DNA of 64,000 nucleotides from Bolinopsis microptera (lineage: Eukaryota; Ctenophora; Tentaculata; Lobata; Bolinopsidae): positions 13,935,675 to 13,999,674 of the forward strand of contig NC_087076.1 of assembly GCF_026151205.1 (NCBI RefSeq), given 5' to 3'. Both the position numbers and the translations under genes were made by a program. The notes beneath the pieces were generated by a model. That model saw only the letters and a program-made list of their open reading frames with translations. It was not told the DNA's origin and did not search any database. Of the stretch, positions 1 through 64,000 are shown in pieces (the stretch's first letter is position 1; every line of letters begins with the position of its first letter).

Positions 1-1220
1 ACGACCTTCCAATAGGGCTTTCACAACTGTCCGAAAAATTTGGTGGATATCGGAGTTGATATAGTGATCAAAATGGGGCAAAATACGCTGTTTTTAGCTG
101 TAACATGATTTCTGATGCGGTTGGATATGCTTTAAATTGTCGGACACTTTCCTTGTAAGTCTATGAGTAAGCTTACCAATTTTTGTTGCAATCGGAGGTC
201 GGGAGGGATACTCAATATCTATTTATTTGAAGAAAAGTGTGCTGGCCGAAATAAGCACTAAAAAACCATCCTACAGTCGGCACGCGCGGCTCACTGTCGA
301 TGGCGCACTACCTAATAATGCCAAACGGTATATTTTGTGACATTGATTAATTTAGCTTACTGTTCATATCAGGTTCATTGTTCATTGTTTTTATTTATAG
401 TTTTATGCAATGACCAAATTCTTTTTGGGAAAATGTGCAAAGTTATCAGGAAGCTGTCGTCACTGTAACGCGAACGCGCCGCGCAAACTATCATCCTTGG
501 TTCGCTTCGAGAGCAACTACAAACTATTTCAATTTGAAAGGTTAGGCATCGTCAATCAATGTACAAAGTGAATCACAAATCATGAATGGCGCGCAATTTC
601 AAAAACTAATTCCATGCACATTCTCTGTTCCACAAAAAGTTTAATACAGGTTTTATTTATTTTAAAAATACATTTTTTTCTGCGAACAGAAAGCGCGTAT
701 CGATATATCGCGTGACACAAAATATTCTAAATAAGGAATAATTCATCCTCCTCGTCTGACAAGATGAGCAAACATGAACATCGTTGAGTAACATTATCAA
801 CATTATTAACATTTATTAATGCGTTCTTTACCCTTGTAGGTTTACAACCTACCAGGACGCGCGCCGAGATGGAACAGATATTTTACGAGTATCACCCGTT
901 AATCTTTACCCATACCAGAGAACTCTGTTTTACTTGTCCCTTGGTAACACAATACCGTGAGCCGTGACACTTAGTCACAGTGTAAATCAAATCTAATTGC
1001 AGCGACACACACTTACTATTACTATCATGATTGTACTATATTATATATATATATTGTATATACAGAAAATCTTTCAAATCGATTTTGGGCGCTTTTAACC
1101 ATTTGTTGTAATGTTTTTAAATACTAAATATCTAAATTAATAAAATTTTATATCGGAACGAATTAATTAATATAATAATTTATTCGGTAGTTTTATCTGA
1201 TATTGATATTGATATTGATT
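1..1220. other. Non-coding, AT-rich flank
   Basis: No open frame here looks like an exon on either strand. There is an AT dinucleotide stretch around 1034-1062 and ATTGAT-type short repeats at 1197-1235. Short GC-rich patches with CGCG clusters occur near 270-305 and 470-490. I see nothing else to annotate. Confidence 0.5.
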
Positions 1221-1260
1221 ATATTGATATTTTTATTATTGAACGAAGCTAACTCTAGAT
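1221..1260 (+). repeat. 40-bp direct repeat, left copy
   Basis: This 40-bp block recurs at 3007-3046 in the same orientation with one mismatch (T versus G). The two copies bracket a 1,746-bp segment that contains the whole two-exon gene at 2055-3002. The arrangement could be a very long target duplication, short terminal direct repeats, or the trace of a recombination event. Confidence 0.85.
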
Positions 1261-1943
1261 CACAGTGGTCCAGGCGCCCATGCTAGGTAGACATAGGCAT
1301 GATTTAGGGGTATGATATAACCTAAAGCAGGTCTACTAGGGGTAATTCGACCCAAAAAACGTTTAAAAGGGTTTTCAAAGTGATTAGGTGAAAGGTTGAC
1401 CTCAAAAATCCAATTTTTGATTTTGGCGCGTTTTTGATTTTCGCGCGTTTTTGGCGGCACTCAACCAGAATGGTTCTAAACTATGTCATAGTCTTTAATT
1501 AGGAGACATTAATGTTCATAAGGGTTAAGCATGGTCTAAGACTAATTTTAAGACACTTTTAGAGGCCGCAGACCGAAAGGAAAGGTCAATAAAGTAAAAA
1601 TGTCAAACACTAGTTTTTATTTTTTTTGATATTATAAATATTTCATGAACACATTGTATCACGCAATCAATTCAATGGGATGGCCTCCGCCCTCCCAACC
1701 GACACGGAGGCCATTCCAACAGTGGTAGGTGGTTAATAATGTTCCACAGTGCAAATACTCACTGAAACACCCTGAATTTTTGGAGTAGAGTTCTCTGGCA
1801 AACCAGCTGAGTTCTCTATGTAGATGCAGAATTAGGGGCCAGCAATTCATTTCACCGTGAGCATACAGCTACTGGACGTAGCAACATATAACACTGTAAA
1901 TATAGCCTTTAAATGTTTACACTAAACTTCAATTCAGCATGAT

Positions 1944-2020
1944 GATCAATCAATCAATTTATCAATCAATTATTCAATCAATTTATCACTCAATTATTCG
2001 ATCAATTTATCACTCAAATT
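1944..2020. repeat. AT-rich tandem repeat
   Basis: Imperfect tandem units of the type ATCAATTTATCACTCAATTA run through this stretch, just upstream of the ATG at 2055. It is a low-complexity minisatellite with no coding content. Confidence 0.8.
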
Positions 2021-2054
2021 ACTGTCTCACCCAATCATTGTATCACTTCAAGCT

Positions 2055-3002
2055 ATGAATTCACAGAATACACTGTCATTTAAGGTTTTCTTAAGCGATA
2101 AAGCATCCTTTAGAGAAACCATCCACAGTAGGATAGGGTACACATTCCTGACATCAGTCCACCTCTCTGTAGAGAAGAAACTACAAAGACTCCATGAGGG
2201 TATCCGCAGACAAAAGCTCTACCACGAGAGTGCTGTGTTCTCATCTCCACCCTGGACAGATGTTGCCTATTTGGTAGACGAATCATCTGTATTGTTTGTT
2301 CAGATCAGTGAAGAAGAAGAAGAGGAAGAAGAGGAAAAAACCTCCGTCAGAAAGAAGATAAGGATCAATCTCCTTAATTTCTCCAAGAGGACACAGCACA
2401 GGAGGATTGGACCTTTGTATAAGCTCCATTCTGAGACTGCTAAGGCTGTGCAAGTTACACCAGAACAACTATCAGGTTTGTTTACACAACTATCAAGTTT
2501 ACAGTGCTAACAATTCTACACTTGCACTGCCAAGTTTTCAATCCCAAATTTACACTGTCAAGCTGTCACTCAATAATTAATAATTTACACTGTCAAGCTG
2601 TCAACTTATAATTTACACTGACAATGCAATGCCCATTTTTAATCAACAAATTTCACTGCCACTGCATATCATTTACATTCACTCACCCATTCATCAGGAT
2701 TAATGATGGAGAGATCCTCCTACGTTCACAACCGCTCTACTGCTTCTCTTGGGAAAAAGATAGCTGGAGGGGATACAGATAGAGCCGAGCTGTCTCTAGA
2801 GTCGGCAGCATTGATTCTTCTGGATGCAGATCTTGGGCGGAGACAATACACAGCGATCCGGAAAACGTTGAAGTCGGAAGGATTCGACGTGCTCCCTAGA
2901 TTTGAACTTGTAAACAAGTTTCTCTCCTCGGTCACACCCCCAACAGTACAGCTGAAGGAACCCTGCCAGTGGGTTTACTTTCCGCTTCTTCCAGTAGAAT
3001 AA
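2055..3002 (+). CDS. Two-exon gene, 241-aa protein of unknown function
   Basis: Exon 1 runs from the ATG at 2055 to 2475 and ends at ATCAG|GTTTGT. Exon 2 runs from 2698 (after TTCATCAG) to the stop at 3002. Exon 1 is 421 nt, so it ends in phase 1, and exon 2 supplies the two bases that restore the frame. The joined product is 241 aa. It has an acidic Glu run (about residues 84-92), then a basic stretch, and a C-terminal half containing AALILLDADLGRRQYTAIRK and ending in WVYFPLLPVE. The C-terminal part recalls segments of multicopy, transposon-like invertebrate proteins, but I cannot name the family. It lies wholly between 40-bp direct repeats, so it may be mobile cargo. Confidence 0.6.
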
Positions 3003-3006
3003 CAAT

Positions 3007-3046
3007 ATATTGATATTGTTATTATTGAACGAAGCTAACTCTAGAT
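3007..3046 (+). repeat. 40-bp direct repeat, right copy
   Basis: Right partner of the repeat at 1221-1260. It starts 4 bp after the stop codon of the two-exon gene. Confidence 0.85.
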
Positions 3047-3759
3047 ATAGATTATATAGTTAATATTACTTCTTCTAACAAAGGGACTTGGGAGTATAAA
3101 CGACCAAGTTTGCATAAATTTCTATCCAACCAAGAATTCAGGAGGCAAAGGTGGGTGCGTAAACTTTTGGTCTGCACTCTCCGATCCTGTATCACCCTGG
3201 ATTCTTCTCGAAAATCTTTGTAAAAGGTATAGTCAATCTCTTGCTACTCTAAGTCCCCTAAGATATCTGATCCAAAGTTCGTGCTAGTTATATAAATGAA
3301 ATATATTTTTGTCTGCTTTAATTGATACTAAATAAAATTGTTGTTGTCTTGAAATTGTTGTTTTCTTGGATAATTAAGTCATAAGTCATATTTCTAGCAT
3401 TAAAGTCAGAAAGAAGTCCATTACTCGTAAAAGAAAATCTAAAATCGACGTCATGAAACCCATGATTATTTCAAATCTAGATTGACTACAGTCTCCATTG
3501 TTCAAAGATTTCATCAAAATGTTTAAGGAAAATGTTTACAGATTTGCGAATTTTGGACTCAAATTTACGTTAAAAAAAGTGAATTTAAAAAACTCTTTTG
3601 GAAAAATCCCGGCTGAAATCCCAGCTTAAACCAAAATCCCGGCCGCTACCAGTACAAAATCGCCAAATACTGGCCGGTATCTCCGGCTGCGCTGGTACCC
3701 CGGTCGAGCGCTGTTACAGGCATTAAGCAACTAAATTTTCAAATTTTGAATCGAGACAA
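3047..3759. other. No gene seen
   Basis: AT-rich sequence without a convincing exon. A short cluster with repeated 'aatcccggc' wording lies at 3606-3665 and may be the edge of a degraded repeat. Confidence 0.4.
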
Positions 3760-3885
3760 TGTAGGTATAATAAAGTATATAAAAGTAAATTAAAGTATAT
3801 TAAAGTATATTAAAGTATATCCCGGTTAAAAACAATTAAAAAACCTACATTTTAATATACTTTAATATGGTCGCCCCCCCCTCCC
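3760..3885. mobile_element. Fragment of a poly-C/G-ended repeat family
   Basis: The sequence has TATTAAAGTA tandem units, then a CCCGG core, then the inverse TACTTTAATA wording and a C-rich end (GGTCGCCCCCCC). It matches the right half of the complete element at 52511-53169. The left poly-G end is missing, so this looks like a truncated relic. Confidence 0.6.
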
Positions 3886-3889
3886 CCCA

Positions 3890-5005
3890 ATAATTTGTAT
3901 TGATATTGATTGATTGTACTGAAAACAACAGTAACCTGTTTTTTACTATAAGCTTTTATTCAATACTAATATTTAACCTGATTCTAATGATAAACAAGTT
4001 AATTAAATGTTATGCCATGTTTAGCCATGATGGAAAGAAGTCTAAGCTCAAGAAAAAAAAGGAGAACCATTAAATTAGATGATACCGTCAGACCAAAATA
4101 GGCTTTGATTAAATTCAAAGATCTGCCCCAAGAACTCGCAGAGATTCTCCCTCTAGACAGACTTGTAAGAATAATATCATATTGTAACACTTTAATTACG
4201 ACTGCTATAATCGATGGGATTCAATTTCAATACTAGATGGACTTAAATTTCAATTTTTCAGTACACTGAAACCAATGAGAGAGCCGACTGATGCAGTGTA
4301 GCCAGAGGGGACACATATTTCGTAACTTACGAAAACAGTGGGGAAAAGAAGACAGAGACCTGTCCTGTTGAAATCATGCGGCTTATAACTGGTAAGAGTC
4401 TATACAGTCTATGCATTTAAGCACTTTAAGTGTAACCCGTGCCTAACGTGCTACGGCCAGGACTTCACTATCATAATTGAAATACAATTTAATTATATTT
4501 ACTATTTAACTATTGTAAAACTATTATATTTGAAAATTTGCATCACATTATCGTATCAATTGTTGGGATTGTTGGTCTCTAATCAGATAAACACTTTTTA
4601 AAATATAAAGATACTAGACAATACTGTAGTTTTGGTGCGATGGGATCACTTGATCATGGAGATCTTCGAATTTTATGTGCAATTCATTTTGTAACATTTC
4701 AGACCAGAAAAAAAAGAAACAGGTTGGGAATGAACTGAACGATGACCAAAGCAGGTTGAAAATAAGGAAGTATGTGTTTTCTCTATTTATACTTGAAATT
4801 AATATGTATATAATTGGATACTTTAGGTTCAATGAACTTTTAAAATAACAGCAGCGACATTTATATATACCATTTTTAATAGAATATATTGAATTCCTCT
4901 GATTGCTTGCAGAACAATGCCATATCCATCATCACAAATTTATAAGCCTGGATTATTGTTTTTGATAAGTGATTATGTGACCATAAACTTCAAAATTTAT
5001 TACAG
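3890..5005 (+). other. Region with possible small exons, undefined
   Basis: Short open stretches sit next to AG|/|GT signals, for example after TTTCAG at 4702. One plus-strand frame near 4112-4170 reads KFKDLPQELAEILPLDRL, an F-box-like string. They may be 5' exons of the gene that continues at 5006, but I could not chain them in phase. The rest appears non-coding. Confidence 0.25.
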
Positions 5006-6975
5006 CACAAACGTTAAAAAGAAACTTGCACCAAGAAAATCAAAGAAAAATAAGGAAGAGTGTGGGAAAAGAGCCTTATCCACGTATAGCTCTTTATCAA
5101 GGTACGAAAAGAGTATTTTCGATCGATCCTTATTTACTTTCAAATGCTTATATTTTGTTATCCACGAAAGGCAAAACTAAACGCTTTTAAGCGTTTAGTT
5201 TAAAAACTAAACGCTTAAACTGAAATTTTATTTCAGTATTCTCCCTGAGGAAATATTGCAATCGGTACAGGAGTCAATGTAAGTTATAAGATAGTGGGTA
5301 TTAAACAAGAGGCGGGGTTGATTTAAAATTCGTTTATCTAAAATTCTGTTGTTTTAATTTGTACATATAAGCCGACAGCTCTACTATCAATATTCTCTTT
5401 TCTCTAATATCAATATTATCTTTTCTCTGAGGATATTATAATTAAAAGACGTTCCCCATAAATTTAGAAATTAACTTGAATTTTATTTTCAGTGAACTTC
5501 TTCCTGCTGTAGTGAGACAGGACCTCCCTAGAGCTCAGGAACCAAGGTCTATTTTCTTAAAGAAAGAGACTGTAGAATAAGTCTATATTTAGGTTTTGGT
5601 GTTTCGTAATTATATTCAATTATCTTTTTCATAAATCAGCTGACAGAAGCTTTACTATCACTATTATGTCAGAAAATGTTTTAGAAGAAAGTTTCGAAAT
5701 AGAAAATTTTGCCCCTTACCTGGACTGACATTTTATTTTCAGCGAACTTATTCCTGCTACAGTGGAACATGAACCCAGGTATGTGTTCTTAGCATTATAC
5801 TACGTCTACCCCTATATTTTATTCCATATAATCGACTCTTCTATTGTTATTGTATATTTGTAATCTTTCTTCACTCTTATGACGTAGATCATAAAGTTAA
5901 ATAGTTGGTGACGAATTTTGCGAGTGAACTTGGAGACTCTTACTTCGTTATCAACTATCAATCTATATTACATATTGTGGAAAATAATCATGGCTGCAAA
6001 TTTTGCTACTTTATATTATTCCCGAAAACAAATCTGAACAAATTTCATTATGATTCATAGGAGTAATTTACTCTTTAAACAACACGCTAGACATAACTAA
6101 CTATGTCCATTAAACATGAAATAAGATGATGCTTTATCTTTATTTCCTTATATAGTTTCAGGTCCCCAACCATCGAGCCTTTAAGTCCCTCCCCTACGAC
6201 TAGCATATCAAGGTACATATAAAGTTCGGTATGGTACATTAGTTGAGCACAATCAATATCTTAGAAGTTGATATGTTTTAAATAAAATTGATATCCATGC
6301 AATTTATAATTACGTCGACATTTTTATCATTATTTATCTGAATCTCTTCAGGACTCATTGGTATCCCATGACGAGCACCCCCACGACACCTTGCTCCCCA
6401 GTTATCGACCCACTCCACAACTATGAGTTTATGAGGAGAATAATGGAGGATGCCCTTGCACCGTACAAGCGGGATTTGAAGAAGGTGAAGGAGAAGACTG
6501 AGTGCTACAAGCGAGAATTGGAGGAGGTGAAGGAAGATATGAAGTCTCTGGGCATAGATATGTCTCGAGCATTTGACACAATCAAACGCCAGACTATACT
6601 TGACCTTCTTGTCAAAGCTGGATGCACAGACGACGACCTCAGGCTAGTAAGACTCCTCTTAGCCAACACCATGCTCAAGGTCAGAGTGGAAGGAGAACTA
6701 TCTGCTGTATTCGAGAGTCTTCTTGGGTCCTTTCAAGGTGACAGTCTCTCCGGCAAGCTTTTCACTCTTGTCCTAGCAGGAACTCTTATTGAACTTCGCC
6801 ATCGACTACCAGAGTCTCCCCCACACATACCCAATCCCCCTATTTCCAAAGAAGGTATGACACTGGAGTCAGCGTATTCAGACGATTGTAACTTCATGAA
6901 AGTGGAAAAAGAATCCTTAGAAGCTATCCTACCAATAGCTAAGGAAGTCTTCAAGGAGTTTAACCTGTTCATTAA
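5006..6975 (+). CDS. Multi-exon gene whose last exon runs into LINE reverse transcriptase
   Basis: Exons are 5006-5100, 5237-5278, 5493-5546, about 5743-5777, about 6162-6211 and 6352 onward. Each has TTNCAG before it and GT after it, and every junction is phase 2, so the frame stays open throughout. The small exons repeat a short theme (ILPEEI, ELLPAVV, ELIPATV). The last exon encodes a Pro/Thr-rich stretch, a charged coiled coil (KRDLKKVKEKTECYKRELEE) and then, without a break, reverse-transcriptase motifs: SRAFDTIKR, LGSFQGDSLS and YSDD. The endonuclease and early RT blocks are absent, so the RT part is probably a 5'-truncated LINE inserted in the exon in frame. The reading frame is cut at 6975 by the foldback element. 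Host exons: moderate certainty; RT identity: high. Confidence 0.6.
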
Positions 6976-7007
<32 letters not shown>

Positions 7008-8012
7008 CACCCTGATTTTTTTGTGAAACTTGGTTTCGAGATAGCAGTTGACCAACAAACTAGGACCAGTGACCGAACTTTTGAAGGGGTCCCGGACCCC
7101 AACCGCCAAACGGTGCCCACGGGGCAGCCACGCCCATATTTGGTCCAAATTAGGCCCAATTTAGCCAAATACCCTGAACATGCCCAAAATCCAGATTTTA
7201 AGTGCTCTACTTGTAGCTAGTGGTCCCATGAACTCGTATATGAATTTCATCAAGATTGGACAAAAAATGACTGAGTTATGAGCAAAAAACCATATGACCA
7301 TATTTGGGCATTTGCACCAAATTTGATCGATTTTGGCCCATAAATTGGCCAAATATCAATATTTTTGAATGAAACCAACTTTATATGGAAGGTAAGCCTA
7401 TACTAAACATTATCTATGATTATCAGCTCAGTATCTACCTAATTGTGGATTCTATGTTCAAATAATCGCAAAAAATGAACAAAGTTGCCCATATCTCAGT
7501 TCGCAATATTTGCAAAACTGACTTGGCTCAAAACAATAGAACTCAATAGGGTTTCAATATTTTTTCATGAAATTTTCAGAATCAACGTAGAATTGTCTCA
7601 TGACCTTAAGTTTTGGAACAGAATTTTGAGTTAGGGCTTTAAAAAAATTTGGCGGCCAAATTCCAAAATTTGCACTGCTAAATTTAGTTGTTTGTTAATG
7701 CTCTTATGCTCCCCCAATTTGACTACCTGGATATAATAATAAATAAATAATAATAATAAAATTTGGTAGCTTAAACACAAACTCTAAGCCCAGTGGATAA
7801 ACCACAAAACTTATGCTCTATTGTGTGAAACAAAGATACTAGATCAAGATAACTATCAAGGAGTGTATGCATAGGACATAAACAGTTTTGGAACGAAGGT
7901 GACATGCTTATGAAGCGAGCTAACAGTCTAAATGCTAATAAGTTCAAAAAGATCATGACATTAGGTTGCATCCTAAACAGTTTAAGCAAATAAAATAAAG
8001 TTATATTGTCAA

Positions 8013-10871
8013 TTAATCGCTCAAGCCATAACTTTTCTTAAACAGGTGAGTTTTTAATAATGTTTTGAACAGATCAACATCAGAACAAGTCTTAATTTCA
8101 ATTGGTAGTTGGTTCCAGATTTTCGGAGCAACAGTCTGAAACGCTCTTGGGTGCGATCTTGCAGATCCGACAGGTAGGTGTAAGGAGGAAGTTCTTCTGC
8201 TACTCGAACTAACAAATGTTACTAGATCACACAGATATGCAGGAGCAACACCATTGACTGCTTTGAAAATCAGTAAACATAACTTAAACTCAATCCTTTC
8301 CTTCACCTTGAGCCAATGAAGGGATTTGAGCTTCTCCTCGACTGAGTCTCTCTTCTTTAATCCAAAAACCAGACGGCATGCTCGGTTCTGAATGTTCTGC
8401 AGCTGCGCAATTGAGGCTTGACTACAACCATAGTAAAGCGCATTGCAGTAGTCAAGCGATGAGATTACAATTGCTTGAGTCAGTGTTCCCATCTGTTTGG
8501 TTGTGAGGAATGTTTTCATCTTAGCAAGGTCTCTTAGTTTCAGAAAACACGATGTTTTAAGTTGCTTGATTTGCTCACCAAAGTTTAGTTGAGAGTCGAG
8601 ACGAAATCCGAGGTTCTTTGCAACAGGTGACAGCCTGACACACGTCTCAGAGTTAACAAACACGCCCCCTATAGACAGCTGCTGGAGAACAAGCGGTGTC
8701 CCAAAAACAAGAATCTCAGTTTTTCCTGCATTGAGCTGTAGATAATGTTTTTTCATCCAGTCATTAATTTCTTGGAAACATTTGGGAACATCGTTGATAA
8801 GGACGGTGGGCTCCTCGTTTGGCTTGAAACTTTTATACAGCTGATGATCGTCGGCGTAACCCTGGATGGAGAAGTTCAAATCATGTGCTGCTGAGTACAA
8901 AGAGCGAATGTAGATGTTGAACAGGACCGGACCCAGCACAGAGCCCTGTGGGACTCCAAACTTAATCACTATCTCATAAGATTCCTCATTTCCAACTTTA
9001 ATCGTTTGACATCTACCTGTGAGGAAGCTGCTGAACCATTTCCAAGCTGTCCCTGTTATTCCCAACTCATTTCTGAGGATGTTCAGTAGTTTGCAGTGGT
9101 CAACTGTATCAAAAGCTGCACTGAGATCTAGGAGAAGAACAACAGTTGCCTTGCTTTCTGTAGATGCAATGAGCAGATCGTTAACAACTCTCACAAGCAG
9201 AGTCTCGGTGCTGTGTTTTGATTTGTATCCAGACTGCTGTGGGATGTTCAGGTTGTTGTTTTCTAGATGTTCATTTAGACGCCTGAGCACTACTCTTTCT
9301 ATCAACTTGCCTACAAAACTGAGGTTAGATATTGGTCTGTAATTCTTGAGATTATCACTATCTAATCCCTGGCCCTTGATCAGGGCCAGGGGTGTGATAT
9401 GAGCTAGTTTAGCGCCATCAATACTACCAGAAGATAATGAAGCATTTACTATGTCAACTAAGACAGGTAGTAGAACCTCAAGGTTTTCTTTAAAGATGTT
9501 TGCAGGTAGAGGGTCGATTGAAGAAGACTTGATCTCAGATGCCTTGATTATCTCTTCTAGTTCTTCTATAGTAGTTGGAGAGAACTCAGCTAGTTTTTCT
9601 CCGCAGTAAGAGGGCGTTTGATCGTCAGACTCCACATGATCAAAGTTATTACGTATTGCCTTTATTTTCTCCTGGAAATATACGTTAAAGTTTTCGACTG
9701 TGTCCTTGAGAGACTCCGACGAAGGCAACACAATGCTTTTATCCCGATCAAGAAAGGTGTCCACAAATCTAAAAAGACTCTTAGAAGAATAGGAATGCTT
9801 TATGAATTCGACTTTGAAAAACTCATGTTTCTTCCTGTCTGAGAGTTCTGTGCACTGCTCTCTGATTGATTCATAGTGTGTCTTGTCAGTTAAAGATCCG
9901 GAGATTTTCCACTTTGTCTCGGCTTTTCTTCTTTGGCTTCTAAGTGCTTTATATTCACCATCGAACCAAGGGGCAGACTTACGTTCTTTGATTTCCTTTG
10001 TGAGGAGAGGAGCATGGTTATTCAGCACAGTTAGGCACTTAGAGTTGTATAGGCTGATGCGGCTTTCAAATGACGGCATTTCAGCTTGTGATAGACCCTC
10101 AGGATCCATTACAGTAACCAATTCCTCAGCAAGATTATCCGCAAAACAATTTTTGTCAATTTCTTTGACATTTCTGAATGTGATAACTTTTTTCTTGTTG
10201 AGATTGCTTGCAACTGTTTTTGTGAGGCTAAAAGTAACCGGGAAATGGTCACAGTTTGGGAACATTTCCGAGGTGTGCGAGTCTACTGTGACACTCTTTG
10301 GATTGACTATCTGATGGGAGGAGATTACAACATCCAGAATATGTCCTTTGTTGTGAGTTGGATCTCTCACGTATTGATGCAGTCCATAGCTGGCCAATAC
10401 TTCAGTCAGTTTGGCCGTGTTTCTTGATTTATGTTCATCCAAATGAATATTAAGATCACCACAGATTAAAAACTTCTTGTATTTCATGAATATGTTCCCA
10501 ATAAACTCATCCAAATCTTCAAAAAATACATCAGTCAATGACCCTGGTCGGTAAACACAAGCACAGAGTACAGTATCACCCGATGAGTCCCGAAATTTGC
10601 CTAAAACTGCTTCAAACGTATCTCCACACTTATCAAACACAGGAGTAATGTTCAAATCACTTGAATTGTAAATAATATCAACTCCTCCGCCTCTGCATTT
10701 AACGGAGTCTTTCCTGATGTAGTGAATCAAGTTATAGCCGTAAGACTTGATGGTAGCAGTAACATCATTCTTCATGCTGGTGAGCCAAGTCTCAGTGACA
10801 AAAAGGACAGAGATTCTTTGGTCGATTATAGATTCCATGATTGGTTGAATCTTATTATTGAGAGATCTCAC
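8013..10871 (-). CDS. LINE ORF2: AP-endonuclease and reverse transcriptase
   Basis: This frame encodes the enzyme that nicks target DNA and copies the LINE RNA there. From the first residue given, endonuclease motifs are TETWL (about 26), CGDLNIHLD (about 137-145) and CDHFPV (about 207). RT motifs are LLLDLSAAFDTVDH (about 579-592), GVPQGSVLGP (about 639) and YADD (672-675). The C-terminal LHWLKVKERI block is typical of L2/CR1-type elements. The frame is uninterrupted to the stop at 8013. The start shown is a GTG; the conserved endonuclease start (GCCWNVRSLNNK) continues upstream, and no in-frame ATG occurs between the upstream stop (in the GCT GAA context near 10975) and the ATG of PIMES, which lies inside the domain. 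The frame is -1 relative to ORF1, so expression most likely depends on frameshifting (see 10877-10934). Confidence 0.95.
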   Translation of the reverse strand: MRSLNNKIQPIMESIIDQRISVLFVTETWLTSMKNDVTATIKSYGYNLIHYIRKDSVKCRGGGVDIIYNSSDLNITPVFDKCGDTFEAVLGKFRDSSGDTVLCACVYRPGSLTDVFFEDLDEFIGNIFMKYKKFLICGDLNIHLDEHKSRNTAKLTEVLASYGLHQYVRDPTHNKGHILDVVISSHQIVNPKSVTVDSHTSEMFPNCDHFPVTFSLTKTVASNLNKKKVITFRNVKEIDKNCFADNLAEELVTVMDPEGLSQAEMPSFESRISLYNSKCLTVLNNHAPLLTKEIKERKSAPWFDGEYKALRSQRRKAETKWKISGSLTDKTHYESIREQCTELSDRKKHEFFKVEFIKHSYSSKSLFRFVDTFLDRDKSIVLPSSESLKDTVENFNVYFQEKIKAIRNNFDHVESDDQTPSYCGEKLAEFSPTTIEELEEIIKASEIKSSSIDPLPANIFKENLEVLLPVLVDIVNASLSSGSIDGAKLAHITPLALIKGQGLDSDNLKNYRPISNLSFVGKLIERVVLRRLNEHLENNNLNIPQQSGYKSKHSTETLLVRVVNDLLIASTESKATVVLLLDLSAAFDTVDHCKLLNILRNELGITGTAWKWFSSFLTGRCQTIKVGNEESYEIVIKFGVPQGSVLGPVLFNIYIRSLYSAAHDLNFSIQGYADDHQLYKSFKPNEEPTVLINDVPKCFQEINDWMKKHYLQLNAGKTEILVFGTPLVLQQLSIGGVFVNSETCVRLSPVAKNLGFRLDSQLNFGEQIKQLKTSCFLKLRDLAKMKTFLTTKQMGTLTQAIVISSLDYCNALYYGCSQASIAQLQNIQNRACRLVFGLKKRDSVEEKLKSLHWLKVKERIEFKLCLLIFKAVNGVAPAYLCDLVTFVSSSSRRTSSLHLPVGSARSHPRAFQTVAPKIWNQLPIEIKTCSDVDLFKTLLKTHLFKKSYGLSD

Positions 10872-10876
10872 ATTCC

Positions 10877-10934
10877 AGCAACAGCCAAGAATCTCTGTCG
10901 GAGAGGATTTCAGACCACTGCTTACAAGTTTTTT
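10877..10934 (-). promoter_or_regulatory. Predicted -1 programmed ribosomal frameshift signal
   Basis: In the ORF1 frame the end of ORF1 reads TCA AAA AAC TTG TAA. The heptamer A AAA AAC (10934-10928) fits X XXY YYZ, the canonical -1 slippery site. Five nucleotides later (TTGTA) a 10-bp stem can form: AGCAGUGGUC (10922-10913) pairs with GGCUGUUGCU (10886-10877), four pairs being wobble. Inside lies a second short hairpin (AAUC-CUCU / AGAG-AUU). A -1 slip bypasses the ORF1 TAA and continues CTT GTA AGC into ORF2. Slippery site, spacing and frame are seen directly; activity is inferred. Confidence 0.75.
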
Positions 10935-12313
10935 GAACTGTAGTAATTGATAGTTTTGCGGAGATGCTGCTGTTCAGCAACATAAGCTGGACATGTCCTA
11001 TCAAATGCTGTGTGTGTGTTTCTTTCATCCCGATACTTGCCCTTAGAGCAGTTAATGCAGCATGGGATAGGACTATTAGTTTTCTTTTCTGGACAATCTT
11101 CTGACGTATGATTCTTGGAACAATAACCACAAATAGCTTTTTCTGATTCACACTCTGACCTGTAGTGTCCAAAACCTTGGCATTTGTTGCATCGTTTTAC
11201 ATGAAATTGATCATAAACTTTGCAACTAAACGAACTGATGTATAGCCGATCTCCCTGTTGTTCTATGATTTTCCTAATATTGTTACTAACTCGTATAGTA
11301 GCTTGATGCTTGCTGCTGTTTTTGATCTGAGGTTTAACTTTTAGTACGGAAAATGTTTCACCCTGGGATTTTAATGCCTTAATGTTGGGGTGAGCTTGAA
11401 GGAGCAGGTCTTCTAGATCTTCTTCAGAATAATTATCAGCAAGGTTAGCAACAGAGATTGTGGGCAAACGTTCTGGTGGCTGGTGCGTTTTTATTTCTGG
11501 AAGTTGCTGGGATACCTTCTTGACAAGATTTTCCCTGTCAGCCGTTGTCGGACACACAACCACAATTTCCCCTTTCTTGTTGACATACCGTTTGTCAGCA
11601 TGAATGGCGTTGTCTTTGATGATTTTGTCAACATCTTTGCGATCTTGATCTTGATTTTCTGGTGTTTTGCTGGACATGATTAATACAGAGCGATATGAAG
11701 GGGCAACTGGTGCTGGAGATGAAGAAATTTCAGTTATGTCCGGAGATGTTTTCATATTCACAACTTTCATAAGTAAACCCTTCATGTCCTCCATAGATTG
11801 GGTCAGATTATCTACTCGCCTGTCAATCAGGTCGACTTTACTTTCGGCACTGACTGCGGAGTTCTGTTCAGAGTGTGTCTTGCAGACATTACACACAAAC
11901 GTAAAAGTCCCAAATCTGGAACTGTTAACACCCTTGGTTGCGTTTCTGTCGGAATATGCTTTGAAGAAAGTGCGAGGACAGATTACATCAGTATTAATCC
12001 TATCTTTATCAGCATCTCGACAAACAGCATGAAATGACGATTTACACAAAAAGCAGGTAAGAGCAGTGTCATTGGCTTGAGCATCATTACAGGTGTTACA
12101 AGTGCCGTCTTTGATGTAGGCAAACTGGTATTGAAGAGTGTTACCTTGTCGCTGTTGAGTACTTTCAGAGGATGTGGATGAGTTCAGGAAAGGTGTGAAA
12201 CGTTGCGGGGATAACATATCTTCGCTAACATTCCCGTCATTCTTTGGCGTAACATCCTGTAACGAGATTGAGGACCTGTTACCCTCATCATCAACACCAC
12301 CTTCTCCGATCAT
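10922..12313 (-). CDS. LINE ORF1: PHD-like finger plus CCHC zinc-knuckle RNA-binding protein
   Basis: A 463-aa frame from ATG to TAA. ORF1 proteins of this LINE type coat the element RNA. A Cys/His cluster at about residues 72-144 (C72, C75, C87, C90, H95, C98, C112, C141, C144) has PHD-finger spacing. A short heptad stretch follows at about 160-187. A central domain of about residues 280-360 may be the RNA-binding fold. Zinc knuckles occupy the C-terminus: CNKCQGFGHYRSEC, CGYCSKNHTSEDC and a third, longer one (C419, C422, H434, C441). It ends with the slippery sequence two codons before the stop and overlaps the open ORF2 frame by about 50 nt. Confidence 0.92.
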   Translation of the reverse strand: MIGEGGVDDEGNRSSISLQDVTPKNDGNVSEDMLSPQRFTPFLNSSTSSESTQQRQGNTLQYQFAYIKDGTCNTCNDAQANDTALTCFLCKSSFHAVCRDADKDRINTDVICPRTFFKAYSDRNATKGVNSSRFGTFTFVCNVCKTHSEQNSAVSAESKVDLIDRRVDNLTQSMEDMKGLLMKVVNMKTSPDITEISSSPAPVAPSYRSVLIMSSKTPENQDQDRKDVDKIIKDNAIHADKRYVNKKGEIVVVCPTTADRENLVKKVSQQLPEIKTHQPPERLPTISVANLADNYSEEDLEDLLLQAHPNIKALKSQGETFSVLKVKPQIKNSSKHQATIRVSNNIRKIIEQQGDRLYISSFSCKVYDQFHVKRCNKCQGFGHYRSECESEKAICGYCSKNHTSEDCPEKKTNSPIPCCINCSKGKYRDERNTHTAFDRTCPAYVAEQQHLRKTINYYSSKNL

Positions 12314-12378
12314 TGCGCACTTCTTTTACAAAGTGAAACAGTGCAAATCAGCAGAGTCAGTAGAGAATCAAAATTGAG

Positions 12379-13300
12379 TTCGGGGTCCTATGGTGTAGGG
12401 CTGCCAAAACCAAACTTAATTCTCTTGATATATTATACAAGAAAGTAGCAAAAATTGCTCTGGATGTTCATTGGCAGGAACCATCAGTAAATGTATATCG
12501 AAATATGAAGTGGTTACCCTTACACTTAAGAAGACAACTCCATCTATCAACGTATATGTATAAAATTCTTAATGAGGCTGCACCATCATCATTTACAGAT
12601 AAATTTTCTTATGTATCCGGAGGATCACGTGATGCTGAGAGATGCAACCTTTATATTCACAAATCCAGAACACACAAAACCTTTACATATTTAGGTGCAA
12701 AATGTTGGAATACAATTCCAGAGAACATAAGGACTATAGAATGTAGTGTAAAATTCTCACAATGTATGAAATCTAAATTTATGTCAGATGTAATTCAAGG
12801 AGTCTCATCCTATGAAATAAATAATAGTTTCGACTATTTTTACACTCTAGCTATGTGAAAACTGAAACAAATTTTATGGTGCTGGAGTTTTTGTCGGGTG
12901 GAAAGGCCCCCTGCGTTATATGACCTATTTCCAGAAGTATAGAACTTTAAACATCTCCTTTATTCGTTCCCATTTGTTGTCATTGCCAATCTATTATTGT
13001 TCTATACTTCTCTGTGTATAACTGTAAATAACATTACTAACGTAATTCCAAAGTGGGCATCTATGTAATCTTAATTGTTACCTTCATGCCCACAGTTCAC
13101 TGTTAAATCATATTTTATTTTATCACTCATTGATTTATTACTCATTATGTTTTACATACTATATCCTTATGTCCCTAGAAGGGTGTTCTGCTGACAGTTT
13201 TCGACTGACTTGAATGTCCTGCACAGCAGATTGAAGCTTCTTAAATTATTTTTTATTCTTATTGTATTGCTGTGTAAATTTGATTCTAATTCTAATTCTA
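12379..13300 (+). mobile_element. 3' fragment of a second LINE
   Basis: A plus-strand frame from about 12390 to the stop at 12858 encodes the C-terminal tail of a LINE RT: a YKILNEAAPSSF block, then CWNTIPENIR. A 3' untranslated part follows and ends in repeated ATTCTA units (13281-13300). The 5' end is lost where the minus-strand LINE begins. The right arm of the foldback starts directly after the tail. Confidence 0.75.
12390..12858 (+). pseudogene. RT C-terminal tail, 5'-truncated
   Basis: An open frame of about 155 codons with no RT catalytic motifs. Only the region downstream of the palm remains (WLPLHLRRQLHLSTYMYKIL and following), as in RTs of the CR1/L2/RTE type. It is a dead fragment carried inside the foldback element. 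Confidence 0.7.
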
Positions 13301-13860
13301 ATATTGAAACCCTATTGAGTTCTATTGTTTTGAGCGAAGTCAGTTTTGCAAATATCGCGAACTGAGATATGGGCAACTTTGTTCATTTTTTGCGATTATT
13401 TGAACATAGAATCCACAATTGGGTAGATACTGAGCTGATAATCATAGATAATGTGTAGTATAGGCTTACCTTCAATATAAAGTTGGTTTCATTCAAAAAT
13501 ATCGATATTTGACCAATTTATGGGCCAAAATCGATCAAATTTGGTGCAAATGCCCAAATATGGTCATATGGTTTTTGGCTCATAACTCAGTCATTTTTTG
13601 TCCAATCTTGATGAAAATTCATATACGAGTTCATGGGACCACTAGCTACAAGTAAAGCACTTACAATCTTGATTTTGGGTATGTTTAGGGTATTTGGCTA
13701 AATTGGGCCTAATTTGGACCAAATATGGGCGTGGCTGCCCCGCGGGCACCGTTTGGCGGTTGGGGTCCGGGACCCCTTCAAAAGTTCGGTCACTGGTCCT
13801 AGTTTGTTGGTCTATCTCGAAACCAAGTTTCACAAAAAAATCAGGGTGAACCCCCCTTAA

Positions 13861-14501
13861 CAAAGAGAAAACAGATTTTACCCATGTTTTCCTCGCTCCT
13901 GTTGGGGAAACAATCCCTGGTCGTGAATCGTGATGATACCATGTTACGTGGAAATGAAGATTGGCGGAAGAGTAAGATTCTTGGGTCATTGTTGTGTAGT
14001 GAATGTGATATAGCTGCTCGATGCATTGCTGGGAACAATGCCTTCTATAAGTTCACCAAGATCTGGTCTCAGCAGAATATCTCCGTTACCAGAAAGATAG
14101 CAGTATACGAAGCCCAAATTGTATCAATCATCATGTATAATTGCAATAGTTGGTGTCCTACTGCAAAGTCACCAGAAAAACTAGATATTTGCCATAGAAA
14201 ACACCTTAGAACATTAAGATGTAACTCAGTAAAGCTATCAGATCGTGTCCCTAAAGCAAGGTGGGAGTTCCTAGGTCATATCTTGCGTAGTGCTGATGAC
14301 TCCCCCGCAGCATTAGCGTTAAAGTTTGCTGTCACAACAAGCTGTAAAGGGCGGGTCGGTGCGCATCGTAAGAATTTGTTCAAGATTATTGTGAATGATT
14401 TGACCCGTAGAGGTTTAAAACTTAACTCTTTGAATGATCTTAATAAGCTTAAGATATTAGCTGATGATAGAGTTGCTTGTAGTTACAAATTTTTACTCTA
14501 G
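13861..14501 (+). pseudogene. Right half of the split LINE RT, frameshifted
   Basis: After removal of the insertion, the frame from 6975 continues at 13861 (NKEKTDFTHVFLAPVGETI) and then meets TGA TGA at 13930-13935. The homologous sequence goes on in the +1 frame: KILGSLLCSECDIAARCIAG, then AFYKFTKIW and the thumb region to the stop at 14501. A single indel between about 13900 and 13930 explains this. The enzyme was therefore already broken, or decayed after the insertion. Confidence 0.75.
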
Positions 14502-14612
14502 CTGTCTTGATCTGTACTGATCACCATTTTAGGATGTCTTGATTTCTTTTAGGGGTTTTGAATATATTAATGGTGTAAACAGTTTCTTAATAATAACAAT
14601 AATAATCTTTGG

Positions 14613-16429
14613 TTAGGATGGATAGTTTTGATGCGATTAAACTTTCTTTCAAAGAATACTACCAGCTTCATCCCTGTTACCACGGGCTTTCTAGTATTAA
14701 ATAAAGCACGATTAGATAAAACTTATTTAGTGTGTAATAGTACATAGTTAATACTTAATAGTTTTGTATGAGGCAGTGAAAATTAAAGAATTTGCGCAAT
14801 CTATTTAAATGTGTGAAATGCCTACTTGACAGTCAAATTTACAGAAACTCTATGACTAGTATAGCGACAATTTGGTAATTTGGTTGCGTTTCAACATCTA
14901 ATCAGTAAATATCCAGAGATAATATGAAATGTAAATGTCAACTTCAAAGTAAACTATTATTACTTTTGAAAACCACTGTCTTTATTTGTGTTTATCCAGC
15001 TATTATAGAAATACATGCAACGTCTGCTGCAGTCAGCTGTTCCTAAGTTCCTACGCCCATTCAATTAATTGACTATTCTTGAACTCATATTACCTTTTTG
15101 AAATAGGAAAGGTGTACGAAAGCGAATACAAATTCCACAAAAGCAACATGTGACCAGTTCTTTGAGGTAATGTATAATCAGATTGTCACGATTCCAATGA
15201 ACTTTTTGAATTAATTCATGGAAGCAATCAATTTACAGTATAGGATTCTGAACATCGTTCATATTGATAAGCTCTGGTGTCAAGTTAAACCTCGAAAACA
15301 TTTCAAAACGATGAAAGATTGGAGACTTATGTTACTGAATTTTTGACCTCAGGAGTCATTGCTTTATTTTGGGCAGAGATTTTTACGAGATCTTTGACTA
15401 GATCTTATGGAAATTCTGAGAGGAGGTGTTCTAGCAATATTGTAAGAGAAATTGTAAGAATCTCGCCTAAATGTCGCCCAAGGTTTATTCTCGAAATTGT
15501 AGTGGTGTCCCCCAAATCGGATAAAAAATAGCGAAAAAGTTTGGTGCGTGCGTAAATTCACCTCGATAAGTTGTACTATTCGGAGAAGACTGTCCGAAGA
15601 AGGCCTTGTTTTGTAAACAGAGACTGTTTTAAAGAATGTAACGACATTTTTTATTCCTGTTCACACTTCTCCAGTAACTACTAACAGTATAACAGAACAA
15701 TAAAATAAAACCACCATTCAGGATGGGGGCAACGATACAACTCAGTGAAAACTCAGTGAAAACATCCTCTGGAAAACATTCTCTGAAATGTAACGCGCGA
15801 AAAAAAAATTGTAATGACTGCACATACTTTATCATCCACTGATCGATCATGAAAATTGCGCGCGCGTGTGATCTATACATATATCGTGCATGCATGCAAT
15901 GGTTGCATTTTTACACTCAACGAAATTTAACCGGTCTGGCCTTACATAGAGTCGGGGAAGCTTTTCAATTCGGATGTTTCTGACAGCTACAAAATCAAAT
16001 CTTTCAGAAAGGATGAAGATTGAAGACAAACGATGGTCATATATCCGAGTCTGACTAGTTGGACATCAACGTGTACGGGTATGTGTTTGTTGTGTATTTG
16101 TTCTACAATCTGATCCTTTCTAAAAATTTGATCCCTCCTGATATCGGGTTATTACCATATATACATGCTCATTGCCCGTTTCCCGCCGTTATTAATTCAG
16201 AAGTTTTGAAAGCGCGGGAATGTCAGCGAATGTTCTGGTCAATTCATTTTGCGCGAGCTTAAAATTTGTCCGCCTTTTAGCACGCCTACGCGCGCCTTGC
16301 CTCAGTCATGCAATTTGTTCTTCCTGTTTGCTGCTACCAGCCACAATATTTCGTTAAGCGCCCAGCTCTTTTCGAAAATTTGGAACAAATTGTTTTATCG
16401 TGTTGTTGATAAATCTGCATTTTCTCTTA
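14613..16429. other. No gene seen
   Basis: AT-rich sequence with scattered short frames in all six phases, none with exon signals I would trust. A CG-rich patch with alternating CGCGCG is at about 15857-15866, and an ATGCATGCAT palindrome at 15888-15897. Confidence 0.4.
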
Positions 16430-16591
16430 GGGGTTGTCACATATTACGTAATCTTTTTTTGGAACATTTTTACCCCCGGCCCCTCCCCCTCTGTAATCAG
16501 TTTTACACATAGCTATTGTGTCAAAATTACACTAGCGTAATCATTCGGAAACCCCCCCCCTCAGCTGATTACGTAATATGTGAACGACCCC
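16430..16591. mobile_element. 162-bp MITE, PIF/Harbinger-like (TTA target duplication)
   Basis: Termini are GGGGTTGTCACATATTACGT on the left and an inverted ACGTAATATGTGAACGACCCC on the right. TTA flanks both sides (16427-16429 and 16592-16594). A 3-bp TTA/TAA duplication and G-rich ends fit the PIF/Harbinger or ISL2EU groups. There is no coding capacity. A related copy lies at 19791-19929. Confidence 0.8.
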
Positions 16592-16974
16592 TTATAACTG
16601 ATCTACACGCTCATGGACGATTTCACTGCAAAAATAGTCAGATTTAGACTTTAATGGATTATGATTTCGAAAGAGTATTTATCATTTGCTTACAGATATT
16701 TGTAACTGACAGGTTTAGGCGAATATGAGGAGGATAAGCCAATGGAGTGGATACTACCATTCACCAGTAAAGCTACTGGACAATTTTACAGCCGTCGCCC
16801 GTCAACTATCTATACCATTATATTTTAGTGAGGTATGAGTTTGATACAGACCCTGTACATTTTGCAATTCAATGAAGATGTAAACTTTAAAGAAGGAGCG
16901 AAAATGGAACAGTGTAGCTATAGCTATAAGGGTATTGAACTAAAAGTAAATATTTGTCGTACTTCATAACTCTG

Positions 16975-17073
16975 TGGAGCAGCTCATCTGGTGATTTATC
17001 CTCCGGGATACATAAGAACTCAGAGAGAAGGAACTCATTCCCCATGCCAAATTGTACAATATGTCTTCTCACT
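16975..17073 (-). CDS. Possible internal exon, unknown gene
   Basis: The minus-strand frame reads VRRHIVQFGMGNEFLLSEFL and continues to a Glu/Asp-rich end. It follows TTTCCCAG and stops before a weak GT. It lies downstream of the gene at 17497-21158 on the same strand but could not be joined to it. Low certainty. Confidence 0.3.
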
Positions 17074-17496
17074 GGGAAACACACGGAATTAAATAGAGAA
17101 TGGAAATTTTTAGCCCTAAGTTAAGTAGAAGTGCAGAGTACAAACTGGTAGAATAGTTTAGGAAATAAAGAGCATATGCACCTGTTTTCTCTGAAACCTC
17201 CTGGAACTTTCCAACACATATTGTGCACGGACACTTCATTACTGTGACATTCGAAGCTATAAAATACTATGGTAATTGAATAATTGATCATGATTTTCAT
17301 ATTCTTTTGATAATTTGTGTCAAGCAATATTTAACTTTGTGTTCAGTTCTAACATAGTTCACTTTTAACCACCTTTTCAACATGGTTCATTTCTCAAAGT
17401 CAATAATACACAGTAATTGAGTGTAACCAATAAATTATAAACTAAAACTATTTCATGCTAATTTCTGTTATTATTTCAGTCCAGAGGATTAGGAGA

Positions 17497-20400
17497 TTAG
17501 GCAACTACTGTGTCTACGTTCGTGTTACTGGTTGTTGCGGATTCCTTCTTTCTCTCCCTGTACCTCTTCGTGCTGGTGGCACGCCTTGCCGCTACCACGA
17601 TCTCAAGTATTTGTTCCTCCGTGAGGAACTCACCGTCCCTGAGGGTGATTAAATTTTAATTTCAATACTTGTATTTGTAAGCATAGCATCAACTCGTAAA
17701 ATCAAAAAGAGCGACGATAATTATGGGACTTATTTGATTTCTGTGGTCGCAAAGTAGAACTCTAGTAATAATAATGAGAATTATTTGATATCTCACCCCA
17801 ACTGAAACTGCTTCCTCGCAAGGAAATTCACTCGTCCGAGCAGGTGGCGGTTATCAGCTTCTATATTGTCAGGAATGGCCACCCGGTGGTTCACAACCTT
17901 CACCATCTTCCTGTCAGGTAATAGGAATAACAGTTAAACTATTTAAATTGAAATTCCGCCTCATATTACTTCAGAATCAGTCGTCTGAGTTGTCAGTCGA
18001 GAAGAAACATGAATTAAGATTGTAAGGTTATAAAATATTAAGAAAATCATTTCACCAACCGAAACTCTCTTTTCAGCGTCGGCGGAAAAGGAGATGATTT
18101 GTTCCGTTTTAGCCCTTTGTGGTACCTTAGCCCCACAAACATTCCTTGTAACTCTCCCCATGAAAGCTGTCTCCTTCCTCCTGGCGCAAAGTTGTAATCC
18201 CTCCCTGCAGTGGCCTTAACCCATTAGGGACGATAGGGTCGTTTACGACCCACCTTTTCTAGAGGCTATAGAGGACAAACCATAATACTAAACGCAACGA
18301 ATCTTTCGCACATATGCTCAAAATTTATTGGGCTACATTATTGACTTTCCAGTCGAGACCCAATTAATTACTAACAACTAAATAATTAGGCTAATTAGTC
18401 GTCATAATTGGAAAATATTTCACTTTACTTCTTGCCTTGATTGGGACATTAAAACTTTATGTAGGCTTATTTTGTTGAGGACACAATAGTTGCGGGCAAC
18501 GATTTCCTTGAGACATATGAAAAGCCCGTGATAATCAGATGTTCACAAACAGAGCTAGACGCTGTTTACTAACTGCGGTCGCATACGACCCACTCGTCCG
18601 GGTCGCAAACAACCCATCACGGTTTTTCGGCTTTAACTTCTGAAACAAAGACGTTAGGATAAAATAAAAACTGTAGCATAAGTTAAAAACATATGGTCAA
18701 TACTGTGTAACTCTAACCTTTTAAAAATAAAGAATTTGGGTCATTAACGACCCACTCGGCTCACTTGCTTATTACTACATATGTCCATGTAACTTCTTGA
18801 ATTCAGCCTAAAGCATGACATAATAAGTTCAAAATCGCCTCTCAGCAAGTGATAATCATCATAAACTGCGAAAAATCGGTTAAATGGGTCATTAGCGACC
18901 CACTAGGACCACAAAATTGATTAATTAAATATAATGTTGTCAAACTTTTACAAATATTAGTATAAAAACATGTTATATCTTGGTCATTACTCCTGTACGT
19001 TGATTTAACTTTTAAAATCGATCAACTGGGTCAATAACGACCCACTCGGAAGTTGAACCACCTCATCAATTAGAACAGTATCATGCTGTTCCACCATCAA
19101 GAAAGACACTCGTAGGTCTTAATTCCACGCAAACCACGGGTGGCTGACTACTAGCCCTTCTGAGATCCAGGGCCAACTGAAGGGCCGTCATCACTCATCA
19201 AAGAGCTGCGAGAATAACACTACTGCATATGCCTGGAGTTGCGTCCTGACTATAATACTATGGTGCGTGGAAATCTGTACCGAAAGGACCGTGGCCGTGC
19301 CGCAAAAGAAAAGGAATCGGCCCTCGTTCCTAACTTGCTAGGTAATAGCCATGCTGTTGTTGTTGCTTATTAGATTCTGTTACCTTTTTCGTCAATTTCG
19401 AATCTTGGTAAACGACCGGCTACAACCCACCGCTTGAGACCCAGGGTCCCACGGTGATCAGATCATGTCACTCAAGAAAAATCCCCTGAATACGAGATAT
19501 CATGTAACCTTGGGTAAATACTGAAAGACGAGTGGTCAAATTGCATATTCTAATCCAACATGCCAATATGTTTTTTTCATTCCTAGAAAGTACGAGAATA
19601 ACTAAACAACTGCTGCATTCAGATGGCTACATCTACAGCTCTGTGAAGAAGGACAAGGAAAAAGCCCCCCCCCCCCCCCCCCCCCCCATTTGGCTGGCGG
19701 TGCTGCAACCTGCAATCTCTCAGACAACTACCTCGTTTTGGGTAACAAACCCCGCAACAACGAGGCAGCTTTCAAAACGAAAACAAGTATTACGTAATCG
19801 GCCGAGAGGGAGGGGAGTTTCCAAATGATTAAGCTTGTGTAATTTTGACATAATAGCTATGTGGTGGGGGGGGGGGGGGGGGGCGTAAAAATTGTCCAAT
19901 AAGTGATTACGTAATATATGAACGGCCCCTAAGAAGTAAAGAAAGGGAGCTGCGAAGAGAGTAGATGCAGCCATCTGAAATCTGAATCCAGCAGTTGTAT
20001 AGTTCTTCTTGGACGTTCTAGGAATCGGGAAAAGATAAGCATGTTGTTTGCTGTCTCACGACATTACGGTCGTGTACTAACAGCTGATAAACTCACCTAC
20101 CTATCAATCCAATTCTGCCCATTATTCGTCAGTCATTGGGTGACGTGATCTGCAGATTACCGTGAGACTCCAGATCTCAGAAGGGCTAGTAGTCAGCCAC
20201 CCGTGGTTTGCGTGGAATTAAGACCTACGAGTGTCTTTCTTGATGGTAGAACAACATGATACTGATAATTAATGTCGTGGTTCAACTTCCGAGTGGGTCG
20301 TTATTGACCCAGTTGATCGATTTTAAAATTTAAATCAACGTACAGGAGTAATGACCAAGATATAACATGTTTTTATACTAATATTTGTAAAAGTTTGACA

Positions 20401-21158
20401 ACATTATATTTAATTAATCAATTTTGTGGTCTTAGTGGGTCGCTAATGACCCATTTAACCGATTTTTCGCAGTTTATGATGATTATCACTTGCTGAGAGG
20501 CGATTTTGAACTTATTATGTCATGCTTTAGGCTGAATTCAAGAAGTTACATGGACATATGTAGTAATAAGCAAGTGAGCCGAGTGGGTCGTTAATGACCC
20601 AAATTCTTTATTTTTAAAAAGTTAGAGTCACACAGTATTGACCATATGTTTTTAACTTATGCTTTTTATTTTATTTTATCCTAACGTCTTTGTTTCAGAA
20701 GTTAAAGCCGAAAAACCGTGATGGGTCGTTTGCGACCCGGACGAGTGGGTCGTATGCGACCATAGCTGTATCTTTTAAAGTAAACGAGATACAGATTAGC
20801 TTTTTTGGATATCTCATTTTTGCTGTAAAGTGACCTAGTGTGTTAAACGGCATCAAAATCGGCAAACTTTAAAACTCGTCGTCCCTAATGGGTTAAAGTT
20901 ACTAATTGCGTTAGTAATGTAAGTTTGTTTTCTGCTAAAAAATTGCTAGTCCTTCAGTTACATTTTCAATTTGATAAACTGTATTACTGCAGCTCTTGTA
21001 ATTATATCTGCCATAAATCTGTTTGAAATTTCCTTGATAAACTCACCATTTTGCGTCAGATCAGCTCTCCACAGCTGTTCCGGAGGACAAGTTCTCGAAG
21101 CACTTGGTGCAGCAATCTTGGTTTTCCTGCTGTACTTCTTACCCAACCTGCTTCTCAA
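17497..21158 (-). CDS. Four-exon minus-strand gene of unknown function
   Basis: Exons are 21158-21047, 18204-18056, 17910-17797 and 17638-17497 (stop TAA). Donors are AATG|GTGAGT, GGTTG|GTGAAA and GG|GTGAGA; acceptors are ACTGCAG, GACAG and CCTCAG. Junctions 1-2 and 3-4 are in phase; junction 2-3 works with a nearby alternative site (the GGAAG|ATG acceptor or a GA|GTTTCG donor). The product is basic: KKYSRKTKIAAPSASR, then RQLSWGELQGMFVGLRYHKG, then MVKVVNHRVAIPDNIEADNR, ending with DGEFLTEEQILEIVVAARR and YRERKKE. No known domain is recognised. The first exon may not be the true start. The TTAA foldback sits in intron 1, 11 nt from the acceptor AG. Part of exon 2 is duplicated at 62678-62824. 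Confidence 0.6.
18220..20892. mobile_element. 2.67-kb TTAA foldback element (piggyBac-like ends) with palindrome arrays
   Basis: Ends are CCCATTAGGGACGA and its inverse TCGTCCCTAATGGG, with TTAA on both sides (18216-18219 and 20893-20896), as in piggyBac-type elements. Arms of at least 650 bp (about 18560-19630 against about 19965-20765) are inverted copies. The arms carry repeated 17-bp palindromes of the form GGGTCGTTAATGACCCA, at about 18237, 18722-18750, 18887, 19027, 20294, 20434, 20584 and 20720. The loop holds a second MITE copy and C/G homopolymers. No transposase frame is present, so it is non-autonomous. Confidence 0.85.
19791..19929. mobile_element. Second copy of the 16.4-kb MITE, left end truncated
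   Basis: In inverted orientation it matches 16430-16591: TATTACGTAATC on the left, then the shared TTTTGACATAATAGCTATGTG core, and CCCC with TAA on the right. The left terminal bases are lost. A 19-G run replaces the G-rich middle of the other copy. It sits at the loop of the TTAA foldback. Confidence 0.7.
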
Positions 21159-21792
21159 CTAACTGGTTGGTTCTCTCCCGGAGTGCTCACGGTATTTTTG
21201 TCTGTTTTGTTGCTTTCTCCGTTGGTTGGTTTGTTTGTTAATTTGTTGATGATTCTGCACTGGTCAAATTGAATAATAATTTTGTGAATGTGCGAGTTTT
21301 AAGAACCACATTCTGGGTAATCCGGTCACATTCGGCATCAGCCATCGTGACAAATGGGAGAATTAGGGTAACATCTGAAAACTTCTATTCGAATCGTGGT
21401 TTACGCCAGTAGATAAAACATCTTATCACAAATCTGAGGACATTATATATTTAATGCAGTATCGGGATATTGCGTATGATTAGACTCAAGCTGTCGTTTT
21501 TCCTGTTACTTTATAACTGCTGCTTTCAACAAGGTAAGTGTCCTGATATTTGCAGGATCAGGATGATATGCACATTTGTATATTTCTGATTTCAAACAGC
21601 AGAGATCATGCTTTCGTAGATAATACACCAACTTTGTGAAATATATTGGCCAAAAACAGAAATCTTTTAGGCCAACGTTTTGTTCATTCAAATTTTTTAA
21701 ATAAGACCAACTTCATCCGCAGTGTTGGAGTTGGTTCCGGCATCGCCACTGCAACTGTCGCTTGCAATCCCTGCAGGATTGAAAATATAATA

Positions 21793-21965
21793 TAACAATG
21801 GCGAAAATTTGTCACAATTTTCGCCAATCTTACCATTTTTCGCCATTTTCGCCATCGTGACGAAAATGGTAAGAATGGCGATTCACAACTTTTCTATTTT
21901 CGCCATTCTTGCCATTTTCCACGGTGAAGATGTCGAAATTTTTTCGCCATGGCGAAAATCGAAAA
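21793..21965. repeat. GGCGAAAAT/ATTTTCGCC repeat cluster
   Basis: About ten copies of ATGGCGAAAA or its complement TTTTCGCCAT alternate over 170 bp and make several nested palindromes (for example TTTTTTCGCCATGGCGAAAA). No target duplication or ORF is visible. It resembles a decayed palindromic MITE. Confidence 0.6.
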
Positions 21966-22107
21966 GTTTTTTGACAAGTGGCGAGTGGCGGTGACACCCA
22001 CCCTCCTCTCCCCCACCCCAAAAAATAAAAGTAACTTAAATGAAAATAAAGTCGAGATTTTTCTTAAAAATTTAGGACATGTACACTTCTCCACATCCAT
22101 TAAAGCG

Positions 22108-22371
22108 TTAAAAACCTGGCTTTTTCTTGTTTCTGGATCTCTTCACTTTCACTACTGTAGCTGCACTACATCCTTTCGTGTACAGAATAAAGGGCAGTAT
22201 GTCCTCGTCATCTAAGACTGAAATTTGAGTATAATAGTGTGAATCAAAGAGTAGCTTTATATGGCTACCTTCTCTTATCCCCAGCTGCTCCCTCAAACTG
22301 TCCCAGGACAACCCTTCGTGTACATGCACACTAGTAACGAAGCCATTCCACTCAAACTTTATCATACCCAT
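22108..22371 (-). CDS. 87-aa protein, PB1/ubiquitin-like fold candidate
   Basis: A single open frame from an ATG. The order is a basic N-terminal strand (MGMIKFEWNGFVTSVHVHEG), a helix-like stretch with SLREQLG, a strand with HIKLLFDSHYY, an acidic cluster VLDDEDILPFI, then TVVKVKRSRNKKKPGF. PB1 domains have this pattern: basic strand, helix, then an acidic D-x-D-x-D/E turn. Length fits one domain plus a basic tail. The similarity is by pattern only, and the ORF could be one exon of a longer gene. Confidence 0.4.
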   Translation of the reverse strand: MGMIKFEWNGFVTSVHVHEGLSWDSLREQLGIREGSHIKLLFDSHYYTQISVLDDEDILPFILYTKGCSAATVVKVKRSRNKKKPGF

Positions 22372-22805
22372 GACTGTGCTACAGTGTGTAAATGCGTGAA
22401 TGTGAGTGAATTATTAAATTATATGAACTTTTGTAGGAAATTATAAAATTGATGAATAAATAATATAATGGAGACTTTGAATAGCTTTGAAAGTTTGAAT
22501 AGTGTCCAGATCATGGAATTACAGTTAAACTACAGAACTGATTAAATAATAAATTAATAAATAATAAATGAAATATATTGTATTTGTTTTTTGTAGACTT
22601 TATTCGAATAACCTCAGGAAATCCGTAGTACAAGGACAATTATTGCCAACTTTATCAATTACATAGAATTTAGAAATATGATTAATAATGGAAAAAAAGA
22701 ATGTTAATAATTTTGAATGAATACCGAAACAGTGATGACAAGGAATTTAAATGAACATAAAAGGTTTGATGTAATAGTATTGAGTATTTAGATTAACTAT
22801 CGAAT

Positions 22806-23114
22806 GAGGGAAGTTGGTAGTTTAGCTCCGGTCAGTCCCTGCACACTCCCTGCACGGTCTATGCACAGTAACATATGAACATCAGCTAGTAGTAGCCGGT
22901 TAATAGCCACTTTGTGGTCACTAGCCGGTTAGTAGCCGGCTAGCGACCACTTTTTAAGAGTCGGTTAGTAGCCGGTTTGGTAATGTGAAGATGAGGAGCT
23001 GTTATTACAAAAGTGGCTAGTAGCCGGTGTTCATAGGTTACTGTGCAGGGACCGTGCATAGACCGTGCAGGGAGTGTGCAGGGACTGACCGGAGCTAAAC
23101 GACCAACTTCCCTC
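22806..23114. mobile_element. 309-bp palindromic MITE
   Basis: The ends are about 65-bp inverted repeats beginning GAGGGAAGTTGG and containing CTCCGGTCAGTCCCTGCACA. GAAT is duplicated at 22802-22805 and 23115-23118. The middle has several AGTAGCCGG units in both orientations. A stray GTTAGTAGCCGGTGTTCATA at 23298-23317 matches this middle part. Confidence 0.75.
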
Positions 23115-23171
23115 GAATATTGTATAAAATACGTAATAATAAAACAATTAAGTAAAAACAATTAAGTAATT

Positions 23172-23302
23172 AAATCAAAACAATAAATTAGCTAATGTGT
23201 TGTTGGTTTGTAAAATAATTAGTTGAAAATCGATTACGGTCGCAAATCACAGGGCGAAACATTTAATTGTAGGAGAATCTTCTCGAAATTATATTTCGTT
23301 AG
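23172..23302 (+). repeat. Dispersed repeat, copy 1 (copy 2 at 26703-26830)
   Basis: About 130 bp starting AAAACAATAAATTAG and ending near TATATTTCGTTA is repeated at 26703-26830 in the same orientation with few changes. The stretch is non-coding, and no inverted ends or target duplications are visible. Confidence 0.75.
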
Positions 23303-23334
23303 TAGCCGGTGTTCATATGTTTTAATATATATCA

Positions 23335-23640
23335 TCATTTAAGAATTGAATAAATATTTTGACTTTTGCAGTAACAATGCCAGCTGAGAATTATAAGGAC
23401 ATAGAAATCACTCAGTATCTGCTTAGTTTCAGGTAATATATCCCCAACCTCATTTTTCAGTCCAGTGTTAGTATTTCCAGTTTTTGAATCGTCAATAAAT
23501 TTCTGCAAATCCTCTGGGACTGACACCTCAATGTGATAAAATCCCGTAGTAAGAATATCGACTGGGTGTAAATGATATTCTTCAGTTAATATCAATAGAT
23601 TGGTTCCAAATGCTTCCAAAAAAGTCCTGGACAAAGCACA
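23335..23640 (-). CDS. Possible exon, unknown gene
   Basis: The minus-strand frame reads LEAFGTNLLILTEEYHLHPV and continues with VSVPEDLQKFIDDSKTG and a polar C-terminal part. Composition looks protein-like, but no family is recognised. The overlapping frame upstream (23582-23830) is also open. Exon borders are uncertain. Confidence 0.3.
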   Translation of the reverse strand, partial: CALSRTFLEAFGTNLLILTEEYHLHPVDILTTGFYHIEVSVPEDLQKFIDDSKTGNTNTGLKNEVGDILPETKQILSDFYVLIILSWHCYCKSQNIYSILK

Positions 23641-24463
23641 CATAAATCCCTAGCTCAAGTCGTATTTTAACAGTGTTCATAGCACGTGAGGGATAACAGC
23701 ATGACGTAAGTTTATTTAATGTCAGACATGAACTAAAAAATAAAACTTCTTTAACCACTTCAGTGTGAAATGTTTCAGGAGTACGAACCTCTGATTTTTT
23801 AAGCCAGAAATAGAGATACTCAGAGTACAATCGGTCAATTTAATTGGATCTCTTAAAGTAATCAAGGCCAGGTGTGGCCAAGGTTTGAACGTAATAAAAC
23901 GACTACGATATCTATACAACCAACTTATTTATAGGTTTTTAGAAATATGAATGTACCAGAAACTTGTGGATGGATTTGATGAGTTCTGTGATAGGGAACG
24001 GCTTCCTAGTGGATCTTGAAGATGAGCTTAAAACTAAAATAATCCATAACTTTACTGAATTCCATGACACTTACAAAAACTGCATCGAAAAATCGTTTAA
24101 ACTAGAAACCCCGAAAACTTCTAAGAGAACTGTTCAGGTTAACCCTTGGATAACTCCCGGTCTCAATGTCTCATTTGCTCAATTAATAATCAGCATAAAC
24201 TGTACACAAACTTCTTCCATATTTCTGACTTGGCGTCAGTATCTTGGAGAGTCTCGCATGTTGAGCACAAACCGAGACTCTTGTAGGCGAACCTGATGTG
24301 AAACATGACATCACTGTCACGATCCCTCACTACACCACCATAAATCACCCCACCCTCAGCCCACCTCTCACTCCTTTCAAACATCTCTCTCGCTCCATCA
24401 CTCTATCTCTCCACTCGAGCCTACATAATTAGCCTGAAATTTTTATTAAGTATTAGATTAACA

Positions 24464-24762
24464 CTACTCTATATAAAATGTGATGTGGAATAGTAAAATA
24501 CGACTCAATCTTGAACAATGAAAGAAAAGAAGAGATTCAGATACCAACGTTGCAACTTTCACAAGGTTCTGAATCTTCTTTATTATTCGCTGTTCTGATT
24601 TTGCATTTGCATTGTTGCAGTACTTTGAGAGGGACTTGTAGTCTAAAACTTTACCAGTTCTCGCAGAAAGCACAACAAAAAATCCAAAATTAGAAGTAAA
24701 TCCAGCTTTGCTCCAGCTTCCATCTATTTTCACTGTCAGAATAGGCTGTCCGTCTTTGTAGA
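24464..24762 (-). pseudogene. Mutator-like transposase fragment (first acidic motif)
   Basis: The frame reads YKDGQPILTVKIDGSWSKAG, then FFVVLSARTGKVLDYKSLSK, the start of the Mutator-like transposase domain common in invertebrate genomes, where a DGSW-type motif carries a conserved Asp. Only this portion remains. The next parts of the domain are found in a separate gene at 31.8-33.9 kb on the same strand. It lies between the arms of a perfect 27-bp inverted repeat. Confidence 0.55.
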
Positions 24763-24802
24763 CTGTGCTGGAGCAAACCTTGTGAAAGTTGCAACGTTGG
24801 TA
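24542..24802. repeat. Perfect 27-bp inverted repeat around a transposase fragment
   Basis: The left arm 24542-24568 (TACCAACGTTGCAACTTTCA and seven more bases) is exactly complementary to 24776-24802. The loop is 207 bp and holds the transposase fragment. It may be a recent inverted duplication or ends of a small element; no target duplication is evident. Confidence 0.85.
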
Positions 24803-25186
24803 AGCTTTGCACAGCTTGTGTTCCTCTCGTCAGTGGATTTGATCTTCAAGTAGTTCCTCCTCTTTTGTCAACAGCTTTGATTGAACCAGTTTGAAGGTCG
24901 AGCTAGAACTTTGGTGTTGAACTCCGAGAACAGCCTTAAATTTATTGAGACCTGGTGGGTTTATTACAAGATTAATGTCAGTGCAAGAAGTAAGAATAAA
25001 TAAAATACGATCGGAAGTACTGGAAACTGATTTCCACTTATCAATGATTTTGCAATAAACGGAGATCGAAAATGTGAAATTATATATATTGCACGCAATA
25101 TGTAAGTGCTGATGAATAAAACAAGCATTTCAAACAAATTAAAATTAAAATTAAACTAAGATTCTTTATCTGACTCGACCGGTTCC

Positions 25187-25477
25187 TCAACAGTCCCGGA
25201 TCAGGTGTCCAACCTTCTTGCACCTGAAATTAATTATTCCATTAGCCTTAATGTTGTATCTTTGATTTGTTTTCTACACACATTGTGGTTAGACATCGGT
25301 CACCTCAACTTGCAATTGTGAATGATAGAATATAAACATATAATACAAAACAGACTATAATTAGTAATTACAACAAACTTACCTATAGCAGGTGCACTGT
25401 CTCCTCGGCTTACTGGAAGCCTTTCCTGGCACTGTATGTACATTTGCTACTTGACAATTTGTAATATTGATGTTCAT
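25187..25477 (-). CDS. Two-exon zinc-knuckle mini-gene, copy 1 (43 aa)
   Basis: Exon a (25477-25383) starts with ATG and ends TATAG|GTAAG. Exon b (25223-25187) follows TTTCAG and ends in TGA. Joined, they give 43 aa starting MNINITNCQVANV and ending CYRCKKVGHLIRDC. The CCHC knuckle (C-x2-C-x4-H-x4-C) is split by the intron inside the Arg codon. Zinc knuckles of this type bind single-stranded RNA or DNA and occur in Gag-like and CNBP-like proteins. Two further copies lie at 25985 and 32814. Copy 1 lacks the proline-rich tail of the others because a TGA directly follows the last Cys. Confidence 0.6.
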
Positions 25478-25984
25478 CCTTTATCCTAATAGGAAATAAT
25501 TACATATTAAAAGCCTCTGATAATGCTGATAAATAATATGCATGATCAATTATTCTTCTTTCTTTAAATCATATCATAGGAGAACCCTCAAGTCGAATAT
25601 AAATTGATCTCGACCACCAAATTCTCCATACAGTTTAACATGATTCTTTACAGTTTTTTTTTGTAAAGTTATTTGCAGACTTGCGGTTACAAGGACAAAT
25701 TTCTGTTTCCTTGTCTGTTTCCATGCTTGCTATTTGGAACGGCAAATAACTTTTAAATATGAACAACCAGCATTCCTTAAGAACACTGCAGTTCATTACA
25801 CAATACATATAATATTGCAAAGTCAGTAGTTTATATATTATATATATTGTAGAGATATTTCATCTTAAAAACTCGATTACTATACTATACTACTGACACC
25901 AATTCAAGATTACCTTTATTATGAAGTAGTCTCAGTACTGATGAATAAAACAAGCATTTCAAACAAATAAAAATAAAAATTAAA

Positions 25985-26420
25985 CTAAGATTCTTTATCT
26001 GACTCGGCCAGTTCCTGGGCCGGGTGGATGGTGTCAGGGGCCGGTATCGGAGGCCGGGTGGGTGATGGTCCAGCTGGCCGGACCTCCTTCTGTTGGGGGC
26101 TGGGCGGCAGGCGGGGTATTCTGCTGAACCGCTGGTACGGCTTGGTCCAACAATCCCGCATCAGGTGCCCAACCTTCTTGCACCTGAAATTAATTATTCC
26201 ATTAGCCTGTTGTATCTTTGATTTGTTTTCTACAAACATTTGCATTGTGGTTAGAAATCGGTCACCTCAACTTGCAATTGTGAAAGGTAGAATATAAACA
26301 TACAAAACAGACTATAATTAGTAATTACAACAAACTAACCGGTAACAGGTGCGCTGCCTCCTCGGCTTACTGGAAGCCTTTCCTGGTGCAGCTGTCTTCA
26401 GGTTAACCACGTTACAAATT
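25985..26420 (-). CDS. Zinc-knuckle mini-gene, copy 2 with proline-rich tail
   Basis: Exon a ends at 26340 (TGTTACCG|GTTAG) and encodes KTAAPGKASSKPRRQRTCYR. Exon b is 26183-25985: CKKVGHLMRDCWTKPYQRFS, a Pro-rich segment, then HPAQELAESDKES and TAG. The knuckle is complete across the splice. The ATG present in copies 1 and 3 is not preserved, so the start is unclear. Confidence 0.5.
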
Positions 26421-26702
26421 TAAATTGTAATTTTGGGTTGTGCGGTGAAACACATTTCTGGTCAAAGTATCACTGGACCCGAGGGACCTCAACGTATCAC
26501 CCAAATGGTTGGCCAGTGTATTGTGATCTGGCCAAGCCATTTAATTTTAGACTCTTAGTGGGTTCATCTTTGACGAGTTAATATGTGAAATCACAAAACA
26601 TTTTGTTGTATTTTAAAATTGACAATGCTTTTTTACTGAAAGCGTAGAAGAGTTGGTTTTTACGCTTATGCTTATATTGTAAATTTGATTAGGTCGTAAA
26701 AA

Positions 26703-26830
26703 TCAAAACAATAAATTAGGTAATGTGTTGTTTGTTTGTAAAATAATTAGTTAAAAATCGATCACGGTCACAAATCACAGGGCGAAACATTTAATTGTAG
26801 GAGAATCTTCTCGAAATCATATTTCGTTAT
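26703..26830 (+). repeat. Dispersed repeat, copy 2
   Basis: Partner of 23172-23302. After the shared TATTTCGTTA the two copies diverge: copy 1 continues into AGTAGCCGG sequence, copy 2 does not. Confidence 0.75.
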
Positions 26831-27280
26831 TGAACCTTCATTCCTGAATGTGTTACTAGCATCTTTAATGTTTTGTATGAAAGCGTCTTTTACAGCTCAT
26901 AATCGAGCTCTCTCTATCTTAATGATGTTTTTCCTCCCAGGCTGTTTCTTGCTACTGCCACTAGATTACCAGACATGGCATCGTCAAACGTAGACATCCT
27001 GAATTTAAAAATTCAATTAAATAAGTTTCAAATGAAGAGTAGGGGGTCCACCCCATTTTTTCCAATTAAGTGAAAATCGACTGGTCTTAATAGCGTGGAA
27101 ATAGTTGAGAACATTAAATAGGCATTTTCAAATAATAAAAATCACAGCAAAAACTTCACCCATTCGATTGAAATAAACTTAAAAAGTGAGTTACGGGTAA
27201 ATGCCTCACAAAATGGCTAGCCTCACAGAATGGCCAAATTTGTAAATGTTTTTGTAACTAATTTTTTATAAAAGACTGGT

Positions 27281-29930
27281 GGGGGGGGGGGTCCAACCCG
27301 ATGTCCGTAATGAGGGTTGATGAGGCCAAAATCGGAATCGGAAAAATCGGAAAAATCGGAAAATTGAGAAATTTACAGAATCGATCTCTAAAACCTCTCA
27401 GAAGTGATATAATTCAACCAGAACCCCTACATATGCTATATTGTTATGAGAAAACGAACCAATTGGACATTCCAATAGTATGTTTTATGTGTTTTTCCAC
27501 TGCAGGGGCTAGTATGCTCACTACTAGTTGAAGTTGTCATGTACTCCCAGACCCAGGTGCTTTGGCCTCTTGACGTGAGATCGATTGTTTCTGCTCATTA
27601 ATTTTATCCCTGTTACTTGTTATTATGTATTAGTACAACACTAGGTACCGGGTTATATTTTGTCATTTTGTGGTCCCGTCTTTAAACATACCATAATATC
27701 ACTAGTACACTGCAATTTAAATGTATAGTCACGTACATTTGTATCGTAACACATGCTTGGCTGGGGGATCATGTTTTGTGTCCGTTCGGTACCCTATATG
27801 TTAAAAACGGACAAAAAGTAGGGCGGACAAAAACAGACAAAAACAGACAAAAACAGACAAAACATTTAGATGTCCTCCTCCTCCTCCCTAGTCTTCCTCC
27901 TCCTTCTCATCAGTCCTCCTCCTCCTCCTAAGTCTTCCTCCTCCTCCTGAGTCCTTCTCCTCCTGAGTCCTCTCCAGTCCTCTTCATGACTCCTCGTCCT
28001 CCTCCTCCTCCTCACCCTCCTCCTCAGTCCCCTCCTCCTCCTCAGTCCTACTCCCAGTCCTCCTCCTTCTCCTTCTCCTCCTCCTCCTCCTCCTCCTCCT
28101 CCACCTCCTCATTTCTCCTCCTCATCCTCCTCCTCGTTCTCCTCCCCATCAGCCCTCCTCAGTCCTCCTCATAGTCGTCCTCCTCCTCCTGACTCCTCCT
28201 CCTCAGTCATCCTCCTCTTCTTCCTTAGTCCTCCTCCTCTTTCTCCTCCTCATCAGTCCTCATCTTCTGTCCTCCTCATAATCGTCCTCGTCCTCATCCT
28301 CTTTCTCACCCTCCTCCTCAGTCCCCTCTGAGTCCTACTCATAGTCGTCCTCCTCCTCCTGACTCCCCCTCCTCCTCCTTCTCCTCTTTCTTCTCCTCCT
28401 AATCAGTCCTCCTGCTCAGTCGTCCTCCTCCTCCTCCTCGTCCTTAGTCCTCGTCCTCGTCAGTCTTCCTCCTCAGTCCTCCTCAGTCCTCCTCCTCATC
28501 ATCCTCCGCCTCCTCCTCCGCCTCCTCAGTCTCCTCCTCCTCATCCTCCTCCTCAGTCCTCCTCAGTCCTCCTCATCATCCTAATCCTAAGTCCTCCTCC
28601 TTCTCCTCCTCATCAGTCCTCATCCTCTGTCCTCCACTAGTCGTCCTCGTCCTCGTCATTAGTCCTCCTCCTCCTCTTCCTCCTGAGTCCTCCTCCTCTT
28701 CCTCCTCCTGAGTCCTCCTTTGGAATCCTCTTTCTCCTCCTCATCATCAGTCCTCCTCCTCTTCTTCAGTTCTCCTCCTGAGTCCTCCTCCTCATCTTCC
28801 TCCACCTCCTGAATCCTCCTCCTGAGTCATCCTCCTCCTCCTCCTCATTCTCCTCCTTATCCTCCTCCTCCGCAGTCCTCCTCCTCCTTCTCCTCTTCCT
28901 TCTCATCTTAATCAGTCCTCTTCCTTAGCCCTCGTTATCATCCTCCTAGTCCTCATCCTTAGTCCTCGTCCTCATCCTCCTCAGTCTTCCTCCTCAGTCT
29001 TCCTCCTCCTTCTCCTCATCAGTCCTCCTCCTCCTCAGCCTCATCCTCCTCATCCTCCTCCTTAGTCCTCCTCAGTCCCCAGTCCTCTTCCTACTCGTCA
29101 GTCCTCCTCATCCTCCTCCTCCTCCTCAGTCCTTCTCCTCCTCGTCAGTCCTCCTCCTCCTCGTCAGTCCTTTTCGGTCCTTCTCCTCCTCGTCAGTCCT
29201 CCCCAGTCCTCCTCCTCTTCAGTTTTCCTCCTTCTCCTCCTCCTCCTCAGTCCTCCTCTTCTTCAGTCCTCATCCTCCTCCTCATCAGTTTACACAATTT
29301 ATTGTTACTAAAATGTTTTTAAACGCATGTGAGTCTGTAACATATTGACATGTTACTGTTACTGACTCAAAATGTGCTGTAGAATTTTTTGTTTAACATA
29401 GTTTTACTCTCCAGTACTATGGAAAATTTGTTACATGATAAATAAAGATTTTGATAAATAAAGTGATTTTCATCCCTTTTAATGTTATTAAAAATTGTGT
29501 AAACTATTCTTTGTATCTAAGAGATAACTGTGCTACCCATTTCTGCAGATAGCCTGTTACAAATTGTGGAGACAATTTAAATCAAAAGTTACTAAAGCGT
29601 TCGCTATTTGTTACGATTGTTATTACCAACCGTACCTCTTTCAATTGTGGACCGGGGTGGATGTTTCTGTCAAACAAGAGTTGATACGACAGTGTGTTTT
29701 TTTTCCGGACGAAACGATTCTTGTTTGGAACAAGAAACTATTTTGGGGTTCTGGGACCACCACCAATCGATTTCTTGTCATATTTTTATTTCAAGTACAG
29801 AAATAGCTACCTATATCGCCTAGAAACCTCAGAGGGAAGATTTAAATTTTCCCGATTTTTCCGATATGAGGGTTGATGAGGCCAAAATCGGGATCGGAAT
29901 GATCGGATTGGATCGGGTTGGACCCCCCCC
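27281..29930. mobile_element. 2.65-kb poly-G-capped element, ACTGGT target duplication
   Basis: The left end is 11 G then TCCAACCCGAT; the right end is ATCGGGTTGGA then 8 C. Both ends continue with a shared AGGGTTGATGAGGCCAAAAT block and repeated TCGGAAAAA units. ACTGGT flanks both sides (27275-27280 and 29931-29936). The interior is a TCC-rich tract plus AT-rich non-coding sequence, with no transposase. Confidence 0.8.
27868..29287 (+). repeat. 1.4-kb TCC-rich polypyrimidine minisatellite
   Basis: CTCCTCCT triplets are interspersed with CAGTCCTCC and GAGTCCTCC units over about 1,420 bp, nearly all pyrimidine on this strand. Long mirror-symmetric polypyrimidine tracts can form triplex (H-DNA). 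Any open frame here reflects the triplet repeat. Confidence 0.9.
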
Positions 29931-30064
29931 ACTGGTAGGTTTTGTGGATACCATATGAAACAAAAGTCTTCTGGCAACACTTCCTGTGGTGAAATCATTA
30001 ACTAGGACCACATTTTCTGGCATAAATATGACTGTTTATGTAGAAATTTTGAGCACTGAAAAAT

Positions 30065-30420
30065 TTGTTTTCAAATTTTTGAACTAAGTTTACATTTTGG
30101 TGAGAACTTCTGGCACCAGTATGACAGAAGATGTTCAAAGAATAGTATTCATCAAACAAAACGAACATTGTTCAATATAGGAAGAAAAAAATGCTAAAAT
30201 GGCTACACGCCTCACAAAATGGCCAAAATATGCCTCACAAAATTTGTTTTCAAATTTTTGAACTAAGTTTGCATTTTGGTGAGAACTTCTGGCACCAGTA
30301 TGACAGAAGATGTTTAAAGAATAGTATTCATCAAACAAAACGAACATTGTTCAATTTAGGAAGAAACAAAATGTTAAAATGGCTAAACGCCTCACAAAAT
30401 GGCCAAAATATGCCTCACAA
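30065..30420 (+). repeat. Tandem duplication, about 180-bp unit
   Basis: The unit TTGTTTTCAAATTTTTGAAC to CGCCTCACAAAATGGCC (30065-30242) repeats at 30245-30420 with a few substitutions. It lies in the right half of the 27.2-31.1 kb foldback and multiplies its GCCTCACAAAATGGCC motif. Confidence 0.85.
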
Positions 30421-31493
30421 AATGGCCAAAATTTAAAACTCCTTTTATTCAATGAAACCATAAGTCTAAAGTATTCACAAGCTATTTATCATACAATAAC
30501 ACCCCAGATGGAGTGTTTTTACAGCCGAATGAAGGTTATAAATCATGAAATCAGGGAATATGAACAACGCCACACAAAATGGCCATTTTTGGTGTAAGAA
30601 ATTATGCCCTTTTTATTCAGTTCTAAGAAATTTCACCTATATGGGGGTGTTAACAAGGCATATTAATACCAGCAGCATGCCTGAAACAAGAGCCAAAGGT
30701 TTTAGAAAAATAAAATTTTCTCGTTTTTTTTTTGCCATTTTGTCAGGCATTTTTTCTTTTTTGTGAAATAATTTTTCACAGCTCAGTTTTTTCGTGAGTT
30801 TTAGGTTATTACCCCATTCCTTAATAGGTTTTCTAAGAACGTGTGGTGATAGAAATTTAAAAAGTATCTCCATCAACAAAATTATAGAAATTCAGATTTG
30901 GCCATTCTGTGAGGCATGTTTTTTTGGAGGAAGATTTTCCGGCCAATTTTTCTCAAAGAAAAAATGGTTATGAGATTAAATGAACCCCCGGGAAGAAAAA
31001 TATGAGTGTCAACTTAGCTTCTTATGAGATAAAAACTGGAATAAAGTGTGTTTTGTGACTTTGAGAGACCTTCCTTTTTTTTGGCCATTCTGTGAGGCAA
31101 ATACCCGTAGTGCTAAACAACATTTTTAAAGTTTGTTAAAACTTACGATTTCTTTGGCCCTATAACCGGTGTTATCTCCATGGCAACATCATCAGGGACA
31201 GGGAGAGGCTGCATAACTGAAATTTAGTATTTATATCATTTTTCATTTTTGACGAAACCTACTACTAAATGTATTACAAAAACTACTATATACCCTTCGA
31301 TAAAACAATTTTCAGCTCGCAAATATATTTGAATTTTTTTCACTTACCATGATACTCGGTCGGTTGTTGCGAATAGTTTAAACCGTGCCCGTGGTGATAA
31401 TAGGTATGCGTAGGTACGGTGTACCATATAAATTTGGATTCATGACTGCAAAATGTTTTCAGTTATAGGTATCACATTATCGTACTTAAGTTA

Positions 31494-31745
31494 AACGGAC
31501 ATTGATTGAACACAAACCGGTTCCTCATATCCTGGATCACCCTCCTCCTTGCAGATGTACTTAGTTGTACTGTCTGGAATTCGGGACATGAATCCTATTT
31601 TCACCTCTTGTGAATCACTTTCAGTATCGATGACTCGGCCAATGTAATATTGTCGATAAAGGACGACTACAAAATCCATATTATCGGCGATACTAGATCC
31701 TTGATCTGACACTTCCACTGGACCGGGCACTGAATACTGAACCAT
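31494..31745 (-). CDS. Possible Tudor/chromo-like exon downstream of the transposase gene
   Basis: The frame contains NMDFVVVLYRQYYIGRVIDT and then EVKIGFMSRIPDSTTKYICK and DPGYEEP. The 'D-V-x-Y-x-x-Y-Y-I-G-x-V' pattern resembles small beta-barrel readers of Tudor type that often follow transposase-like domains in invertebrate genes. Assignment is by pattern only. Confidence 0.35.
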
Positions 31746-32813
31746 AATCCCACCAGTGGAAGTATCCCAGCATCCAGAATTCCTGCTCCATAGCCAGCAA
31801 CAAGGGACTCCTTTTTCTCAAGTGCAGCCTTCAGGCGAGACTCGTACTTCACCTCAGCAGTTTCCTTACTCTTAGTCCTTATCTTCACTCGTCCTGGAGT
31901 CTTTCAAGGCAGTTCCAGCTCTCTGCAGATGTCATCCAGTATCTCGTAACCTTGTGGTATACCTAGTAGGGAGCATATCATTATCATCAAGATATCAAGC
32001 AACTTACAGGTACTAATTAGCTTCAGTAGAGAATTTGTTATAGTATTTTAAATCTGCCAATCAAATAACCTGGAGCGGGAACCTCGTAGCAGACTCTTTG
32101 CGTCTTTTACCGTGGAACCTGGTCTTCGGGATGAAGTTCCACAACACAGAGTTAAAACTTTCGTTTATGTTCGTGTTGTATCCTGGGATCATTTTCCCGA
32201 GGACAGCATCCGTGGTGTAGTGATGGTACACCGGCTCCAGAAATTTTGGGAAGCATTCAGATAAGTGATAGGGCTTATCTGAGAATGCCGCTGGGTTGTC
32301 GGACCTGGGTTATATTTAAATAAAATTACATTATTATATCTATATTATATATGTTATCATCAGCAACTGCGAAATGTGGGAAGCATTCTCAAAAGTAGCC
32401 TGGATTACGTTTATTCAGTTTAGTTTTACTTCTAGAAGAGAAATGGTATCCTTACTTAAACAGGCACCAGCTATCTGTGGGACAAAATGCATGTCTTTCG
32501 GGGTCCATTATCACTGAATGATACAGGGTTGCCCAGATCGCCTTTCTCATTGCTAGAATCCCCTCATCCATCTGTACTGAAGTTGCCACGGACTTATTTA
32601 CTGTTCCCAGAACAGCATTACGAAACAACTTTTGTAGTCGCACTCTAGCAATCTTACCTATATTTGTGATTTTTGTGATAGGTGAATTGAAGTAGTGAAG
32701 TACTGATAGGAACAATTTCAAAGGTGTGCAAATGTAAAATTATATAATATATTGCACGCAATAGGTAAATATTGATGAATAAAACAAGCATTTCAAACAA
32801 ATAAAAACAAAAA

Positions 32814-33153
32814 TTAAACTGCGGTTTCTTTCTCTGGCTCGACCTGTTCCTGAGCCAGGGTGTCAGGGGCCGGTGTCGGGGGCTGGCCGGACCTCATTCT
32901 GTTGCAGGGGGACTGGGAGGCGGGCGGGGGTAATCTGCTGAACCGCTGGTACGGCTTGGTTTGACAGTCCCGCACCAGGTGCCCAACCTTCTTGCACCTA
33001 AAATTAATTATTCCATTAGCCTGTTCTATCTTTTTTTAACAAACTAACCGGTAACAGGTGCGCTGCCTCCTCGGCTTACTGGAAGCCTTTTCAGTTTTCT
33101 GGTGCAGCTGTCTTCAGGTTAACCACGTTACAATTTTGAATTGTTATATTCAT
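32814..33153 (-). pseudogene. Zinc-knuckle mini-gene, copy 3, frameshifted
   Basis: Exon a (33153-33049) has an ATG and the same sequence as copies 1 and 2, but about 7 extra bases (AAAACTG region) put a TGA before the knuckle. Exon b (32997-32814) is open: CKKVGHLVRDCQTKPYQRFS, a Pro-rich tail, then EPEKETAV and TAA. The copy lies in an intron of the transposase gene, same strand. Confidence 0.55.
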
Positions 33154-33268
33154 CTATGATCTTATATCCTAATAGTAAATAATTACATATTAAAAGCCTC
33201 TGATAAATAATATGCATGATCAATTATTCTTCTTTCTTTAAATCATATCGTAGAAGAACCCTCCATAC

Positions 33269-33369
33269 AAGCTGCCACGGACTTATTTACTGTTCCCAGA
33301 ACAGCATTACGAAACAACTTTTGTAGTCGCACTCGAGCAATCTTATTTGTGATATTTGTGATAGGTGAA
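33269..33369 (-). repeat. Duplicated piece of a transposase exon
   Basis: About 100 bp match the 5' part of the exon at 32657-32456, including its intron border, with few changes. It sits in the intron just upstream of the complete exon, so a tandem exon-sized duplication has occurred here. Confidence 0.75.
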
Positions 33370-33949
33370 TGAATGAAATGAATGTTCGTGAATAGAATGG
33401 ATAGTGTAAGCGAATTTGAATGATAATTATTGGAATGTATGATAACAAGTGAACCAAACCTAGCCGATTTGTCCCACGGTTGACACTTTTCCCGTCATAT
33501 CACTCATCTTTTGGCCATTGTTGATTAATGGCTCCACTTTGGCAGCAAAATTTTTGGACACATGCCCAACACAATCTATCTTGATTACAAGACTACACTC
33601 ATAGGTGCTGTCCTCGTGAATTTCCTCCCAACGCCTCTTCCCTCCTTCTTCTTCAACCCACTCCTCTTTACCCGTGATCTTATCCATGTTCCTGAGATTA
33701 TTATTTTTTTCGTGAGTGACTTAAATCTCTGTTCTTAAATTGTTATAGTTAAGCAGCACAAGGTATCTGAATGAGCTTACTTGTTGCAGTACTCACAAGT
33801 TCCACACCTCCAGATACGTCTTTCTGTCCTCATCTCCTATTAGATATTTGTACTGTAGATTGTAGGACAATGATCTCTCGTATCTAGAAGTTTCATCACT
33901 TGTAATACTCAGTCTGCCAACGGCACAGATTCTTTTATGTCTTAGGGGC

Positions 33950-34560
33950 CTGAAATGATATGGTAATTTTTCTCTTTGGATGAGGAGGAGGAGGAGGGAC
34001 GGGATGGTGAGCAAATCGGTTCCTGCAGTGCAGTTTGGAATCAGTACTACGGTGTTAGATGGCCTAGAACGGTTACCTTTACGGAGGATTCTTCTATATT
34101 TGATCTTGGTTGATGAGGGATCATAGACCATAACATTAAATGAGCGGTGAATGATGTTTCTTCTTCGGCAGTGTCTTACAACAGGCTTCTTCATTGGCGA
34201 TTAGGTCAGGTTGGCAGTATTCTGTACTGGACTCGGTCGTGTGTCAGATACTGCGTCACAAGATGGATTCACAGGGGTGCACGCTACTTCATGAGGATGA
34301 AGCAATTTCACTTTTGGAGCAGAGAGTAGGGCCCCTCTGTAGTTCAGAGCAGAGAAGGTACGGGTGAGGGGTGAGCTGCTGAAGAGAGGAGGAAAATGAT
34401 GGACATCAGTGAGCTCTGGAGGACCGCTGGGGGCAAACAGGATACGAGAAGGCTGCTGAAACACCTGATTAAGGGAACCGGTCACTCCAACAGGTGATGT
34501 AGGAGTTGGGTGGAGGGGAGTTGAGGCTGGTGTGGGTTTAGGCACAGTCTGTGGATTCAA
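33950..34560 (-). CDS. Possible upstream exons, proline-rich, unknown
   Basis: The frame 34560-34201 is rich in Pro, Ser and Thr (PKPTPASTPLHPTPTSPVG). After a TAA the same frame reopens at 34194 with MKKPVVRHCRRRNIIHRSFN. Either could be a 5' exon of the transposase gene downstream. The last part (about 34010-33950) is a pyrimidine tract and is probably intron. Confidence 0.3.
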
Positions 34561-34561
34561 G

Positions 34562-35094
34562 TTTGTGACTTAATATTTGCCCACACCATTTTGGCGTCTT
34601 AACCATTTTAACCTATTGTACAAAATATGATAGTAATGAGGCGAGGGACAGAATTATGAGAAGTAGAGATAAATAAATGGTTTTATAAGTTTGTTACAAA
34701 GCACACTAAAGCAATACTGTAATAAACATGACGTAATTACAACCAAAGAAGCTATGTTTGGCAGTGAAAAGAATATTGTTTACGCTAGCTCCCTGTGGAT
34801 TGTTGAGCATTTTGGTTTGATTTTTGCTCATCGAGACCACTTTAGTTGGATTCCCCTGCCCCAAATTAGTTGGATAAGGAAGATTTTCTCTCTCAAAAAG
34901 TATGATGCATTCTAATTAAAATAACATTTGTTTGTAAATAAATGTTGTTAATAAATAAATAAAATGATAAAAATGCCAACGAAACAGAACTGAACAATTT
35001 AAGAACTGGTTCTACAACCAAATTATGGTAGAAATGAAACAGCAAGTTTCTCTTATACCAGTCCCTGCATTCCTTCATTGTTCGCTCGGGAAAT
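34562..35094. other. No gene seen; dispersed repeat at start
   Basis: The stretch 34568-34618 (TGTGACTTAATATTTGCCCA onward) recurs at 61398-61453. The remaining sequence is AT-rich with no exon I can support. Confidence 0.4.
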
Positions 35095-35286
35095 TTATCC
35101 CTCTCGCTTATTGGTATGTAATGTAATGTTCAATTGGTTTTTCATAATGTAGCAGTAAGGACAGGGATATGTTCCCCAGCTTGTAGGCATTCCAAGTACC
35201 TGGATCGTAAACGAAGTGAAATTAGTTTTATTGTGCATAAGCAATTTTAGATTGAGCCATGTGTCCGAGTGTGTACTTTCTGTCAC
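35095..35286 (-). CDS. Possible exon with CPYC motif
   Basis: The frame reads VLGMPTSWGTYPCPYCYIMK. A 'GM-x(5-7)-YPCPYC' pattern is common in transposase-related multicopy invertebrate proteins, where the Cys pair is part of a zinc site. Borders are unclear. Confidence 0.35.
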   Translation of the reverse strand: MTESTHSDTWLNLKLLMHNKTNFTSFTIQVLGMPTSWGTYPCPYCYIMKNQLNITLHTNKREG

Positions 35287-35839
35287 AGTGAGGCTCCTAA
35301 CACTATACCATTATATTTTTGTGAGGAATGAGTAAATGAGTTGTTAATGAACTGTCTTGACAACAAGGAGGGTGACAACAGCAATACAAAAACAACATCA
35401 TCTTGTAACATCATCTATGTAAAAGCTAATAATACGTAAATCCCCGCGACTAGGGCCCGCGACGTACATTTTCTTTCGAATTATCTGGACCCGCGGGACC
35501 AAAATCGCTAGAATAAGCTAGAATTGCAATGAGCAATAACCTGTATCTCATCCTGAATAAAAATGTATGCGTTAACTAATTTGGAACGTTTGGCTGACAA
35601 TTTCGAGAGAAAAGAGTTTGTTCCCGTGTCCCTGTCGCATTTATAAGTGAATTGTGTTACTATAGAGCGTGTATTTTATATTTAGTGGGATACAAAGGAT
35701 ACAAAATCCGGTCTCCCCTTTTAGTTGATACGATACCGAGTTAAAAATATTTGAATTCATTGTGTACATTGTATAAAGATTTAATATTTTCTCAGTTAAA
35801 TGCTTGAAACTACGATATCAAATTTAGTGAAAATATCTT

Positions 35840-35995
35840 TTCCACTGACATTCGCTAGGTAGCAAACTTTCCTTGAAGAATTCTGTGAGAATAAAAAAGT
35901 CATTAAACTCTTTAAATCCTGGGAAGTCAGTATCACATTGCTCGTTGACAACAGTGTCTGGAAGAGTGTTTTGCTCACGTTTCTTCAGTAATATA
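35840..35995 (-). CDS. Exon-like copy A (KKREQNTLPDTVVNEQ...)
   Basis: After an AG, the minus frame reads KKREQNTLPDTVVNEQCDTD, continues FPGFKEFNDFF and ends LTEFFKESLLPSECQW. A second copy with the same first 30 residues lies at 36350-36510. The LPSEC end recurs at 41.0, 45.2 and 59.1 kb. It is a dispersed exon of an unnamed gene family, probably transposon-derived. Confidence 0.45.
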
Positions 35996-36349
35996 ATATG
36001 TAATATTATCTAAAATTATGTCTCACAGTCAATGAAAGGTTTACCTGGCGATGCTCTTCTTCTAAATCTAAAGCCATCCCAGCTATATGCAATGGTAACT
36101 CGTTATCCTGAAACGCAAGAAGTTACGTAATATAATGAAGAATCAGAAAATCAGAAGGTTGCCTTTCTTGTGATCTTTTCTACATTGTCATTGACTAAAT
36201 TTGAATAGTTAGAAGTTAAATATTTTAGCCAATAATTACCGTGATGTGTTATAGTAATATAATATGTAAGATTATCTTAAATTATGTCTCACAGTGAATG
36301 AAAGGATCAGCAAAATTCTTTGGTAAAACTTTGTATCCTTATCAAGGCT

Positions 36350-36510
36350 CGTATCACCAAGAACACCTTCCATTCCACTGTCTGGAGATCCAGATGTCAT
36401 TGTCGTAATAATAAAAAAAGTCATCAAATTCCTCAAATCCTGGAAAGTCAGTATTACATTGCTCGTTGACAACAGTGTCTGGAAGAGTGTTTTGCTCACG
36501 TTTCTTTAAC
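36350..36510 (-). CDS. Exon-like copy B
   Basis: The first half is nearly identical to copy A at 35840-35995 (KKREQNTLPDTVVNEQCNTD). The second half is different (YYYDNDIWISRQWNG) and ends in TGA. The pair shows local duplication with replacement of the 3' half. Confidence 0.45.
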
Positions 36511-36519
36511 AAAATACTG

Positions 36520-37162
36520 AGATGGTGGGAAATGAAGAAAGATATTCAGTGTTAAAAATGCTTTTAGCCTAATCATGTCATGATTTAATTAAAGATTGAC
36601 AGTACAAAAAATAAACTAGCATATACTTGAATCATAGACATCAAGCATAAAGAATAAAGATAAACATAATATTTTTCTGACAAAATAAGAAGTAAATTTA
36701 CAGTTTGTCAGATTCTTGGCTATGCTGGAGTCCTCTAAGAGCACTAGGCTTACAGCTGTCTTCTGATATACAAATACTCCTTGGTCAGTTTGCCTGTATG
36801 AGAATGTGAGCTGGCATTTGTGGCATGTTTTCGACCTTAAAGTCTACTATTTTCCCTAAGCCATCTCTAACTCAGTCTTATCAAAGATTAGGTAGCTTAG
36901 TGGCTAAGTTCCCTCAATGTAAGTCTCTTTGGGTGCGGCCAAGACTTATCGCTTGTTCCCTCATAATATATGGTGGGTCATAAAGACAATAAGTACCACT
37001 ATTGTTGTCCTTACGGTTCTTAAAGACACCGACCTTATCTTCAATTTAATACATGATAATATGAACTCGCTAAAGTATAATTACTGTACTTGTATAAAGA
37101 CCGTACTACGATAATAATAATGATTTTAACATGAAATTTATTATCATATATTGAATATTGAT
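36520..37162. other. No gene seen
   Basis: AT-rich sequence with no exon I would support. A short TAGCTTAGTGGCTAAG string near 36890 resembles a tRNA A box but has no matching B box. Confidence 0.4.
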
Positions 37163-37174
37163 ACCATAATAGAT

Positions 37175-38554
37175 GATTGTAGGACTGAATCCCTACCGGA
37201 CGGAATCACTACCACCCAAATATCACTACTGGTAGTGATTTAGTCCGGTAGAAATTCAGTCCGAAAATATACCTCAATCCCTACCAGATGATCTTAGTTC
37301 ACTAGTTCTAATATCATGACGTGATCTGAGCCAGGGCTCTCATGGAGTGCTTGCTATGGGGCCTGGCAGACATGTGATCCACAGACTTACGTACGCAACG
37401 AGGAGCCCTAACGAGAACTGGTTCGGATCAAGTCATTCATAATGACCTGCTATACGACAATACAGTGATGTGAACCTTCACATGCTCGGTATCTCAATCA
37501 GCTAGTGGGAATAATATATAAACCCGCTACGCCTGTGTTTATCTTATACCACTATGTCTTCCTCATCCATCGAGTTTATTCCTGGCAGAAAGAAAGGCAG
37601 CCGCAACGTCCTCTACGATGGTCACCTCTACCACCTTAACAGAAAGAGGGAAGACAAGACCTACTGGAAGTGCAACAAGTGCAAGTCCCGCCTGATCCTT
37701 GTCCAGGACACCTTCTGTTCTGCTACCCCTCATGATCACGAATCAACTGTGATCCCAAGTCATTGGCACGACTAGTCAGACGAGCCAGACAGGCAGCCTA
37801 CTCCCATCCTGTCAACCCCATCTCCTTAGAAGACCTGGTGATTCCTCCTAACTACCTGACCTCTCCCGGTGGTGACACTATGTTGCTCTGGGACTCCTCC
37901 TACGACACCAACACCAGAAGATCTATCCTCCTTGGTACTGCAGACAACATCAACATCATCTATCAGTCAGATCACCTCGTCGTGGATGGAACCTTTAAGA
38001 CCTCTCCAGACCTGTTTACTCAACTCTTCACAGTCCACGCCTTACACCCTACTGGATGGAGAATCCCTGCAGCCTTTGGACTCCTACCCGGGAAGCGCAC
38101 CATCATGTACGAGAACATCCTCAACGAACTGGACTCCTACGGACCCTTCGTTGATGATTATGATAACTTTGGGGATGTTACCGAGTTTCTGAAAGCTGTT
38201 GGATCTAAGATTTTGGGTTAATGCTTTAATGTTTACTTATTATTGTGTGATTTAAATTACTCTATCAGTATATTATCTATTATTCTTTGACCAAATTTCT
38301 GCTTAGTCAATTATCACGAAAAATCTAATAATAATTAACAAAAAATAAAATAATTAACTAATGAAATACGAATAATTATGCCTTTATTGCAAAGTTCAGT
38401 AGGGATCACATCAAAGTGGTTAGGTCTAGATATTAGCGGTAGTGATTTAGTCCGGTAGAGATTCAGTCCGAAAGTATACCTCAATCCCTACCAATAGTGA
38501 TTGGTAGTGATTCAGTCCGTTAGGGATTCAGTCATGTAGTGATTCGGTCCGTTC
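37175..38554 (+). mobile_element. 1.38-kb MULE transposon with 12-bp target duplication
   Basis: ACCATAATAGAT flanks both sides (37163-37174 and 38555-38566), a size typical of MULEs (8-12 bp). The ends are inverted: GGACTGAATCCCTAC on the left, and the complement of GGACCGAATCACTAC on the right. Inside each end the unit GTAGTGATTTAGTCCGGTAG recurs, so the ends have both inverted and direct repeats. The element carries a FLYWCH-MULE coding remnant. Confidence 0.85.
37554..38221 (+). pseudogene. FLYWCH zinc finger fused to MULE transposase, frameshifted and truncated
   Basis: The first frame (37554-37775) has a FLYWCH finger: LYDGHLYHLNRKREDKTYWK, then CNKCKSR and PHDHES. The second frame (from about 37763 to 38221) is shifted by one base and holds the MULE N-terminal catalytic part: HLVVDGTFKTSPDLFTQLF, then PAAFGLLPGKRTIMYENIL. 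The Asp in VVDGTFKT is the first catalytic residue of MULE enzymes. The rest of the catalytic domain is missing before the stop. One indel near 37740-37765 separates the two parts. Confidence 0.75.
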
Positions 38555-38566
38555 ACCATAATAGAT

Positions 38567-39250
38567 ACCATGTTTCAGAAGAAACATTTTATGCGGACCA
38601 ATTATATAACCTTCTTAACTATTAAAATTAGTAAACATATTAGACGACGGTTCCCTTTCAATCATGATAAAATGTTGTCTCCATAAACTATTGAATAGGC
38701 AGCACTCCCGCCTGATGCACACACTGTCTATTTTAGGAACGCCAAGAAGGATCTCACCTGCGGCCCCTAACCACCAGTACTACGACTCTTTATTTTGGCT
38801 GACCGGTGTGGGTAATACACTTTGTGTTCCTCATCCTTATGTAGAGTGTATCTTCCGCTCATATACCTGCGAATCCACGACTCTCTTACTAACAATACTC
38901 CTGATGGACTAAACAATCATGGAGCTAGTCTTAGGTTGGCAATAGAAATTAAATAGTTCTAGGACCCGCTTGTCCCAGTGGGTAAACGTTTGATCCTCTT
39001 GTGCGCTGCCACTTCAAGGGCCATATGCCTGAAGATTAAATTATGGGAATTATCTGTTAATATTTGTATGATGGAACATAATCACCTTTTATGTCGATTA
39101 TCATATAGATGAGGAAGAGAGGTAAAGATTGTCGAGAAATTATCATCTGCTACCAACTACACGATTCAATCTAAACAATTGCACTTATTCAGTTCTAATG
39201 GTTGTTTCAAACTGTGAAGCCAAAAAGGTTTACCTAATATGTTAACTTAT
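38567..39250. other. No gene seen
   Basis: AT-rich sequence. Around 38960-39000 a GTCCCAGTGGGTAAACG / GTTTGATCC pair recalls tRNA-type A and B boxes but is too short for a gene and may be a SINE relic. Confidence 0.35.
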
Positions 39251-39261
39251 TTTTACCTTCC

Positions 39262-39436
39262 TCTTCTTGAGCTCCTTCAACATGACGCAATATTCGTCCA
39301 CTGTTTTTGTAATCTCAGTTCTCCTATTTATTTCGTCTTCCCCAACAAACAACCCTTTCCACGTGAAATTGAGTGAGTTAGTGCTATATGTTCAACTGGG
39401 TCAATTTCTATTCCCTCCAACCCCCGGCCCCCACCC
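39262..39436 (-). CDS. Repeated exon (GLFxGED...LKKxK), copy 1 of 4
   Basis: The minus frame encodes a conserved short exon also present at about 41150-41325, 45337-45492 and 46390-46520. In the 41-kb copy it reads GLFLGEDDINRWIEIRKTID and ends QELKKTK before GTAAAA. Each copy is preceded by the same C-rich stretch. Helical, charged content; family unknown. Confidence 0.4.
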
Positions 39437-39450
39437 CAACCAACTGCCCC

Positions 39451-39862
39451 TCCTGGCTTCAACTCTATGTCTCCAGAGAGTAACAAAAGTAGACGGCCCA
39501 CACCTGACCACATGTCGCAGTTTGGCAGCATTGCCACTGAAGCGTAATCTCGGACAATGAATAATTCCTGGGGTATGCACAACACAATCCATGTGTCAGA
39601 CTGAAAGAGTGTTAAACCTAGGAGAGAAACAGTATCATTATTGATTTATTAAACCCGAGTTAAATATTAGTATGATAAGTATTTGGAAATAAACTTAAAT
39701 AAAAGTATTTAATAATATTATTCTTTTATCAATTATGACGTGTTTTATTTATACCGTTGCCTAAATAAAATTATGAAATTCATCACCCGTACTAGCGAGC
39801 ATACGGATGTCAACAAACGCAGCAGACAGGAGTATGAATGCGACTAATGCCACACTCAACTT
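39451..39862. repeat. 412-bp duplicated block P, copy 1 (copy 2 at 43763-44174)
   Basis: The two copies are the same length and appear identical or nearly so over 412 bp, 4.3 kb apart, in the same orientation. On the minus strand the block contains the exon with the 2A-like motif. In this copy the motif is cut after ELKPG and joins unrelated GC-rich sequence. Confidence 0.9.
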
Positions 39863-40032
39863 GATGGGTCGAGGTCCCTTTTCTGTGTTGGTGGTTTCTG
39901 TGTTTTTTTATTGTGGTGTATCAGCTGTGGCTTGTAATAGTGGTGGGGGAATCTGGGGAATCTGCAAATAAAGACTCGAGAGAAAAAGAAAGAAAACTGG
40001 TAACAGAAACTTAGTTGAGTAAAACAAAAAGG

Positions 40033-40250
40033 TTAGTCTAAAAAATGATGTTGTTTTAATTTTTTTAAATACTCTCTGTATCTTGCCTCTTGGCGTCCCT
40101 CGGCCTCTGTATCTTGGCGTCCCTGAGCTGTATCTGGGCGTCCCTCTAGCTCTGTATTTGGGTCTTGGTGTTCTTCGTTAATTTGTAATGGGTCGGGGTG
40201 GTATTCTTCGATGTTCTTTTTGGGTGAGATGTGCATGTGTCGTGGTTTTG
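40033..40250 (-). CDS. Charged tandem-repeat exon (EGRQDTEAEGRQEARY), copy 1
   Basis: The frame reads HPDPLQINEEHQDPNTELEG and then RPDTAQGRQDTEAEGRQEAR and REYLKKLKQ before a stop. Related, shorter copies occur at about 44560-44740, 46030-46220 and 51650-51800. It is rich in E, D, Q and R, probably disordered. Function unknown. Confidence 0.4.
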
Positions 40251-40592
40251 TGGATGTTGGGGGAATTTTAGGAATCTGCTAATAAGGCTGGGTGTTGGAA
40301 TGCCCTGGTTGTGGACAATGGGTCCGGAATGGTAAAGGCCGGCTTTGCTGGAGATCAACAATTAAACAATTAAATCAATCAATCAATTTAAGTTTATTCC
40401 TTTTGACCTTCCTCCTTTTTTATCAACATCCGTGTTTGGGGCTGCGATTTGTGTGTGCTCTAGCTCTGCATGCTCTTGAACTGTTGACGGTGGAGGTGAT
40501 TGTGGAGGTGATTGTGGCTTCTGAAAATAAGGCTGGGTGTTAGAATTATGTATGTGAATGTATGTGTAGTCAGTGCAGTGTAGTCACTGCAG

Positions 40593-41180
40593 TGTGGCTT
40601 ATGTTGCAGCCCCATACCTAGTCATAAAAATGCTATCGAAACTACCTCTGTTCTGTGATCACATCTTCTCAGGGTGCAAAATGAATATATATATAGGCTT
40701 ATTAGTTTTTTAGAAATTTAAAAGTTCTATAAAAATTTATAAATGGATTATAAATATTTTATTTGTGTGTTTTGTGTTATTCATCTTTATACCTATTTAA
40801 GAAGAGATTTTCTTAAAATTATAATAATAATTTTCTCAATTATAGTCAGTTAAATGCTTGAAACTACGAAAATTTAGTGACATATTCAAAATAAACGATA
40901 AATAAACTGTACAATGCAAATAAAGTATTAGGTGAATACTGAAATATCATGCAACGCATCAGTTGCCCTAAAGGAATGTACAAGAAGTAGCGTTCATCCT
41001 TGCTCAGTAGACGTCTGTTGAGTGCAGCTGCACATGAGGGACATTCGCTAGGAAGAATATTTTCCTTGAATAATTCTGTGCATACAGGCGAGGTACACAA
41101 AAAAATGTATCTAATATGTAAACTTATTTTTACCTTCGTCTTCTTCAGCTCCTGCAACATGGCGCAAAATTCGTCTATTG
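40593..41180. repeat. Duplicated block Q, copy 1 (copy 2 at 44792-45370)
   Basis: About 580 bp starting GTGTGGCTTATGTTGCAGCC recur 4.2 kb downstream in the same orientation with few changes. The minus strand contains the exon with CTELFKEN and LPSECPSC motifs. Confidence 0.85.
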
Positions 41181-41322
41181 TTTTTCTTATCTCTATCCAT
41201 CTATTGATATCGTCTTCTCCAAGAAATAACCCTTTTCATGTGAAATGGAGTGAGTTAGAATCGAGTGCTATATGTTCGAATGGTAAAATTTCTATCCCCT
41301 CCAATCCCCCCGGCCCCCCTCC

Positions 41323-42157
41323 TCGTCATATCATCTTCAGCCTACGTTCTGTTTTGAGATTAAAAACGCGAAACGAGTATTCATATTAACAATATTATAC
41401 ATTTTATGATTTTAATTTAAAGAGATTAGTTGGACCTTGTCGTTCTGTTTGAACAGAAAGCAAGAGCCACAACAATTGTTGTGTCTTTTTGTGTTGTTGT
41501 GTCTTTTTGTGTTGTTGTTATAGGACATTATTTTTTGCTTCATTGATGTAGGTGACTGGCCGAACTTCTGTAAACAGTGGTAAAGACGGCACTATGTTCA
41601 TTGTTCCTACATATAACATAGTGACAGGCAGTATTTCTTTGAATGAATCAATCTTCCCAATTATCTTCCAATTCGCTGGATGAAGAGTCAGGCGTTTTTA
41701 TCGTAAATTCCTATTTCTCTTATCCTCGTCGTTTCTTACAATTTTTCTTGCCAATTGATATTTCATTTTATAGCGTGCGTTCAATGAACAGGTCGGAGGA
41801 ATCTATTCAAGAGCAGTTGGTTACAGTTACGATACCAGGGTCGTTATTCCTTCAGGTTAAGTTTTCTCTTTCAGAGAAAGGTTTCTATGTCTAAAAACGC
41901 ATGTCATATTCATATTAACAATATTATACATTATAATATATTATAATTAACTAGAATAGTCAGAACTTAGTTTTGTTTGAACAGAAGATGAGGACCTCAA
42001 CAGGCTGATCTCTTAATCAGAAAGGTATGTTGATGTTCCACGAGTCTGTGAAACTAATTTCTGAAATTCGTCCATGCTGTAGGATTTTCCAATAATAAAT
42101 TACAATTCTCCTGACAGACTGACCAATCGTGAAGTGAGTCTTCAGCTTTTGAATGCA
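41323..42157. repeat. Duplicated block R, copy 1 (copy 2 at 46851-47655)
   Basis: About 800 bp from CGTCATATCATCTTCAGCCT to TTTTGAATGCAGTG recur 5.5 kb downstream, same orientation, with scattered substitutions and small indels. Copy 2 then continues into an exon-like frame at 47569-47883 that copy 1 lacks. Confidence 0.85.
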
Positions 42158-42571
42158 GTGAATACCTTAACCTTTCACTACCTCATTCCAACTCATGTCT
42201 AGAGATTGATTAAACGTAACGTTACAAAATTAAAAGTAAAAGATTAAATGGTTAAGAGAAAATTCCTTTTCACTTAGCCATTCTTGAATCTTGGTGTAGT
42301 TGATATCATAGTTGTTAAGTTCGTCGAAGAAATGCGAAAAATTCATCCAGTTCGGCACCTTTTAAAAATTCGTGAAAATTCGTTGCGTAAATTTTCTTGG
42401 CATATGTTTTGATTTTATAATGAATGGCTTAGGTGCGATCACTATTACACTTGTAAACAAATGATACAGTTAGATAGTTATACATACTTGTATTGAAAAA
42501 AAAAACTAGATCAACAACAGATCATGACTAGTACTTCAATATAAACAGAGCTGGTTCACAGATTACAATTA

Positions 42572-42985
42572 AGCATCAATTAAAGCAACAGCTCTCAACT
42601 TATCATTGTTATCTAAATAATCTATAGCATATGTGATCTTAGTGATCTTAGTGCCAGCACTAGTGCTCTCTGTCCAGATTGCTGATTCGCTAGCTATGTC
42701 GTTCAGAAGCTTTAAGTTGGAGTGAACGTAAACCAGCTATCTGGCCTTTTCTGTTCTTAGTTTATTTCTCCTTTTCGAGTACACATATTCAAACTGGCTC
42801 CAATTTGTTTCGCAGGCACTGGCGCTCGTGACCTGGCTGAACAAGATAATAGCCAACTCCTGAATTACTGGGGTCTCAGAACCGTACAATTGCCAATATA
42901 ATTTAACAGGCTGATTATGGAACTTGGCAACCTCTGGCCTACTAAAGAGACCTCTACGTTGCCTGAAATGCAACATCTCACTCAT
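42572..42985 (-). pseudogene. hAT transposase C-terminal dimerisation domain, one in-frame stop
   Basis: The frame reads PVKLYWQLYGSETPVIQELA, then SASACETNWSQFEYVYSKRR and NKLRTEKAR. This matches the hAT dimerisation region, where a C/S-E-x-N-W-S-x-F string is followed by K-K/R-R-N-x-L. A TAG at 42736-42734 interrupts R*LVYVHSNLKLL, after which the frame runs on to a stop near 42571. The catalytic domain is absent. It is a relic lying between duplicated blocks. Confidence 0.75.
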
Positions 42986-43708
42986 AATTGTTGCTCGATC
43001 CCACTGGTGTCCTTTAAAGTTCGGTTAAAGTTTGTCTATTTCGTTAAAAAATTCGTCCAGTTCGGCACCTTTTTAAAGTTCGTCCAGGACGTCCGTAACA
43101 ACTATGGTTGATATCTCCATATCTTCGTTCTTCAACAGGAATAATCTGAGCTCAGTCGAGCTAGACTGTGTTAGTTTAGCTGGTAACATATTCAGTCCAT
43201 AGTAAACATAACCAAAAAGTCAGAATTTAAGAATTTAAAACTATAAATAAAAGATAACTCAACTTCAGCTGATCATGTTAATCGTTTAATTACTGAGTGT
43301 GTTTCTTTAATTTTGTGCTCTGAACACATTTTTATGTTAGATTTGTTGAGCACTTTTCTCACCTTTCTCAACCCATGAAATGTTATCTTACCTGCTGTTT
43401 TCATAAATTATGAATAGTTGGATGGATTAAGGGCTTAACATATATATTACTATCAACCATGGTATTCTATTAAAAACATGTTAGGCTGATTTGTTTTAAA
43501 TACCGGCTGTCAAGAGGTACTACGTACTAAGGGTTTGAATCTACAATAACAACTACGGTCTGATAAATGGTGAAGATTAGTGATGAGTGAATCTCACAGC
43601 AAATTTGGGATTAATTAAATATATTAAGTGAAACTGTTAGCAATTCAATCGAAAGTAAATATTTTAAATAAAGGAGCTCAGAAAATTGTAAAGAAATAAA
43701 CCTTCTTG

Positions 43709-43916
43709 TCAGACGTCAGTAAACACATTTTTATCATTAGTTTGCACAAATGGTGTGGTTGGTCCTGGCTTCAACTCTATGTCTCCAGAGAGTAACAAAA
43801 GTAGACGGCCCACACCTGACCACATGTCGCAGTTTGGCAGCATTGCCACTGAAGCGTAATCTCGGACAATGAATAATTCCTGGGGTATGCACAACACAAT
43901 CCATGTGTCAGACTGA
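43709..43916 (-). CDS. Exon with 2A-like motif (GDIELKPGP)
   Basis: After CTTTCAG the minus frame reads SDTWIVLCIPQELFIVRDYA, then a Leu run and SGDIELKPGPTT (motif at about 43786-43760). Viral and retrotransposon 2A peptides end in D-x-E-x-N-P-G-P after a Leu-rich stretch and make the ribosome skip a peptide bond. Here Lys replaces the usual Asn, which probably weakens or abolishes skipping. Such motifs occur near the N-terminus of LINE proteins. No downstream RT is seen, so this may be an exonised fragment. Confidence 0.45.
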
Positions 43917-44174
43917 AAGAGTGTTAAACCTAGGAGAGAAACAGTATCATTATTGATTTATTAAACCCGAGTTAAATATTAGTATGATAAGTATTTGGAA
44001 ATAAACTTAAATAAAAGTATTTAATAATATTATTCTTTTATCAATTATGACGTGTTTTATTTATACCGTTGCCTAAATAAAATTATGAAATTCATCACCC
44101 GTACTAGCGAGCATACGGATGTCAACAAACGCAGCAGACAGGAGTATGAATGCGACTAATGCCTCACTCAACTT
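43763..44174. repeat. Block P, copy 2
   Basis: Partner of 39451-39862. Here the exon continues past the block into TTPFVQTNDKN, so this copy keeps the original junction. Confidence 0.9.
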
Positions 44175-44791
44175 GGCATGGTAGTCACAAAGAATAGCTT
44201 CCTGAAAACTTGACGAACATGAACACCACCCCCGGTATGAAGAAAATACACGGAGTGATGCATGGATCGGGAAAAAATGTTAGTCTGATAAGTTTTAAAT
44301 ACCAGCTGTCATAAGGTCAATAGCTGTCTCTTTAGGGATCTTTGATAACGGTCGACAAGGGCTTTAATCTATGAGAACGACACATACTTTCCTCTTGCTC
44401 TGTACGTAACTTACATAGTACCTCATATGGTACACGGGAAATCAGCAAATAATCTGTGTCTTTTAATTGTGGTGTATCAGCTGTGGCTTGTAAAAACTGG
44501 TAACAGAAACTTAGTAGAGTAAAACAAATAGGTTAGTCTGAAATTAAATGTTGTTTCAATTTTTTTAAACTCTGTATCTTTTTGACCCTCTGTATCTTGG
44601 CGTCCCTCTAGCTCTGTATCTTGGTGTTCTTTGTGTTCGTTAATTGGTGATGGGTCGGGGTGGTGTTCGTCGGTGTTTGTTTATATGTGCATGTGTCGTG
44701 CGCGTGGTTTTGTGGATGTTTGGGGAATTTTAGGGATCTGCAAATAAGGCTGGGTGTTGGAATTATGTAGGTGAATGTATGTGTAGTCAGT

Positions 44792-45370
44792 GTGGCTTAT
44801 GTTGCAGCCCCATACCTAGTCATAAAAATGCTATCGAAACTACCTCTGTTCTGTGATCACATCTTCTCAGGGTACAAAATGATTATATATATAGGCTTAT
44901 TAGTTTTTTAGAAATTTAAAAGTTCTATAAAAATTTATATATGGATTATAAATATTTTATTTGTGTGTTTTGTGTTATTCATCTTTATACCTATCTAAAC
45001 AGAGATTTTCTTAAAATTATAATAATAATTTTCTCAATTATAGTCAGTTAAATGCTTGAAACTCCGGAAATTTAGTGAAATATTCAAAATAAACGATAGA
45101 TAAACTGTACAATGCAAATAAAGTATTAGGTGAATACTGAAATATCATGCAACGTATCAGTTGCCCTAAAGGAATGTACAAGAAGTAGCGTTCATCCTTG
45201 CTCAGTAGACGTCTGTTGAGTGCACATGAGGGACATTCGCTAGGAAGCATATTTTCCTTGAATAATTCTGTGCATACAGGCAAGGAACACAAAAAGATTT
45301 ACCTAATATGTAAACTTATTTTTACCTTCTTCTTCTTCAGCTCCTACAACATGTTGCAAAATCCATCTAT
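44792..45370. repeat. Block Q, copy 2
   Basis: Partner of 40593-41180. It differs by a few substitutions and by loss of six bases in the exon (CALNRR here, CAAALNRR there). Confidence 0.85.
45044..45292 (-). CDS. Exon with CTELFKEN...CPSC motif (also at 40864-41100)
   Basis: The frame reads PVCTELFKENMLPSECPSCA, then LLSKDERYFLYIPLGQLIRC. The two CxxC-like pairs and the 'FxYIPLxxQL' string look like a zinc-binding N-terminal piece of a transposase-linked protein. Shorter relatives are at 35840-35890 and 59098-59146. The family is not named with confidence. Confidence 0.4.
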   Translation of the reverse strand: MCSLPVCTELFKENMLPSECPSCALNRRLLSKDERYFLYIPLGQLIRCMIFQYSPNTLFALYSLSIVYFEYFTKFPEFQAFN

Positions 45371-46850
45371 TGATTTTGTCTTCTCCAAGACATAACCCTT
45401 TTCATGTGAAATTGAGTGAGTTAGAATCGAGTGCTATATGTTCGAATGGTTCAATTTCTATCCCCTCCAATCCCCCGCCCCCCCCCCCCCCCTTTCTATA
45501 AGATACTTTGCGTGCCCACTTTTTAATGGATGGCCATGGACGACTGTGCCAGGAGAATCTGTTATAAGTTGTGCTTTGAATAATCCATTCTTCTGAAAAC
45601 ACAACCTATAACTGATCACAAATTCTTCAGCTGCATCTTCTTCAGCGGTGTCTCTCACAGCTGAAGCTTCACCTTCTTCAGCTGTTTCTACTTGAAGAAG
45701 TTTTTATTATGGTACAATTAATTGATGAAAATTATAATATAAAAAAGATTTGTTTTACTCTATTTGTAGAGTAAAACAAATAGGTTAGTCTGAAATAAAT
45801 TTAAAATGTTATTTAAAATTTGTTTCAAAACTCATAACCCCTCTGTATCTGTGGTTGGGGTGTATGTGTTCGTTGTTGTGGTGTGATGGGTGTATCAGCT
45901 GTGGCTTGTAAGTGGTGGGGGAATCTGGGGAATCTGCAAATAAAGACTCGAGAGAAAAAGAAAGAAAACTGGTAACAGAAACTTAGTAGAGTAAAACAAA
46001 TAGGTTAGTCTGAAATTAAATGTTGTTTCAATTTTTTTAAACTCTGTATCTTTTTGACCCTCTGTATCTTGGCGTCCCTCTAGCTCTGTATCTTGGTGTT
46101 CTTGGTGTTCATTAATTGGTGATGGGTCGGGGTGGTGTTCTTTTTGGGTGAGATGTGTCGTGGTTTTGTGATGGGTCGAGATGTTTGGGGAATTTTAGGG
46201 ATCTGCAAATAAGGCTGGGTGTTGGAATTATGTAGGTGAATGTATGTGTAGTCAGCCCGGAGAAACTGTTCTCCACAATTACAAGTGGTACAGGATGGCA
46301 CTACTGCCTTTGTTTTCCTTCCGCGCCGTGGCCAGAACTGGTTCTGTGAAGGGAAAAATATTTAACTACCGTAATGTGTGACCTTATTTTTACCTTCTTC
46401 TTTATCTTCATCTCTATCCGTCTATTGATTTCGTCTTCCCAAACAAACAACCCTTTTCATGTGAAATTGGGTGAGTTAGAATCGAGTGCAATATGTTCGA
46501 ATAGGTCATATTTATAGGTAGATATTTTTCTCTGTATGGTCTTGTTTGATCAGAAGGAAGGGAACTTCTGAATCAAGACCGTGTAGTCAATAGTTATTGA
46601 ATAGATCATTGATGAGACCATGAATAGGACTTTTTGTCTGTCATTTGTCGTAAGCAGCAGTCGTTACCCGTATTGTAACCACTTGATTATTTCTTGTAAC
46701 TGTGAAACATGTTTCTTCGGAGTTAACGAAATATGAAAGCCTTCTAAAATGTATACCACTTTTATATCGCTTGATGAACAGTTAGGAGAAATCTATTAAG
46801 TAGGAGGTCCAGGGGTTCCAGGAACAGCTTTTTTGAGTTGCGATGACAGC

Positions 46851-47655
46851 GTCATATCATCTTCAGCCTACGTTCTGTTTTGAGATTAAAAACGCGAAAC
46901 GAGTATTCATATTAACAATATTATACATTTTATGATTTTAATTTAAAGAGATTAGTTGGACCTTGTTGTTCTGTTTGAATAAAGAGGACATTGTTTTTTG
47001 CTACACTGATGTAGGTGACTGGCCGAACTTCTGTAAACAGTGGTAAAGACCGCACTATGTTCATTTTTCCTATATACATATATATAACATTGTGACAGGC
47101 AGTATTTCTCTGAATGAATCAATCCTCCCAATTATCTTCCAATTCGCCGTATGAAGAGTCAGGCGTTTTTAACTTATTCCTATTATTCTTTTCCACGTCG
47201 TTTCTTACAATTTTTCTTGCCAATCTCTTTACAATTTCTTAACAATTTATATCTCATTTTATAGCGTGCGTTTGATGAACAGGTCAGAGGAATCTATTCA
47301 AGAGCAGTTGGTTACAGTTACGATGCCAGGGTTGTTATTCCTTCAGGTTAAGTTTTCTCTTTCAGAGAAAGGTTTCTATGTCTAAAAACGCAGACCATAT
47401 TCATATTAACCATTTTATATATTATAACATATTATAATTTAACTAGAATAGTTAGAACTTAGTTTTGTTTGAACAGAAGATGAGGACCTCAACAGGCTGA
47501 TCTCTTAATCAGAAAGGTCTGTTGATGTTCCACGAGTCTGTGGAACTAATTTCTGAAATTCGTCCATGCTATAGGATTTTCCAATAATAAATTACAATTC
47601 TCCTGACAGACTGACCAATCGTGAAGTGAGTCTTCAGCTGTTGAATGCAGTTTGA
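46851..47655. repeat. Block R, copy 2
   Basis: Partner of 41323-42157, with several small deletions relative to it. Confidence 0.85.
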
Positions 47656-47883
47656 GACAGACTTCTTCAAAACAAGTACCTGCACAAAATAAGGGAAATG
47701 ATTGGGAGCTGTGACAGCTTCAACTTGTCTAACAAGTACGTTAAAAAGTTGATCAGATTCTTTGTTTGTCATTTGGTGGTTGTCTAAGACGCCTCTGGGA
47801 AGGCTCCAGCTTTGCAACCTAGTACACACTTTCTGCTGCCAGTACGTGACATGTGTTGAGTGGTGTCCTTTTGCTACTAACAA
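47569..47883 (-). CDS. Possible exon, unknown
   Basis: The frame reads VLDNHQMTNKESDQLFNVLV and PYFVQVLVLKKSVSNCIQQL. The last third lies inside block R; the rest is unique here. No domain is recognised. Confidence 0.3.
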   Translation of the reverse strand: MLVAKGHHSTHVTYWQQKVCTRLQSWSLPRGVLDNHQMTNKESDQLFNVLVRQVEAVTAPNHFPYFVQVLVLKKSVSNCIQQLKTHFTIGQSVRRIVIYYWKIL

Positions 47884-48384
47884 TATTTCTTACGATACGA
47901 TATACCGAAAACCGTTGCACCGGATGGATGAAAATGATCCGGATGGCGGCCGGTTATCTCCAGCAATCCTTAATTTTCTTGAGAGTTACTTGTGAATACA
48001 TTAACCTTTTACTACCTCATCCCAACTCATATCTAGAGATTCATTAAACTTAACGTTACAAAATTAAAAGTGAAAGATAAAATGGCTAAGTGAAAAGTAT
48101 ACTAACTCAACATATTGCTATATCAACCTCTTCTGTCTCGAGAACTCCGTAATCACACGCCGTTTCTGTTCCATTAGCGATTGCCACGATTAGAGCATAA
48201 TCCACTAGTGTAACCAGCTGTCGGTCTGCTTTCTACAGATCAGTAGCAACTTTCAGATTCTGTGAGATAATATTTATTGTCAATTAATAATTACTCACTT
48301 CTCATGGATATCAAATATTACTAACCACGTGGAGAAATGGAATTATTTGCCACTGCTGTAAGTCATTTATATCATTGGGAGCCC

Positions 48385-48545
48385 TGGTTAACTTCCGAAC
48401 TTCGGCTTATCAATGACATTGTAATATTGGGCCTGCAAATCCCGGTTCAATTCAGTCTCTCTTCGATTCTTTAGTAAAGGCAGCAGTAGATATCCGTTTG
48501 ACGGAATCCCCCTTGTCGTTGTCGCTACTGCTCGAATCAGCCTAA
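48385..48545 (-). CDS. Possible Ser/Asp-rich exon, copy at about 51700-51840
   Basis: After a CTATTTTAG acceptor the minus frame reads ADSSSSDNDKGDSVKRISTA. The 51.8-kb copy begins VDSSSSDNDTDTNTHFKTQM. Flanking intron sequence is also shared (AAACTCAATGTATGCTATTT). The other frame at this position is open longer, so the choice is tentative. Confidence 0.3.
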
Positions 48546-49040
48546 AATAGTGAAACTCAATGTATGCTATTTTCCCGAAAATCTCAATACAGCGTATTTC
48601 ATTGAACCATTTTCTCATCTTCTTCCGTACTTCTATTATCTTATGGTCCTTGTATTAGCTGAGATTAACTACATGTTTACCGCGCCACTTCTACGCTCCT
48701 TCTGGAAGCTCCCCCTGCTAGAGAATTGGGTGTACTTATTTGTGGGGAGCTAACATTGAACCTAACTGATTGGATAAATAATACAATTCATGAAGGGATT
48801 AAACAGGTAGTGAGGTAGACAAATTTCCAACAGTTCTTAATATGAACAATCTAAAATATTAGCCATATTTAGTTGTGGGTACGGTCCAAGCAGCAGTATC
48901 TGGGGACTTCAACAACTTTTACAGTACGTTCACAGAACTCACTCTCCTGCACATTACACACATGGACGATGGACATTTTTATTTGCTATTGGCTACAATA
49001 TGATATGACGTGATATTATGATATGATAAAATGCAATTAG

Positions 49041-49289
49041 TTATCTCTTTGCTTTGATTGTACAAATAAAAATATAATATTTATCATAGGGGCTTTTCGA
49101 TTCAGCTTTCTTCCTAGCTCGGTATTCTTTTTGCTCCAATGCCGACCTAAAAATATAATGTTTTGAAGACATTTTCAAATCTCTTTCCTGTAAGTTGGTA
49201 TAATTGCTATCCCGTGTCTCTAGTTTGACAGTCGACTTCCCACACCAGACTGTAGTTGTTCTTTTCCTTTCCTTTTTAGTTCGTTTCAT
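49041..49289 (-). CDS. Lys/Arg-rich ORF, unknown
   Basis: The frame starts MKRTKKERKRTTTVWCGKST and later has FRSALEQKEYRARKKAESK. The YRARKK string recurs as YRERKKE in the 17.5-kb gene and RTARKQKDRQKR in the gene just upstream, so it may be a related basic exon. It could be the 3' part of the gene at 49470-50745. Confidence 0.35.
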   Translation of the reverse strand: MKRTKKERKRTTTVWCGKSTVKLETRDSNYTNLQERDLKMSSKHYIFRSALEQKEYRARKKAESKSPYDKYYIFICTIKAKR

Positions 49290-49469
49290 TTGCTTTTAGC
49301 ATTAGCAGTGCGGTCTTTGGTCTTTGGCTAGCTGACTTTTTGTCCTCCCTAAATGGAAATTAAGTCACTGGTTCAAATAACAATAAGTCAAAATAATTGC
49401 CGAAATAACTATTATGTTTATAAATATGTTCCTCTGACACCATGCTGATCTTGCTTGACAAGCACTTTT

Positions 49470-50745
49470 GCAGTGCGAGATCTATCTCTCCCCTGAGGAG
49501 CAGTTCTTTCCTTGACTCCGCCTGTACCAGTTTCTTTGGCCCCAACTTCAGCGCCTTGCAAATACTAGATTTGCTCCCTCGAGCAGGCAACACAGCCGTT
49601 GCAATTGCCATCTGGGCATTGCGGATTTTGTCCGACGGCCTACCCGGAGTGGTCAGTGCTGTTATAGCGGCAACGACGCTCTTTCCGATGTCCTGGAACA
49701 ACTGCAGTTCCGTCGATGGGGGAAAAGAACTGATCTGACCTCTTCGGGCACAGCCTTGCCAACCCCTTCCAGTTGCAGAAATCTCTTTCTCGGCGAGGAC
49801 GAGAACTTCAGGCGAAATCTACTTTGAAGTTGACGATGTGCGTCAGGCGTTATGTAGTCTGGCGGGGGGGGGGGTAATGACTACTTTTGGGGACTTGGGG
49901 AATTACGTCAACGATTTTACCCCGAGTCCCCATGATTTTTAGTCCACATTAGTCCCCAAAAGTCTCCATTAGTCCCTATTTAGATGATTTTTAGTCCCCA
50001 TTAGTCCCCAAAAGTCTCCATTAGTCCCCATTTAGATTTATCCTACTCTTATCTTGGACAAAACATCTCGATCGTATCGTTATTAAACTAACTTGAAAAC
50101 CATAAATAACTGTCAAAAAGTATGGGGACAAATGGTGAATTACGTCAACGAGTTGACCTCTAGTCCCCACGATTTTTAGTCCCCATTAGTCCCCAAAAGT
50201 CTCCATTGGGAGTCATTACCCCCCCCCCCCCCCCCCCCCCCCCCCCCAGTCTGGCTCTGAAATAATTCTAGCTGAGATATTAGCCCGTTTCGCTAGGGTA
50301 TGGGAAGGGAAGGAAGCCAGGAGGAAACAACAGCTCAAATAACTTTAAAATCTCACCAGGACAGGTTACTTCAATAGCTGTTGTGCGTTTCTGTCGGTCT
50401 TTCTGTTTCCTAGCCCTGTATTCTGTAACCCCTCATATAAATCTTCATATCTTCAGATCTGAAATTTGTTACATAATTAGTATAATTCTGTTCAAGCAAT
50501 AGCTATACATAGATTATAAGATGTATCCTGTATATTATATCCTCGTGCAATTTCAGTTGTATTACTCACGTCCGAAGAGTTTCGACCGCATGTAATCCGC
50601 TCTTCCCAGGACCTCCGCTCTTCCCAGGACCTCCGCTCTTTCCAGGACCTCCGCTCTTCCCGGTACGTCCACTCTTCCCTGACCTTCCAGATTTTCCAGG
50701 CTTACCAGAAGGGCCAGACCTCCTCTTCTCCGCGGCCATGGCCAT
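49470..50745 (-). CDS. Three-exon gene with collagen-like first exon, interrupted by a MITE
   Basis: Exon 1 (50745-50570) starts MAMAAEKRRSGPSGKPGKSG and repeats GKSGGP units before AC|GTGAGT. Exon 2 (50415-50357) follows ATACAG and gives ARKQKDRQKRTTAIEVTCP. Exon 3 (from 50292, after CATACCCTAG) gives AKRANISARIISEPDYITPD. Phases 2 and 1 match at both junctions. Exon 3 contains a 384-bp poly-G MITE (49864-50247); deleting it with one AGTCTGGC restores the frame through RKRFLQLEGVGKAVPEEVRS. A one-base slip in a CCCCC run near 49720 then shifts to the frame with SKSSICKALKLGPKKLVQAE. Exon 1 is under 60 aa. The gene therefore carries two lesions. Family unknown. Confidence 0.55.
49864..50247. 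mobile_element. 384-bp poly-G-capped MITE, AGTCTGGC target duplication
   Basis: The left end is 11 G then TAATGACT; the right end is AGTCATTA then 29 C. AGTCTGGC occurs at 49856-49863 and 50248-50255. Inside, the unit AGTCCCCATTAGTCCCCAAA recurs several times, and TTACGTCAACG is near both ends. An 8-bp duplication would fit hAT-type transposition, but the ends do not show a hAT consensus. It interrupts an exon. Confidence 0.85.
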
Positions 50746-51359
50746 TGTTAAGTATACTGTTTATGTATGTATTTAGACATAACAAAATTAAACTACCGCC
50801 CTAGCACACTGTCATTAAATCGAAATACTCAATGAAACAAGAAATTTTTCAATGAAACAACAACATAAAGGTTGTCTTTCCGGTTTGTTTCGTATCTCTT
50901 GCACCTTTCACAAGTTATCTGTGATGCCACCTTTTTCCCACAGCTTCTGGAATGCCTAGATAAACCAGCATCCTGCCCAAATTCCGCTTTCCACAGATCA
51001 GTATCAAATTTTAGATTCTGCGAGAAATATCTTTAGTGTAAATCAGATACCGACATGTCGGGATATTTATTATCATTTAATAATTACTCACTTCTCATGG
51101 CTATCAAATTATATTACCAACCACGTAGAGAAATGGAATTATTAGCCAGTGATGTACTGGTAAATTGTTTATATGATTGAATGGTATTCCATCAGAAAAA
51201 TTGTAGGCTGATATGTTTTAAATACCAGCTGTCATTATGTTAATAGCTGTCTCTTCAGGGATCTCTGCTTTCTTCTTCACATTGCACATTTCAGCAACAT
51301 ACTCCTTGCTTTCAACATTCAATTTAGTAAAAGCTGCAGTTGATTTCACAGTATCTCTC

Positions 51360-51542
<183 letters not shown>

Positions 51543-52086
51543 ACTCGAGAAAAAAAGAAAGAAAACTGGTAACAGAAACTTAGTTGAGTAAAACGAAAAG
51601 GTTAGTCTAAAAATATTGTTTTTATTTTTTATTTGTCTAAAAGCGCCAGTCCCATAGAAATAGTGCTTCTAGATGGATCTTGATTCTTGACCAGGGACGT
51701 CCCTGGCCCTCGTCCCCTGCTACATCTTGGCGTCCCTCGGTCCGCGCCCCTGTATCAGAGTGTTCCTCAAGTTGTTCATTTGGGTCTTGAAGTGCGTGTT
51801 CGTATCGGTATCATTGTCACTGCTGCTCGAATCAACCTGAAATATTGAAACTCAATGTATGCTATTTTTCCGAAAATCTCAATAAATGTTCCCTGTGCCG
51901 CATCTTGCATCTTCCAGACACCTGGAATTAATCTCATACGTTTAACTGGTCAGCACAGAAAACATCATTCGTTGTGATATATCTGTAAGGTACTATTTTA
52001 CGTTTTTCAGGCCACTACTTCTTTGTCAGTTATCTGGTCTGTACCATGACGTGCGTTCCATGATATGCATTCATGGCAGAACTTAT

Positions 52087-52420
52087 TTATAAGTTTATAA
52101 ATAAACCATTACAAAATTCAGGGGATGTGGCCCAAATCACCTTTGAATTTTGATGATTACCGAATACCGCTATTATATATATAATCCCCAGTTTTGATGT
52201 ATATCCTCGTGATCTGTCTAGGTGGCTTAAATCTGTGTTTATATTGTTATTGTGAAACAGGAATAGCTTGTCCCCAGGGCCAGAGTTGATATGGCGTATG
52301 AAATCAGCAAGCAAGACCTTTTCCATGTGTCCATACGTTTTCAGGTGCTCTTTTACTGTACGATCTGAGAACTCACTCTCTCCCGCACATAATACACACG
52401 GACAAAACATTACTACAATG
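52087..52420 (-). CDS. Possible exon with CPCVLC zinc-finger-like motif
   Basis: The frame reads CPCVLCAGESEFSDRTVKEH, then LKTYGHMEKVLLADFIRHIN, and later HLDRSRGYTSKLG. The C-x-C-x2-C pair followed by a T-V-K-x-H-L-x-x-Y-G helix is a pattern seen at the N-terminus of transposase-linked proteins. The RSRGYT segment has a relative at about 57010-57070, and similar CxLC-coding patches lie at about 48930 and 53350. Confidence 0.4.
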
Positions 52421-52510
52421 TGAAGTGATATTATGATGTGACATGATGTGAAATAATGTGGTATGATGTGATATGATGTGAAATGAAATTTTGATTGTGC
52501 AAATAAAAAT

Positions 52511-53169
52511 GGGGGGGGGCCAACCATATTAAAGTATATTAAAGTATATCCCCGGGTCAAAATCGGAAAAAATCCTACATTTTAATATACTTTAATATAC
52601 CTACAATTAGTAGATTAGAAGATAAGCCAATTACTGGTCCCCTGAACTCATACTTCATATATTTTGGCTCATAAATTAGTCAAGTATCAATATCTTTGAA
52701 CAAGACTAACCTTACATGAAAGGTAAATCTAATCTATACATTAAATAAAACAAAATTTTTCACATAATTTTTTATAATGTAGGTATATTAAAGTATATTA
52801 AAGTATATTAAAGTATATCCCGGGTCAAAATCGAAAAAAATCCTACATTTTAATATACTTTAATATACCTACAATTAGTAGATTAGAAGATAAGCCAGTT
52901 GCTAGTCCTCTGAACTCATAATTCATATATTTTGGCTCATAAATTGGTCAAGTATATGGTAAGTAACATGGATTCAAAATTTTAATGGAGAAAATGTAGG
53001 TATATTAAAGTACATTAAAGTACATTAAAGTATATTAAAGTATATTAAAGTATATTAAAGTATATTAAAGTATATTAAAGTATATTAAAGTATATTAAAG
53101 TATATCCCCGGGTCAAAATTGGAAAAAATCCTACATTTTAATATACTTTAATATGGTTGGCCCCCCCCC
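52511..53169. mobile_element. 659-bp poly-G-capped repeat element, AAAAAT target duplication
   Basis: The left end is 9 G then CCAACCATATTAAAG; the right end is CTTTAATATGGTTGG then 9 C. AAAAAT is on both sides (52505-52510 and 53170-53175). Inside there are three subunits, each with TATTAAAGTA units, CCCGGGTCAAAAT and inverse TACTTTAATA units. The 10-bp unit is amplified at 52998-53104. Intervening sequence (GGCTCATAAATTAGTCAAGT onward) is related to the arms of the 6976-13856 element. Confidence 0.85.
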
Positions 53170-53682
53170 AAAAATCAGTTAATTTTTGAAATGGATGAAT
53201 AATATAGATAAATTATACCTCAAGCACATAATATATAGTGTGGGCTACTAAATGACTTAATATTTAGGTAGTCAATGTTGTCTTCATCAGCCTCATCATA
53301 CCATGAGATCTCACCTTATACTTCAGTTTATTTACAGTACGTTCAGATCTAAATCATTCTCTCCTGCACATTACACACAAAGACATTTCTATTTGCTATG
53401 GGCTATAATGTGAGGTGATGTGATATGATATGATATGATATGTGAAATGAACTTTTGAATCTCCTTGATTGTGCAAATATAATCATTGAACATTTCAAAT
53501 TGCATTGGGAAAATACAAAATATAAATAAATTGTAGCAATATGGGAATTAAATATAAACATAAGAAACATACCATGAAACTTCACCCGATGATATGACGT
53601 GATATCATGATTTTATGATAAAATACAATTAGTTATCTCTTTGCTTTGATTTTACAAATAAAAATGTAATATTAATCATAAA

Positions 53683-53925
53683 TTAAAATACAGGAAAGAT
53701 AAAATATAAATAAATTGTAGGAATAATAACAATGTATATTAGGGCCACGATATTGGTCATGTCCTTAACCTCAATAATCACAAAATATCCCTGACCAATG
53801 ACTAAAAAGTCACACTCGCCGTGCTTGTTTGCAGCGTTCTTACACTTCTGACATCCCTTTCTAACTATCCTTTCCTTGTCCTCTACATCACACCATGATA
53901 CTTCAACCGATGCTTTTTTTATCAC
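53683..53925 (-). CDS. Exon with PD-(D/E)XK nuclease-like motif
   Basis: The frame reads VSWCDVEDKERIVRKGCQKC, then ANKHGECDFLVIGQGYFVII and EVKDM. An acidic residue in 'E-C-D-F-L-V' followed about 10 residues later by I-I-E-V-K is the core of PD-(D/E)XK nucleases and NERD-like domains, with Asp, Glu and Lys as metal-site residues. The preceding Cys residues (C-x2-C) could bind zinc. Only one exon is visible. Assignment rests on the motif, not on full-domain comparison. Confidence 0.45.
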   Translation of the reverse strand: MIKKASVEVSWCDVEDKERIVRKGCQKCKNAANKHGECDFLVIGQGYFVIIEVKDMTNIVALIYIVIIPTIYLYFIFPVF

Positions 53926-54234
53926 TCTTGATTGTTTTCTACTTAATTTCGGAGGGAAGAATAACGATAATCAAGGTATTAAAATTATAAATTTAACAGC
54001 TTACTTCAAGCCCTGTCTAATTCAAGTGCTATTTTATATATGTTAATCTTCATATTTCCTTTTGTAGCAATATGAAACTTCACCCGTTGCTTCGGGTGAA
54101 GTTTAATGTTATGGTGGTGGTGATATGGCTGCTAGTGGTGGCATGGTATGGCTGGTTGTATAGCTGGATGTGCAGGTGAAGAAGAAGACACAAGAGGGTC
54201 TTTTAAATCATGAAAATTATAAATTTGTTGTCAG

Positions 54235-55356
54235 GGGGTCCTTTCCGAAACGGTACTTAAGTCAAAAATGGTACTTAGGTGAAACGTTAAGCAAAAAGTA
54301 TTTTCGAAATGAGACTTAAGTGCGAAAACTTAAGTCATATTTCGCACTTAAGTTTTTTTACTTAAGTCGAGAAATTTAGTACGTAAGTACGTACTTAAGT
54401 GCGGTGTTTTTCACTTAAAATGTAAGTATGGTCTAGAGGTTACTTAAGTGCCTAAATTGTAGTACTAACGCAAATATTCGGCACCAATGTAATTATGGTT
54501 TTACCACTGTGTTTTGGTTCAGCCGAAATAAATTTTACTTAGATGTTTACATAATGTTTCTCACTCCAGCTGCAGTCTGGTAGTGTTGAGTCTCATGAAT
54601 ATTTTTCTAGCTCTCTTTTTCCATGTTTTTGCCTCACAGGATATATTGTGGTATTTTCTATTGAATATAACTGTAATACATTGATGTAAAGTTATTTGAA
54701 TTTTGAAATTAAATTATATTAAAAGGAAAACAAGTTGGAAGGTTGAAAACTGAAAGTATAATTAAACAGAATTGCCTACGAATAGTACGAATAATAATAC
54801 AACAAAATAAATTTAACAAAAATGTTTTGTTTTCTCAAATCAAGTTTTAGACTCGTGGGTTATGGTCAAATGATATTTCTGGGTCACTATTGTACGTGTT
54901 GACGATGCAAATAGACCGTTAAGCTTCCGAAAAAAGTCATCCTGAGACGGTAGTGGTGGTTTGACTATCGATACCACCGCTAATCCCGGAGATCTGCTCT
55001 TCTGCCATTGTGGCAAGGATTAGATTTTCAGAATCTGAAAACTTGAACTTTTTTGAGCTCCTTCTCCTCATCAGTGAAATTTCGACTCCTTTTACCGCTC
55101 TGTGACATGATAAGTAACAACCTAAGAAGACAGAAATGAAGTTCAACATGATAAACTAACAACCAGTTAGAAATCACAAGACATGACACGTTCACTGGAT
55201 CAAATTCAAACAGAACGCGCAGCACGTGTGTAGAAATGGTCAGAGTTTTAGCGTGGCTTTTACACGTGTACTTAAGTGCATTTATGAACGCGACTTAAGT
55301 CTCAAACTTGAAACAAAATAAGTAGTGCCACTTAAACGTTTTTCGGAAAGGACCCC
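54235..55356. mobile_element. 1.12-kb foldback, PIF/Harbinger-like (CAG target duplication)
   Basis: Ends are GGGGTCCTTTCCGAAA and its inverse TTTCGGAAAGGACCCC. CAG lies at 54232-54234 and 55357-55359; a 3-bp duplication fits PIF/Harbinger. Many ACTTAAGT palindromes and TACGTAAGTACGTA units lie in the left part. A minus-strand start at 55108 reads MSQSGKRSRNFTDEEKELKK, like the Myb/SANT-type protein that accompanies Harbinger transposases, but it stops after 26 aa. No transposase remains. Confidence 0.7.
55028..55108 (-). pseudogene. Truncated Myb/SANT-like start
   Basis: ATG at 55108 to TGA at 55028: 26 codons with the GKRSRNFTDEEKEL signature typical of the N-terminus of Myb-like proteins from PIF/Harbinger elements. 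The neighbouring frame continues with a polar stretch (FKFSDSENLILATMAEEQI), suggesting a frameshift. Confidence 0.4.
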
Positions 55357-55858
55357 CAGGTCTAGGTTATGCGAACTACTACTAGATTGCTTTTACTAAT
55401 ATGTAAAACGTTATTTCAATATTGACTTTAAATTTAAACTTACTGCAACAACCGGTATTGTGCCTGGATCTGTACAATTTGGGCAATTTTTATTGGCTCT
55501 TGCTTCTTACCCCATTTACTGATGATAGTGACCAGTTTTAATTGTTTTTAAAACGTTTAAAGATTGTTATTCAAGTTTATATGTTTAAATTGTATCCATT
55601 AATATTTATTATATTGAATTTTATTCACATATTTCATACCAATTAGGTGTATTTGATTCAAGATATCTCAAGAACCAAAAATGATAGCCCCTTAATTCTT
55701 TTTTTGTTAGAAAATTCAGATTATTTCTGATCAGATCAGGCTAAACTTATCTGGAAAGCAAATATCACCCAAAATACTTTTTGCAGCCTCTGGGCACACT
55801 GTGCGCTAGTTTGTCCAATTTGACCTGCCAAGAAGCTCTCCTTTTTTCCCTCAATCTC

Positions 55859-56029
55859 AAAACTTAAGTCATATTTCGCACTTAAGTTTTTTTACTTAAG
55901 TCGAGAAATTTAGTACGTAAGTACGTACTTAAGTGCGGTGTTTTTCACTTAAAATGTAAGTATGGTCTAGAGGTTACTTAAGTGCCTAAATTGTAGTACT
56001 AACGCAAATATTCGGCACCAATGTAATAT
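55859..56029 (+). mobile_element. 170-bp internal fragment of the 54.2-kb foldback, with long flanking duplication
   Basis: This stretch copies about 54325-54490 exactly or nearly so, in the same orientation, without either terminus. It is bracketed by a direct repeat of 19-20 bp (CTTTTTTCCCTCAATCTC core) at 55840-55858 and 56030-56049. An internal fragment with a long target duplication is not what a transposase would leave. Confidence 0.75.
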
Positions 56030-56192
56030 CCTTTTTTTCCCTCAATCTCGGCCGTTCTACCAATCGTCGACATTCTTACGGATTTCTCTTTGCTTACCTT
56101 TAGTCCATAACGGCTCAGCTGCCTGATGCCTTGACTCCTAGCTCTCATCAATATATATCAGCCAAATGCAGTGAGCACAATTACTCCACTTA

Positions 56193-56353
56193 CCGCCATA
56201 TTCATCCCTCTCTGTACTGCCTCTTACGCTGGCGTTCTTCTCAAAAGGTGCCAGTTTAAGGCCATAGGGCCAGGGGTTTGTCACTACCCCACACAAGAAT
56301 CTCTCTCCTATGACGGTTCGACAACCACATAATGATGTTGTGTGTTTGTTCAT
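56193..56353 (-). CDS. Possible first exon, unknown gene
   Basis: The frame starts MNKHTTSLCGCRTVIGERFL and continues NPWPYGLKLAPFEKNASVRG to GAATATGGCG|GTAAGT, a strong donor. A polar, Cys-containing protein start. No family recognised. Confidence 0.4.
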
Positions 56354-56918
56354 TGTTCGGCTGTTGAAAATGACACCCTGATCTATTAAGATTCAACACC
56401 ATAATATGTAATTTTGATCACAAGTTCTCGCTCTGTCCCAGTGTTTGTATGGATAAGGACAGATCTTTCAATCTTTGAAAAAGGGTCTGCTGCAAAAACG
56501 AGGCTTTCTCAACTGACATCTTACCAATAGTGGAAATGTGGTTCAGTTATTGACCGAGCGCTAGAGTAAACTGTTGCTAATATCACCGGCAATGAAAAAT
56601 ACAATGATATTATTGTTAATTCTTACGGAGGAGTGGAGTCATATTGAGAACTTCTTGCTGGGTGCTCGCCGTGAGGGCATGTACACCTTCCAGATGCAAT
56701 TTTCTTTGTTCTATAAGTGTGATGATAATGAGGGAAGATTTAAATTCAAAAGAAAAAACGGAGCAGCTCACATAATTTTACAGAAAAGTGGAACAGTTCA
56801 CAACAACTTAAAATATTAAATTTAACGGCTGTAGAGCTACAGCAGATCCTCCGTGTGTCTGTTCTGTGTTCTCAGCAGTCCCTCCACCTTTGCTTTTAAT
56901 TCGGCGATTTCTTACTGC

Positions 56919-57347
56919 TTAGGTCGTTGAAGAGCAATTAACAAAGCGAATCCATATCCTTTGATGTGTAGGTCTGAGTCGCACCAGATCCGTATCCCCA
57001 TCGAACAGAATGACAACCCCTATCTTGAATGTGTATCCACGAGATCTGTCGCCCCTTGGCCTTTTTTGATACGTGCCGTCTCCTTTTTTTAGGTTGCTAA
57101 AATTATATTGTCGCATACAATGTACAATAAACTTTCTCTGAATCAAAACAAAATAAAATAAATAGCATCTGTTAAATGTTGGCTTATTCAAAAGGTTTTT
57201 ACTCCAGTTGGCGGGTGTCCAAACCAGGGTAACCAGGGTAACCAGTGTAACAGGGGGTCTTTCAGCAGGGTAGCAACCATCTGCTAGTCTAGTTACGCCC
57301 GGCCTCAAGTTGCAGCCTGGCCTAATTAGCTGCAAGTGCCGCTGCAT
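56919..57347 (-). CDS. Possible exon related to the 52-kb frame
   Basis: The C-terminal part reads RPRGDRSRGYTFKIGVVILF and then DTDLVRLRPTHQRIWIRFVN. This lines up with HLDRSRGYTSKLGIIYIIAV at 52.1-52.2 kb, so both come from one family. The N-terminal half may be intron read-through. Confidence 0.35.
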   Translation of the reverse strand: MQRHLQLIRPGCNLRPGVTRLADGCYPAERPPVTLVTLVTLVWTPANWSKNLLNKPTFNRCYLFYFVLIQRKFIVHCMRQYNFSNLKKGDGTYQKRPRGDRSRGYTFKIGVVILFDGDTDLVRLRPTHQRIWIRFVNCSSTT

Positions 57348-57359
57348 TTTGTCTCTTGC

Positions 57360-58850
57360 ACTTACACCCTCAAAAAACGATAAACGATTCGTTTTTGAAC
57401 TTCTAGGACGCTTGTTTCTTGATCCTGTCTCGAAATATCTCTGCTAACTAGGACTGGCACTAAGGATATTTTCCTTCCTGAAAAATGTAACTCCTGTCAA
57501 ACCTCCTCGGGTATCTTTCATCCGGATTGGCTTAGCTCTAGCCCAAGTGTGAAGTGAGCATATTGTGTTTATTACTTCTTCCACTTGCATTAACCTACTA
57601 TCAATGTAATTAATGGTGGTTATACTTATATTACCTTTATAATTACCCTAAATATAACAACTAAAAGTTGACATTTTTTCAATTGACACGTTTTAAAAAT
57701 GCATTTGTAAAATAAAATCATAAGAGTCCTGACAATTTTCTCAACGAAATGCACATGTCGATATCTTGCCAGGCAATTGTCAATATCCGACTTTGTCCAG
57801 TTTTATTTTTCCCGCTTTTCTGATGTTTGTGTCAGCAGCCATCAGAATTTCTTGCAACTTGTGCAGCTCATTCCGTGTAGATTTTCCCATCTGTACTTGA
57901 TATATTCAAATCGTGTGCCAAAATAGTCTTGTGCGCACACCATTCCATATAGTTGATTTAAAATGCTGTGTATTTTGTTCAAATCAGTGTTTCCCATCAT
58001 CATGTTTGAAAATGGAATTAAACATTTTGTATCTTATTGCAGCATTCAGTAACTTTTGATTAAAGAAACCACCCTCTTGACAATCAAACTGGAGTAACTT
58101 GTGGATTATTTGTCCATCTATCAGGGCGGCAACCCCAGTGCTGGCAGAAACTAAAACAGCCGAGTTGCGTGAGCCTCTTTTGAACGTGTGGCTTATATCT
58201 TGAAATTAACGTAAGCACACCGACAAATGAAGATGAATGGGCGAGTGACGAGAGGAGGATCTAAACCGGCTGGTTCGAACTACTAATTATGATGTATCAA
58301 AATTTATAACCTTTTCCTTAATCCTAAAAGTTGTATCTTGCTGTTCATTTATACTCTATAGTTAGATGTTCGACATTAGTTAATTCTTTAAAATTATTAT
58401 AACCTTTAATGTGCACACTGCAGAGGAAGGGAGCAGAAGTGATAATGACCAGTCTTGTTCTGACCAGCCTCGGAACATGTAATCGGATTTATCTTGGCCC
58501 AGCCTCTCTTAAAAAAAAGTAATCGCATTCTCACCAAATGTCATCTTAAACTTATTTTGGGATTTTTAGATGCTTTCTGACAGCGAAAGTATATCACTGA
58601 GCCACATTTCACCAAATGACTGTTCTGCGTCATTGGTCGAGCTCAATATACCTATAAACTTAAAGTATGCTTAAGGAGTTTACATTTTTTGTCGGAGGGC
58701 TCTTTCAGTCATACCAGAATTGAATCTACTTACACAATATGTAAATACAAACTTGTTCGTTTATCGTGTTCGACAAACTGTTATACTAACAAATAGATTT
58801 ATCGTAAATTATTAAAAAGGTAAACATTACATGAGACTTATTCCCTATTA
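57360..58850. other. No gene seen
   Basis: AT-rich sequence. No frame has a convincing exon on either strand. Short AACCAGGGT tandem units lie just upstream, at 57215-57250. Confidence 0.4.
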
Positions 58851-58874
58851 TATATGATCGTACCATATTGCAAT

Positions 58875-59165
58875 TTACGGAATAATCCGACTACAGCATT
58901 GCTGACCCAGCATGCTCGAAGTCCAATCCAATCCCGAGATATACAGTTCCTGACATTCCTCCACAAAAACAGACAAGTAATTATTAATTTGATTAAAAGA
59001 AATATTATTTTCCTTGTTCTTCATGAACAAAAAAGGAGTAAGACAACATCTTGTCGTAGCAAGGATGTTGATCAACAGAAGCTGTTTTAATCTTTTCCAC
59101 TGACATTCGCTAGGTAGCAAACTTTCCTTGAAGAATTCTGTGCACATGGGCGAGCGAACTAGCAT
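58875..59165 (-). CDS. Transposon-type exon fragments (CTEFFKESLLPSEC and FVEECQELY)
   Basis: The frame begins with PMCTEFFKESLLPSECQWKR, a relative of the exons at 35.8 and 45.2 kb, and ends with NNYLSVFVEECQELYISGLD. The latter string occurs in multicopy transposase-linked proteins of invertebrates. Probably two exon pieces with intron between. Low certainty on borders. Confidence 0.35.
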   Translation of the reverse strand: MLVRSPMCTEFFKESLLPSECQWKRLKQLLLINILATTRCCLTPFLFMKNKENNISFNQINNYLSVFVEECQELYISGLDWTSSMLGQQCCSRIIP

Positions 59166-59550
59166 GATCGTACCATATTGCTATTTGTCTGAAATAAAAT
59201 TAACGGCTGTTGAAGAGCATCTGGTTCTTGACTTGGTTCGTTGATAAGGAGGGCTATATGCTACGTTGACACCGATATTCTCACCCAAACCCGGGAATGT
59301 TTCCATTAAAATCAATGAATTTATAACCACAACTTTCTTGGCAGAAATAACTTGATATTGAGAGTGAGATTGCACGATTAATTATTAAATTTTGGCGGGT
59401 ACATATCACTAAATTATTTGACACTGTTAGACTATTACTGATAACTGTAACTCAGTCTTAGTCTTCCTTAGTCTTCCTTCAAATCTAACAGCTCGTCAGC
59501 GAGTGATGTAATACAATGTAATGCTATCAGATTCTTTGAATAAAAACTTG

Positions 59551-60067
59551 CTAACTTGTATACAAGTTGTTAACGCGTATACAAGTTATTAACACTGTTT
59601 CCTGAATAATGGTTTGACCAGCACACTTAACTTTGTATTGTTTCAATAGATCCTGCATAGTCATATGTTTACAGTTCCAAGACTTGCTCCTAAAAAAGGT
59701 GTCGTAGTTAGATGGTTGCCGGATAATATCTTCTATCAAATTAAAGAATCTTCTTTGGTCCACATTTAACTGAGATTTCTTTCTAATCCCAGCGTAATAT
59801 GGGTCTGCCAGAGGCTTACAAGACGGTGTTATAGAAGTGTTGATTTGTAATTGTGCCACTAATTCATAACGTGACACAACTGAATTTGCCCAGGTCGTCA
59901 GGTCTGTTTTGAAAATAATTCTCAACTTTGTGTACGGCTCCTTAGTCCTTTCCTATCTGAAGAGTCGAATTCAATAAAGTCGACTCTACAGATATTTTCT
60001 TCCATTTTTTTAATGTCTTATCTTCCACAATAAAGTCTGCCAAGTCTGCCACTGCCTTTTTGCTCAT
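59551..60067 (-). CDS. Two-exon gene fragment of unknown function
   Basis: The upstream exon starts MSKKAVADLADFIVEDKTLK (ATG at 60067) and runs to about 59962. The downstream frame, from about 59955, reads ERTKEPYTKLRIIFKTDLTT and continues WANSVVSRYELVAQLQINTS to a stop at 59551, with a WNCKHMTMQDLLKQYKVKC part. The two frames differ by one base, so either a very short intron or an indel lies between them. No domain recognised. Confidence 0.45.
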
Positions 60068-60099
60068 GTAGAAAATACTGGTCAATAGTGGTGGTTTCT

Positions 60100-60722
60100 A
60101 AAAAGACTTTGTTCCTGCAGAAAATTAACTTATTCATTCGTCCTCATCTTTTTTGTGAAGATTTAACATATTAATCATGGGAAAGAATTGTGAAATGAAT
60201 TAATAGAAAAAACATTGCTGTTTATCCAGGTGGGATGTAATATTTTAGAATCGGTTGTTATCTACAAGCATCCTCTAAACTTTACACCCATCAACGGAAT
60301 CTGATATCTGATAATTGTGTGACAGTTTTGAAAGCGATATTACTGCAGCTGGTTCCTTCTTCAATCAGTTTATGTCACCTCAGGATCTTCTTTAAGTGTT
60401 GGGTAATGAGTGTTAACTTATCAATTAATACAATTACTTCCTCAATGGGACTCTCACCGGGTAGAGAGGCCTGCGAACTGTCCCGTCCGAGTCTTTAAGG
60501 AGAATTTCAAGAAATAAATTAAGCATCCTAATTGATTCACCATAGCTATGCCGTCATTCTTAATGTTTTGCAATTATGAAGGGATACCTTTCATATTGTT
60601 TTAAAAACATCCATGTTACTTTGATAGTATATTGCTCTGGTAACCTATCGTCCTCACGGTAGGTGTAAAGTTAGAGAGCAGTGCAGGTGTTCCTTTACGG
60701 AACCATAGCTTTCTATGATCCC
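60100..60722. other. No gene seen
   Basis: AT-rich, no supported exon. Confidence 0.35.
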
Positions 60723-60947
60723 CTAATTGTCAGAGGCTGTAATGAATTTTAGAAATATCTCAAGGATGATTGCTAGAAGATTGGAATCCAGCATTGGTTC
60801 TATCTTGTGGCATCGTATGAGCAAATCAGCAGCACCACTGAAAACGTCCCGCAGTACTCTGGTATTAGGGTGAGTGAGATGATGCCTCCTATCGTTGAAT
60901 CGACCAAGGTTGATAATTCCTTCAATGCGCTGCATCACTTCGTGCAT
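60723..60947 (-). CDS. Exon of an unknown gene (partly duplicated at 62.6 kb)
   Basis: The frame reads MHEVMQRIEGIINLGRFNDR, then NTRVLRDVFSGAADLLIRCH and LLAIILEIFLKFITASDN and a stop. The helix-rich composition looks like real coding sequence. Parts of it reappear around 62636-62660. Confidence 0.45.
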   Translation of the reverse strand: MHEVMQRIEGIINLGRFNDRRHHLTHPNTRVLRDVFSGAADLLIRCHKIEPMLDSNLLAIILEIFLKFITASDN

Positions 60948-61169
60948 AATTCTTGGTTGGCATCAATTAAAATAATTACCGGATGAGTATACAATTTAGC
61001 TTAAGCCGGTTGTTATCTCAACCTGTGTTGTAATATCGTGAGTCGTAACTCAACTCATGGAACCGTGAGTCTTAGCTACTGATTCTGATACAGGGATTAT
61101 GAGGATATTCATTAGCCACGATAAGCTATTTTCGGGGAAGTCTCTATACTTATTAGCATCAATGAGAGT
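60945..61169 (-). repeat. Tandem gene duplication, copy 1 (copy 2 at 62845-63069)
   Basis: About 225 bp are repeated 1.9 kb away in the same orientation at high identity. On the minus strand copy 1 reads LIDANKYRDFPENSLSWLMN; copy 2 has lost two bases (AATAAGGAGAGA against AATAAGTATAGAGA), which breaks the frame. Upstream, the frame EILCIPSGAIELFIKRFCNL (about 61190-61260) resembles EILATPSRAINLFVQRFCIF at 61890-62000, so the duplication also includes diverged exons. Confidence 0.75.
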
Positions 61170-61886
61170 ACAGAGGAGAGCTCTATTGGGTCTTACTAAC
61201 AAGTTACAGAACCTCTTTATAAATAATTCAATAGCCCCTGAGGGAATACACAGAATCTCACTTATTACAATCTAATTCCATATAAATATATTATGTTTGT
61301 TATGAGTGATTTTGAATGTTGGTACGTGGAGGTCCTCGCTCTTAATGTTAAATTTGTCTACGGTACATGTTCCCCGGTGTCTTGATAGGGCAGCCTTGTG
61401 ACTTAATATTTTCCCACACTCACATTTTGGCATTTTAACCATTTTATCCTATTATGCTATATTGTTGTGATCCTGCTTCTTATTTTTCAGGATTACAACT
61501 CTGCTGGAACCTTGCTTCTGTTTGCGTATCTTCTCTTTTTTATTCGTACATTTTACTGAAATTTCTAACACGTACCTACCGTTTCTATGAAGCTTAATTT
61601 TAACATTGTGTTCAACCTCTAGTCTAATGGAATAGAAGGACTAACTTTATATTGTGTAGATTGAAGAGGAATAGGTCAGTATATGGATGATTCGATGTAA
61701 TGACTGGTATACCTTTATGCCAGTTTTAATGTTTCTCTCTCAAGCTATCTGTTGTATTTAAAATAAAGGGTTCACTGACCTTTTTTAATGCAATATTTAA
61801 TCAATTAATTGATAATTTATGTCAATAAGCCCAGATATGCTCTTATGAGGGAAGTCTCTATATGAAGAAGCATTAACAAGGATACA

Positions 61887-62084
61887 TCAGAAAGCTTTAT
61901 TAAAGCTGGTCTTTGACATGGACGGGAGTTTTACCAAAAAAATACAGAATCTCTGTACAAATAAGTTAATGGCCCTAGATGGAGTAGCCAAAATCTCCCC
62001 AATTATAACAGGGTTGAATTCCATACTATACGTGTGTGGTACAAATGATTCCATGAGAGTATTGAGGAAGTTTGGGGTTGTCAA
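61887..62084 (-). CDS. Exon, paralogue of the frame at about 61190-61260
   Basis: The frame reads NTLMESFVPHTYSMEFNPVI, then IGEILATPSRAINLFVQRFC. Its middle matches the frame at 61.2 kb, which supports coding on the minus strand and tandem duplication. Function unknown. Confidence 0.45.
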   Translation of the reverse strand: MTTPNFLNTLMESFVPHTYSMEFNPVIIGEILATPSRAINLFVQRFCIFLVKLPSMSKTSFNKAF

Positions 62085-62677
62085 TTGTTTTTGCCATCCG
62101 TCTTATGAAACCTGCCATGATGGCTGAAATATAGTATTCCGATTTTGAAAACGTATTTCCATTTATCAACGGGTTGTAATGTCTAAACATTTTAAAAGAT
62201 TTTATTGTGTTTAAAAACTTTTAAACATTTCCCCTTTAATTTTTGAAAATTTCCTCTCCACCAACAAAAAACTAAACTAAAAATTTAATTTCTTGGAGAT
62301 TTGTATTCAGGTTATCACCAGTCTGTGATTTGATTTACTTGAAATTACACGCTTGTCACTAACCGACAAGTAAGACTAGGTCAACAAATCTGAAGTTTAT
62401 TCTGAAATATACTATGTTTCTCCCCAGCATCTGCTGCATCAACAAAGGGTATGTTTGTCTTTTCACAAAACAGTGGACACCATGACCGTCACCAGTATTT
62501 ACTATAAATATGGTTGGTGGAAGTACCTGTGCGCTCGATTGAAACTTCTCCCAAAGGTGAATAATGCGGGCTTTGAAAGTAGACTTACTATGGGGAGGTT
62601 CTACATTGGATTAGTAGTCGTTCCTATGAGGTAGCGTTGGTTCTATCTTGTGGCATCGTAGGAGACAATCAGCACAT

Positions 62678-62824
62678 CATTTCACCAACCGAAACTCTCG
62701 TTTCAGCGTCGGCGGGACATGAGATGATTTGTTCCGTTTTAGCCCTTTGTGGTACCTTAGCCCCACAAACATTCCTTGTAACTCTCCCCATGAAAGCTGT
62801 CTCCTTCCTCCTGGCGCAAAGTTG
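62678..62824 (-). repeat. Copy of exon 2 of the 17.5-21.2 kb gene
   Basis: 147 bp match 18050-18196 with about four changes, including the splice donor side and the reading frame (RQLSWGELQGMFVGLRYHKG). It is embedded in the duplicated 60.8/62.6-kb sequence, replacing part of it. The exon stays open (KSSHVPPTLKRE instead of KSSPFPPTLKRE). Confidence 0.85.
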
Positions 62825-63254
62825 CATTCGTAATACTTCGTGCATAATATATATGGTTGTCGTATCAAATAAAATAATTACCGGATGAGTATCAAATTTA
62901 GCTGTAGCCGGTTGTTATCTCAACCTGTGTTGTAATATCGTAAGTCGTAACTCAACTTTTGGAACCGTGAGTCTTAGCTTCTGATTCTGATACAGGGGTC
63001 ATGAGGATATTCATTAGCCACGATAAGCTCTTTTCGGGGAAGTCTCTCCTTATTAGCATCAATGAGAGTACTTAGTGATGTTGTGTTATATTATTGTGAT
63101 GCTGCATCTGCTGCTGAGTTTACATTGTTCGGCATCACAACTCTGTTGGAACCTTGTTCCTCTTTGCGTATCTTTTTATATCCGTATGTTTTAACATGTA
63201 CCTACTACTCTACTACCTATGGTTTCTATGAAGCTCAGTTTCATTTGTTTATTG

Positions 63255-63467
63255 TTATTTGAATATTATTGAACTAGACTTTTCCTCTTCTCTAGCCACT
63301 TCAAACAATGATTTTGCTATTTTGAGGGTCCTATTATTAGCATGAAGTATTTTTCGTATGAACTTTGGCTGGTATTCTGTCAGAGGTATGCAGAGCTTCT
63401 GTTGAATCAATTTCCTACCGAATACCGATGCCTCCTTTCTCAAAGTGCAGGAAGGCTTTACCCACAT
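63255..63467 (-). CDS. Exon, unknown gene
   Basis: The frame reads VKPSCTLRKEASVFGRKLIQ, then PLTEYQPKFIRKILHANNRT and SLFEVAREEEKSSS. Basic and helix-rich. Probably part of the same minus-strand gene region that continues off the window edge. Confidence 0.4.
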   Translation of the reverse strand: MWVKPSCTLRKEASVFGRKLIQQKLCIPLTEYQPKFIRKILHANNRTLKIAKSLFEVAREEEKSSSIIFK

Positions 63468-63749
63468 TCAGTAGTCAGTCCTCTAATCGGAACGACCTAC
63501 CCATACCCATAATCCACATGAGAAACTCTTGAATTATAGGCTAGGTCCAAGTTTCTTGAATTTTCATATTTAGTGGCGTTATGCTTATTTTTTTTAAGAG
63601 TGTCATTTTATGAGTATTCACTGCTCGTATTTGTAAAGCGAGTTCCTTGATAGCGTCTGAATGTGAATACTGCTTTGAATACTTTCTAATGACCCGACTA
63701 TCAAATATTATGAAATCACTCTCAACTGTGTCATATATTTTCGCTAAAC

Positions 63750-63920
63750 ATTTAACTTGAATTTTAGATAATCTTTATGCTTAATCGCAGGCATTTTTAA
63801 ATAACTCTTCCAAACTATTTCCAAGAGGAAGGTAAAATCTTCACACTGTTCAACGATTTCTTTAGAATAGGAAATTTCTGGACAAGGAGACTTTTTCAGA
63901 AAGCGTGTAATTTTTTGGAG
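63750..63920 (-). CDS. Exon near the window edge, unknown gene
   Basis: The minus frame reads FLKKSPCPEISYSKEIVEQC, then EDFTFLLEIVWKSYLKMPAI and KHKDYLKFKLNV with a stop. Composition is protein-like. The upstream part lies beyond 64000. Confidence 0.4.
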
Positions 63921-64000
63921 TACTCACTACCCGTATTAGTAAAGTGAATTCCACGATAGTGTCTAGTTGCCCCTAACCGCCTCATGAAATACAAAAATAG

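Follow-up and report, generated by a model that had tools for sequence, protein, structure and literature searches.

At the gag-pol junctions of retroviruses and LTR retrotransposons, a heptamer of the type X XXY YYZ stands in the zero frame of the upstream open reading frame (ORF), the downstream ORF lies in the -1 frame with a short overlap, and the replication enzyme is made as a fusion protein. Some CR1/L2-type LINEs carry a 2A-like (StopGo) peptide, of which NPGP is the signature. The use of -1 sites by LTR retrotransposons is noted in a passage of PMC5009743. How ORF2 is translated in LINEs is a long-standing question, and for the best studied ones passages of two papers give reinitiation or an initiation of unknown kind (PMC5009743, PMC5972666): translational coupling in SART1 and a proposed reinitiation in LINE-1 (PMC5972666), and an ORF2 initiation described as unknown in mammalian LINEs (PMC5009743). 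For Paramecium LINEs, studied as consensus sequences, a +1 shift, reinitiation or readthrough was suggested for ORF2 in passages of PMC5405496. The gag of HeT-A, a telomeric non-LTR element of Drosophila, is said in a passage of PMC5009743 to need a frameshift.

Here we describe the ORF1-ORF2 junction of a LINE from a window of 64,000 nucleotides of the Bolinopsis microptera genome (the whole stretch of DNA that was analysed), together with the junctions of its relatives in the same genome. The junction is like retroviral and LTR gag-pol junctions with sites of the A AAA AAC type in the phase of the heptamer, the -1 position of the downstream ORF, the short overlap and the predicted fusion; it differs from them in that the element is a non-LTR one with an endonuclease, and no shared downstream stem or pseudoknot was found. 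With the 2A-carrying LINEs of the CR1/L2 type it shares a related ORF2 and, as we predict, recoding, but NPGP is absent from the junctions of the present families. Like SART1 and mammalian LINE-1, the element is a two-ORF LINE with endonuclease and reverse transcriptase in ORF2; compared with the accounts of both in passages of PMC5972666, the present families have no stop-start overlap, have a conserved slippery site, and in several cases lack an ATG at the ORF2 start. The shift suggested for the Paramecium LINEs is +1, and these passages of PMC5405496 describe no slippery site. In HeT-A the shift serves gag, and the element encodes no reverse transcriptase itself. Searches of the open-access literature gave no report of a LINE with a -1 slippery site at its ORF1-ORF2 junction; a prior report may exist elsewhere, in subscription papers or Repbase notes. 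On the evidence given below, -1 programmed frameshifting at A AAA AAC, yielding an ORF1-ORF2 fusion, is very probably the best explanation of the junction.

A full-length LINE in the window

The element, designated family A, has the following features.

7732..12389, minus strand: full-length family A LINE of about 4.66 kb whose 3' tail is (ATT)n-like (comparison of genome copies)
10922..12313, minus strand: ORF1, 463 codons from the first ATG plus TAA
11975..12100, minus strand: PHD-like zinc finger in ORF1, a weak match (Pfam PHDvar_NSD, 21.7 bits with a cut-off of 27, E 0.00021)
8013..10973, minus strand: ORF2 open frame, 986 codons plus stop, in the -1 frame, with endonuclease and reverse transcriptase (Pfam Exo_endo_phos, 1.6e-7; RVT_1, 6.8e-32)
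8706..9350, minus strand: reverse transcriptase domain (RVT_1, residues 542-756)
10860..10877, minus strand: endonuclease start WNVRSL, 5' of every ORF2-frame ATG (N34 and S37 identical in all 10 families of the alignment)

The 5' end at window position 12389 was shared by 14 of the 17 family A copies compared (12 in one piece, two in two pieces), and the remaining three started internally; at the 3' end all 17 stopped within window positions 7730-7743. A protein search of the 264.65-Mb genome with ORF2, in which 46 of 6359 candidates were scored, returned family A copies at 94-100% identity, save one fragment at 62%. The whole ORF2 (residues 1-986) was matched by 18 family A copies, that of the window included, at 98-100% protein identity. 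The same search returned a second LINE family with about 54% identity to family A.

By Pfam, an APE-type endonuclease and a reverse transcriptase are both present in ORF2, as in LINEs of the CR1/L2/Jockey type. In PDB searches, ORF2 matched chains of LINE-1, R2 and other reverse transcriptases, and ORF1 had weak matches alone (best E 0.061). The C-terminus of ORF1 in family A has CCHC zinc knuckles (seen by eye), and the C and H columns of ORF1 were conserved in the seven families aligned; an ORF1 type with PHD and CCHC zinc knuckles is described for CR1/L2/Jockey-type LINEs in passages of PMC4120745. No Pfam match to a protease or integrase was found in the family A element.

The window also holds pieces of other elements. 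A 164-codon open frame on the plus strand (12364-12858) adjoins the 5' end of the LINE and is followed by a TTCTAA repeat near 13283; by eye it resembles the C-terminus of another LINE ORF2, and Pfam gave no match to it. A reverse transcriptase fragment of another element lies at 6272-7015 on the plus strand (RVT_1, E 5.3e-8), and a weak Pfam match to a MULE transposase, under the curated cut-off, was found at 37736-38221, also on the plus strand.

The junction between ORF1 and ORF2

The junction of the window copy is composed of the following parts.

10922..10973, minus strand: overlap of ORF1 with the -1-frame ORF2, 52 nt
10928..10934, minus strand: slippery heptamer A AAA AAC, in phase with ORF1 (TCA AAA AAC TTG TAA), conserved in 13 families/subfamilies
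10922..10924, minus strand: ORF1 stop TAA, one sense codon (TTG) 3' of the heptamer
10877..10922, minus strand: putative stem with arms AGCAGUGGUC (10922..10913) and GGCUGUUGCU (10886..10877), 10 possible pairs including four G-U, with a second hairpin enclosed
10836..10838, minus strand: first ORF2-frame ATG, codon 46, too late for the whole endonuclease

An earlier note on this DNA had proposed that ORF2 is made by -1 frameshifting from ORF1, and its description of the primary sequence was correct. The ORF2 frame, -1 relative to ORF1, stays open from 10973 to 8013 and spans the end of ORF1; the heptamer is in the ORF1 frame at 10934..10928, with TTG alone between it and TAA; and the spacer is 5 nt long (TTGTA). 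The claim that ORF2 has no ATG before its endonuclease start also held for the window copy, since the first ATG, at codon 46, lies beyond the endonuclease residues N34, S37, N40 and K41, which were invariant in the alignment of 10 families. An overlapping stop-start of the UAAUG type is absent in family A: the sequence at the ORF1 stop is UAA GCA, and ORF2 has its first in-frame ATG 84 nt further downstream.

Conservation of the heptamer among LINE families of the genome

Other junctions were collected by genome searches with an ORF1 query (105 matches) and two endonuclease-start queries (150 matches each). The sample consisted of 143 stretches, a subset of the matches found: 29 longer ones, 53 short ones from the ORF1 search, 40 and 20 from the two endonuclease-start searches, and L001. 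From the junction sequences we assigned 139 of them to 16 families or subfamilies and left four unplaced. Families were searched for by protein and not by the heptamer, but both endonuclease queries include the two Lys residues that the heptamer encodes in the ORF2 frame. A stretch counted as positive if AAAAAAC was present, if ORF1 was open in that phase over the 60 nt on its 5' side, and if the -1 frame had no stop over as much as 75 nt on its 3' side, or less at stretch ends.

In 109 of 119 stretches from 13 families or subfamilies, A AAA AAC stood in phase and both frames were open around it: A (26/29), B (18/19), B' (2/3), C (11/11), F (13/13), G (10/13), I (6/6), K (2/2), L (5/6), M1 (4/4), M2 (4/4), M3 (3/3) and N (5/6). 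Families D1 (0/2), D2 (0/6) and E (0/12) scored zero, as did the unplaced L065, L079, L081 and L082 (0/4). The ten misses within heptamer families (L028, L037, L085, L127, L128, L105, L113, L115, L162 and L163) are copies that have point changes, indels or an insertion, carry a nonsense codon upstream, or lack ORF1. Two of these single copies, L163 and L162, both from otherwise conserved families, carry AAAAAAA and AAAAAAG, respectively, in place of the heptamer.

The zero-frame site reads TCAAAAAACTTGTAA in family A, CAAAAAAACTGGTGA in B, TCAAAAAACTGGTGA in B', TCAAAAAACTAG in C and F, TCAAAAAACATGTAA or TGA in G, TCAAAAAACATGATGTGA in I and TCAAAAAACGTAATGTGA in K. In the families in which ORF1 extends 16 codons beyond the heptamer, AAA AAC is preceded by GCA (L and M1), TCA (M2 and N) or ATA (M3). 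The heptamer follows the last -1-frame stop after one sense codon in I and L and after two in M1, M2 and N, none of them ATG, and after three to thirteen in the other families. In the L-like families (L117, L118, L124-L126, L146-L161) the -1 frame mostly opens 1-2 codons 5' of the heptamer, unlike in family A. Comparison of other genomic copies, which the earlier note had suggested, showed that all 13 families or subfamilies preserve the heptamer in the same phase and in the same position, 3' of the last -1-frame stop and 5' of the ORF1 stop.

Codon choice at the site

In an ORF2 tree of 12 in-genome sequences (M1-M3 and N left out), the identity between the two large clades (A-E versus F, G, I, K and L) was 29-34%, or 30-34% for the heptamer families alone. 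At the latter identity, silent positions should be saturated. In each of the seven open ORF1 frames that were scanned for AAAAAAC (families A, B, C, F, G, K and L; 329-537 codons, those of F and L seemingly truncated by a stop further upstream, those of G and K beginning at the stretch edge), the junction heptamer was the sole occurrence in any frame. As a codon control, seven ORF1 C-termini were aligned, and columns with at least six of seven residues alike were taken. Outside the heptamer, all 29 such columns showed more than one codon; a 30th listed column was excluded, as in it Ser codons of the heptamer were mixed with others. The aligner spread the heptamer over shifted columns, and its codons were therefore read from the sequences directly: Lys was AAA and Asn was AAC in all seven families. 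When synonymous codons were shuffled within each ORF1, an in-phase A AAA AAC arose in the overlap with P of 0.03-0.20 per family. The product over the seven families, about 8e-9, is just a guide because the families share ancestry. The codon control and the synonymous shuffles point to selection on the site beyond the protein sequence. Together with the uniqueness scan and the census, the shuffles also bear out the view that a heptamer in such a phase and place is far above chance.

These results bear on the explanation that the heptamer was left over from common descent or reflects a Ser-Lys-Asn protein constraint and plays no translational role. Lys-Asn at the site is indeed common to the heptamer families, mostly after Ser. 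The codon choice is nevertheless improbable given the protein (the above product over seven families), and equally conserved residues elsewhere vary in their codons in 29 of 29 columns; we regard this explanation as hardly credible.

Families D1, D2 and E

In the ORF2 tree, D1, D2 and E group as a sister to C. None of their 20 stretches (L055-L059, L062, L063, L066-L075, L077, L078 and L080) has A AAA AAC in the overlap. ORF1 of D1 and D2 does contain AAAAAAC at other places, and that of E lacks it altogether; in D2 one A AAA AAC lies five codons before the overlap, and a slip there would run into a stop. All 20 stretches contain (C/U)CC UUU U in phase with ORF1, at a point where both frames are open. 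In E, CCCUUUU inside the overlap is the sole X XXY YYZ heptamer of ORF1, and in D1 and D2 the sequence is UCCUUUU, which breaks the X XXY YYZ rule at the first base. Possibly, (C/U)CCUUUU is a second shift site in these three families.

The run of six or seven A at the heptamer would also suit transcriptional slippage, by which some mRNAs would carry ORF1 and ORF2 in one frame. Slippage of this kind requires neither a C after the run nor a particular codon phase, but 13 families have preserved both of these, and E, D1 and D2 have just four or five T in a run, which makes it a very improbable source of ORF2.

RNA folding downstream of the heptamer

The earlier note had also described a 10-bp stem enclosing a second hairpin and, on this basis, a complete frameshift cassette in the right order and frame. 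The pairing is possible, and the heptamer, its phase and the open -1 frame are in place; the stem, however, is neither more stable than expected by chance nor shared by other families, and it is not a conserved part of the site. In the window copy its stability gave z = +0.31, and 125 of 200 shuffles were at least as stable. Among stem-forming copies, z was -0.1 to -1.1 over the 50-60 nt downstream and positive over 90 nt; in copy L025 a change disrupts one stem pair. Folding of 11 families gave z from -1.0 to +1.7, with lower values in F (about -2, at 80 as well as 120 nt) and, for 120 nt, in A (-1.7), and revealed no nested fold common to them. We therefore rejected the stem as a conserved stimulator, as it is no more stable than shuffles and has no like fold in other families.

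A rough scan of 10 families gave no common pseudoknot candidate. The best candidate of family A was equalled by 2 of 100 shuffles and was discounted, as it leaves no nucleotide to cross stem 1 and is sterically unlikely. Since no simple downstream structure is common to the families, either little stimulation is needed or the stimulator escaped detection.

Start codons of ORF2

The first ORF2-frame ATG is beyond the endonuclease motif in families A, E, G, K and L, so that an AUG start cannot yield the whole endonuclease; the D1 junction L063 likewise has no ATG ahead of the motif. An ATG between the -1-frame stop and the motif is present in B, B', C, F, I and D2, and in B, B', C, F and I it is 3' of the heptamer, right before the motif. 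In M3 (L154-L156) an ORF2-frame ATG lies inside ORF1, five codons 5' of the heptamer. Relatives with an ATG before the endonuclease start, which the earlier note had counted as evidence against its proposal, are thus found in B, B', C, F, I, D2 and M3 and not in A, E, G, K and L. Reinitiation or internal starts may occur in the former group.

Termination-reinitiation, in which the ribosome restarts at a nearby ORF2 codon after the ORF1 stop, was reported for SART1 and proposed for mammalian LINE-1 (in a passage of PMC5972666) and agrees with the position of the ATG in B, B', C, F and I and with its presence in D2. It meets difficulty in A, E, G, K and L, which have no ORF2-frame ATG before the motif, does not account for L, M1, M2, M3 and N with their extended ORF1, and leaves the fixed A AAA AAC unexplained; we consider it unlikely. 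Less likely still, and on a par with transcriptional slippage, is a start of ORF2 by internal or non-AUG initiation that involves no frameshift. Such initiation could serve the ATG-less families, and the ATG of M3 inside ORF1 would fit an internal start, but neither a fixed heptamer nor a fixed codon choice is required for it, and no fold is common to the families.

Relatives in other records

No relatives were found among viral contigs, nor among GTDB contigs with a single-sequence query. An alignment-based search of the GTDB contigs gave five LINE-like stretches in records titled as prokaryotes. Four of these contigs, all but L145, were read upstream of ORF2; they are 25-35% identical, and none has the heptamer at the junction. 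Two carry NPGP near the ORF2 start, before the endonuclease: L142 at 496-507 (ORF2 33% identical) and L144 at 445-456 (25%). The records of L142 and L144 are titled as archaeon and Marinifilum MAGs, and these contigs are probably eukaryotic contamination. As the heptamer is lacking in all four contigs and two of them have NPGP, the heptamer is not a general trait of all related LINEs. Within the genome studied here, NPGP did not occur in any frame of the 143 stretches around the junctions, nor in the ORFs of 13 longer copies.

Proposed mechanism

The anatomy, phase and codon choice of the site are conserved in 13 families or subfamilies. The central claim of the earlier note, that ORF2 is expressed through -1 frameshifting, has gained strong comparative support from these families, which belong to two clades 30-34% identical and have fixed codons at the site. 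According to the frameshifting mechanism, the majority of ribosomes would end at the ORF1 stop. A minority, with AAA (Lys) in the P site and AAC (Asn) in the A site, would slip back by one base on A AAA AAC and continue in the ORF2 frame, giving a fusion of about 1,433 residues in the window copy (462 + 971). This fusion would be the working protein, comparable to retroviral Gag-Pol. That slipping occurs, how often it does so, and that the fusion is the working protein we infer from sequence comparison.

We also lean, with less assurance, towards a broader scenario, in which the -1 frameshift fusion is ancestral and general in the whole LINE lineage, A AAA AAC acts nearly bare, with no strong structure, and D1, D2 and E swapped it for (C/U)CCUUUU. 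As families about 30% identical have kept the same codons at the slippery site, frameshifting can be put to a direct test. If frameshifting is true, the ORF1:ORF2 ratio would be fixed and the LINE enzyme would be a Gag-Pol-like fusion, and one lineage of retroelements would use frameshifting while related elements carry 2A-like motifs.
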